This document shows, one piece after another, positions 1 to 36,895 of a stretch of 36,895 bases of DNA. The stretch lies in IMG/VR virus record IMGVR_UViG_3300044646_001461, positions 1 through 36,895 of that record. The stretch is one strand, 5' to 3'. A program made the translations under genes and the position numbers. The notes beneath the pieces are model-generated. The model made no database searches. It worked only from the letters and a program-made list of their open reading frames with translations, and was not told where the DNA came from. The stretch comes from a virus. Every line of letters begins with the position of its first letter. Positions within the stretch are counted from its first letter, which is position 1.

Positions 1-811
1 ACGCAGAGACCCCTTTGCATAAAATTTTCTGCTCACCCAAATCAGTGGGTGTCATAGGGGGGGCCTCCGAAAATCCAGACCCCCTCCCCCCCTCCTGATC
101 GACCGCCACGGCCTCGACCTCGACCGGTTCGACGGCGCATCCCGTCCCCGAAGTCGTCCCCGCGCCCTGTATCCTATCTACAAAAGCCCCTAAAACTTCT
201 GATTGCAAATCAGAGACCAGCCCGGCAGCGCTCCCTGTTCCGTCCAATCCGCCCGATCCGTCCGGCCCCTTTTGTCCCGACCCGCTCCCGTGTAAACCGG
301 TTGGCACTACCTCAGCTTCGAGCACCGGCAAGCTGGCCAGCATCTCAGAAAGTTTGTCCTGGTTGACCTCTACCCGCTCCACTCGGGCGGTAGCCTCACC
401 GCTGAGGAGCTGGAGCTTGTCCACCATCACGGCCGCGACGATGGCCGCATCTTTGGCATTGTTAATGGAAGGCACCAACTCAACGACCCGCTCCACCGAA
501 AGGCGGGCCGCAGTCCTCACATTCTTGAGTAACTCCTTTTTCTGCTGCTCTATAGGAAATTGCTCCCGATCTTGGACGGCCGCCACCGTGTTCCTGCTCA
601 CTCCCAACGCCCGAGCCATGGCCGACATACTCAGCCCCTCGGCGCTCATGCGGCAGATCGCCCGGTAAACCTCCGGGCGACGGGCAAGCAACCGCTCACC
701 GCTAAACTCTCCCGTGGCTTCGAGCTTCTCAGCCCCTATTTCTGCTTCCGAAAATAAAAAAGGCGCGGCAGACTCTGAGGCGTCGGCTTTCATCAAAGGG
801 GTGGATTCCAT
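1..811 (-). CDS. HTH DNA-binding protein, partial at window edge (crosses the circular junction)
   Basis: The frame is open from ATG at 811 to base 1 (270 codons) with no stop. If base 1 is joined to base 36895, it adds FELSLLR and stops at 36875-36873, giving 277 aa. A helix-turn-helix is visible at about residues 60-79 (LSMSAMARALGVSRNTVAAV), followed by an alpha-helical segment with a regular V/L pattern and a Gly/Ser/Asp-rich, probably disordered C-terminal half (GSGSGQKGPDGSGGLDG). An HTH plus helical oligomerisation segment is seen in phage regulators and in some small terminase subunits, so either role is possible. The first gene upstream ends 24 bases away and no clear ribosome site precedes 811; ATG 793 and ATG 649 are alternative starts. 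The reading frame itself is solid; the function is not. Confidence 0.75.
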   Translation of the reverse strand, partial: MESTPLMKADASESAAPFLFSEAEIGAEKLEATGEFSGERLLARRPEVYRAICRMSAEGLSMSAMARALGVSRNTVAAVQDREQFPIEQQKKELLKNVRTAARLSVERVVELVPSINNAKDAAIVAAVMVDKLQLLSGEATARVERVEVNQDKLSEMLASLPVLEAEVVPTGLHGSGSGQKGPDGSGGLDGTGSAAGLVSDLQSEVLGAFVDRIQGAGTTSGTGCAVEPVEVEAVAVDQEGGRGSGFSEAPPMTPTDLGEQKILCKGVSA

Positions 812-835
812 AAAAAAACAAAAAAGCGGCGGCGA

Positions 836-1060
836 TCAGAGGGAGGCGATCAACGGCCGAACCCCACGCCGAACCGGCAGGGGGCGCACCGGCTCCCGGC
901 ATTTATCTAGGACACGCTGCACCGATGATTCAGGGATCAGCACCCGGCCACCGAACCGCACAACCTCCAACTCACCCGCAGCGACACGCCGCGAAATGGT
1001 CATCAGCGAAACCCCGAGGAGCCCGGCCAACTGCGCCGGTGAATAGTGTTGCTCGATCAT
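836..1060 (-). CDS. Small excisionase/MerR-like HTH protein
   Basis: This 74-aa protein begins MIEQHYSPAQLAGLLGVS, continues MTISRRVAAGELEVVRFGGR and ends with a basic tail. The pattern (helix-turn-helix, 'G' turn, short beta wing, then 'LIPESSVQRVL') is that of the HTH_17/excisionase family of winged-helix proteins. The start at 1060 is preferred over a longer frame because GGAGG lies 8 bases upstream and because ATG overlaps the stop of the preceding 35-aa gene (ATGA). Being in a phage early cluster, it may be the recombination directionality factor for the integrase at 6112, or a transcriptional regulator; the sequence does not decide which. Confidence 0.8.
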   Translation of the reverse strand: MIEQHYSPAQLAGLLGVSLMTISRRVAAGELEVVRFGGRVLIPESSVQRVLDKCREPVRPLPVRRGVRPLIASL

Positions 1061-1164
1061 TCGCCCATCCTCCAGGCTACGAGAGCCAAAAAAGCCGCTG
1101 GCCCGAGAGCACAAAGCGCCTCCCAGGTCCATGTAATGAAATGAATCGCATCAGGGGTGATCAT
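1057..1164 (-). CDS. 35-aa membrane peptide
   Basis: This very short gene runs from ATG at 1164 to TGA at 1059-1057. It overlaps the 48-aa gene upstream by 4 bases (ATGA) and the HTH gene downstream by 4 bases (ATGA). It encodes a short polar start, WTWEALCALGPAAFLALVAW as a probable membrane helix (residues 12-31), and an RMGE tail. The double overlap and the single strongly hydrophobic segment are the reasons for calling it. GGAGG, the ribosome site of the next gene, lies inside its last codons. Function is unknown; candidates are a membrane regulator or small toxin-like peptide, neither supported by a recognisable motif. Confidence 0.6.
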   Translation of the reverse strand: MITPDAIHFITWTWEALCALGPAAFLALVAWRMGE

Positions 1165-1307
1165 TTGTCCACCTCCACGGAAAACGGCCTAAGTCCGAAA
1201 ATTTCAAAAAAACGGCGGCGTGCTGCCTCCCGGCTCGACGCTCTTACATAGTCGCCAAACGGACCGCGCAGCGGATCCATCGCCCGGCACAAAAAAAGGC
1301 GGCTCAT
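1161..1307 (-). CDS. 48-aa basic protein of unknown function
   Basis: It starts at ATG 1307, inside the stop of the RHH gene (ATGA), and ends at TGA 1163-1161, inside the start of the 35-aa gene (ATGA). The product (MSRLFLCRAMDPLRGPF..., ending FGLRPFSVEVDK) is rich in arginine and phenylalanine, with an RR-rich helix in the middle (SREAARRRFFEIF). No family was recognised. The call rests on the exact 4-base overlaps on both sides, a pattern repeated along the whole leftward operon. Confidence 0.55.
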   Translation of the reverse strand: MSRLFLCRAMDPLRGPFGDYVRASSREAARRRFFEIFGLRPFSVEVDK

Positions 1308-1456
1308 ATCTGGCCCTCCTGAGCTTTGGCTTTTGCGACAGCTTTCACCAGCAACTGCCGCACGATGGCGGCCCGGCTCACCATCTGGCTTTTGGCCAGC
1401 TCAGTGATGATTTCATCAACCTCTGCGGGGATTTTGGTTTGAACGATTTTTGTCAT
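1304..1456 (-). CDS. Ribbon-helix-helix regulator (50 aa), first gene of the leftward operon
   Basis: The 50-aa product is a minimal RHH (CopG/Arc/MetJ-type) protein. A beta strand (KIVQTKIP, residues 3-10) is followed by helix A (AEVDEIITELAK, 11-22) and helix B (SRAAIVRQLLVKAVAKA, 27-43). RHH proteins dimerise and place the paired strands in the major groove of palindromic operators. It is the first gene leftward of the control region and lies 33 bases from the palindrome at 1490-1512. It faces a second RHH gene on the other strand (1561-1881). No convincing Shine-Dalgarno precedes ATG 1456. It probably controls its own operon, the rightward operon, or both. Confidence 0.85.
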   Translation of the reverse strand: MTKIVQTKIPAEVDEIITELAKSQMVSRAAIVRQLLVKAVAKAKAQEGQI

Positions 1457-1489
1457 ATCAAGTGGGGTGATTTACTCACCTCTGAAAAG

Positions 1490-1512
1490 TTCTATACAGA
1501 TTCTGTATAGAA
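1490..1512. promoter_or_regulatory. Perfect palindromic operator in the divergent control region
   Basis: TTCTATACAG (1490-1499), a 3-base spacer ATT, then CTGTATAGAA (1503-1512) form a perfect 10-bp inverted repeat in the 104-base interval between two divergently transcribed RHH genes. Each arm contains TATAGA, which reads as a possible -10 element outward in either direction, so a bound dimer or tetramer could cover both promoters. The rightward leader is extremely A/T-rich (1511-1540). The operator role is inferred from symmetry and position. Confidence 0.75.
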
Positions 1513-1560
1513 ACAAAACAAAAAAATTTATTTTGTTTGAGAGCTGGTTTAGATTGCGAC

Positions 1561-1881
1561 ATGCCAAAAAAGAAAAAACCAAACGGCCCAGGCAAAAACC
1601 GAATTGTGGCGAGCACTACCGTTGATTTGCAAACCAGCGCAGAGATTGACCGGCTGGCCGCCGCAGGCGGATTGACGCGCAGCCAGTGGGCCCGCGAAGC
1701 CCTTACCGAAATGGCAAACGAAGCCACAATTTACGGCATCACCAGGAAAACAGAAGTCACCAAAGTATCGGGAAAAGCAAATCCCCCAGACTCTGTTGGT
1801 GTCAAGACCCTGAGAGCGTCCGAGAGTTTCGATTCTACGCCCTCAACAGTTACGACCAAAAACTCCCACCCGGCTGGATAG
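1561..1881 (+). CDS. Ribbon-helix-helix repressor-like protein (106 aa), first gene of the rightward operon
   Basis: A lysine-rich N-terminus (MPKKKKPNGPGKNR) leads into an RHH domain at residues 15-53: a beta strand around VASTTVDLQ, helix TSAEIDRLAAAG, and helix LTRSQWAREALTEMA. A roughly 50-residue polar tail follows. ATG 1561 is chosen because the frame upstream offers only a TTG at 1537. The gene is divergent from a second, shorter RHH gene, with a perfect palindrome 49 bases upstream. As the first gene of the rightward (accessory plus integrase) side it is the best candidate for a lysogeny regulator, given that no CI-like repressor is present. Confidence 0.8.
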   Translation: MPKKKKPNGPGKNRIVASTTVDLQTSAEIDRLAAAGGLTRSQWAREALTEMANEATIYGITRKTEVTKVSGKANPPDSVGVKTLRASESFDSTPSTVTTKNSHPAG

Positions 1882-1903
1882 GCCAGATCCACGACCTCAC
1901 ATC

Positions 1904-2248
1904 ATGGACCCATCAGGAATAACGGCGGTAGAGTTTGTAAATAGTCCATTTTGGGGAATGCCTTACGCCCTTTGCCTCCTTGCGATGGCCGCCGCTTGCT
2001 GGGCGGGCTGCTACCATATCGCCCAAGAGATTTTCAAAACCAAACCCGCCAAAATTGTTGCTTTGCTTATCCTGCTTTTCATGTGCGCGGTCGTCGCGTT
2101 TGTGAATCCTGCAACCCCGGATCGCGTTAAAAACGCCATGGCAAAGCAGGATCTTATAGAACTCATTTGGGATTGGAAACGCGGCGATCGCGTTGCTGTT
2201 GAAAAAAGGCTTTCTGATCCAAAAATACAAAAATTTTACGAGGAATGA
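1904..2248 (+). CDS. Small two-pass inner-membrane protein
   Basis: The 114-aa product has two hydrophobic segments, about residues 18-40 (around ALCLLAMAAACWAGCYHIA) and 49-67 (IVALLILLFMCAVVAFV), followed by a charged C-terminal region. No enzymatic motif is visible. It sits 22 bases after the RHH gene and overlaps the lipoprotein gene by 4 bases (ATGA), so the two are probably translated together. A membrane protein plus lipoprotein pair next to a lysogeny regulator is a common layout for superinfection-exclusion or host-envelope-modifying genes; that role is inference only. Confidence 0.75.
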   Translation: MDPSGITAVEFVNSPFWGMPYALCLLAMAAACWAGCYHIAQEIFKTKPAKIVALLILLFMCAVVAFVNPATPDRVKNAMAKQDLIELIWDWKRGDRVAVEKRLSDPKIQKFYEE

Positions 2249-2676
2249 AAAATTTCATCAAACCCGCATCAATCCTAGCACTAGCGGCCGCTCTATGCTC
2301 CTGCGCCAGCCCTGAGCCTGAGCCAATCTGGCGGCCCGCTCCGCTTCCCTCGCCTACTCCCATGGAAATTCTCATTGAGACAAGCCCGGCGGGCGGCCTT
2401 GTGGATTGGAACGGCGATGTTTTAGGCGTTGCACCCGTCACCCTCACCATCACGCCTCGTCTTGTTGCTGGAGGCCGCCCCGCATGGCCAGACACCGGAA
2501 ATTTATTGCACATATTCCGCTCCCGTTGGCCCAACGGAAAAACAGCCTTTGAGCACTTCCGAAAAGACGCCTTACCACCTCAACGCGTCGCCATTATTTG
2601 CCCCGCCGCTCGAAATCCCCTCCTTGACTCCCTCCGCGCCGACGCGAAAACTCTCACGCAAAAGAAAACACCGTGA
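2245..2676 (+). CDS. Secreted lipoprotein with a PEGA-like domain
   Basis: The N-terminus (MKNFIKPASILALAAALCSC) is a lipoprotein signal peptide with the lipobox Cys at residue 20, followed by a Pro-rich linker. Residues 42-70 (IETSPAGGLVDWNGDVLG, then APVTLTI) match the PEGA pattern (S-P-x-G-x-V-x-x-N-G ... L-G-x-x-P), a small beta domain of surface and envelope proteins. The C-terminal half is unassigned. It overlaps the preceding membrane-protein gene (ATGA). It is expected to be anchored in the envelope, possibly as a lysogenic-conversion factor; no function can be proven. Confidence 0.75.
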   Translation: MKNFIKPASILALAAALCSCASPEPEPIWRPAPLPSPTPMEILIETSPAGGLVDWNGDVLGVAPVTLTITPRLVAGGRPAWPDTGNLLHIFRSRWPNGKTAFEHFRKDALPPQRVAIICPAARNPLLDSLRADAKTLTQKKTP

Positions 2677-2876
2677 CCCGCAGAGCCCCATTTCATCAGC
2701 CTCCGCGAGTGTCAAGCACTTTCTGAAAAAATATTTTCAAAAAAAATAAAAATAATTCTTGCACTCCATTCTGAACCTCCGTAGGTTCATTTCCGCAGGC
2801 CACCAACGGCCCGCCCGAGTCGGTCGGCAACCGGCAACAAAAAAACCGCGTCAGACGGTATCTGACACAGAAACAA
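2677..2876 (+). promoter_or_regulatory. 200-base intergenic region with a possible promoter and inverted repeat
   Basis: The gap holds a run of A residues (2740-2754), a candidate promoter TTGCAC (2759-2764) with a 17-base spacer to TAGGTT (2782-2787), and an inverted repeat TGAACCT (2772-2778) / AGGTTCA (2783-2789) that overlaps the putative -10. It ends with the leader hairpin described separately. A frame can be extended from 2759 into the DUF932 gene, but its composition is non-protein-like. The promoter call is weak and made by eye. Confidence 0.35.
2850..2866 (+). other. Leader stem-loop, copy 1 (covaries with copy 2 at 5355-5371)
   Basis: GTCAGA, loop CGGTA, TCTGAC form a perfect 6-bp hairpin whose last base is 10 bases before the ATG of the 57-aa gene at 2877. 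Before it lies ACCGC and after it ACAGAAAC. The same layout (ACCCGC, hairpin, ACCGAAACC, ATG) precedes the gene at 5381. Two of the six pairs differ between the copies and both differences are compensated (T-A to C-G, A-T to G-C), which argues for a conserved RNA structure. Confidence 0.6.
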
Positions 2877-3050
2877 ATGATCCAAAAAATCGAAAAAGCC
2901 ATTGCAGTAGCACTCGCCACTGCATCCATCCTCAGCCTCGCCCTCGGCGTTGCTTTCACCCTCACCCACGGCCCCGCCGCATTTATTGGCGGCCTCGCCC
3001 TCTTCCTGGCATTCGCCGGATTCGCCGCCACCTTCGACGCCACCATCTAA
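2877..3050 (+). CDS. 57-aa membrane protein
   Basis: The product begins MIQKIEKAIAVALATASILS and has two hydrophobic stretches: residues about 9-28 (ending LALGVAF) and 35-51 (AAFIGGLALFLAFAGFA), separated by THGP. It fits a two-helix hairpin membrane protein. It is preceded by the covarying leader hairpin and followed 14 bases later by the DUF932 gene. No family was recognised; a holin-like fold is possible but a separate lysis cassette is present at 21.4-22.4 kb. Confidence 0.65.
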   Translation: MIQKIEKAIAVALATASILSLALGVAFTLTHGPAAFIGGLALFLAFAGFAATFDATI

Positions 3051-3064
3051 GAAAGCCCCATATT

Positions 3065-3931
3065 ATGACAATCACACGATTTGCCCGCACCCGCAGCAAC
3101 GGCGCAGTAAACTACACCAGCCGCAACGGCTCCATCCCATTCGACCAACTCCGCCAGATCGCCCCTTCGGTGTTCGCCGAGCAGGCCCACAACAGCCGGT
3201 CAGCAGCTTACAAATACATCCCAACGAGCGAAATTCTTGCGGGCCTTGCCCGTGAAGGCTTCCGCCCTTACGCAGTCATGCAAGGCGGCAGCAGGGAGGA
3301 AGAAAAACGCGGGTTCACAAAGCACCTCATCCGCCTCCGCCACGACAGCCAGCCCCTCGAAGTCGGCGGCACGCACAACGAGATCGTCCTCCTCAACTCG
3401 CATGACGGCACCTCCTCATACCGCCTCATGGCCGGAGTTTTCCGCCTCATTTGCGGCAACGGGATGGTAGTAGCTCAAAACCTCATCGACGACATCCGCA
3501 TTCCCCACAAGGGAAACATCGAAGGCCAAGTCATCGAAGGCTGCATTAGCATCCTCGACCGGCTCCCCGAGGTTTCCGAGAGCATCCGCGAAATGGACGC
3601 CCTCCGACTCACCCCAGGCGAGCAGCAAGCATTTGCCCGCGCCGCCCTGGTCGCCAGATATGACGACCCCGAGAAGCCCGCACCCGTCAAAGCCGAGCAG
3701 ATCCTTACCCTCCGCCGCCATGAGGACGCAGCCCCGACCATGTGGAACACATTAAACGCAGTCCAAGAAAACCTCGTCCGTGGCGGCCTTGGCTATGTCC
3801 AACGCAACGAAAACGGCCGCCTCGTAGCCCGCCGCCGCACCCGCGAAATCGGAGGCATCGACCAAAACACCAACATCAACCGCGCCCTGTGGGCACTGGC
3901 TGAGGAAATGAAAAAACTGAAAACCGCCTAA
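3065..3931 (+). CDS. DUF932-family phage/plasmid protein
   Basis: The 288-aa product has the typical order of the DUF932 (phage/plasmid TIGR03299-like) family: an N-terminal region with 'YKYIPTSEILAGLAREGF' (residues about 48-66), a basic strand with 'KHLIRLRH', 'NEIVLLNSHDGTSSYRLMAG' (about 104-123), and the hallmark 'FRLICGNGMV' (about 125-134). A helical C-terminus follows. The family is common on plasmids and phages; its biochemical role is not established. ATG 3065 is chosen because the upstream extension is out of character and overlaps the real 57-aa gene. A stem-loop follows at 3941. Confidence 0.85.
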   Translation: MTITRFARTRSNGAVNYTSRNGSIPFDQLRQIAPSVFAEQAHNSRSAAYKYIPTSEILAGLAREGFRPYAVMQGGSREEEKRGFTKHLIRLRHDSQPLEVGGTHNEIVLLNSHDGTSSYRLMAGVFRLICGNGMVVAQNLIDDIRIPHKGNIEGQVIEGCISILDRLPEVSESIREMDALRLTPGEQQAFARAALVARYDDPEKPAPVKAEQILTLRRHEDAAPTMWNTLNAVQENLVRGGLGYVQRNENGRLVARRRTREIGGIDQNTNINRALWALAEEMKKLKTA

Positions 3932-3940
3932 TCTCAACCC

Positions 3941-3970
3941 GGCGAGGGTCCAATCCCCTCGCCACCTTTA
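3941..3970 (+). terminator. Stem-loop after the DUF932 gene, probable intrinsic terminator or attenuator
   Basis: GGCGAGGG (3941-3948) and CCCTCGCC (3956-3963) form a perfect 8-bp stem with a 7-base loop, followed by ACCTTTATTT. The U-rich tail is short and interrupted and the next start codon is at 3974, so this may attenuate rather than end transcription. Confidence 0.55.
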
Positions 3971-3973
3971 TTT

Positions 3974-4297
3974 ATGAATAAAAACGATGAACTTTGGATT
4001 TTGCGCGATTGCGCAGACAAACTCGGGTCAGATTCTTATTGCGGACCATGGCTGCAGGATCAAATCCCTTACATTGAACGCGACATACGAGGCGATATGT
4101 TTCCCCAGTTAGGATGGGCAGAAACACGCAAAATGGAGCAAAACGCGATCTCACTTGCAAAAGAGCAAGCGGCGCGAATTGTAAAAGATGCCGAGGAGCA
4201 GGCCGCAGTAATTAGAAAAAACTCCGAAAAATACGCCGCGAGCGTTCGAAAAGCGTTGGCTCATGATTTGGAAAAAGCCCTTCTTCTTATACAATGA
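3974..4297 (+). CDS. Coiled-coil protein of unknown function
   Basis: The 107-aa product begins MNKNDELWILRDCADKLGSD. Its second half is a long amphipathic, Lys/Glu/Ala-rich helix (KEQAARIVKDAEEQAAVIRK), typical of a coiled coil. No family was recognised. The gene starts 10 bases after the stem-loop at 3941-3963 and overlaps the next gene by 4 bases (ATGA), starting a four-gene overlapping set. Confidence 0.7.
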   Translation: MNKNDELWILRDCADKLGSDSYCGPWLQDQIPYIERDIRGDMFPQLGWAETRKMEQNAISLAKEQAARIVKDAEEQAAVIRKNSEKYAASVRKALAHDLEKALLLIQ

Positions 4298-4749
4298 GCA
4301 CCACAGCACTACCAGCCTGCCACCAAAACAGCCCGCAGCACGCCGCCTATGTCGCCCGAGTCGAAGAGCTCGAGGCCGAAGGCTGCGACACCAGCGACGC
4401 CCAAGGCATTGCTGATATGGAATTCGACGGACTATTGACACAAACCAAAAAACCAACCAAACCAACGCACAAAATGAAAACACTATCACCACAAGAACAA
4501 AACGAGATCGAAAACCTCTCTTACCTAACGCCGCCGGAAGACCAAGGCCAGCCACACGACGCAGGGCAGGCAATATGGGGAGAACTTGCAGTTCTCCGCC
4601 GGTGGGACTGGGACGACAACGGCGGAAGACTTTCGAACACCCGCCACGAATACGAGGTTTACGCATGGGAAGGCGAAGACGAAGACCCCGCCTTCCAACG
4701 CCTAACAACCGGCAAACTGATCTCAAAATTTATCGTTCCAACAAAATGA
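4294..4749 (+). CDS. Acidic phage protein of unknown function
   Basis: The 151-aa product has an N-terminal region with several His/Cys residues (ALPACHQNSPQHAAYVARVE), a Lys/Thr/Pro linker (QTKKPTKPTHK, about residues 51-61), and a C-terminal region from Met62 rich in Trp, Asp and Glu (RRWDWDDNGG, YAWEGEDED). The linker suggests two modules; a separate internal start at Met62 is possible. It overlaps its neighbours at both ends by ATGA. No function is recognised. Confidence 0.65.
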   Translation: MSTTALPACHQNSPQHAAYVARVEELEAEGCDTSDAQGIADMEFDGLLTQTKKPTKPTHKMKTLSPQEQNEIENLSYLTPPEDQGQPHDAGQAIWGELAVLRRWDWDDNGGRLSNTRHEYEVYAWEGEDEDPAFQRLTTGKLISKFIVPTK

Positions 4750-5126
4750 AAAAATACACAACAGCAGGCTGCCGAGCAGTAACGGCAGAAAACATGAGCG
4801 AGGCAGCCGGAATCTTTGCGGACCGCATGGCCCGCAGAAAATACGGCAAAACCGGTTATGCCCGCACCTGCAACTTGGAATCCTGGAGCCAGGATCAAAC
4901 GCTCGGCGAATACAGCGCATTCATCGGCTACACTCCCGCAGGCAAACACAACCGAGGCACAACGGTTGGAGGGAACATCCGCTTCAGCGTTTACGCAGAG
5001 GAGGCCGTCGAATCTTCATTTGAAACGGAGCTTAAACGCCAGCTCATTGAAAAAGGCGGCATCAACCCCGAATGGGCAAAAACTCATCTGATAATTGATA
5101 AATCCGAACCGCTAATAATCGAATGA
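4746..5126 (+). CDS. Conserved-looking phage protein of unknown function
   Basis: The 126-aa product begins MKKYTTAGCRAVTAENMSEA and contains 'FADRMARRKYGKTGYARTC' and an aromatic segment 'YSAFIGY'. The start at ATG 4746 is set by the ATGA overlap with the preceding stop; a longer open frame upstream has no support. The middle (GGNIRFSVYAEE) looks like beta strands. It overlaps the 64-aa gene downstream (ATGA). No function is recognised. Confidence 0.7.
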   Translation: MKKYTTAGCRAVTAENMSEAAGIFADRMARRKYGKTGYARTCNLESWSQDQTLGEYSAFIGYTPAGKHNRGTTVGGNIRFSVYAEEAVESSFETELKRQLIEKGGINPEWAKTHLIIDKSEPLIIE

Positions 5127-5317
5127 CCCCCGAGCAACTCAACCGCGCCGCCTCCTCGATGGAGGCGGCGCTTGCCCGTCTCGACATCGAGCCCGGCATC
5201 ACCACGGCGGCCGAGCTGGCCGCCGACGACGCCGAAATCCTGCCCGCCCTGGTGGATGGCCAGCCGGTAATTACCCCCGAGGCTAATTCCGGCATGTCTG
5301 AAGGGCGCAAAATTTAA
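5123..5317 (+). CDS. Small acidic protein (64 aa)
   Basis: It starts in the ATGA overlap with the preceding gene and encodes MTPEQLNRAASSMEAALARL followed by an acidic, Ala-rich region (AAELAADDAEILPALVDGQP). It is predicted to be mostly helical. No family was recognised. It is the last gene of the overlapping set before a 63-base gap holding the second leader hairpin. Confidence 0.65.
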   Translation: MTPEQLNRAASSMEAALARLDIEPGITTAAELAADDAEILPALVDGQPVITPEANSGMSEGRKI

Positions 5318-5354
5318 ACCCAAACTCACCTCACCCCATAAAAACTCAACCCGC

Positions 5355-5371
5355 GCCGGACGGCATCCGGC
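5355..5371 (+). other. Leader stem-loop, copy 2 (covaries with copy 1 at 2850-2866)
   Basis: GCCGGA, loop CGGCA, TCCGGC form a perfect 6-bp hairpin ending 9 bases before the ATG at 5381. The flanks ACCCGC and ACCGAAACC match those of copy 1. Stem pairs 2 and 4 differ from copy 1 with compensation on the opposite side, and one loop base differs. Confidence 0.6.
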
Positions 5372-5380
5372 ACCGAAACC

Positions 5381-5554
5381 ATGGAAACCCTCAAACTCTA
5401 CAACGCCTTGGCGCTGCTCACCGACACCGCAAAACTGGTCTTGAGCGACATTAAAAACCCAGACACCCTCGCCGCCAACCTCGCCTACCTCGCCCAAGCC
5501 ATGCGGTCCGCCGAGAAAATCCTTTTGAAACATCCCATCCCATTTAATCAATGA
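5381..5554 (+). CDS. 57-aa helical protein
   Basis: The product begins METLKLYNALALLTDTAKLV and continues as a mostly helical chain (AANLAYLAQAMRSAEKILLK). It is soluble-looking, unlike the membrane protein that shares its leader hairpin. It is preceded by the hairpin at 5355-5371 and overlaps the next gene by ATGA. No family was recognised. Confidence 0.65.
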   Translation: METLKLYNALALLTDTAKLVLSDIKNPDTLAANLAYLAQAMRSAEKILLKHPIPFNQ

Positions 5555-5787
5555 CACCCGACATCGACACACACGGCAACGCCAACAACCGCCACAACGC
5601 CCGCAACCCCGAGCTGGAAAACATGACCGCCAAAATCCAATTCTTCTGCTGGCCCGAAGAAAAGAGCGCCTGGATCCGCGCCGCCCACCCCCAACGCCTC
5701 AGCGCCTGGATCCGCCAACAACTCAACCAAGCCACCGGCCGCCCCGAAGAACCCACCGACGAAGAACGCCGCCAAATCAAAATGTGA
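5551..5787 (+). CDS. Small phage protein (78 aa), possible DNA- or RNA-associated
   Basis: It starts in the ATGA overlap with the 57-aa gene. After an Asn/His-rich N-terminus comes 'MTAKIQFFCWPEEKSAW' and 'HPQRLSAWIRQQLNQATG', which resembles the strand-helix layout of very small regulators but lacks a clear RHH pattern. It is the last gene before the attP region. Function is unknown. Confidence 0.6.
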   Translation: MTPDIDTHGNANNRHNARNPELENMTAKIQFFCWPEEKSAWIRAAHPQRLSAWIRQQLNQATGRPEEPTDEERRQIKM

Positions 5788-6111
5788 CGCCAAAAACCCA
5801 AAAATCAAGCGTAACTTATTGAATGAAAACTTCTAACCACACTCAGAAGGTTAAACCCCACCCGTCCCCAAAGTTGTCCCCCTTTCCCATAACCCCATGA
5901 TCACCAATAAAACAATGACTACCTACGGATCAGAAGGTTTGAGGTTCGACTCCTCATGGCTGCACTTCCCCTCCCTCTACAAACCCGCCTCCAGCCTGCT
6001 TCTGCGGGCTTTTGAGAAAATGCGCGTTAATGATGTTATTGGATGTTTTGCCATGTTTATTGCGTCCGAGTTGACCCCAAAGTTGTCCCCGCTTAAGGTT
6101 GTCCCCGCGAT
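5788..6111. promoter_or_regulatory. attP region: integrase arm-site candidates flanking a tRNA core
   Basis: This 324-base gap holds no convincing gene. CCCCAAAGTTGTCCCC occurs twice as a perfect 16-base direct repeat (5866-5881 and 6075-6090), and a third partial copy AAGGTTGTCCCC lies at 6095-6106, just before the integrase start. They flank the tRNA-derived core at 5923-5964. TCAGAAGGTT also occurs twice (5843-5852 and 5930-5939). This is the classic arrangement of arm-type integrase sites around an attP core. Confidence 0.75.
5923..5964 (+). other. attP core: 3' half of a tRNA-Arg(ACG) gene
   Basis: The sequence reads as anticodon loop CTACGGA (5923-5929, anticodon ACG), 3' anticodon stem TCAGA, variable AGGTT, T arm TGAGG-TTCGACT-CCTCA (5940-5956), acceptor TGGCTGC and discriminator A (5964). 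The 5' half is absent: TCTGA, needed to close the anticodon stem, is not upstream. It is therefore the part a phage carries to restore the host tRNA on integration. Phage genes on both sides show this is attP, not attL or attR. Confidence 0.8.
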
Positions 6112-7242
6112 ATGAGACGGCATAACGAGGTTTCGGTTTATTGGCGGGAGGAGGCGGGGCGGCATCCGGCTTGGTATTACCGCGTGCAGATTGATGGCCA
6201 GCCCAAGAAGTTTTCCACCGGCGTGACTAAGCACACGGAGGCAGGGCGCAGGGAGGCGATGCGGGCGGCTGAGAAGCTGGCGGCGGCGCTGCGCTCGAAG
6301 GATGAGCACCAGCTTGCGGCGGTCGTGAAGCGGCCGGGCTACGCGAAGTGCGGGGAGGTGGCGGCGATTTACAAGGAGCATGGCCCCGAGAAATCGGCGA
6401 CGAAAAGTTTGAGCCGGTTTGCGGCTTTTGTGCGCGAGGTGACGGGGCGGCAGGATTGGGAAGAGCAGAGCACGCACCAGGTGCTGACAGCAGCGGCGCT
6501 GCGAGGATGGATTGAGGTGCAGAAAAAGACCAAGACAAAGAAAAAAGGAGCGGAAGATGAATTGCGTTCAGAGAGCGGGATTCACACGGATGTTCAGACG
6601 ATCAAGAGCATCGTGGCCCGCAAAAGATTTTACCTATTCAAGGATCTCAAGCTGCCAAATCTGGAGGAGTTCTGGAGCGTCGCGGGCGTTGCTGCTCCAG
6701 ACCAGGCTTATGATCCGGTGGACCGTGAGGTGATGCGTGCTATGGATCGGGCGGCGCGGATCCCGCTGCGGCGTCAAAATAAGCGCGTATGGGCCATCTA
6801 CTGGCTAATGCGCAAGGCTGGGCTGCGTAACAGTGAGGTGGAGGTTTTGGAGTGGAGCTGGGTTGAGTCCAAAGATAACCAAGTTCACATAGCCATGCTG
6901 CGGCGGGCAAATTGGAAATCCAAAAACAAAAAATACGGGCGCGTGCCGTTCAACCCCCGCCTTATGAGATTGATTCGCGCCGCGCTTGGAGATGAGGGCG
7001 ATTTTGTGATCCCGAGGACAAGCGACGCGGACGCCTACAACCTCACGCATTACGATATTAACAAATTTGTGCGGCGGTTTATTCCCGACGGCAGCAAGGG
7101 GGCTTACAACCTGCGGAAAGAATTTGGCTCTGCCATTGTCGAGCGCAATGGGATCGAAACCGCTGCGAAGCTCCTGCGGGATAGCATCGCCGTGGTGGAG
7201 GCCCACTACTTCGGCCTACTGGACCGCCCGAAGCCGCTGTAA
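6112..7242 (+). CDS. int: Tyrosine integrase (site-specific recombinase)
   Basis: The 376-aa protein has an N-terminal arm-binding-like region, a core-binding helical region (about 85-150) and a C-terminal catalytic domain. Box I is GLRNSEVEVLEW with R239; the second Arg is R335 in YNLRKEFGS; the nucleophile is Y366 in EAHYFG. Spacings fit the family: R239 to R335, R335+22, then +9 to the Tyr. The two positions normally His are Y332 (YNLR for HxxR) and D357 (LLRD for LGH). It lies next to the tRNA-Arg attP core and so catalyses integration into the host tRNA-Arg(ACG) gene. It is convergent with the late operon. No strong ribosome site is visible before ATG 6112. Confidence 0.95.
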   Translation: MRRHNEVSVYWREEAGRHPAWYYRVQIDGQPKKFSTGVTKHTEAGRREAMRAAEKLAAALRSKDEHQLAAVVKRPGYAKCGEVAAIYKEHGPEKSATKSLSRFAAFVREVTGRQDWEEQSTHQVLTAAALRGWIEVQKKTKTKKKGAEDELRSESGIHTDVQTIKSIVARKRFYLFKDLKLPNLEEFWSVAGVAAPDQAYDPVDREVMRAMDRAARIPLRRQNKRVWAIYWLMRKAGLRNSEVEVLEWSWVESKDNQVHIAMLRRANWKSKNKKYGRVPFNPRLMRLIRAALGDEGDFVIPRTSDADAYNLTHYDINKFVRRFIPDGSKGAYNLRKEFGSAIVERNGIETAAKLLRDSIAVVEAHYFGLLDRPKPL

Positions 7243-7244
7243 TT

Positions 7245-7276
7245 CCCCTCGGCGCTGGAAAAATCTGGCCGAGGGG
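7245..7276. terminator. Hairpin between convergent integrase and late operon
   Basis: CCCCTCGGC (7245-7253) and GCCGAGGGG (7268-7276) form a perfect 9-bp stem with a 14-base loop, between the integrase stop at 7242 and the end of the giant virion gene at 7288. No good T tract follows on the plus strand; reading leftward, TGATTTTT precedes rather than follows the stem. It probably insulates both units. Confidence 0.6.
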
Positions 7277-7287
7277 GTGTGCAAAAA

Positions 7288-10200
7288 TCACGGCCCGTCT
7301 GCTGCGACCATTTCGGCTTGGGTGGCGGCGTCGGCGGCTATGGCAGCTTCGTATTCCTGCTTGGCGCGGGTCTTGAGGTCGGGGCGGGCGAGGAGGATGC
7401 GGTATTTGGCGGCGGTGCTAGCTTTCTCCAGGGCGCGGGTCATGGCTTTGGCTTTGATGTCCCATGTGGCTTTGTCGTAGCGGGGATCGGAGAGGACGAA
7501 CTTCTCCAGCGCGGCGATGCTGAGGGCTCCCATGTCTTTCTGCATGGCGCTGATCTCTTCGGAGGTGAGGCGGACTTTGACGCCTTCGACGGTGAACTCC
7601 GGTTTGACTTGGTTCGGGATGGCTCCGGCCTCGGCGGTGTATTTGTAAACCTTGCTCATTTCGGTGAGCGCTGGGCTCCCTTTGATGTAGGAGACCATCG
7701 AGGGGTTGAAGAGGACATTGAAGAGCGTGTTGCTGTCCTTGGCCCAACGCTCGATGGGTTGCCCGGTGATGTCGTATTTCTGCGGGAGGGTTTGGCTTTG
7801 GCCGGGGAGTTGCGCCTTGAGTTCGTTGATGAATTGCCGAGCTGGGGAGCTGTCGCGGGTTTCGCGGACGGCGTTGTCGGTGAGTTGCATCCATTGCCTT
7901 GCGGCGGTGGGGATGAAGGTGCCGGGGGCGTCGGCGGCGGTTTTGAGGAGTGCGCCAGGGATGTTGTCGTAGCCGACATCGCGGGCGAATTGATTGAGGC
8001 CGGTGAGAAGCGGCTGCTCGACGAGGGAGTTCATGGCTCCGGTGGCTGCGCCGCCTGCGTAGGCGAGCCAGTTGAGGCCGGTGGCGGCGAGGCTTTGCTT
8101 CTTACCTTGGAGGATGTCTTGCTTGATGGCTTCTTGATTCTCGCGGGAGTAGGCCCCCATGGCGACGCCGATGGAGAGAGGCTGCGCCCAATCGTAGCCG
8201 ATTACCTTGTCGTCGCGCTGCTGTTTCTGAGGGGTCCAGAAGTTGCCGGTCATGAGGGCACGCTTGAGCGCATCGACATTGAGTTTGTAGGATCCCCAGC
8301 CCATGGCGCGGTTGAGGTTGCGTTTGTCTTCGTCTTTCGAGTCGCTGCCAGCGGAGATGATACCGAGGTGGGCGAGCCAGTAGCCGGTGGCGACGAGGCC
8401 GGTGGTGCCTACGAGGGCGCGGGAGAAGGAGTCGGTAAAGGCTTTTTGGTCGAACTCGCGGGAGTTGGAGAGCATCGGCGCGAGGCTTTGGTAGGCGGTG
8501 TTGATGAATCCAAGCGGGGAAAATTCCACGGCGCGGGTGAGGATTGAGCCGGGGACTTGGGTGAATTTCATTAGGAGCGAGCCAATGCCCCAGCGTTTAT
8601 TGCGATTAAGGGCGCGTCGGAGATCGCTGAGTGTGCGGCTGGCGGCGTTGTCGTCTTGGTAAATGGCGCGGCCAGCATCCATGCGGGCGGCTGTGACCAT
8701 ATCGGGATCAGGGGCAAGCATGGGGTTGCCATTTGCGGCGGCAGCTTTCATGCGGGTGTCGAGGCTGGCGCGGAAGGCGGATTCGTAAAAGCCACGGTCT
8801 GTGATGGAGAGGACGAGGCCAAGAGTAGACTCCAAATGACGAAACCCAGGAGCGGTGAAGGTTGGCCCGCTGAGGGCGGAGATGTCGGAGGCGTTGTATT
8901 TGCCCGAGGATTGGAGGCGGCCCAGGCGGACCAGGGTATCGACGCCCTCGGCGATGCTTCCGATGCGGCCACGGCCTTCGGAGCGGGCGAAGTCGTAGCC
9001 TGCTTTGATGTCGCCTACTCCGGCTCCGAGACCCATGATGCGCTCACCGAGTGAAAGCCCTGTGCGGGTGCGCTCGCCGGTGCCCAGGGAAACCAAGGCA
9101 TCCATCGGCACGGAGACGGCATCAGCGGCAAGATCGGCGGTTGCCATGAGGGTATTGCCTATGACATTTCGCCCGACAGTCTTTGTGTTGAGCAGCATGG
9201 CGATGGTCTGGATGGTGTCCACTTTGTCGAGGAAGCCCGGCGGCATAAAGTCGCGGTAAACGACATCGAGGGCTTCGGCGGCCTTGACGAGCTTGATGCG
9301 GGGGTCGGTGGCTTTCTCGTGCTGGGCGAGGATGCGGCGGACCTTGGCGCTGTGCTCGGCGCTCCAGTGTGGGATGCCAAGCATCTTGGCCATGCCTGCG
9401 TGCAGGCTGGCATCAGTGAGCTTGCCTTCGCGGTTGAGGCGGATGAGGGAGCCGAGCTTGGATTTATCCAGGCGGCGGTCGGAATCGGCGGTGGCGAGGA
9501 GGTCTTGGAGGACTTTGGCGCGGGTCTCCTGCGTGGTCTTGAGGAAATCGCGGACGATGCTGCCGGAGATGCGGGCGGCTCCTTTGTCGGAGAGACCTTG
9601 GCCGGTCAGGATGGAAGAGGTCGCGGCTTGAGCGGCAAGCGGCGTAGGTGCGCCGAGGATCGCTTCGCGGATGGCGATGTTGACTTGGACGGCATCGACT
9701 CCGGCGGGGAGCGAGGATTTGATGAGGTCTTTATTGCCGACGATGGCTGCGGTGGTGGAGTCGCGGCGGAGTTTGTCCACCTCGCCTTGCAACTGACCGG
9801 CCTCGGTGATCTTGGCTTGGATATCGGCCTTCTGCTTGTCGGTCTTGGCGGGCTTGGTGGCGGCGGCTTGGAGTTGGCTCTGAGCGAAAAGCTCGATGCC
9901 TTGCGGCCCGAGGCGTCCAATCATCGAGAGGGCTTGGATGGCGCGGCCTTGGTCGGTGGCGCGGGTGGCCATCATGTTGGCGATGGAGGCGGCATCGGCA
10001 TGGCGGTTGCGGTTTTGGAGTTGCGCCATGAGTTCCATGCCGGTGGCGTAATCCTCGGCGGTAGGCTGCCAGCCTTTGATGTCGGGCTTGCCCATGAGGT
10101 CGGTGAATGCGGTGTCGATGCTGCCTGCGGAGTCGATGCGGGCTCGGGCGTTGGCGAGGGTTTGGGCGTTCGAGACAGGATCGTAGTCGAGCGAGGTGAG

Positions 10201-12603
10201 GCGGGATTTGACTTCGGGGGCGACGCCTGGGGCGGCTTGGAGGGATTGGCCGAATTTGCGGGGCTTTGGTCCAGTGCCAGGAGAAATGTTTACGCTGCCA
10301 CGCTCGCGGGCTTGCGGCAGGTATTGCCCGCCGGAGACGGCTTGCCAGAGAGAAGAGAGCACATCGCGGATGGTTTCCCCAAACTTCTGCACCATGCGCC
10401 CAGACCATGCGGCGAAATCCATGCCCGTTTGGTAGATGCTTTGGCCGAAATCCTGCACCACGCCGAAGTCGATGTATCCGGCCTCGCCTTTACGCTTCAT
10501 GTTTTCTGCCATGAGGTCGGAGAACGGGCGAGGAGCGGCGGCGGCGGGGGTAGTCTCAGGAGATGGAAGAACCGCTGTCGGAGAAACAGATGCCCCCTCC
10601 CCGGTGATCAGGTCGGGTGATCCTGTTGATGCAGGCGCTCCACTTGCGGCGGCTGGGGCCGTAGAGGTGTTCGGGGGGATTTCTGTTGATGTTGGAGTAG
10701 CAGCCGCAGGAGTTGAACCTGCCTTAAATCCAGCTTGTTCCAGTTCGGACACAATAGCTTCACGGGAATCAGATTCAATGTGTTGTGCCGGTCCTTCTGG
10801 GCCCATGATGGTGCCTTGCCATGACACGCCTTCACGCGCTGATTTATGCACAATAGCTGTAATAAACGGCATGGCCGGATCATGGAACACGGCAGCGGGA
10901 ATGTCGGAAACCGGAGCAGGCGCAGGGTTAACCTGTGGGTTAACTGCGGCAGGCGGGGCGAAAGTATCATTTGATACATCGGGCGGCGGGGCGAAGGTCG
11001 AGCCGAAGGCTTCATCGAGGGCGGTCTGGTCGATGGGGATCTCGGGGGCGCGGACTTGGCCGAGAGTGCGCGGGGCTTGGCCGGTGGGGGCGGTTGGTGC
11101 CGGTGAGGAAATGGGGGTGAAGTTTTGCGGGACTTCGGCGGGGGCTGCGGCTTGGCGTCCGGCGGCGATCTCGATGGCGGCGGGTCCGACTTCGCCGATG
11201 ACTTCTCCGAAGACAGCCTTGGGGTTTACTGGGTCTCCGGCCGCGACGGATCCGGCTACCTCGCCTGCTCCTCCAAGCCCTCCTTGGATGACTCCTTCTG
11301 TGACGGCCAGGCGGACAGGGGTCTTGGCGGCGGCGCGGAAGACTGAGCCGACTCGCCCGGCGATGCCTGCGGAGAGGGCGTCGAAGGCGGCAACGGGAAC
11401 GCCTCGCTTGAAGGCGGCGTCTTTGGCTTCGGCCATGAGCGTTTCGTTGCTGAAGAATTTGGCGATGCTCTCGGGATTTTTGGGATTCATCCCGGCGGTC
11501 TGCAATTCTTCGAGGATTTTGCTGCCGTATTCTGTGGCAAAGGAACCGGCGGCTGTGCCTCCGACCATGCCTGCGGTGAACCCACCGCCTGCGCCGATGA
11601 CATTACCCACGCCTGGCACAACGGATCCAGCGGCACCGACCGCAAGCGCAGTGGCACCACCTGTGGCAAGGCCGCCTGCGAGCGCAGGCCAGCTACCAGC
11701 AAGACCCTCGGTGATGATATTTGCCGTAACCTCAAAGGGATTTTTGGCAAAGGCTTTGGCGGCATCCCAGCCTTCGGCTTGCTGGTAGGCGGCGTAGCCT
11801 GGGGCCACACGGCGGGCGGCTTTGTTGTATTCGATGCGGGCGATCTGCGAGGCGTCGTTCTCATCGAGACCATCGGTGGCCATGAGGGCTTGGCGGGCGG
11901 AGTCGAAAGCATTCTGCGCGGCGTTGGCTATGCCTTGGAGGGAGCCGACTTCTTTGGGAGATTCTTCGACGAGCATTTCGCCAGCGGCCATCGTCTGCAT
12001 ATTTGCAAGCTGCTTGGCAGCGGCGGCATTTGCTTCGGGGCTCACGGCCTGGGCGCGGCGGATGGTGACGGTGCCATCGGCATTCACAGGGGCGGCTCCG
12101 AGTTGGACCTTCTCGTATTCCGGCAGGCCGAGGATCTCGCCCATGGCAGTGGCTTGCTGGCGGCGCTGGCCTTCCTCGGGGTCGCGGTAATCGAGCACGC
12201 CGAGGGCATTGGCGAGGTCGGACTTGAGGACGGGGAGATTCTCGGCCGGGGTGGTGGCCTCGGCGACGGCTTGCTGGGTGGCGGCTTCGTTTGCCTGGAT
12301 CACATCGAGGAGGGGATTGCCCTTCGGTAATGTCGGCGCAGCGGGGGCGTTGCCCCTGATGATGTCCATGAGGGGATTGCCCTTCGGTAGCGGCGCTGGC
12401 TCGGCAGGCGCTTCATTGGCGGCAACATCCTGTGGCGCGTCTTCCGTGAGGTCCATGCTATCCAACGCACCGACGAGATCGGATTGCGGATACGGCACCT
12501 CGACCTGCTCGGGCAGCGCGGTGTCTTGGTCGATAGCCAGCGCACCGGCGCGAGCCGACGAGCCAGAGGAACGGATGATGTCCAGAAGGGGGTTTAGAGC
12601 CAT
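7288..12603 (-). CDS. Giant internal virion / DNA-ejection protein (1771 aa)
   Basis: The longest gene and the last of the late operon. Short peptide repeats mark the N-terminus: NPLLDIIR (4-11), NPLMDIIR (76-83), NPLLDVIQ (97-104), and SDLVGALDSMD (41-51) with SDLANALGVLD (128-138). Residues about 300-360 are a Gly/Ala-rich hydrophobic stretch (VGAAGSVVPGVGNVIGAGGG) able to cross a membrane. A Pro/Ala/Thr-rich linker follows (about 480-690), then long helical regions (ATRATDQGRAIQALSMIGRL). Such size, position and hydrophobic segments fit the large ejected proteins of podoviruses, which form a conduit across the envelope. No lytic transglycosylase motif was seen. ATG 12603 is the start; the upstream gene ends 14 bases away. 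Confidence 0.8.
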   Translation of the reverse strand: MALNPLLDIIRSSGSSARAGALAIDQDTALPEQVEVPYPQSDLVGALDSMDLTEDAPQDVAANEAPAEPAPLPKGNPLMDIIRGNAPAAPTLPKGNPLLDVIQANEAATQQAVAEATTPAENLPVLKSDLANALGVLDYRDPEEGQRRQQATAMGEILGLPEYEKVQLGAAPVNADGTVTIRRAQAVSPEANAAAAKQLANMQTMAAGEMLVEESPKEVGSLQGIANAAQNAFDSARQALMATDGLDENDASQIARIEYNKAARRVAPGYAAYQQAEGWDAAKAFAKNPFEVTANIITEGLAGSWPALAGGLATGGATALAVGAAGSVVPGVGNVIGAGGGFTAGMVGGTAAGSFATEYGSKILEELQTAGMNPKNPESIAKFFSNETLMAEAKDAAFKRGVPVAAFDALSAGIAGRVGSVFRAAAKTPVRLAVTEGVIQGGLGGAGEVAGSVAAGDPVNPKAVFGEVIGEVGPAAIEIAAGRQAAAPAEVPQNFTPISSPAPTAPTGQAPRTLGQVRAPEIPIDQTALDEAFGSTFAPPPDVSNDTFAPPAAVNPQVNPAPAPVSDIPAAVFHDPAMPFITAIVHKSAREGVSWQGTIMGPEGPAQHIESDSREAIVSELEQAGFKAGSTPAAATPTSTEIPPNTSTAPAAASGAPASTGSPDLITGEGASVSPTAVLPSPETTPAAAAPRPFSDLMAENMKRKGEAGYIDFGVVQDFGQSIYQTGMDFAAWSGRMVQKFGETIRDVLSSLWQAVSGGQYLPQARERGSVNISPGTGPKPRKFGQSLQAAPGVAPEVKSRLTSLDYDPVSNAQTLANARARIDSAGSIDTAFTDLMGKPDIKGWQPTAEDYATGMELMAQLQNRNRHADAASIANMMATRATDQGRAIQALSMIGRLGPQGIELFAQSQLQAAATKPAKTDKQKADIQAKITEAGQLQGEVDKLRRDSTTAAIVGNKDLIKSSLPAGVDAVQVNIAIREAILGAPTPLAAQAATSSILTGQGLSDKGAARISGSIVRDFLKTTQETRAKVLQDLLATADSDRRLDKSKLGSLIRLNREGKLTDASLHAGMAKMLGIPHWSAEHSAKVRRILAQHEKATDPRIKLVKAAEALDVVYRDFMPPGFLDKVDTIQTIAMLLNTKTVGRNVIGNTLMATADLAADAVSVPMDALVSLGTGERTRTGLSLGERIMGLGAGVGDIKAGYDFARSEGRGRIGSIAEGVDTLVRLGRLQSSGKYNASDISALSGPTFTAPGFRHLESTLGLVLSITDRGFYESAFRASLDTRMKAAAANGNPMLAPDPDMVTAARMDAGRAIYQDDNAASRTLSDLRRALNRNKRWGIGSLLMKFTQVPGSILTRAVEFSPLGFINTAYQSLAPMLSNSREFDQKAFTDSFSRALVGTTGLVATGYWLAHLGIISAGSDSKDEDKRNLNRAMGWGSYKLNVDALKRALMTGNFWTPQKQQRDDKVIGYDWAQPLSIGVAMGAYSRENQEAIKQDILQGKKQSLAATGLNWLAYAGGAATGAMNSLVEQPLLTGLNQFARDVGYDNIPGALLKTAADAPGTFIPTAARQWMQLTDNAVRETRDSSPARQFINELKAQLPGQSQTLPQKYDITGQPIERWAKDSNTLFNVLFNPSMVSYIKGSPALTEMSKVYKYTAEAGAIPNQVKPEFTVEGVKVRLTSEEISAMQKDMGALSIAALEKFVLSDPRYDKATWDIKAKAMTRALEKASTAAKYRILLARPDLKTRAKQEYEAAIAADAATQAEMVAADGP

Positions 12604-12617
12604 GGAATGCTATTATA

Positions 12618-13202
12618 CTAAGGCCCCCAAAATCCTTGTTTAGCCTGTGGAAACACAGCATCGACGGCCCATTGACCAAAACCATTCAAAAGCCCGGCCT
12701 TGATCTGATCTTGCGTCGCACCTTGGGCAGCCGCGTCTCGCGCATAAGAGCGAATCGTCTCGGCGTTCATCTTGTCGGGCTGCGCTGCTTTCGCGGCAGC
12801 GGTCGCGGCGGCCTTGCCTGCGTAGGCACTGCCGAGAGCTTCGTAGGTCTTCTGCGCTTTCTGAATGTCCAAATTATTCTCCCCGATTTTTCCTATTACG
12901 GTGAGAGCGCCGATGAGTTTATCTGGGTCTTTAGCGTATTTCTGTTCAATGCCGCCGAGCATATCGAGATCAAGGCCAAGGGCTCCGGCATTTTCTTTGT
13001 AGGTATCCAGCATTCCGGCGGCAGTATCGTATTTGATGGAGTTCTCTCGGGCCTTGGTGAGGACTCCCGTGAAAGCTGTGCCTATATTGCCAATTTGCTC
13101 GCCCAAAAATTGTTTGGTTTGCATATCTTGCTCGGCGGCTTTTATTTGATATGCTGCGAGGATTTCGCCGGAGCGGTCGTTGACTGAGGGGTTGTATGGC
13201 AT
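12618..13202 (-). CDS. Helical virion protein, probable ejection/internal protein
   Basis: The 194-aa product starts MPYNPSVNDRSGEILAAYQI at 13202. A longer frame upstream is Arg/Pro-rich and overlaps the neighbouring gene, so it is rejected. The chain is almost wholly helical, with an Ala/Lys-rich segment (AGKAAATAAAKAAQPDK) and a C-terminal amphipathic segment. It lies between two very large virion proteins with gaps of 5 and 14 bases, the place where podoviruses keep small internal ejection proteins. Assignment is by position and composition. Confidence 0.65.
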   Translation of the reverse strand: MPYNPSVNDRSGEILAAYQIKAAEQDMQTKQFLGEQIGNIGTAFTGVLTKARENSIKYDTAAGMLDTYKENAGALGLDLDMLGGIEQKYAKDPDKLIGALTVIGKIGENNLDIQKAQKTYEALGSAYAGKAAATAAAKAAQPDKMNAETIRSYARDAAAQGATQDQIKAGLLNGFGQWAVDAVFPQAKQGFWGP

Positions 13203-13207
13203 GGGAA

Positions 13208-16153
13208 TTAGGCGGGTTGGAGGATTGGTTTTGCTGAAGTCCAGCAATGTTGGAGGGTGGAGAGGACGAGGCGGGCGAGGGCTCGGCGGGCTGGGGTGTT
13301 GATGCGGCGGGCGATGGATTCGCCGTGCTGCATGTAGGCGGCGACAAACCACTCGGGGGCGTGGGTGAGCATGCTGTCGCGGAAGTCGATCCAGCGGGGG
13401 TTATTTTCTCCCCATGCGGCGCGGGCTACCCAGCACATGTATCCAGCTCCACCGCCACCGGCTGCTCCCATGGCTCCACCTATTACAGCCCCAGCTAATG
13501 TGCCTATTCCAGGAACTACGCTTCCCATGGCTGCGCCAGCTAAAGCTCCACCGGCCATGCCTACGCCTGCACCGATGGCGGCATTGCCTGCTTTGTTTGT
13601 TGACCCACCCACGACTCCTGCTCCTCGCAGGGCGGCTTGGTTGTTCATCCAAGAGTTGTAGATCGAAGCCTGCATGTTGGTGTTGGTGTTATAGAGGTCG
13701 GAACCGTAGGTCATGGTGTTGCCATAGCTCTGGCCGATCATCGAGGCGGCGTTGCCTTGGCTGGCTATGGGGATGTTGCTGCCGAGGGCGCGTTGGTAGG
13801 GGTCGAGGGCGACATTGGCTTGGGCGAGGCCGAGGTTGTTCGCGTATTGATTTTGGGCGATGCCTGCTTGCTGGCCGTAGAGGGAGCCGAGCATGCTTTG
13901 CTGGCCCGAAAATTGGTTGAAATTCTGGCTGGCGACTCCTTGGAGGAAATTCTGATTGGCGTAGTTCGCGTTGTAGTTTGCCGATTGGTTCGCCTGCTGG
14001 GCGGCGAGGTTTTGGCTGCTGTTGTATTGGGCGGCGTTGAGGTTGGCCGATTGGTTGGCGAGGTTGGCCTGTTGGGCGTAGCCTGCATCGGCCATGGCGC
14101 GTTGCTGCGCGGCGTCGTAGGACGCGGCGTTGGCCTGCTGCTGGAATCCGGCGGAGGCCATGTTGGCGGCTTGCTGGTTGGCGGTGTTGAACTGGCCTGT
14201 CTGAAATGCGGTCTGCTGGTTTGCCAGGGCGGCTTGAAGCCCGCCCTGCTGCGCAAATTCAGCGGCTCGGGCGTTCGCGGATTGGTTGGCTTGCTGTGCT
14301 TGGAGACCGGCAGATTGGTTGGCGAGGCGGCTTTGCTGTAAGAGCTGGGCGTTTGTTTGGCCTAATGTGAGACCCGCAGATTGGTTTGCCAGAGCGGCTT
14401 GAAGACCGCTTTGCTGCTGAAACTCAGCGGCTCGAGCGTTGGCGGCTTGGTTGGCTTGCTGTGCGGCGAGTTGGTTTTGGGCCGATTGGATAGAGGCGGC
14501 TTGCCGTAGCTGGGCGTTCGTCTGGCCTAATGTGAGACCCGCAGATTGGTTTGCCAGAGCGGCTCGAAGTGAGGCGTCTTGGTTTGCCAGGGCTGCGGCT
14601 TGGGAAAATTGAGCGTCCTGACTTGCGCTTTGGAAACCCAAACTTTGGTTGGAAAGACCGGCCTGTTGTGCGTAACCGGCCTCGGCGAGCACTCGCTGTT
14701 GTTCGTTTTGGTTGGTGGTGAGGTTGGCCTGCTGCTGGAGCTGGGCTTGCTGGAGGGATCGGTTGGCGGCGACGGATTGGTTGGCGAGCCCTGCTTGGAG
14801 TGAGCGGCCGACATTGCTCTCTTGGCGGCCCATGTAGGCTTGGTTGGCGGCTTGCTGGACGGCGGTGCCTTGTCCAAGGATATTACCTGCAAAGGTGCGG
14901 CGTTCGTTTTCCCTGGCAGTAGCGAAGCGGTCGCGGTTGAGAAGCTCGGCGGCCATGGCGGATTGGCCGAGGCCGAGGCCACGGGCAGAGGATGCGGCGC
15001 GGGAGGATTGGATGGCGTCGCGGCTTTGCTCGGCGGAGAGGGACCGGCCGAGGGCGAGGTCGTTGCTGGCTTGATCGCGGAGTTGCCCGTAGAGTCCATT
15101 GCCTCGGGCTTCGTTCATAAGGCCACGCTCGGCGGCGCTGGCGCGGATGTCGCGGGATGCGACATCCTGCGTGCGGCGGATGCGAGCGGCTTGCATGGGG
15201 TCCACCGAGGATACCTGTGTGCCTCCGACACGCTCGATGCCTCCTGTGGTGGCGGCGTTTATTTGCTGGGCGTTGACATCGGCCACGGCACCCGCTTGAG
15301 CGGCGCGGATGCGTTGGGCGCGGACTTGATCGGCTGCGTAGCCTGCTGGGCCTTGGACATCGGCCACGGCACCCGCTTGAGCGGCGCGGATGCGTTGGGC
15401 GCGGATTTGGTCAGGTGTGTAGCCTGCCGGGCTTTGCACATCGGCGACTTGTCCCATACTGGCAGCGTTGGCTTGAGCGGCTTGCATGTTGCCGACATTG
15501 GCAACGCGAGAGCCGGTCACCTGATCGGCGGCGACATTCTGGGAGGAAATTTGGTCGGGCCGGTAGAGCTGGCCGAGGGCCAGCTGGTTCAGCCGGGCTT
15601 GGGCGGGGTCGTTGTAGGCGGCTACGCGGTCGGCGGTCTGGCCGACTTGGTTGTAGCTTTGCCCGAGTTGGGCGGCCGAGGTTCCGGCGTCGCGGATGTT
15701 TTGGTTGGCGGCGGCGGTGTAGGTGCTGTCTTCGAGCTTCTTGGCGATGTCGCCGGTGTTCTCAATGGCTTGGTCGCTGAGGCGGCCTGCGGTATCGACG
15801 GTGGTGTTGGCCTGAGCCTGGGCGTTTTCCCTTGCATACTGGCTGATTGCCCCCATTTCTTCGGCGAGGCTGCGCTGCTGCGGGGCAGGCGGGGCGCTCA
15901 TGCCGCCCATGCCCATGCCGCCGGTGGACCTTCCGCCGGTGGACATGGCGTTGTTGCCGCCGCTCATGGCGTTGGACATTGCTGACCCTGTTGACCCTGT
16001 TGACATGGCGTTGTTGCCGGACATGGCGTTGCCGCCCATGTTGTTGTCGGACATGGCTGCACTCATTGCGGGGGCTGCGCTCATTGCGCCACCGCCACCA
16101 CCTCCGCCGGACATTCCTCCTCCACCGCCGCCGCTGCTCATGTTCATTGCCAT
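13208..16153 (-). CDS. Large repetitive virion protein with glycine zipper (981 aa)
   Basis: It starts MAMNMSSGGGGGGMSGGG at 16153; a longer frame is rejected as Arg/Pro-rich shadow of the SET gene. Residues 1-85 are Gly/Met/Ser/Asn low complexity. A long Ala/Gln/Asn-rich region carries internal repeats (LANQSAGLTLGQTNAQL occurs twice, 55 residues apart; RAQRIRAAQAGAVADV twice, 27 apart). Near the C-terminus is a glycine zipper (AAMGSVVPGIGTLAGAVIGG) likely to insert in membrane, then a conserved-looking tail (CWVARAAWGENNPRWIDFR, HAPEWFVAAYMQHGESIARR) of a type found in phage virion proteins. It probably sits in or is ejected through the tail. Confidence 0.75.
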   Translation of the reverse strand: MAMNMSSGGGGGGMSGGGGGGGAMSAAPAMSAAMSDNNMGGNAMSGNNAMSTGSTGSAMSNAMSGGNNAMSTGGRSTGGMGMGGMSAPPAPQQRSLAEEMGAISQYARENAQAQANTTVDTAGRLSDQAIENTGDIAKKLEDSTYTAAANQNIRDAGTSAAQLGQSYNQVGQTADRVAAYNDPAQARLNQLALGQLYRPDQISSQNVAADQVTGSRVANVGNMQAAQANAASMGQVADVQSPAGYTPDQIRAQRIRAAQAGAVADVQGPAGYAADQVRAQRIRAAQAGAVADVNAQQINAATTGGIERVGGTQVSSVDPMQAARIRRTQDVASRDIRASAAERGLMNEARGNGLYGQLRDQASNDLALGRSLSAEQSRDAIQSSRAASSARGLGLGQSAMAAELLNRDRFATARENERRTFAGNILGQGTAVQQAANQAYMGRQESNVGRSLQAGLANQSVAANRSLQQAQLQQQANLTTNQNEQQRVLAEAGYAQQAGLSNQSLGFQSASQDAQFSQAAALANQDASLRAALANQSAGLTLGQTNAQLRQAASIQSAQNQLAAQQANQAANARAAEFQQQSGLQAALANQSAGLTLGQTNAQLLQQSRLANQSAGLQAQQANQSANARAAEFAQQGGLQAALANQQTAFQTGQFNTANQQAANMASAGFQQQANAASYDAAQQRAMADAGYAQQANLANQSANLNAAQYNSSQNLAAQQANQSANYNANYANQNFLQGVASQNFNQFSGQQSMLGSLYGQQAGIAQNQYANNLGLAQANVALDPYQRALGSNIPIASQGNAASMIGQSYGNTMTYGSDLYNTNTNMQASIYNSWMNNQAALRGAGVVGGSTNKAGNAAIGAGVGMAGGALAGAAMGSVVPGIGTLAGAVIGGAMGAAGGGGAGYMCWVARAAWGENNPRWIDFRDSMLTHAPEWFVAAYMQHGESIARRINTPARRALARLVLSTLQHCWTSAKPILQPA
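14345..14570. repeat. 55-codon tandem repeat inside the repetitive virion gene
   Basis: About 60 bases starting near 14345 recur near 14510 with only a few changes (cctaatgtgagacccgcaga is identical in both). The offset is 165 bp, which preserves reading frame. Many shorter degenerate copies of the same Ala-Asn-Gln unit lie on either side. Confidence 0.7.
15276..15436. repeat. 27-codon tandem repeat inside the repetitive virion gene
   Basis: A roughly 81-bp unit is present twice in direct tandem. The first 50 bases of each copy (from gacatcggccacggcacccg) are nearly identical. At the protein level the unit is RAQRIRAAQAGAVADV plus a spacer, followed by a more degenerate third copy. Confidence 0.65.
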
Positions 16154-16158
16154 AGTAT

Positions 16159-16557
16159 TTAGTCTTTCTGGAAGGATGCGGCGTTTTCTTCGCCGTAGTT
16201 GAGGGTGATCTCTTCGCCTGCGGCGATGTCGCGCAGGGCGTAGTGCCGCATGAGTTCGTTTACCTGGTCGATCTCGTGGGAGGCGTTGGGGGTGTCGTGG
16301 TGGTTGTAGAGGGGGGCGAGGCCGAAGCCGAGGATGCTGGTGGCGTCGTCGAGGTAGTAGCTGTAGGTCTCGCAGGCTGGGGCTTTGGCGAGTTGCTTCT
16401 TGGGCACGCAGGCGTAGGGGGCCTCCTCGAGCACTTCGTGCTTGGCGATGGGAGCCGTGGCGAAGACGCCCCACCGGTGCAAGGGAGACCGGCGCACGGC
16501 GAGCTTCGTCGCGTGGTAGGGCTCGGGACGGAGCATGGTGGGAGCGGGCGCGGTCAT
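16159..16557 (-). CDS. SET-domain protein (putative protein-lysine methyltransferase)
   Basis: The 132-aa product is nearly all SET domain: HRWGVFATAPIAKHEVL (residues 27-43, the G-x-G-like AdoMet strand), NHHDTPNA (85-92, the NHxCxPN pseudoknot motif) and GEEITLNYG (114-122, the catalytic ITxxYG motif with Tyr121). SET enzymes transfer methyl from S-adenosylmethionine to lysine. There is no post-SET cysteine cluster. The start at 16557 is fixed by an ATGA overlap with the tail-collar gene; a frame from 16569 would add four residues inside that gene. It sits between fibre and internal virion genes, so it may act on a virion or host protein; the substrate is unknown. Confidence 0.88.
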   Translation of the reverse strand: MTAPAPTMLRPEPYHATKLAVRRSPLHRWGVFATAPIAKHEVLEEAPYACVPKKQLAKAPACETYSYYLDDATSILGFGLAPLYNHHDTPNASHEIDQVNELMRHYALRDIAAGEEITLNYGEENAASFQKD

Positions 16558-17795
16558 GTTTTGATGCAATACATCATTGCGATGTTTTTTGGACGAGTTT
16601 CTGTGCCAAGATTAGTTTGTATTGCGATGGAAACATTAGGAAATCCAGTAGATACATTGATATCTGTAACAGTCGTAGATGACCCAGTTGATCTGCCTCC
16701 TTGAATCTCTTGAACACTTAAAACGCAAGTTCCAGCGGAAAAAGTTACCGGATGATTATGAGCCTTTACATCATCGCTTTGTTTTATTGCAAATGACCCG
16801 GAAGCTGTTCCGTCAGAGTTAGTCCCACTGCCACGAATAAAGTATCCGCAAAGATCAGGCAGATTAAATGTGGTGCTTCCGTCACCGCTGCCATAAGAAA
16901 CTCCAATTTTGCTATGAAGATTACTATAAGTCGATCTGCTCACAGCAGAACCATTACATTCAAGCCAGCCATCCGGGATGCCTGCTAAGGCATCAAAAGC
17001 AAAAGCCACAACGGAACCAGTTGGAACCAATGTTTCTTGAACTGCTTGGACAAGTTTTGAAAATGATACAGACGAGTCTATCGGCGTCCTTGCATCCGAG
17101 AGACGAGAGTCGGTCGTGATGACGGCCGTGCCGGTGATGGCGCTTGGCGCGATGCCGCTGGCAGGTGCATAGCTTCCAGACGCTTGCTTGCCTGCCAACA
17201 GAGTATTCATCTCCGACTCTGTGTAGTAACGGTCGTCGTGATTGTGGGCTGTCGGCGTCCTTGCATCCGAAAGGCGGGTGTCGTTGCCGATGCAGACGGT
17301 GGTAGCCGTGTTTCCGGTCGGAATGCGGGCGATGGCCAGTGTGCCTGCGTTAATTGCCGAGGCGTCGTGATTGTGTGCAGTCGGAGTTCTCGCATCGGAT
17401 AGGCGAGAATCGGTCGTGATAACTGCCGTGCCGGTAATGGCGCTTGGGGCGATTCCGGTAGAAGGGGCGTAACTCCCAGACGCTTGCTTGCCTGCGAGCA
17501 GAGTATTCATCTCCGTCTCGGTGTAATAGCGGTCGTCGTGCGTATGCGCGGTCGGAGTCCGCGAATCCGAGAGGCGCGAGTCGGTCGTGACGACTGCAGT
17601 TCCTTGCACCGCAGCGGGCAGCACCTTTCCTGCCGTGGTGATTTGCGCTAACTTCGTATCCGCGATGGCCGCATTGGCGGCGATGTCGGCATTGACGAGC
17701 GGCGAGAGTGTCGCGGCATCGACGAGTTGGTGGAGCTTTTCTGGCGTGACGAGTTCGCCGTTTACGAAGGTTTTGCCTTTGGTGATGGTTGCCAT
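16554..17795 (-). CDS. Tail fibre with phage tail-collar domain
   Basis: The 413-aa protein has a short N-terminus (MATITKGKTFVNGELVTPEK), repeat region with four copies of T-D/N-x-R-L-S-D-x-R-T-P (near residues 70, 128, 171 and 228) and two almost identical copies of HDDRYYTExEMNTLLAGKQ (85-103, 185-203), then a tail-collar domain at about 258-322 (IPDGWLECNG, DGSTTFNLPDLCGYFIRG). The C-terminal domain carries HNHPVTF. Such proteins form trimeric fibres that contact the host surface. The leader upstream carries an A/T-rich repeat shared with the fibre gene at 24418-24786. Confidence 0.9.
   Translation of the reverse strand: MATITKGKTFVNGELVTPEKLHQLVDAATLSPLVNADIAANAAIADTKLAQITTAGKVLPAAVQGTAVVTTDSRLSDSRTPTAHTHDDRYYTETEMNTLLAGKQASGSYAPSTGIAPSAITGTAVITTDSRLSDARTPTAHNHDASAINAGTLAIARIPTGNTATTVCIGNDTRLSDARTPTAHNHDDRYYTESEMNTLLAGKQASGSYAPASGIAPSAITGTAVITTDSRLSDARTPIDSSVSFSKLVQAVQETLVPTGSVVAFAFDALAGIPDGWLECNGSAVSRSTYSNLHSKIGVSYGSGDGSTTFNLPDLCGYFIRGSGTNSDGTASGSFAIKQSDDVKAHNHPVTFSAGTCVLSVQEIQGGRSTGSSTTVTDINVSTGFPNVSIAIQTNLGTETRPKNIAMMYCIKT
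17082..17543. repeat. Two 162-bp direct repeats, 300-bp period, in the tail-collar fibre gene
   Basis: Codons 85-138 (17382-17543) and 185-238 (17082-17243) encode nearly the same 54 residues. Such repeats permit length change of the fibre by recombination without frame loss. Confidence 0.75.
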
Positions 17796-17804
17796 GGGTG
17801 GGAG

Positions 17805-17868
17805 AGTTTTAAGTTTTAAGAATTAAGTTTTAAGCCTCTGTGTTCTCTGTGTGCTCTGTGGTTAATTC
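17805..17868. repeat. Intergenic repeat pair: A/T-rich 31-mer and CACAGAG-type repeat
   Basis: Bases 17805-17835 match 24792-24822 at 30 of 31 positions (agttttaagttttaag, then a or g, then attaagttttaagc). Directly beside it (17836-17868) is a ctctgtg/ctctgtgg repeat ending ggttaatt. Both lie just before the start codon of the fibre gene at 17795. Confidence 0.75.
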
Positions 17869-19763
17869 AAAGTTCGGGTTTCGGTGGGGTCGAGGGCGCT
17901 GCGGGTGGCTTCGGCAGAGATTTGGCGGAGGGTCGGGCGGCCTGTGAGGGTGTGGTATTCGAGGTCGAGGCCGGTCGCCTTCGTGCGGAGGGGGGCTTTG
18001 AGTGTGTAGTCTTCTTGCTCGCCCGAGGTATTGGCCAGGGTGGCGACTTGGAAATCCGCGTCGTAGTCGGTGGTGATGGCGCGGAGTTCGCAAGAGGCTT
18101 CGGCGGGCAGGAGCAGGGAGGCTTTGGCGCGGGTGAGGCGCTTGGTGTTGAGGCTTCCCCATCCGTAGCGGCGGGTCAGGAGATAGCCGGGAATGTCGGT
18201 GTAGAGGTCTTCGTCGTTGGCAAATGGCACCTCGTCGCCGGTGTCGAGTTCGTCGAGAAGGAAAAGGCTTCCGGTGCGGCTGGCGCAGTAGAGGCGGCGC
18301 GAGCTGTCGTATCCGGCAATGAGGAGTTCATCGAGCCCGAAGCTGTAAGTGTCGCGGGATTCCCATTGGGAATTAAGGGCATTCCACAGGAACAGGGTGT
18401 TGTTGGCTTCGGCGTCGGGGCCGATGGGCACGGCGAGGTAGTAGCGATTGTTCCACCATTTTCCTACGGCGAGGTGCGCGTAGTTGGTGTTGATCTCGTC
18501 GAGTTGGTCGGCGATGGGGTCGGAGAGGGGTTGGGTGTTGGCTCGGAGCTTTAGGTCGAGCTGGGTGTCGAGGCGGTAAACTCCGGCGTCGGAGAGGAAA
18601 AACACAAACTGCCCGGCGGTCACGATGCTGCGGCGGGCCACGCAGCCGATCTCGTCGGTGAGGAGCGTGAGGCGGGAGACGGCGGAATCGACGGTGAAGG
18701 TGTCGCCGGTGGCATTGGCCGAGTCGGTGAGGTTGGCGAGCCAGATGCTGTTCCGCATGAAGACGAGGGCCTGCCCCTCGACCCAAGGATGGATGGCGAC
18801 GAGGTAGTCGTTGCTGCCTTGGTTGGCGCGGAAAGATTGGAAGAAAGGGTCGTAGAGGTCGGGGTCGAGAACATCCGAGATCGCCACGCTGTCGCGGCCG
18901 TCGGGAATCCACAGGCGGTTGCCGATGTAGCTGGCCCAGCCGGTGGAGCGCAGGGTCTTGAAGGTCACGCCCTCGGCAGGCACGCCCGAGGTGGCGCGAT
19001 CAAAGTCTGCGGTTGAGCCGTCCCACCACAGCGGCGGCTTGACGCGGCGGATGGCGATGTTTGCCGAGGGGTCGGCGGGGGTGCCAGTGGGCACGGCGAT
19101 GGTAAAGGCATTGGCCGTAGCGGTGAGGATGTCATACTCATGCCCTTGGAAAGCCGCTTGGCTCCCCTCCTCTATCCGCACGCGCTGCCCGGCGGCGAGG
19201 CCATGGGCGGTGATGTGGACGGTGGCCGTGGTGCCGGAGACCGCGATGCCGCTGGCGGTGGTGTATTTCCAATCCCAGCCAGGGAGCGTCATGTCGGCCT
19301 CGCGCAGTAGGTAGAAACGGTTGAATGCCTGTATCGTCGAAACGCTGTCCGTGGGCTCGATGATCTCGTCAGATGCAGTGCCAGTGGCGGGATAGTTGAT
19401 CTCCTCGATAGGCTCGTCTTGCCGGTAAAGAAAAGCCGAGGTCGGCCCGCAGAGGACGATGTATTCATTTTCATCGTCGTAATTTGGCGAGCTGAAAACG
19501 CCGCTGGCGAAGATGCCGCCAGAGTAGATCGTGCGCACACGGGCATTGGCATCCAGCACAAATGGGAGAGTGAGAGGCTGCGTGCCCGCAGAGATGCCAT
19601 CACCCAGCCGCTTCGCGCCTTTGCGGGTCTGCGCCACGCCTCGGTCAAGTCGCATGTTTTCGCAATACTGGACCATGCCCGCTTGCAACTGGAGCGGGTT
19701 CAAGCGGGAGGCCATGCCGAGGAATCCGGCATCGCCTTCGACTATGGTCTGATCGTCTGGCAT
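17862..19763 (-). CDS. Tail hub / head-completion protein, probable P22 gp10-like beta-propeller
   Basis: The 633-aa protein is beta-rich with repeated short blade-like segments (FNRFYLLREADMTLPGWDWK, SYIGNRLWIPDGRDSVAISD, GQALVFMRNSIWLANL, GQFVFFLSDAGVYRLD, WWNNRYYLAVPIG, YCASRTGSLFLLDEL). This pattern, with an N-terminal segment listing 'CENMRLDRGVAQTRKGAKRL', is that of podoviral 'stabilisation' proteins that close the portal and hold the tail. The start at 19763 immediately follows the stop of the upstream gene. The family call is from memory of the pattern, not from a search. Confidence 0.7.
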   Translation of the reverse strand: MPDDQTIVEGDAGFLGMASRLNPLQLQAGMVQYCENMRLDRGVAQTRKGAKRLGDGISAGTQPLTLPFVLDANARVRTIYSGGIFASGVFSSPNYDDENEYIVLCGPTSAFLYRQDEPIEEINYPATGTASDEIIEPTDSVSTIQAFNRFYLLREADMTLPGWDWKYTTASGIAVSGTTATVHITAHGLAAGQRVRIEEGSQAAFQGHEYDILTATANAFTIAVPTGTPADPSANIAIRRVKPPLWWDGSTADFDRATSGVPAEGVTFKTLRSTGWASYIGNRLWIPDGRDSVAISDVLDPDLYDPFFQSFRANQGSNDYLVAIHPWVEGQALVFMRNSIWLANLTDSANATGDTFTVDSAVSRLTLLTDEIGCVARRSIVTAGQFVFFLSDAGVYRLDTQLDLKLRANTQPLSDPIADQLDEINTNYAHLAVGKWWNNRYYLAVPIGPDAEANNTLFLWNALNSQWESRDTYSFGLDELLIAGYDSSRRLYCASRTGSLFLLDELDTGDEVPFANDEDLYTDIPGYLLTRRYGWGSLNTKRLTRAKASLLLPAEASCELRAITTDYDADFQVATLANTSGEQEDYTLKAPLRTKATGLDLEYHTLTGRPTLRQISAEATRSALDPTETRTLN

Positions 19764-20204
19764 CTACCTTCTATTGTGCGGAGCCTTGTCAAGTAGCCCT
19801 CGGATGGCGGCTACGCTTAGGCGCATTCTGTTGTTTGTGCTGAACAGATCCTTGATGGCGCTGGCTGTTTTGTGCGGGTGGGCGAGGATTTTCTGGCGAA
19901 CTTTGGGCAACAGGTCGGCGGGGATGCCAGGGATAGAGTCTGGGGTTTTGTCAGAAACTTGTGGGCTTTTTTCCGAGATAACCTTTCCGGTCTTTTGCCG
20001 ATATCCGGTCTGGTAGAGGAGTTGTCTGCTGCCGGGTTGCCAGTGGGGGAAGTTTTGTTTCTCGACGAGGCCGTCGCGGATCGAGGCGGCGAGGATTTTT
20101 GGGACTTCGCTTGGTTCGCAGTCGAGGTCGGCGGCGATTTCGTCGGCGGTGCTCCAGCCGGGCGGGAGTGAGTTGGATTTTTTGGCAAGGTGTTTCCAGG
20201 TCAT
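19764..20204 (-). CDS. Winged-helix-like phage protein of unknown function
   Basis: The 146-aa product begins MTWKHLAKKSNSLPPGWSTA and has a segment WSTADEIAADLDCEPSEVPK followed by 'ILAASIRDGLVEKQNF', which reads like a winged-helix domain (helix, helix, recognition helix, wing). The C-terminal half has 'HPHKTASAIKDLFSTNNRM', possibly a second HTH. It overlaps the metallophosphoesterase gene by ATGA at its start and abuts the hub gene at its end. Function is unknown. Confidence 0.6.
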   Translation of the reverse strand: MTWKHLAKKSNSLPPGWSTADEIAADLDCEPSEVPKILAASIRDGLVEKQNFPHWQPGSRQLLYQTGYRQKTGKVISEKSPQVSDKTPDSIPGIPADLLPKVRQKILAHPHKTASAIKDLFSTNNRMRLSVAAIRGLLDKAPHNRR

Positions 20205-21208
20205 AGGTAGATGGGGGAGGTCATGGTGCGGCCGCGTTTCTTATCGAGCAGAAAATAGGTCTGCGTCGGTGGCTCGTAGCTGGCTTTGATCGAGAGGGCG
20301 TAGGCGTTGTAGCCGATGAGGCTGCCGTTGCAGAGCCAGTGGCGGTTCTGCTGGTATTGGTGCCAGTGGCCGAAGAGATCAAGGTCGGCTCGGTTCGGCG
20401 ACTTATTCCATGAAGCTATTGCTTTTTCGGTAGGGATCGTGAGGCCCCCGATGCCGCCTTGAAATTTCAAACCGTCCCCATGATGGAATCGCAGGCGGCG
20501 GTCGAAGACCGTCATAAAGTTGAAGTAGGAATCCGCAATCTGCCATTCGATCTGCTGGTCGCCGTGAAAGCGGCCTTCGAGAATTTTGTAGAGGAGCCAT
20601 TCGTAAGAGTGCGCGGCACCTGTGGCGTGGCGGGGCTTCACGGTGGTGCGTCCGTGGTTGCCGTAAGAGGTCGGAATGAGGATGCGCTTGAAGTGGGGCT
20701 TGAGCGTGGCGAGGCCGTCTGCGAGGCGGTCTTGCAGCCAGAGGATGACTTGCGTGGGCGTCTTGCTGTTAGACTCGGCGAGCTCTTCGTGAATCATGCC
20801 GGTCATGAGGTCGCCGCCGAGCCAGAGGATGAGGTCGTCGATCTTGGCCCCGCCGCGCTCGATTTCGGTGAGGCGGCAAATGGTGCTGAAAAATTTTTCG
20901 ATGCGGGTCTTGGCGATGGGGAGGCGGTATTCGTTGAGGCCGTTGACCGATGCCGCTTCCACGGTTTCTTCCACATGCCAATCGCTGGCCAGCGCGATGG
21001 CGACGGCCTCGGCTTTGTCGTTCATCGAGACCGAGAGCGGCTGCGGGCGGATGCGTGTCTTGCCGAGCGAGAGCGCGATGCCGAGTTGCTTCTCCAACGA
21101 CTCGACGCTGGCTTGGTATTGAGCGAGTTTTGCTTTAAGCGCATCGACCTCGGTCTTGTGGGCTTTGTCCGCTTGCTCGCGGGCTATGGAACTCCATGAT
21201 GTTTTCAT
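20201..21208 (-). CDS. Calcineurin-like metallophosphoesterase
   Basis: The 335-aa protein has an N-terminal coiled coil (residues 10-45) and a metallophosphoesterase core: SDWH (75-78; Asp76, His78), LGGD (130-133), SYGNHGR (181-187), FHHGD (241-245) and GHWH (280-283). These match the metal-binding motifs D-x-H, G-D, G-N-H, H and G-H-x-H of the family, which hydrolyses phosphoesters with two metal ions. Start 21208 is supported by GGAGG 5 bases upstream and an ATGA overlap with the acidic gene; a longer frame is Arg-rich shadow. Such enzymes occur in phage late regions; the substrate is unknown. Confidence 0.88.
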   Translation of the reverse strand: MKTSWSSIAREQADKAHKTEVDALKAKLAQYQASVESLEKQLGIALSLGKTRIRPQPLSVSMNDKAEAVAIALASDWHVEETVEAASVNGLNEYRLPIAKTRIEKFFSTICRLTEIERGGAKIDDLILWLGGDLMTGMIHEELAESNSKTPTQVILWLQDRLADGLATLKPHFKRILIPTSYGNHGRTTVKPRHATGAAHSYEWLLYKILEGRFHGDQQIEWQIADSYFNFMTVFDRRLRFHHGDGLKFQGGIGGLTIPTEKAIASWNKSPNRADLDLFGHWHQYQQNRHWLCNGSLIGYNAYALSIKASYEPPTQTYFLLDKKRGRTMTSPIYL

Positions 21209-21438
21209 ACTTCCTCCTCTTCTTCTTCGTCGTCTTCCATGGGGAACAAAATGTCGCTGGTCCTGTCGGCCAGTGCTTCGACGGCGTATTGGTTCCCGAA
21301 TTTCAAATCCATGTGGTAGGTCGTGCCGCCCTCTTCCCAAGAGACCACTGCGAGACCGACATCGAATTGCTCGACGAGTTCCTTGCGGATGCGCTCCAGC
21401 ACGGCTTTTCGGGTGGCGGGCTTGCGTTTGGCGCTCAT
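21205..21438 (-). CDS. Small protein with poly-acidic tail
   Basis: The 77-aa product begins MSAKRKPATRKAVLERIRKE, has a beta-like middle (GLAVVSWEEGGTTYHMDLKF) and ends in PMEDDEEEEEEV. The basic start and acidic end suggest a charged interaction protein. ATGA overlaps both the endolysin gene upstream and the phosphoesterase gene downstream; ATG 21438 is chosen for that reason. No family was recognised. Confidence 0.7.
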   Translation of the reverse strand: MSAKRKPATRKAVLERIRKELVEQFDVGLAVVSWEEGGTTYHMDLKFGNQYAVEALADRTSDILFPMEDDEEEEEEV

Positions 21439-21887
21439 GCAAATATGTCCTTGCCTGCGGCTACTCGCTCGCGCATTTGGGCGAGGGTCAGTCCGGTTGG
21501 CACTTCGTAGTGAGGTGTGTCTTTGAAGCTTTTGAAATCTCCTCCCCATGTCAGGCCGAGGCTGCGGGCGGCTTGGCCGATCTCGGTGTAGATGGGTGAG
21601 TTGGTGAGGTAGGCTTTGCCTCTAAAAAGACCGATGTCCCAGGCTGTGCCAAAATTGTGGTTGGAAAACCCAGCTCGGGCGTTGGTGACTTTCGGGCCTG
21701 CGGTGGTGCGGCCTTTGGCGTAGAGCGCATCTTGCTCGGCGTAGCTGCGCAGACCGCTGATGATGCGGACTACCACACCGTGCTTGGCTGCGAGGTCGAG
21801 CGCGAGCCGCATGAACTCTCGCGCTTTCGGCTGAACAGCCGGGTGCAGCGTCGAGATATTCCGCTCGGTGCGCTCGTCGAAGGTCAT
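21435..21887 (-). CDS. Endolysin: L-alanyl-D-glutamate peptidase, M15 family
   Basis: The 150-aa protein shows the M15C (VanY/L-Ala-D-Glu peptidase) pattern: SGLRSYAEQDALYAKGR (44-60), SNHNFGTAWDIG (75-86, with zinc ligands His77 and Asp84) and PHYE (125-128, with zinc ligand His126 and likely catalytic position nearby). The enzyme cuts the peptide stem of peptidoglycan. It has no signal peptide, so release needs the holin. It is the last gene of a lysis cassette whose parts all overlap by a few bases. Confidence 0.92.
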   Translation of the reverse strand: MTFDERTERNISTLHPAVQPKAREFMRLALDLAAKHGVVVRIISGLRSYAEQDALYAKGRTTAGPKVTNARAGFSNHNFGTAWDIGLFRGKAYLTNSPIYTEIGQAARSLGLTWGGDFKSFKDTPHYEVPTGLTLAQMRERVAAGKDIFA

Positions 21888-22051
21888 TTGCTTGATGTAG
21901 GCTTTGGCAACTCCGGCAGCGTGTAGCTGAATTGCCCGTAGTCGGTCTGGAGCGAGATGCCCAGAGTGCTACACCCGCCAAGGAGCAAGAGGGCTCCTAC
22001 AGCAAACGCAGTAGCGAGCAGGCCGGTGACGATCTGGGCGGGGTGAATCAT
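21884..22051 (-). CDS. Small lipoprotein of the lysis cassette, Rz1-like by position
   Basis: The 55-aa product begins MIHPAQIVTGLLATAFAVGA and has lipobox LGGC with the lipidated Cys at residue 27, followed by STLGISLQTDYGQFSYTLPE. ATGA overlaps the holin-like gene upstream and the endolysin gene downstream. A short outer-membrane lipoprotein in a lysis cassette is where Rz1-type spanins sit; the mature part is about 29 residues and ends LPKPTSSK. No separate Rz was identified. Confidence 0.7.
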   Translation of the reverse strand: MIHPAQIVTGLLATAFAVGALLLLGGCSTLGISLQTDYGQFSYTLPELPKPTSSK

Positions 22052-22215
22052 TTCTTTTCGTCGCGGAAAATTTCGATCAAGGCGATGACTGCCGCCACGG
22101 CGCTACCGATGGCCTCCCAATGCTGGGGCGAAAGGCTCAAACCAGCGAGGCCACCGAGGACGGCCAAACCGCGAAATGTGGACGGTTGTTTTAAGTGCGA
22201 AAGGATATTATTCAT
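22048..22215 (-). CDS. Small holin-like membrane protein
   Basis: The 55-aa product begins MNNILSHLKQPSTFRGLAVL and has one or two short hydrophobic segments (GLAVLGGLAGLSL, and AIGSAVAAVIALIEIF). The pattern 'QPSTxRG ... LSPxxxExI ... F' recurs in small phage holins. It overlaps the other membrane gene at its start and the lipoprotein gene at its end (ATGA). ATG 22215 is preferred over a much longer Arg/Ser-rich frame. It is a holin or antiholin. Confidence 0.7.
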   Translation of the reverse strand: MNNILSHLKQPSTFRGLAVLGGLAGLSLSPQHWEAIGSAVAAVIALIEIFRDEKK

Positions 22216-22390
22216 GGGGGTGCTTTTTGTTTCTGAGGATGGCGTAGAGGGAAGCGAGACCGACGAGGCAGCCGATGACGAGCGATGCCACACGCAGCCA
22301 CGCTTCGAGCTCCGGCAGCATGGAGAGCGTGATGCCGCTCGCCGTAGCAAGAAGGCCGGTGAACGAGGCGGTGGCTTGGTGCGTGTCCAT
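22208..22390 (-). CDS. Holin-like membrane protein
   Basis: The 60-aa product has two hydrophobic segments, FTGLLATASGITLSML (10-25) and ASLVIGCLVGLASLYAIL (32-49), and a basic tail RNKKHPHE. This is the size and layout of a two-helix holin. The start at 22390 overlaps the stop of the upstream gene by one base (TAATG). It is the first gene of the lysis cassette. Confidence 0.7.
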   Translation of the reverse strand: MDTHQATASFTGLLATASGITLSMLPELEAWLRVASLVIGCLVGLASLYAILRNKKHPHE

Positions 22391-23103
22391 TAGCTGAGGG
22401 CGGCTGCGAGCTGCGCTCCGGTGGTGGCGACGGTGCTGCACTGCGCCAAACGGGTGGTTTCGAGTAGGTCGGTCTTGGCTTTGATGGCCGAGATGTTCGC
22501 GCTTGGGATGTCTCCGGTTGCTGCTGGTGAGGCGGGGAGTGCGTCTGTCTTTGCTTTGATGGCTGCAAGCTGCGTGCTGTTGCTGTCGATTTCAGCACGG
22601 ATTGAAGCGGCGCTAGGGACGGTCGGCGCGTTGGTGAGGGTATCGACCGTTCCGCCTGTGATCGTGCGTGTAGCATGCGACCAGATGTCAGATGGCGTGA
22701 CGCTGGTCGGCGCGTTGGTGAGCGTGGTCACAACGGCAAGCGTGCCGGATGGCGAGAGCCTTGATGAAATAGCGGTATCGATGCGCCCGGTAACGGTGCT
22801 TGTGAGGCCGACATCGGCAAGGGCCGTGTCAGTTTCCGCGTTGACTTGCGCGGCGGTGAGGGTTGAGAAGGCGACTTCGGCTGTGCCGTCCCACACGATG
22901 CTGCCGCTGCCGACATTGGCTCCGGCGGCGCGGAACGCGATTTGGTATGTTCCGGCGGTGCCTGCCATGTTGCCAGAGTAGAATCCGGTGCTGCCTGTTT
23001 CGGGGCAGGAGATGGCAGAACCTACGGCGGCTCCGTTTTGGTATGGCTGGGCGGTGACGGTGAGGCCGGTAGTGGCGAGGGCGATGTTAAGTTCGTTTGG
23101 CAT
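22390..23103 (-). CDS. Tail fibre/spike-like protein
   Basis: The 237-aa product begins MPNELNIALATTGLTVTAQP, has a beta-rich N-terminal domain (TGSTGFYSGNMAGTAGTYQI, residues about 37-56) and then an Ala/Thr/Ser-rich region with repeats (TLTNAPTS and TLTNAPTV; SAIKAKTDLL and AAIKAKTDAL). The composition and its place among fibre genes suggest a trimeric host-contact or baseplate protein. No enzymatic motif is seen. Confidence 0.65.
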   Translation of the reverse strand: MPNELNIALATTGLTVTAQPYQNGAAVGSAISCPETGSTGFYSGNMAGTAGTYQIAFRAAGANVGSGSIVWDGTAEVAFSTLTAAQVNAETDTALADVGLTSTVTGRIDTAISSRLSPSGTLAVVTTLTNAPTSVTPSDIWSHATRTITGGTVDTLTNAPTVPSAASIRAEIDSNSTQLAAIKAKTDALPASPAATGDIPSANISAIKAKTDLLETTRLAQCSTVATTGAQLAAALS

Positions 23104-23117
23104 GTGGTCGTGGTTGG

Positions 23118-23357
23118 TTAGGAGTTAGCTGGAATCCACTGGCGCTCGACGCGATCGGCGAACCAGACGAGGTTCGGTTCCCAGTCGCCGATTTCGGGTT
23201 GCTCGATTTTGACAAGAGGCACGATCTGCGGATCGATCCAATCTTCCGGGCAGGGGTATGGGCGGATGGTGTCGATGCGTGGCTCGTCGTTTTCGTCCAG
23301 CACGATGCTGGCGAGTTCTTGGCGTCCGTCTGCGAATATAAGTCCGTATGTTCTCAT
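23118..23357 (-). CDS. Small tail-region protein
   Basis: The 79-aa product starts MRTYGLIFADGRQELASIVL and continues DENDEPRIDTIRPYPCPEDW, a compact beta-rich fold by composition with several Trp and Asp residues. ATG 23357 is chosen over an upstream extension overlapping the spike gene. It sits between two fibre genes and may be a fibre assembly or attachment protein. Confidence 0.6.
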   Translation of the reverse strand: MRTYGLIFADGRQELASIVLDENDEPRIDTIRPYPCPEDWIDPQIVPLVKIEQPEIGDWEPNLVWFADRVERQWIPANS

Positions 23358-23370
23358 GGTGTGGTTTTGG

Positions 23371-24414
23371 TTATGTTCCGAATGCGATTTCGACTGCATC
23401 GACGCTGGCAACCCAGCGCCAGATTGTGGAGGCTGTGCCGGTGACGCTCACGACAAGGGCGTCTGACGCATCGCTTGCGGAAAGCGCGATGGATGTGCCA
23501 GCAGCGTTGTCTGTTCCGATGGTGATTGGGGCGTAAACTTCGGTGGTCGTGCCTGAGACATTCTTGAGAGCGTATTGTCGAAGGTAGTGCGCTACTGCTG
23601 CACCTGTGCTGGAGATGCCTGCGATGTTGATTGTGAGGGCGAGGACTTTGCCGCTGGGGATCGTGAGTCGGGTTGCACTTCCGTCCAAGAAAAGCTCGAC
23701 TGCGCTGTTCGTGGTCGTCTTGTTGCGCATGACGAAGCGGGCGCGTTGAGCGTCCCCCGATCCTGTTGTTCCAGAAAAAGACCCGCTTGCGTGAGACTGC
23801 ATCCCATATCTATTGGCAAGACCACCAAGGCCACCAAGAATTGCAGATTGATCTGCGCTTGCTGTATTGCCTGCCGTGACAAGACCTCCACCAACAACAA
23901 CGGACGATTGAGATGTCGATTGGTTGTAACGCCCTGCGCCAACAAAGGATTGCGCACCAGAAGAAGTGTTTATTGTCCCGCTTCCAATGAAGTTTGCTGC
24001 GCCAGTGGTAGCAGAATTTCCCGACCCGCCAACGCAAACTGAAAATTGTCCCGATGAAACATTGTTTATACCGCCCAAAATTGTCGAATTAGCACCAGAC
24101 GCCACCATGGTTGCGGCAGAACGCGAGAGTTGCAAATCTACTGAGCCAGCCCCCCTTGCATTTCCACCAGTTGTCGTTCCATCTGGTTTACGGCCAACAA
24201 TAAAAGCACCTGTGCCTTTTGGCGTTAGGACAAGCGCTGAGCTGGTCGCACTCGAAGCGTTTACAATGGCCACATTGTCCTGCGTTGCCGTGGCCACATC
24301 GTCCACGACGATATTTGAATTTTGCAGGATTGTGCCGTCCGTGCCGTCTGCGCGGAGGATGGCGTTGTCAACTGAGCCTGCGGTGAGCGGGCGAGGGAGT
24401 GCGTTTGCGATCAT
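23371..24414 (-). CDS. Tail spike with trimeric-adhesin (YadA-like) head repeats
   Basis: The 347-aa product has an N-terminal region shared with many fibres (GSVDNAILRADGTDGTILQN), then repeated G-x-x-N-x-x-S-G-x-x-S-x-x-x-G units (STILGGINNVSSGQFSVCVG; SGNSATTGAANFIGSG; NTSSGAQSFVGAGRYNQSTS), the left-handed parallel beta-roll pattern of trimeric adhesin heads. A beta-rich C-terminal domain follows. It probably forms a host-binding spike. Confidence 0.75.
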   Translation of the reverse strand: MIANALPRPLTAGSVDNAILRADGTDGTILQNSNIVVDDVATATQDNVAIVNASSATSSALVLTPKGTGAFIVGRKPDGTTTGGNARGAGSVDLQLSRSAATMVASGANSTILGGINNVSSGQFSVCVGGSGNSATTGAANFIGSGTINTSSGAQSFVGAGRYNQSTSQSSVVVGGGLVTAGNTASADQSAILGGLGGLANRYGMQSHASGSFSGTTGSGDAQRARFVMRNKTTTNSAVELFLDGSATRLTIPSGKVLALTINIAGISSTGAAVAHYLRQYALKNVSGTTTEVYAPITIGTDNAAGTSIALSASDASDALVVSVTGTASTIWRWVASVDAVEIAFGT

Positions 24415-24417
24415 GGT

Positions 24418-24786
24418 TTAGCTGTAGGTGAGAGATTCTTTGGAAGACCACTGGCCGACTGCGGATTGCTCCGAGACGACATCGCCTGCGGAGTTCACGG
24501 TGATTTTGTAGATAGTCCAGGCGGTGGAGTCCTCGGCGGGGCCGGAGGCGGGGTAGTCGGTCCAAGCGAGGCGGCCGAGGTAGAGGTGGTTGCCGTCCGC
24601 AGCGTGCAGGAGCTGGTAGTCCGAGGGGTCGCGGGGGCGGGCTATGCGGAAAACTTCGTTGTTGTGGTCTTTGCTGTAGAGGCGGCGGTCGGGGAGGTTG
24701 AGGGCGAGTTGACCCTGCGCCACTTGCGCGGCTGTAGGGACTCGGCCTGGGACCGTGGAGCGGAGCAGCTGGATGACCGTGGCCAT
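24418..24786 (-). CDS. Fibre protein with Mtd N-terminal-like domain
   Basis: The 122-aa product begins MATVIQLLRSTVPGRVPTAA and contains VAQGQLALNLPDRRLYSKDH, the pattern of the major-tropism-determinant N-terminal domain and of related fibre attachment domains (QL-x-x-G-E/Q-L-A-x-N-x-x-D-x-x-L-Y). The rest is beta-rich. A related shorter domain starts the next fibre gene (LALGELAHSFVDDKLWIGNG). No reverse transcriptase is present, so there is no reason to suspect a diversity-generating retroelement. Confidence 0.7.
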   Translation of the reverse strand: MATVIQLLRSTVPGRVPTAAQVAQGQLALNLPDRRLYSKDHNNEVFRIARPRDPSDYQLLHAADGNHLYLGRLAWTDYPASGPAEDSTAWTIYKITVNSAGDVVSEQSAVGQWSSKESLTYS

Positions 24787-24791
24787 GGAGA

Positions 24792-24822
24792 AGTTTTAAG
24801 TTTTAAGGATTAAGTTTTAAGC
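24792..24822. repeat. A/T-rich 31-mer, second copy
   Basis: It matches 17805-17835 at 30 of 31 bases and, like that copy, lies a few bases before the start codon of a fibre gene (24786), read leftward as a 5' leader. Confidence 0.75.
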
Positions 24823-24836
24823 AGTGGCCCCGTGGA

Positions 24837-24866
24837 GCGGCGGGCGGGTTGGAACCGCACCGCCGC
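24837..24866. terminator. Stem-loop between two fibre genes
   Basis: GCGGCGG (24837-24843) and CCGCCGC (24860-24866) can pair across a 16-base loop. It lies in the 96-base gap before the A/T-rich repeat. No U tract follows leftward, so it may be an attenuator or processing site. Confidence 0.4.
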
Positions 24867-24882
24867 TGTAGGGAGGGAGCTA

Positions 24883-25656
24883 TTAGAAGCTGCCGCCGTC
24901 GAAGCTGATGCCGTCGATGCTGCCGCCGGTGATGGCGACATTGTTGGCATTCTGCGTGGACATCGTGCCGAGTCCTGCTGCGGTGGTCTCCAAAGTGGAG
25001 ACGCGGCCTGTGAGGGCTGTCGCTGCGGATTCGATGGAGTTGATGTCACCTTCGGCAGTTGACACACGGCCTGCAAGGGCTGTGGCTGCTGACTCGATGG
25101 CGTCGATGTCGCCTTCGGCTGTGGTGACGCGTGCGGCCAGAGCGGAGGCGTCGCCTTCGATGGTCGTGGCGCGGCTCTCAAGCGCGTTGATGTCGCTCTC
25201 TGCGGTGTCGAGGCGTCCGTCGAGGGCGCTGTCGGCTGCTTCGAGTGTCGCCACGGCCGAGCTGAGAGCGCTGGAGGCGGAGTTGGCGAGGGTGGTGATG
25301 GCTCCGTTGAGGCTGGAGTCTGCGGCCTGGAAGGCCGAGACAACCTCCGTCAACGAATCAAGCGATCCTTGTGTGGTGTTCGAGAGGACCGAATCAATGC
25401 GTGATCCGAGGGCTTGCTCCGCTGCGACGGCGCGGGAGTTTTCGGAGCTGATGCTGGAGTTCAGCGTCGAGACTTCGGATGCGAGGTCGGCGTTGGTAGC
25501 GAAGTGGCCTTCGCCGCCGATGACAACTGAGGTCGAGCCATTGCCGATCCAGAGTTTGTCATCCACGAAGCTATGGGCCAACTCGCCGAGAGCGAGGCCG
25601 GTAGGGGCGCCGGAGGCACCTGTCAATCTGCGTTTAATGCGTAGGGTGTTAGCCAT
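24883..25656 (-). CDS. Trimeric coiled-coil tail fibre
   Basis: The 257-aa product opens with a fibre attachment domain (MANTLRIKRRLTGASGAPTG, then LGELAHSFVDDKLWIGNG) and continues as heptad-like repeats: TAESDINALES, TAEGDIDAIES, TAEGDINSIES, each with a following A/V-rich segment such as ATALAGRVS. The C-terminus (VAITGGSIDGISFDGGSF) is a beta tip. This is a rod-shaped trimer by composition. Confidence 0.75.
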   Translation of the reverse strand: MANTLRIKRRLTGASGAPTGLALGELAHSFVDDKLWIGNGSTSVVIGGEGHFATNADLASEVSTLNSSISSENSRAVAAEQALGSRIDSVLSNTTQGSLDSLTEVVSAFQAADSSLNGAITTLANSASSALSSAVATLEAADSALDGRLDTAESDINALESRATTIEGDASALAARVTTAEGDIDAIESAATALAGRVSTAEGDINSIESAATALTGRVSTLETTAAGLGTMSTQNANNVAITGGSIDGISFDGGSF

Positions 25657-25697
25657 GATGTTTTGGGGGTATTGGGGGTTGTTACTGCGGGGTGGTC

Positions 25698-25964
25698 CTA
25701 AAACTCACCGCCGTCCGTGTCGGACGAGATGGGCTTGTAGGAAAGGGTGTCCACATCCCAGCGGTGCGGGATGTTGGTATCTGCGGGAAAGTAAATGCGG
25801 GCGACGGTGCCGGGGTTTGGGAAATCTTCGAGGGTCGGGAAGGCTTGCACATCGTCAAAGTCGTCTGGAATCATCGTGCCGGAGATTTGACCCGAGGAGT
25901 CGAGCTGGGGCAGAGCGATGTTCTGCGCTGCTCCGGAAAAGGGATTGAAGAAAACCTGCGACAT
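25698..25964 (-). CDS. Small fibre-associated protein
   Basis: The 88-aa product begins MSQVFFNPFSGAAQNIALPQ, contains 'LDSSGQISGTMIPDDFDDVQ' and 'TVARIYFPADTNIPHRWDVD', a pattern of short phage fibre subunits. Its stop is 41 bases before the start of the coiled-coil fibre. No enzymatic motif is seen. Confidence 0.65.
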   Translation of the reverse strand: MSQVFFNPFSGAAQNIALPQLDSSGQISGTMIPDDFDDVQAFPTLEDFPNPGTVARIYFPADTNIPHRWDVDTLSYKPISSDTDGGEF

Positions 25965-26260
25965 TAAGTGTAGGGCGGGAATTTGATCTCGACGCTGCGG
26001 ATCTCCGCGTTGTCGGCCGTGGGGGGATTGGCTCCGAAATAGGTATTCACGATTCGGGCTACAGAGGTGCCGTTGAAAGTGAAATCGACATAGCTTGTGT
26101 TGTTCGTCGCGGGGGATGTGAAACGAACATTTTCATACTTCGTATAAGCGGGAGTGGGAAAACCTGTGCTCACCCGCAGAGCCCCATCTGGTGTGGCTTG
26201 GACGGGCTGGACAATTCCAGCGGTGTTGCGGGCGGCGATCTGAATTGTGGGGTTACTCAT
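25964..26260 (-). CDS. Small structural protein
   Basis: The 98-aa product (MSNPTIQIAARNTAGIVQPV...) is beta-rich, with 'NTSYVDFTFNGTSVARIVNT' and 'NAEIRSVEIKFPPYT'. It overlaps the next gene by one base. It lies at the head of the fibre block, directly downstream of the 315-aa tail gene. Family unknown; probably a tail or fibre component. Confidence 0.65.
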   Translation of the reverse strand: MSNPTIQIAARNTAGIVQPVQATPDGALRVSTGFPTPAYTKYENVRFTSPATNNTSYVDFTFNGTSVARIVNTYFGANPPTADNAEIRSVEIKFPPYT

Positions 26261-26300
26261 GTCGTTATTTTTATTATGGGAGAGGGTGTCAAGGGGGTGG

Positions 26301-27248
26301 TTATTGGAAGCTGGCGGAGTAGCGTCGGACCTCGCCTTTTCTCAACCACGCGTCATCCATGCGTTGTTGCAGGATGCCTTCGGCGCGGGCGAACTGGTAG
26401 TTGGCCTTGTCCATTTGGCCGTCCTCGGAAAGCGTTTCAGCGAGTGCGTAAAATTTAAGGTAATCAGCGAGGAAGGCGGGGATGCGATGGCGCAGCCAGA
26501 ACTCCTCGTTGGTCGGGAGATTGCCGGTTGTGTCGGCGAGGGCTTCGTAGCAATCACCGGTCGAGTTGTAGTAAACGAGGTCGCCCGCTGCGTAAGCGGT
26601 GGAGGAGTTGAACGCGGTGCTGGTAAATTTTGGCTGAGGCAGTGAGAACTCGACCCATACTTGGCCAGAGATGTAGTCCGTATCGGTGATGAGAATGCGG
26701 TCTTCGGTGACGACGAAATCCAGCGACAGCGTGACGCGGCCTTCGTCGGGCTTGATGTCATAAACCTTCAGCACATTGCCGATGGCCTTCTGCCCTGGAG
26801 CCAGAAGCGGGATGTAAGGGATGAACTCCTCCGCAGGCGCATTCGTGCTGGTCTCAATGTAGGTCGCGGTCGTGCGGTCGTTCCACGCCACATCCACGGC
26901 GGTGTCGATATTCAGCAGATCGCCCGCTGCGGTCGTGGTGACGCGCTTGATGCGCCACACAGGGTCCGCAAATTGCGAGCCCTGCAAGGCGCGGCCGATG
27001 TAGGATGTCGTGCCCACATAATCGCTCTCGAAAGTGTAGAGCCCCGGTGCGTAGCCCTCGCCCACCGGCGTGCGGGCCTCGGTGAGATAGACATCCGGCC
27101 AATCGAAAAATGTCCAAGCCGTCGCGGCAGCGGTGGTCAAATACTCCGCCAGCGCCGTGGCCTGCGAGGCCATGAGCGGCTGCGCGGGGTCGATGCCCAT
27201 GCGGCTGATTACGCCATCGCGGACGGTGCGGTAGGGAGTGGCCTTCAT
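26301..27248 (-). CDS. Head-tail connector / tail tube protein with CBM5/12-like insert
   Basis: The 315-aa product begins MKATPYRTVRDGVISRMGID and overlaps the portal gene by ATGA. A position just after the portal is typical of a head-tail adaptor or tail tubular protein. Residues about 214-253 (SSTAYAAGDLVYYNSTGDCY, then TTGNLPTNEEFW) match the Y-x-x-G-D-x-V-x-Y ... Y-x-A ... P ... W layout of short carbohydrate-binding modules. The C-terminal helices (ILQQRMDDAWLRKG) fit a structural role. Confidence 0.7.
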   Translation of the reverse strand: MKATPYRTVRDGVISRMGIDPAQPLMASQATALAEYLTTAAATAWTFFDWPDVYLTEARTPVGEGYAPGLYTFESDYVGTTSYIGRALQGSQFADPVWRIKRVTTTAAGDLLNIDTAVDVAWNDRTTATYIETSTNAPAEEFIPYIPLLAPGQKAIGNVLKVYDIKPDEGRVTLSLDFVVTEDRILITDTDYISGQVWVEFSLPQPKFTSTAFNSSTAYAAGDLVYYNSTGDCYEALADTTGNLPTNEEFWLRHRIPAFLADYLKFYALAETLSEDGQMDKANYQFARAEGILQQRMDDAWLRKGEVRRYSASFQ

Positions 27249-29338
27249 TGTGCTCCTCCTTGTTGCAACGCTGGTAGTGTGCCTTGGCGGCCGATCTGGG
27301 CGTTTTGCTGTTGCTGAAGTTGGAAGTTGAAACCCTTCATTCGCGCCTCGATCATGTTGCGGAAAATCTCGTCTTGCTGGATGCGTTGTTGCAGGGCGGG
27401 GTTGGCTTGGATGATGCCTTGGAGAACTTGGGCGCGGAGCTGGTGGTTCTGCCCTTCTTGCGGCAACTCGGGCTCGGTGCCTGCGGCGATTTTTGTGAAG
27501 GCGAGTTGTTCTTCGTTGGCCTCCATGGCGGCGGCGGGGCCGGGGTCGCGCACCAAAATGTCGGCGAGGTTTGGATCCACGGCGGCCATGATGAATTTAA
27601 CGAGCCCGGCGCGGTCGATGACACCGGCGACATCCATTGGGACGATGGCCTGGGAGATATAGTTCAGCTTCACGCCGAGGGCTTCGGCGTCGAGGTTCTT
27701 GGCGTCCCAATCAATGATGAGGTCAAACTTGCCTTGGATGCTTTCGCGGTCGGCTTGGAAGGGGAGAGCCTGCCCTCCGGAGACTCGGAGGATTTGCACC
27801 GGCAGCATGTATTGCTGCATGAGTTGGTAGGTCTGCGTGACGATGGCTTTGAAGTCGCGGAGCCAGCGATCAACCGTGTGCTGGGTGACGAGGGCGACAT
27901 AGTTGGGATCGACTCCCTCGCCTGCCATGCCGAAATATTCATTCACATCGCGGCGCACGGCGCGTTCGATCTCGATGGTTCCTTGGTCGAACGGCGGCGG
28001 CTGCATCCAGCCAAACTCATTCGGGCGGCGTTCGGGTATTTGCACGGCGGGGCCGAGCACGATGTCAAGTTTCCCCCTATTGCTCGGTATGCGCATTGGG
28101 GGAAGTATGGCGATCCCGGCGCGATCAGTGCGGTAGTCGCGCTGGGTTTTGATTTCGGCCTGCATCGTCGAAACGATCTCGGGGATGCCACGGGCTTCCA
28201 GGATGCACCGGCTCACACGCTCGCGGGCCAGCTCTATAAAGGGATATTCACCGTGCGAGTAGGGGGAAATCTCCTCCTTGGCAAAGATGTCCACATTTGG
28301 ATGCATGACGCGGCACATGACCTTTGTCGCGCCGGTCTTCTCGTCGGTCTCCTTGCTGTAAACATGCCAGATTTCCACCAGGTCGCGGTGGTCTTGCCAG
28401 AGTATGCTGTCGCGGCGGTTGTGGTTTTGCTGCGAATAGACGGGCCACAGGCTTGCGCCTTTGTAGTTCTCGGCCTTCTCGTAAAATTCGTAGGGGTAGC
28501 CTTCGGTGAGCGTGCGTTCCTCCAACTCCTCGCAAGTCACCATCTCGCGGCGGGCAATCCATGGGGCGCGTTGCAGGTCGTAGGTGGCAGTGGGGAAAAT
28601 GATGTCGTTGAAAGGCTCCAACGCCGTCCACTCGGGCTTGCTCTCGAAAATGTAGGGCTCGGTGTATTCGACGGTGCCGCCTTCGCGGAGCTTGCGGATA
28701 TTGGCGGCGGTGCCGGTGCCGGGGGCGAATTGCTCGGCCAGCTCGATAGCCACTTCCTCTTGGAGTGGATCGAGGATTGCGCCAATGAGCATGGCGAGCG
28801 GGGAGTTTGGGTCGCCCTGCTCTTGGGCCATGAGGATGATGTCTTCGAGGCTGACGGATTTCTCCTCAATGCGTGTCGTCGTTTTCCAAAACACGCCCAT
28901 GATGGCGAGGCCGTAGGTGGCGCGGATGTTGAGGGCGAGTTCCAGTTCGCGCCGGAGGTCGGAGGCGCAGTGCGTGAAGAGCATCCACTTGAGAACAGAC
29001 TCGGCGGCGGTGCGGGACATGGCGTCGGTGGACTCCACTGGCATCATTTGCAGGCGGGCGGCAAAGGTCGAGGTGAGGCAAAGCTGGGTCTCGCGGTTGC
29101 AAACAAGATCGGCGAGGCGGATGCGGCTGTCGCTCGACCCATTCCATGGAAATGGGTTTTTGCCCAGATTTTCAGCCCACTTCTTGCCATCCGAGGACTG
29201 CCCGTCCCAGAGCGACATGCGGGTGTCGTAGTTGCGAGACCGCACGGCGGAGAACCAACTGCCATCGGTGGCGGCTTCGGTGAGCTGGCCTACCCAATAC
29301 TTCGTGTCGCGGTCTGGCTCGTCGTCGTAGGACTTCAT
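27245..29338 (-). CDS. Portal protein
   Basis: The 697-aa product has the length and mixed alpha/beta pattern of podoviral portals (SWFSAVRSRNYDTRMSLWDG; WNGSSDSRIRLADLV; ARGIPEIVSTMQAEIKTQRD; VNEYFGMAGEGVDPNYVALV) and a Gln-rich C-terminal helix (QLQQQQNAQIGRQG) like the portal barrel. It is upstream of connector-like genes and downstream of the capsid gene in the late order. ATG 29338 overlaps the stop of the 66-aa gene (ATGA); an upstream in-frame start would run into the tRNA-like sequence. Confidence 0.85.
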   Translation of the reverse strand: MKSYDDEPDRDTKYWVGQLTEAATDGSWFSAVRSRNYDTRMSLWDGQSSDGKKWAENLGKNPFPWNGSSDSRIRLADLVCNRETQLCLTSTFAARLQMMPVESTDAMSRTAAESVLKWMLFTHCASDLRRELELALNIRATYGLAIMGVFWKTTTRIEEKSVSLEDIILMAQEQGDPNSPLAMLIGAILDPLQEEVAIELAEQFAPGTGTAANIRKLREGGTVEYTEPYIFESKPEWTALEPFNDIIFPTATYDLQRAPWIARREMVTCEELEERTLTEGYPYEFYEKAENYKGASLWPVYSQQNHNRRDSILWQDHRDLVEIWHVYSKETDEKTGATKVMCRVMHPNVDIFAKEEISPYSHGEYPFIELARERVSRCILEARGIPEIVSTMQAEIKTQRDYRTDRAGIAILPPMRIPSNRGKLDIVLGPAVQIPERRPNEFGWMQPPPFDQGTIEIERAVRRDVNEYFGMAGEGVDPNYVALVTQHTVDRWLRDFKAIVTQTYQLMQQYMLPVQILRVSGGQALPFQADRESIQGKFDLIIDWDAKNLDAEALGVKLNYISQAIVPMDVAGVIDRAGLVKFIMAAVDPNLADILVRDPGPAAAMEANEEQLAFTKIAAGTEPELPQEGQNHQLRAQVLQGIIQANPALQQRIQQDEIFRNMIEARMKGFNFQLQQQQNAQIGRQGTLPALQQGGAQ

Positions 29339-29535
29339 GCGAGGAGAGAGTTGCCAGAGGCCGCTTTTAATGCGGTTACGGCCAGCGCGTATGAAATGAC
29401 CAGGGAAACACACCCCGCCGCAATGCGTGAACTGGCAAAAATTGGTAGCAGGCCACGGAATTGAACCGTGTTCCCGAGGGTATGGGCCTCGTGAGTTGCC
29501 GTCTCTCTCGCCTGCATTTTAAAAATATCCATCAT
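29335..29535 (-). CDS. 66-aa reading frame containing a tRNA-like sequence
   Basis: The frame starts at ATG 29535 in an ATGA overlap with the stop of the upstream gene and ends at TGA 29337-29335 in an ATGA overlap with the portal start. The first part (MMDIFKMQARETATHEAHTL) is encoded by, or just before, the tRNA-like sequence 29443-29516; the second half is hydrophobic (IAAGCVSLVISYALAVTAL). The perfect overlaps on both sides argue that it is translated, while the tRNA-like sequence argues the DNA has another role. It may be a gene into which a tRNA was inserted. Confidence 0.45.
   Translation of the reverse strand: MMDIFKMQARETATHEAHTLGNTVQFRGLLPIFASSRIAAGCVSLVISYALAVTALKAASGNSLLA
29443..29516 (-). 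tRNA. tRNA-Met(CAU)-like sequence with encoded CCA
   Basis: Read on the minus strand the 74 bases fold as a cloverleaf. The acceptor is TGCAGGC with GCCTGCT (six pairs, a T-T mismatch at 1-72). The D arm is G10 A11 G12 with C23 T24 C25, with GG in the loop. The anticodon stem CGAGG/CCTCG is perfect, with loop CCCATAC (anticodon CAT). The T arm CACGG-TTCAATT-CCGTG is perfect and ends A-CCA. The unpaired 1-72 and A11-U24 pair are hallmarks of initiator tRNAs. Unusual: C33 in place of U33, G8 in place of U8 and G14 in place of A14. It may be a functional phage tRNA, a decoy, or a decaying copy. Confidence 0.7.
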
Positions 29536-29879
29536 GCTGCTTTGAGGCCCGGCATGAGGAGCATGGTCTTGCCTGTGCCGCCGCAGCGCACGACGCACTG
29601 GGGGTAGTTTCGCTTGAACCATGGAATAAAGTCTGGGTCGTTCCAGCAACCGGGGAGTTGCCAGTTCCAGAAGTGGTAAATCTGAGCGTCGATGGAGAGA
29701 GTCAAAGCGCCTACGCCCTCGATGGAGCGGAGGTCTTGCTTGGCGTGGTCGGCGGCGATGAGGTGCTGGCGGGCGTCGGCTTGGACGGCCTTGGAGTTCC
29801 ACTGGGCGAGGAGCTCGTTCTTTACGCCCTCGGCCACTTCGCCGGGGATGTCGCTTAACGCTTCTTTGAGTATTTCCAT
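29532..29879 (-). CDS. Small virion-region protein
   Basis: The 115-aa product begins MEILKEALSDIPGEVAEGVK, with a helical first half and an aromatic second half (IYHFWNWQLPGCWNDPDFIP, then RNYPQCVVRCGGTGKTMLLM). GGTGKT resembles a P-loop but the rest of an NTPase is missing, so the resemblance is not taken as function. It lies between a terminator-like hairpin after the capsid gene and the 66-aa frame. A longer upstream frame is rejected as it runs through the hairpin. Confidence 0.65.
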   Translation of the reverse strand: MEILKEALSDIPGEVAEGVKNELLAQWNSKAVQADARQHLIAADHAKQDLRSIEGVGALTLSIDAQIYHFWNWQLPGCWNDPDFIPWFKRNYPQCVVRCGGTGKTMLLMPGLKAA

Positions 29880-29900
29880 TATTGAAAAGGGGAGCCCCGG

Positions 29901-29939
29901 TTGCCGGTGGCCTGTCCTGAGACGAGGGGCCACCGGCAA
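29901..29939 (-). terminator. Strong hairpin after the major capsid gene
   Basis: TTGCCGGTGGCC (29901-29912) and GGCCACCGGCAA (29928-29939) form a perfect 12-bp stem with a 15-base loop, extended by AGCCC/GGGCT on the outside. On the minus strand it follows the capsid stop by about 17 bases and is followed by CCCCTTTTC. It is likely a partial terminator or mRNA stabiliser raising capsid expression over the distal late genes. Confidence 0.7.
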
Positions 29940-29956
29940 GGGCTGGGGGGCGGGTG

Positions 29957-30967
29957 TTACGCAGTAGCTGCGAATTTTCCGAGAACCTGCGGGTTGCTCA
30001 CAGCAACGCCGAAGATGGCGTCGCAGAAGCCACGGCGTCCACCGCCACGGTCTTCGAGCTCTTCCATGCGAGGTTTGCGATTGAAGCCGATGGAAACGAG
30101 GTCCATATCGAGCACATATCCGCGAGCGGCCGAGACGGCTGCTGCCGCGCCATGGGCCAGGTAGGTGGACACATGAAGGCTCAAAATTCCGAAGTCACCT
30201 TCATAAATATCAATCGTGTTCACGATTTTTTTGTCTTCAGCATTGCTGCCAAAGGTGCGCACGGTGGACATGACATTCGTCGAGCCAGTCTGAGTGCGGA
30301 TGAAGTTTGTGAACGCACGCTTGAGGGCGACGCCGCAAACGAGGTCGTAGTTGCGACGAGCGCGGCGCACGCCGTAGATGCTCTGAAGCACATCGATGAC
30401 ATTGTTCTCGGTGAGAGAAGTAGTGGCAGTCGTGTTGATCGAAGCGGCTGGGGTGCGGAACGCGGCGGGAACGGCGGTGGCTGTATCGGCCTGCGCGGTG
30501 GCTTTAATCCATTCGCCGATGCCGCGAGTTTTGTAGGGGTTTGCGCCGGATTGAACCTGGCTGTCGTTGTCCGAGCCCATGATGGCTTCGATGTCGATCT
30601 TCAATTCGACGAGGGCCTTGGCAGCGGCCTTGTTGAAGGCTTGCTTTTTGCCAACACCTGCCAAATCAGAGACTTGCTCAACGAGGTCGTCCACTTGGAA
30701 GCTGCGGCGGGTCTTTTGAATTCGGCCTGAGAGGAGTTCGCGGTTGGCGTGCTGGTCGTCGAAGGAAGACACATCGTCGTTAGCGAGAACGCCTGCGGTT
30801 TGCGGGTCGTTGTAGCGGTCGGCGGGCCACTGGAAGAGCACATTGGCTGGCTCCTTGGCTTTTTTGCACATGGAGAAAAGCGGTGTGTCGCCGGGTTCGA
30901 TTAGGACCATTGCGTCGGAAAGATCCTCGCGTTGGCCTTTGACTGTAGTGATGGGGGTTGCTGCCAT
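29957..30967 (-). CDS. Major capsid protein (SU10/DUF5309 type)
   Basis: The 336-aa protein begins MAATPITTVKGQREDLSDAM, followed by 'IEPGDTPLFSMCKKAKEP', the N-terminal signature of the SU10-like major capsid proteins (DUF5309), which have the HK97 fold. Other typical segments are 'LVEQVSDLAGVGKKQAFNKA', 'VELKIDIEAIMGS' and a C-terminal 'DMDLVSIGFNRKPRMEEL'. A scaffold-like gene precedes it and a strong hairpin follows it. No clear Shine-Dalgarno lies before ATG 30967. Confidence 0.93.
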   Translation of the reverse strand: MAATPITTVKGQREDLSDAMVLIEPGDTPLFSMCKKAKEPANVLFQWPADRYNDPQTAGVLANDDVSSFDDQHANRELLSGRIQKTRRSFQVDDLVEQVSDLAGVGKKQAFNKAAAKALVELKIDIEAIMGSDNDSQVQSGANPYKTRGIGEWIKATAQADTATAVPAAFRTPAASINTTATTSLTENNVIDVLQSIYGVRRARRNYDLVCGVALKRAFTNFIRTQTGSTNVMSTVRTFGSNAEDKKIVNTIDIYEGDFGILSLHVSTYLAHGAAAAVSAARGYVLDMDLVSIGFNRKPRMEELEDRGGGRRGFCDAIFGVAVSNPQVLGKFAATA

Positions 30968-31002
30968 AATAGTAGTTTGGGGGGATTAGTTTTTGGGGTT
31001 GG

Positions 31003-32055
31003 TTAGTTGAAAAGTGATGCGACGAAATTTTCGGCGGCGTCACGGTTTCCAGACTTCTTCAACGCTTCGAGCGGGTCGGCTTGGGATTTGGTCTTAGGTG
31101 CGGCTGAGGGACTGACAACTTTCGGGGCTACGGCTGGCTTGGCGGCTGCCGGTGCGGCAGGCTTGGCCTTGGCTGTGGCGGCTTTCTTTTGGATGGCCTC
31201 GGCTTGCTGGAAGCGGAGGGCTTGTCCACGAATGGCGTCACCGATGATCAGCTCCAGATTCGGTAGCTTGGCGATGCCGGGATACGCTTGCAGCGTAGCC
31301 ATCATCATTTGCCTGGCCGGTGATTCTTCTTGAAACAACTCGGGGTAAACCTGCCGGGCTTCGTGCTGGAAACTCTCGCGCTGGGCGAGGTAGTTCCGGC
31401 GGGCGGGCTCGGCCTTGAGAATCTGGCGGGCGACTCGCAGGCGTTCTTGAAGCTCTTGCTTCGTGAACTTGCGGGTGCTGCCGTCTCCCATAGGCACTTC
31501 CACTTCGCCGCCTTCGTAGTCGGCTTTCGCAATGAGATCGGGCACATTGTCGAGCACGGTATTGGCTGCGGCGAGGCGGCTTTCGAGGGCTTCGGCGCTG
31601 GTCACATCGGCCAGCGGGTCGGCTGCATCTTGCAGCACGATAGGCTGGGCGCGGGTGAGCGCATCCTTGGCGGCGGCGAGTTCAGCTTGCAGGCTGGTGG
31701 CTTGCTCCTCGGCGCTTTTGGCGCGGGCGGTGAGCTTGTCCACTCGCTTGGCGAGCTTCTTCACAGCGGGGGCTTCGGCAGACTCAGGGTCTTCCTCGGC
31801 GGTCTCGTCGGCGTCTTCCTCGGTGGCGTCTTCGGGTTGTTCAGTCGAATCGGACGGATCAGACGAATCCTCGGTGGACTCGGCGGGATCGGCGTCTTCG
31901 GGCTGATCTTCTGGGGTGTTGTCAGTAGGGGTCTCATCCGCGACTGCTTCCTGGTCGGCCTCGGGGGCCGCCGGAGTCTCATCAATGGTCGGGAGCTTGA
32001 CTCCCAGCGCGTCGATGACTTCGCCGATGCTGAATGCTGTTTCTGTCTGTTCCAT
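31003..32055 (-). CDS. Scaffold protein
   Basis: The 350-aa product has an extremely acidic, Glu/Asp/Pro/Thr-rich N-terminal half (DQPEDADPAESTEDSSDPSD), a coiled coil (KRVDKLTARAKSAEEQATSL), a middle region of uncertain fold (VEVPMGDGSTRKFTKQELQE), and an Ala/Lys/Pro-rich C-terminus (AAAKPAVAPKVVSPSAAPKT). This is typical of a phage scaffold or capsid assembly protein and lies directly upstream of the capsid gene. ATG 32055 is chosen because the frame above it starts only with TTG (32073). Confidence 0.8.
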   Translation of the reverse strand: MEQTETAFSIGEVIDALGVKLPTIDETPAAPEADQEAVADETPTDNTPEDQPEDADPAESTEDSSDPSDSTEQPEDATEEDADETAEEDPESAEAPAVKKLAKRVDKLTARAKSAEEQATSLQAELAAAKDALTRAQPIVLQDAADPLADVTSAEALESRLAAANTVLDNVPDLIAKADYEGGEVEVPMGDGSTRKFTKQELQERLRVARQILKAEPARRNYLAQRESFQHEARQVYPELFQEESPARQMMMATLQAYPGIAKLPNLELIIGDAIRGQALRFQQAEAIQKKAATAKAKPAAPAAAKPAVAPKVVSPSAAPKTKSQADPLEALKKSGNRDAAENFVASLFN

Positions 32056-32368
32056 GGTTTGTGTTGCGTCCAAGTCGCGGTGTCAGAACTAAGGTGGTTG
32101 CCAGCACGCACGGGTTCCACGCGCAGGCGGCGAGTAGTTCAGCACTCGCGGTAAATCGGAATCTGCCCGCCAAATTTGCAGAGCGGAAGAGGCTGCGGGC
32201 GCAACGGGTGCAAACGGGACTAAATGGGTGCTAACGGGGGCTAAAAAGATTTGACCACAACCGAACGCCGGGGCAGGCGTGAGGAAGACTAACCGAAGGT
32301 TAGCCCCGAAGGGGCGAGACTCGCGGGAGCGAGCGAGTCAAAGGCACAGAGAGCACGGAGAGGGGAAT
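32056..32368. repeat. 313-base intergenic region with tandem inverted repeats
   Basis: No gene is seen. Bases 32289-32338 are three consecutive perfect inverted repeats: CTAACC-GAA-GGTTAG, GCCCC-GAA-GGGGC, and GACTCGC ... GCGAGTC. They are followed by CAAAGGCACAGAGAGCACGG (32339-32358), a member of the CACAGAG family also present at 17836 and 34767. Near 32200-32240 are short imperfect repeats of ACGGG-TGCAAACGGG / GGGTGCTAACGGG type. The composition is that of a mobile intergenic repeat rather than a promoter. Confidence 0.65.
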
Positions 32369-32605
32369 TTATTTCTTGGAATCGAATGCCTCGGCGCGTG
32401 TGCGCTCGATCTCTTCGCGCAAGGTGCGAAGGGCTTCCAAGCCGCCTGCGCTGTGGGCGAGCAGGCCGGGGTTCTGTGCGGTTTGCGGCATGCAGGTGAT
32501 CTCGGCGGCGTCTTCGATGGCGTCGTTTATTTTTGCGATGACGCTGCGGAACCAGATTTCCTCGGGCGGCACGCACCATGCGGCTTGTAGGTCTTCGGCA
32601 CTCAT
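32369..32605 (-). CDS. Small phage protein (78 aa)
   Basis: The product begins MSAEDLQAAWCVPPEEIWFR and is helical (IAKINDAIEDAAEI, LEALRTLREEIERTRAEAF). Its start at 32605 overlaps the stop of the preceding gene by one base (TGATG). It precedes the intergenic repeat. No family was recognised. Confidence 0.65.
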   Translation of the reverse strand: MSAEDLQAAWCVPPEEIWFRSVIAKINDAIEDAAEITCMPQTAQNPGLLAHSAGGLEALRTLREEIERTRAEAFDSKK

Positions 32606-32871
32606 CAAAAGGGAATGTCAGGAGACTCGGAGAGCGGCACGGCGACTGGCTCTGCGGCGGGCGCGGCTTCGCTTGCTGCTTCGGTTTTCTTTGGCTCGAA
32701 GTAGAGCTTGAAATACTTTTCTCCGCTGTCGCGGCTTTCGTTCACATACGCGCTGATCCAATACTGGCGGCCCTCAATCGTGCAGGAGCCTTTGTGCGAG
32801 GGGTGCGTTTCCTTTTCCTTTTTCTTGTTGCGGGAAAGGCTGCCGTGGTTGTCGGTGCGCTTGGTGCTCAT
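32605..32871 (-). CDS. Small beta protein with an SSB-like C-terminal tip
   Basis: The 88-aa product has a basic N-terminus (RNKKKEKETHPSHKG), a beta segment (SCTIEGRQYWISAYVNESRD, then GEKYFKLYFEPKK) reminiscent of the small DUF736-like fold, an Ala/Glu/Pro linker and the last residues SESPDIPF. The tip 'DIPF' is the same as the end of bacterial single-stranded DNA-binding proteins, which recruits partner proteins. It overlaps the AlpA-like gene (ATGA) upstream. A role in DNA replication or recombination is inferred from the tip only. Confidence 0.65.
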   Translation of the reverse strand: MSTKRTDNHGSLSRNKKKEKETHPSHKGSCTIEGRQYWISAYVNESRDSGEKYFKLYFEPKKTEAASEAAPAAEPVAVPLSESPDIPF

Positions 32872-33020
32872 GCGAGTTTTTCTAAATCAGCGGCTCGATA
32901 CCAGGCGCGGCAGCCGCGTTTGCAGATCGGGCGGAGAATGCCCGAGTCGATGAGTTTGGTGATTTGCTTTGCGGTAACGCCCAGGCGGGCCATGACATCG
33001 CGGCGGCGGAGAAGTTTCAT
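32868..33020 (-). CDS. AlpA/excisionase-like HTH protein (50 aa)
   Basis: The product (MKLLRRRDVMARLGVTAKQI... RPICKRGCRAWYRAADLEKL) is a compact winged HTH with a strand-turn 'GILRP' and 'RAWYRAADLEKLA', the pattern of AlpA/MerR-type small regulators. It starts at 33020; an upstream in-frame extension is unsupported. It lies immediately after the terminase gene and overlaps the SSB-tip gene by ATGA. It may control late or integration genes. Confidence 0.75.
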   Translation of the reverse strand: MKLLRRRDVMARLGVTAKQITKLIDSGILRPICKRGCRAWYRAADLEKLA

Positions 33021-33046
33021 GCGACTTTGATTATAGGGTGCGGGTG

Positions 33047-34765
33047 TCAATAGCTGCCTCCTGGGCGGGCTCTGCGTGTCTCAGGGTCTTCATATCCGAC
33101 ATCACTGAGAGCGATATAACGGAGCAGGTCGATCCAGTCCTTAGTAGCGCCTTTTTTACCATCAGCACCGGTCCATGTTTTGAGCGCATAGATAAGGTTT
33201 TTGCAGCGTTCACTAATGAAAAGTCGTGGATTGTTGTCTGCCCCAAGCGGGCGCTCGGAGTCGTAGGCAAGCATGTCGTTTATGATGGCGACACCTTCGC
33301 TGATTGATTGGCCGGATGTCGCTTTGAAAACAAGGCCAACGCGGTCGTAGCATTGCTCGATCAAAGTGCTGACGCCCTCATGTGTCATTGTTGGCGTGTT
33401 GCCATAGCGGCTATCCATCCAGCGCTCCATAGGTTCAGGACGGTCAATCTGTTCTCCATCCTTTTTCTCGGCGGCATCAATCACTCGCTTGTAATCCTCG
33501 AAACCAAAAGCCGCGCAGGCTTTTTGTGCAGGCCCAGGTCGGCCGTCTTGCAGCTTTCCATCCGCCTCCGCCCACGGGCCGGGATACCCAACGCCTTCAA
33601 TGTAGTCGTCATCGTTAGGAAATTCGCGGTAAATCCAGCAACGCTTGTCGGGTGTGAATATAAGCCAGAGCATAGCCCAACTCTTTCCCTCTCCAGGATC
33701 GACGAAATGATATACCGTTCCAACTCTTGGAATCTTGTCAGGCGGCACCACATGCACATTTTCACGGAATGCGGGAAACATCGACATCCTCGCCTTGGTC
33801 GGCACGCCGTAGGCACGCATGAGGATGCGCTCGCGGTTGCTGCCGCGTAGCTCCGTCTCCATGGCCTCGGGGTTGCCGTAGGGGTTGTCGGCGGTGTGGA
33901 AATAAACGACGCGGGCTTTCTCGCGGGTGCATTGCTGGATGCGGGGAACGGTCTCCAAGCCGATGAGGTTGCCATCGCGGTAGCGCGGCAGGAGCGGGGC
34001 GTCGCATTCCTCCAGCGTCTTCGCGCCGTCGAGGTATTCTTTGACCGTGGTGGTGTAGCCTTCCACCGGCGTGAAGCCGATGCCGAGTTCACCGTCTCGC
34101 GTGAGCAAACGAAAGCGCAGGGCTTCGAGCCAGTCCGGCGTCACCAATTCGTCGGCCCATACAAAATTCAACTCAGCACCTTCAATCGAGGAAACATCCA
34201 TCGAATAGAACTTGAACCAGCACTGCGAGCCATTCGGCAGCACGAAGCTGTTCTCGGTGAAGCCGCCCTTCTGCGAGTAGGTGATATTCGCCACCGCGCC
34301 CTTCTTGAGCTTGCCGCTGGCGGAGGGTTTCCATTCTTTCGGCAGATACTCCCACAAATAGGGCTGTTGGTTTTGGATGGATGCCGCTTCGGTGGATTGC
34401 AGGCACCACACCTTCGCGCCCGGCGTGTTCACCAAATGCTGCATCGCCTTCCTCGCAAAGTAGCGCGATTTGCCGGAGCGGTTGCCGCCGAGGATAAGCA
34501 GCTCCGTGACGCCTTTCCGAAACTTCTCCCGCAGCTCCGCATAAGCCGCATCCGCCCGCTCCCAGGCGGGATTTAGCCAGCCATAGCGCCAAGGGTCTTC
34601 CACCATGCGGGCGATCTGCTCCTCCCGCTCGCGGTGAATGGCCAGCAACTGCGCCTCGGTGGCGGCGACTTTTTGCCCTTGATACCGCACAACAAACCGC
34701 CCATCGGCCAACCGGCCTTCAACTTCGATAAGCGGGATAACAGGGTTTTGCGTTTGGGGAATCAT
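33047..34765 (-). CDS. terL: Terminase large subunit
   Basis: The 572-aa protein has Walker A GGNRSGKS (residues 93-100), Walker B FVWADE (201-206), the expected coupling region (GIGFTPVEGY, 228-237) and an RNase H-like nuclease beginning VYHFVDPGEG (351-360, with Asp356). It is the ATPase-nuclease that packages and cuts phage DNA. No obvious small subunit lies next to it; the HTH protein crossing the origin is one candidate. Its start overlaps the stop of the 84-aa gene by ATGA, within a repeat. Confidence 0.95.
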   Translation of the reverse strand: MIPQTQNPVIPLIEVEGRLADGRFVVRYQGQKVAATEAQLLAIHREREEQIARMVEDPWRYGWLNPAWERADAAYAELREKFRKGVTELLILGGNRSGKSRYFARKAMQHLVNTPGAKVWCLQSTEAASIQNQQPYLWEYLPKEWKPSASGKLKKGAVANITYSQKGGFTENSFVLPNGSQCWFKFYSMDVSSIEGAELNFVWADELVTPDWLEALRFRLLTRDGELGIGFTPVEGYTTTVKEYLDGAKTLEECDAPLLPRYRDGNLIGLETVPRIQQCTREKARVVYFHTADNPYGNPEAMETELRGSNRERILMRAYGVPTKARMSMFPAFRENVHVVPPDKIPRVGTVYHFVDPGEGKSWAMLWLIFTPDKRCWIYREFPNDDDYIEGVGYPGPWAEADGKLQDGRPGPAQKACAAFGFEDYKRVIDAAEKKDGEQIDRPEPMERWMDSRYGNTPTMTHEGVSTLIEQCYDRVGLVFKATSGQSISEGVAIINDMLAYDSERPLGADNNPRLFISERCKNLIYALKTWTGADGKKGATKDWIDLLRYIALSDVGYEDPETRRARPGGSY

Positions 34766-35016
34766 GATTTAACCACGGAGGACACGGAGGGCACGGAGGA
34801 GGTCGGGACTTCTTTGAATAAAACTTCAAACAAAACCCTATCCTTGTTGAGATAATACAATACTTTCTTGTCGATGTTCCAAAGTAATTGGTTCGCTTTG
34901 ACTTTGTGCATGTTTTTGAAAAAGTCTTTTCCAGCGCGGCACAAAATCAGCGAGAACTCAGGACTTCCTTCTAAGCCGATATTTACTTCCCCATCAAAAT
35001 TTGGATTTTGTTTCAT
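34762..35016 (-). CDS. Small AT-rich gene with a repeat-derived C-terminus
   Basis: The 84-aa product begins MKQNPNFDGEVNIGLEGSPE and continues FSLILCRAGKDFFKNMHKVK with a beta/alpha mix. Its codons are A/T-richer than neighbours. The C-terminal SSVPSVSSVVKS is encoded by the CACGGAG repeat, so the original stop was probably replaced when the repeat arrived. ATGA overlaps exist at both ends. No family was recognised. Confidence 0.65.
   Translation of the reverse strand: MKQNPNFDGEVNIGLEGSPEFSLILCRAGKDFFKNMHKVKANQLLWNIDKKVLYYLNKDRVLFEVLFKEVPTSSVPSVSSVVKS
34767..34802. repeat. CACGGAG-type intergenic repeat inside a gene end
   Basis: TTAACCACGGAGGACACGGA plus GGGCACGGAGGAGG belongs to the same family as 17836-17868 and 32339-32358. 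Here it forms the last codons of the 84-aa gene, which reads it in reverse as a Ser/Val/Pro tail. Confidence 0.75.
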
Positions 35017-35195
35017 ATAACAGCAGGCTTCAGTTCATCTTCATGGAGGCTTAACCAGGCAACGGCCTTCCCGGCATCGCCGACATCATCGACCGTGACG
35101 CACAGGTCGGAGATAACCCCGGCATCTTGCAGGAGGTTCAGCGCATGGGTGGCATCGATCCGGCGGAAAGCGATGTAGTCGCGGAGGGAGTTCAT
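35013..35195 (-). CDS. Small protein (60 aa)
   Basis: The product begins MNSLRDYIAFRRIDATHALN and is predicted helix-strand mix (ISDLCVTVDDVGDAGKAVAW). It overlaps both neighbours by ATGA. No family was recognised. Confidence 0.6.
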   Translation of the reverse strand: MNSLRDYIAFRRIDATHALNLLQDAGVISDLCVTVDDVGDAGKAVAWLSLHEDELKPAVI

Positions 35196-35386
35196 TTGGA
35201 TTTCTTTATTTTTGCCAAATCATCCCGGAGTTCAGATACAACGCCGAATTTGTCGTTCTCAAAATCTATTTCAGCCAACGCAATAGCGCGTTCTGAAATA
35301 TAAATTAACTCTTTGACTTGAGCTAAAGCCTCATTGCGCTCGCGCCGTAGCTGCGCGATCATGGCAAGCATTTCGTTTGGCGTCAT
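35192..35386 (-). CDS. Small coiled-coil protein with shared N-terminal module
   Basis: The 64-aa product begins MTPNEMLAMIAQLRRERNEA, the same 20-residue opening as the 129-aa protein at 35826-36215 with one change. The rest is a different coiled coil ending AKIKKSK. ATGA overlaps both neighbours. Confidence 0.7.
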   Translation of the reverse strand: MTPNEMLAMIAQLRRERNEALAQVKELIYISERAIALAEIDFENDKFGVVSELRDDLAKIKKSK

Positions 35387-35829
35387 AGCTCCCTCCTCAT
35401 TTTCTTCCAGCGCTTCAATGCGGCGGCGATTTTTATGGCCGCGTCAGGACATTCGTGGTCATGCCATCCAAGGCAACGCGCAGCAACGCTGGCCAACTCG
35501 TCGGCAACAGCCCGCTCCTCATTGCGTTCTTGCTCCAGCCTTGCCAGCTCATCGGTCGAACGGAGTTCCAATCCGGACAATTTATCTGCAAGTTGTGCCG
35601 CATCCTGCACAGCCCGCGCTGCCATTTTCTTAGCCTCTGAAACGCGCTTGTCAGCATTCTCTACTTGTAAAAGCCAATCGGCAGCAGATGCTTTCCGAGC
35701 TGCTACCGCCTCGTCGCGCTCGCGCTCCAGTTTTCTGGCAAATTCTACCATCTGATCGAGCATATACTCGTCTTTGCAAACGGCTTTTATTCCATGCAAT
35801 TCGGAATCTGTTTCTGGTGTATCACTCAT
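35383..35829 (-). CDS. Coiled-coil protein (148 aa)
   Basis: The product begins MSDTPETDSELHGIKAVCKD and is dominated by a long charged coiled coil (FARKLERERDEAVAARKASA, then ADKLSGLELRSTDELARLEQ). Near the C-terminus is CLGWHDHEC, a Cys/His cluster that could bind a metal. ATGA overlaps both neighbours. A phage structural or regulatory role is unknown. Confidence 0.65.
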   Translation of the reverse strand: MSDTPETDSELHGIKAVCKDEYMLDQMVEFARKLERERDEAVAARKASAADWLLQVENADKRVSEAKKMAARAVQDAAQLADKLSGLELRSTDELARLEQERNEERAVADELASVAARCLGWHDHECPDAAIKIAAALKRWKKMRREL

Positions 35830-36215
35830 TCCACGCCCTCCTGTGAAACATCGTTAGCGCACTCCCAGCATTTCTGTTCAGGCGTGCAAACGGGGCATCT
35901 CCCGCACTCCTTTACAAAAGCCAATACATCCTCCGGATGCTTATCTGCAAATTGAGGTTGCGTTGAAAGTAACCCAACCGCAATGCGTAGTTGCTGCCTC
36001 GCCTCGTCGCGCTCTTTAATAAGCCTCTCGTAGTGGTTGATGGTCATGGTGGCCATATCCCCATTGGCACGATCCATCAGCGCCTCGTCGCGTTCTTCGG
36101 CGAGTTTATTGATGGCCAGCACATGCTCGGTTGCGAGGTCGTCGTATTGCTGCCTTGCCTCGTTTCGCTCGCGCCGGAGCTGCGCGATCATGGAAAGCAT
36201 TTCGTTCGGAGTCAT
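35826..36215 (-). CDS. Coiled-coil protein with C-terminal zinc-knuckle-like cluster
   Basis: The 129-aa product begins MTPNEMLSMIAQLRRERNEA (shared module), carries two more RERxEAR-like units (LAEERDEALMDR; LIKERDEARQQL) and ends with CGRCPVCTPEQKCWEC, four closely spaced CxxC-type pairs typical of a zinc ribbon. ATGA overlaps both neighbours. It may bind nucleic acid or protein. Confidence 0.65.
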   Translation of the reverse strand: MTPNEMLSMIAQLRRERNEARQQYDDLATEHVLAINKLAEERDEALMDRANGDMATMTINHYERLIKERDEARQQLRIAVGLLSTQPQFADKHPEDVLAFVKECGRCPVCTPEQKCWECANDVSQEGVE

Positions 36216-36442
36216 CCCCTCACCTCCGCTTCACTCTTGCAGTCTTCAGTCGCTACGCAATCGAGATGGTATCTCCCATTTTTCCAAAGCCATAGCTCAC
36301 GACTCACCGTTTCCAGCTTCTCGTTGTCATGGCGCAGGTTCTTCCGCAGCGTGCGGATCACGCTGGTGAGGTTCATGTTTTCCTCGATGAGCTTTTCGAC
36401 TTCCGCTTGGAGTCGCCGGTTTTCGTTTAAAATCTCACTCAT
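36212..36442 (-). CDS. Coiled-coil protein (76 aa)
   Basis: The product begins MSEILNENRRLQAEVEKLIE and forms a leucine-zipper-like heptad (ENMNLTSVIRTLRKNLRHDN) followed by a Trp/Cys region (LWLWKNGRYHLDCVATEDC). ATGA overlaps both neighbours. No family was recognised. Confidence 0.65.
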   Translation of the reverse strand: MSEILNENRRLQAEVEKLIEENMNLTSVIRTLRKNLRHDNEKLETVSRELWLWKNGRYHLDCVATEDCKSEAEVRG

Positions 36443-36684
36443 AATTCACTTTCAAAAGTTCGCGCCTTCACGATCAACCGCCTGGCATTTTCCATGAGGT
36501 CGAAGAAAACTTCCTGCTCGCCGATGTCTCGGGTGTATTCCGGTGGTTTCACATAGGTGAGGATGGCGCGGAGGTTGGCGGCCAGCTCGACTGAGAGTTT
36601 GCAACAATGTGCAACTCCAGGGTGATCCTGCCACTCGCGGTGACAGGCGGGACAGGCTATCGCTGAATCAGATACTATTGACAT
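36439..36684 (-). CDS. Small Cys/His-rich protein (81 aa)
   Basis: The product has CPACHREWQDHPGVAHCC (residues 11-28), a likely zinc finger, followed by a helical region (KLSVELAANLRAILTYVK) and FFDLMENARRLIVKARTF. ATGA overlaps the downstream gene. It is the first of the small-gene run between the origin-crossing HTH gene and the terminase. Confidence 0.65.
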   Translation of the reverse strand: MSIVSDSAIACPACHREWQDHPGVAHCCKLSVELAANLRAILTYVKPPEYTRDIGEQEVFFDLMENARRLIVKARTFESEL

Positions 36685-36768
36685 ATTTATGGGTGTTGTA
36701 TGGGGTTAAAGGGTGAAAGCGCGTGTCCGTCGCGCCCCGGCTCTGAATCCGTGGTTTGTGGAGACCTG

Positions 36769-36876
36769 TCAGAGGGAGGTCGTTAGTTTTGAGCCATCCG
36801 CGCAAATTCCGTTCAGACTGCGGCCTCCTCGCGTGACTCTCACCGACTGGCACTCACGGCTTACCGATTCGCTCAT
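36769..36876 (-). CDS. 35-aa peptide gene, overlapping the end of the origin-crossing HTH gene
   Basis: ATG 36876 lies in an ATGA overlap with the HTH protein's stop (36875-36873), assuming circular joining. The peptide is MSESVSRECQSVRVTRGGRS plus NGICADGSKLTTSL-like tail. Another open frame (36668-36853) overlaps it in a different frame; neither has homology that can be judged by eye. The overlap is the only support. Confidence 0.4.
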   Translation of the reverse strand: MSESVSRECQSVRVTRGGRSLNGICADGSKLTTSL

Positions 36877-36895
36877 CGCAAAAGACTTAGCTCGA

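Follow-up and report, generated by a model that had tools for sequence, protein, structure and literature searches.

On balance, we think it probable that Verrucomicrobia phage immunity modules carry a lysogeny-side RHH repressor in two forms, made by way of a conserved -1 frameshift, and that a shared tail is set on RHH domains whose exchange, which takes in their operators and divergent partners as well, happens at the slippery site or close to it. The frameshift tail surprises us more than the switch does. The module is described here for the window, by which we mean the whole stretch of 36,895 nucleotides of IMG/VR virus record IMGVR_UViG_3300044646_001461, which is about 4 kb shorter than its longest relatives.

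Divergent RHH genes at the head of two gene arms

Two small genes, RHH-A (1304–1456, minus strand, 50 aa) and RHH-B (1561–1881, plus strand, with an ATG at 1561 and a zero-frame product of 106 aa), point away from each other across a gap of 104 bp (1457–1560). The divergent RHH pair that a preliminary description had placed around this gap is real, and its coordinates are exact. With the Pfam RHH_1 profile (cut-off 20.5 bits), RHH-A scores above the cut-off at 23.2 bits and RHH-B below it at 15.9 bits (E = 0.012). A profile of RHH-B aligns with the RHH antitoxin Rv0298, which has a known structure and is the nearest solved sequence (E = 0.014), and a monomer model, of low confidence (pLDDT 53), places two helices at the right positions; on its own evidence, membership of RHH-B in the RHH superfamily is supported but not proven. 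Searches with RHH-A gave 24 viral loci with RHH-A itself and 27 with the RHH-A alignment, and in every relative examined a divergent RHH-B lies about 100 nt away. No annotated phage matched the locus at the DNA level. The RHH-A alignment matched no bacterial genome, whereas a search with the terminase did match one.

In the relatives, the order from the RHH-A side is p48, an HTH_17 gene, a further HTH gene and, further on, the terminase and a capsid gene of the SU10_MCP type, while the RHH-B arm runs the other way to the integrase. The terminase of a 40.3-kb relative is divided between the two contig ends, so that the map looks circularly permuted, with the structural genes downstream of RHH-A. 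In the window, RHH-A heads the lytic and structural arm. The conserved p48 gene (1161–1307, minus strand, 48 aa, beginning MSRLFLCRAMDPLRGPFGDYVRAS...) overlaps the end of RHH-A and gave no match in a family search; it is kept behind the RHH-A position even where the RHH pair has been replaced. It is followed in the lytic arm by the gene for an HTH_17/excisionase-like protein (836–1060, minus strand) and by that for a conserved HTH protein (2–811, minus strand), which is cut by the end of the window. Several very different versions of the HTH_17 protein occupy the same place in the relatives, which suggests another swap of specificity.

On the other side, a predicted small lipoprotein (2245–2676, plus strand) comes after the RHH-B arm in most relatives, and its counterpart adjoins the host junction in the L081 prophage. 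The arm ends with a tyrosine integrase (6112–7242, plus strand). Between the arm and int, where integration would cut int off from the transcript of the repressor, lies an attP core of 44 bp (5923–5966, plus strand). The core is conserved in relatives, and all of it matches exactly the tRNA-Arg(ACG) gene of a Verrucomicrobiota genome in its 3' half, from the anticodon loop onward. An Rfam search of positions 1–7500 returned nothing. The MAG named Chthoniobacter flavus contains an integrated relative, which adjoins clear host genes (LytB, SMC, cyclopropane synthase and a glycosyltransferase). Its end resembles, by eye, the 3' half of a tRNA, and ARAGORN reported no intact tRNA there. The phages of this family are temperate phages of Verrucomicrobia.

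The absence of a CI-, Cro- or C2-like repressor elsewhere, claimed earlier, holds across nine records: in the window and eight relatives there is no HTH_3 match above cut-off and no Peptidase_S24, and the sub-threshold HTH matches fall in the non-RHH HTH genes at 836–1060 and 2–811. Together with the gene order, the attP/tRNA match and the integrated relative, this makes the proposed lysis-lysogeny switch likely. We regard it as unlikely that the RHH pair instead controls some function other than lysogeny, such as an accessory operon, plasmid-like partition or copy control, or a toxin-antitoxin system with p48. RHH proteins often act as antitoxins or as regulators of the ParG/omega or CopG kind, an antitoxin is the closest sequence of known structure to RHH-B, and p48 overlaps RHH-A; yet p48 has no family match, each of the two main arms begins with an RHH gene (one arm leads to the terminase, the other to attP and int), there is one pair of sites and there are no arrays, and a relative sits integrated in host DNA.

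The operator palindrome and its candidate reader

The gap contains the palindrome TTCTATACAGATTCTGTATAGAA (1490–1512), which is single and perfect, as had been described. The 10-bp arms and 3-bp spacer first given for it were too modest, since the arms are 11 bp long and the spacer is 1 nt. It occurs once in the window; the chance expectation for such repeats has a mean of 0 in Markov sequences of the window's length, and P is about 3.5e-4 for 104 bp of the local composition. An operator of the same kind occupies the same place in most of the 27 related loci, and several classes can be distinguished: TTCTATACAGAWTCTGTATAGAA, the window type; RTTCTAATTAGAAC with a second, weak site after it; [TG]CTTATAAGAATTCTTATAAGA and TCTTAAAAGAATTCTTTTAAGA; TTTCCAATTGGAAA; and TTCTCACGAGAAAMCYACGAGAA. 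Common to most of them is a 10-bp TCTNNNNAGA unit, of which clear double copies start 11–12 bp apart, so that the window's palindrome would represent a pair of sites for RHH dimers, spaced by about one turn of the helix. The best reading of it is a tandem of two TCTNNNNAGA sites of about 10 bp, TCTATACAGA and TCTGTATAGA, 11 bp apart, which are candidate dimer sites for RHH-B. The pair of TCTNNNNAGA sites begins a few nt past a conserved T-tract and TTGTT, and plausibly lies over the core promoter of RHH-A; a sigma-70 consensus scan of the gap gave no promoter match.

A second inverted repeat, GGTGA-N5-TCACC (1466–1480), lies upstream of RHH-A. It resembles a perfect TGGGGTGATCACCCCA found upstream of RHH-B in L096 and L100, which have unrelated RHH pairs, and for this reason its probable reader is a factor that these phages or their host have in common, not one particular RHH protein. 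A promoter-like element with an inverted repeat, TTGACA-[CT]CCGCATAAACACTA...GCGG, is conserved 5' of RHH-B in L095, L096, L105, L115 and L116, whose RHH proteins belong to other families.

Variation among the relatives bears on which of the two proteins reads the operator. In L008 and L009, RHH-A is 100% identical to that of the window, yet the operator is GTTCTAATTAGAAC, of class 2, where the window type is class 1. Before the heptamer described below, six residues set RHH-B of L008 (class 2) apart from that of L012 (class 1). Two of the differences, N14G and V17N, fall just before or in the beta-strand; in a hand alignment based on established knowledge of the RHH fold, V17 corresponds to R4 of CopG. 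Position 17 of RHH-B is V in all class 1 loci, N in all of class 2, and I or L in class 3. The partial matrix correlation of RHH-B with the operator, given RHH-A, is 0.60 (reached in 0 of 2000 permutations), and that of RHH-A with the operator, given RHH-B, is 0.35 (permutation p 0.0025), the p-values being indicative only because the loci share descent. Since RHH-A stays constant beside a changed operator with which RHH-B co-varies, RHH-B is, on this comparative evidence, the main candidate reader; RHH-A may touch the operator too, given its correlation of 0.35.

The preliminary description had envisaged RHH-A and RHH-B competing for one palindrome, as CI and Cro compete for OR. Both are RHH proteins with one strong palindrome beside them, and the residual correlation of RHH-A (0.35, p 0.0025) is in keeping with such a contest, but RHH-A, including its predicted beta-strand IVQTK, is constant across class 1 and class 2 operators whereas RHH-B changes, and we consider competition improbable. 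Of that proposal, the switch is supported and the competition is not: the operator sequence follows RHH-B, and an identical RHH-A stands beside a different palindrome. A lysis-lysogeny switch with RHH-B, and not both proteins, acting on the palindrome is likely.

A slippery heptamer and a -1-frame tail in RHH-B

The clue to a frameshift came from the prophage in the MAG, where an RHH-B-like gene ends in the peptide of the window, which the window has in another reading frame; the divergent RHH pair of that prophage is not matched by the RHH-A profile. Near its end, RHH-B of the window carries the slippery heptamer G GGA AAA (1770–1776, plus strand; codons TCG GGA AAA), after which the -1 frame codes for a tail (1776–1922, plus strand), SKSPRLCWCQDPESVREFRFYALNSYDQKLPPGWIGQIHDLTSWTHQE, followed by a stop. 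The motif G GGA AA[A/C] is present near the end of RHH-B in all 27 window-type loci that cover the site and is followed by a -1-frame tail in 25 of them; L030 and L076 keep the heptamer and have no tail. The consensus of the tail is LRxWxLNSxxxxLPPGWIxxIHDLTS.

A search with the tail returned 65 contigs. Among the 66 contigs found by tail alone, GGGAAAN stands in register for entry to the -1 frame in 51 and off-register in none. Among 45 distinct genes, which were chosen for the heptamer and have it by construction, different residues precede Gly-Lys/Asn (S, T, Q, K, P, E, M or L), and elsewhere in those genes only 12–35% of such codons end in G. A variable residue that nevertheless keeps a G-ending codon, together with the unselected register counts (51/66), points to selection on the heptamer at the nucleotide level. 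Within one closely related group, codon changes in the tail are 108 synonymous and 40 nonsynonymous when read in the -1 frame, versus 6 and 124 in the zero frame. A second closer group gives 36/18 versus 0/21, and the most divergent group shows a weak contrast. Judged by these changes, the -1-frame tail is under purifying selection.

No clear internal Shine-Dalgarno sequence and no stable downstream hairpin was found as a stimulator at the heptamer. Folding of the 65 nt downstream showed nothing unusual in 20 representatives (z -1.0 to 1.6), and a hairpin in this role is not supported. Transcriptional slippage was also rejected, as the runs at the heptamer are of only 3–5 A, and runs of 3–5 are too short for it. 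RHH-B does have a conserved heptamer of the X_XXY_YYZ type in register with a conserved -1 ORF, as is characteristic of genes with programmed -1 frameshifting. It is very unlikely that the tail is a small gene with a start of its own or a remnant in decay, and not a frameshift product of RHH-B: in 16 of the 45 genes an ATG, GTG or TTG does lie in the stretch from the preceding -1-frame stop to the core of the tail, there is no obvious stimulator, and L030 and L076 have lost the tail, but 29 of the 45 have no such codon for a separate start of the tail, some have a -1 frame that opens only 2–4 codons before the heptamer, that frame is under purifying selection, and the heptamer, when present, is always in register.

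Read as an extension of RHH-B, the tail is modular. Many RHH domains that are unrelated to one another carry it, in each case in the -1 frame, and most tail-bearing loci again have, by eye, a divergent RHH partner. The window and L010 have RHH-B in common and different tails, and the window's tail is common to loci with unrelated RHH domains; comparison of these loci indicates that tails and RHH domains are exchanged between them. The 15 of 66 contigs without GGGAAAN comprise one with A AAA AAA, most of the others having TCTTCAAGCAAACCGTC or close variants, and the tail is still in the -1 frame. In L099, L111, L117, L118, L120, L121 and L126, TCTTCAAGCAAACCGTC is conserved in place of GGGAAAN.

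The structural model of the tail is small and moderately confident (pLDDT 73), with one main helix. Annotated phages and plasmids do not have the tail, which has no convincing match in Pfam, PHROG or the PDB, and among 388 Verrucomicrobiota genomes convincing matches occur only in the Chthoniobacter MAG; the tail is phage-borne. Two weak matches from the phylum-wide search (L151 and L152) were not borne out on reading, and a third, L150, lies on the strand opposite to the overlapping L081 tail. A variable tandem repeat coding for SHQPPAT often comes after the tail (L010, L014–L017 and L025–L030) and in some loci runs in frame into the downstream lipoprotein.

The proposed switch and known systems

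We favour, with some reserve, a model in which the locus is the immunity and early-control region of a temperate podovirus-like Verrucomicrobia phage, with RHH-B as a repressor in two forms. Dimers of RHH-B would bind the two tandem 10-bp sites, located within what we presume to be the core promoter of RHH-A, and would thereby shut off the arm of RHH-A, p48, HTH_17, HTH and onward to the terminase and structural genes. RHH-A would be a Cro-like regulator of the lytic side that acts mainly elsewhere, or weakly on the palindrome. Most ribosomes would complete the 106-aa RHH-B, and a fraction would slip by -1 at G GGA AAA and add the tail of about 45 aa, which might serve in multimerisation, in contact with RNA polymerase, or in sensing or turnover. 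If this is correct, the choice of lysis or lysogeny in a whole group of uncultured phages is made by RHH proteins alone, with a repressor tuned by recoding at a fixed slippery site, and a regulator, not a structural protein, gains a modular domain by frameshifting. The natural swaps of operator and beta-strand would then provide material for an RHH recognition code, and immunity groups would be predictable from sequence.

The arrangement shares with lambda CI/Cro the divergent regulators at the head of opposite arms, the shared operator region and an integrase on the lysogeny arm. It differs in that the regulators have the RHH and not the HTH/S24 fold, there is one operator region, and the palindrome tracks one protein. 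A departure from the classical lambda model, as first suggested, is borne out, but P22 immI (divergent mnt and arc) and SSV1 F55 are precedents for it. The mnt and arc genes of P22 are laid out divergently. Like the pair in the window, they are two small divergent RHH regulators of unequal size with operators between them, and are part of lysis-lysogeny control. P22 differs in also having the immC C2/Cro switch and the antirepressor Ant, immI being secondary, whereas in the window we found no C2-like repressor and no antirepressor, the RHH pair heads both main arms, and RHH-B has a -1 tail. The secondary control by the RHH repressors Mnt and Arc and the antirepressor has been described (PMC7549136, PMC11016777). 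No P22-like ant follows the lytic-side RHH gene, after which come the genes for p48, HTH_17 and the HTH protein. In SSV1, the RHH protein F55 is a lysogeny repressor that binds tandem sites in early promoters (PMC5569661). The likeness lies in an RHH protein on the lysogeny side and in the tandem sites; the differences are that SSV1 is an archaeal virus with a single RHH regulator and tandem direct repeats, and that no frameshift tail is reported.

Frameshift extensions of a similar kind are known from other proteins. Phages add Ig-like domains by frameshifting (PMC5009743), and G_GG.A_AA.A and G_GG.A_AA.C are used by IS elements, although their shiftiness in E. coli is no more than moderate or weak (PMC4066793). 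Phage Ig-like domains, lambda G-GT and IS elements share with RHH-B a heptamer of the G_GGA_AA(A/C/G) type and a -1 extension on different proteins (PMC5009743, PMC4066793), but their carriers are structural, tail-assembly or transposition proteins, whereas the carrier in the window is a DNA-binding regulator. Recoding in a phage switch gene or a mobile-element regulator also has parallels: cro of phage A2 shifts in E. coli, to a shorter product, and the shift seems irrelevant in its own host, while a +1 shift joins two genes in FseA of an ICE (PMC5009743). No description of either makes it an RHH protein that carries a shared tail. Phage switches built on RHH proteins have precedents (P22 immI, SSV1 F55); for a modular tail added to such a regulator by frameshifting, we found none in the open-access library that was searched.
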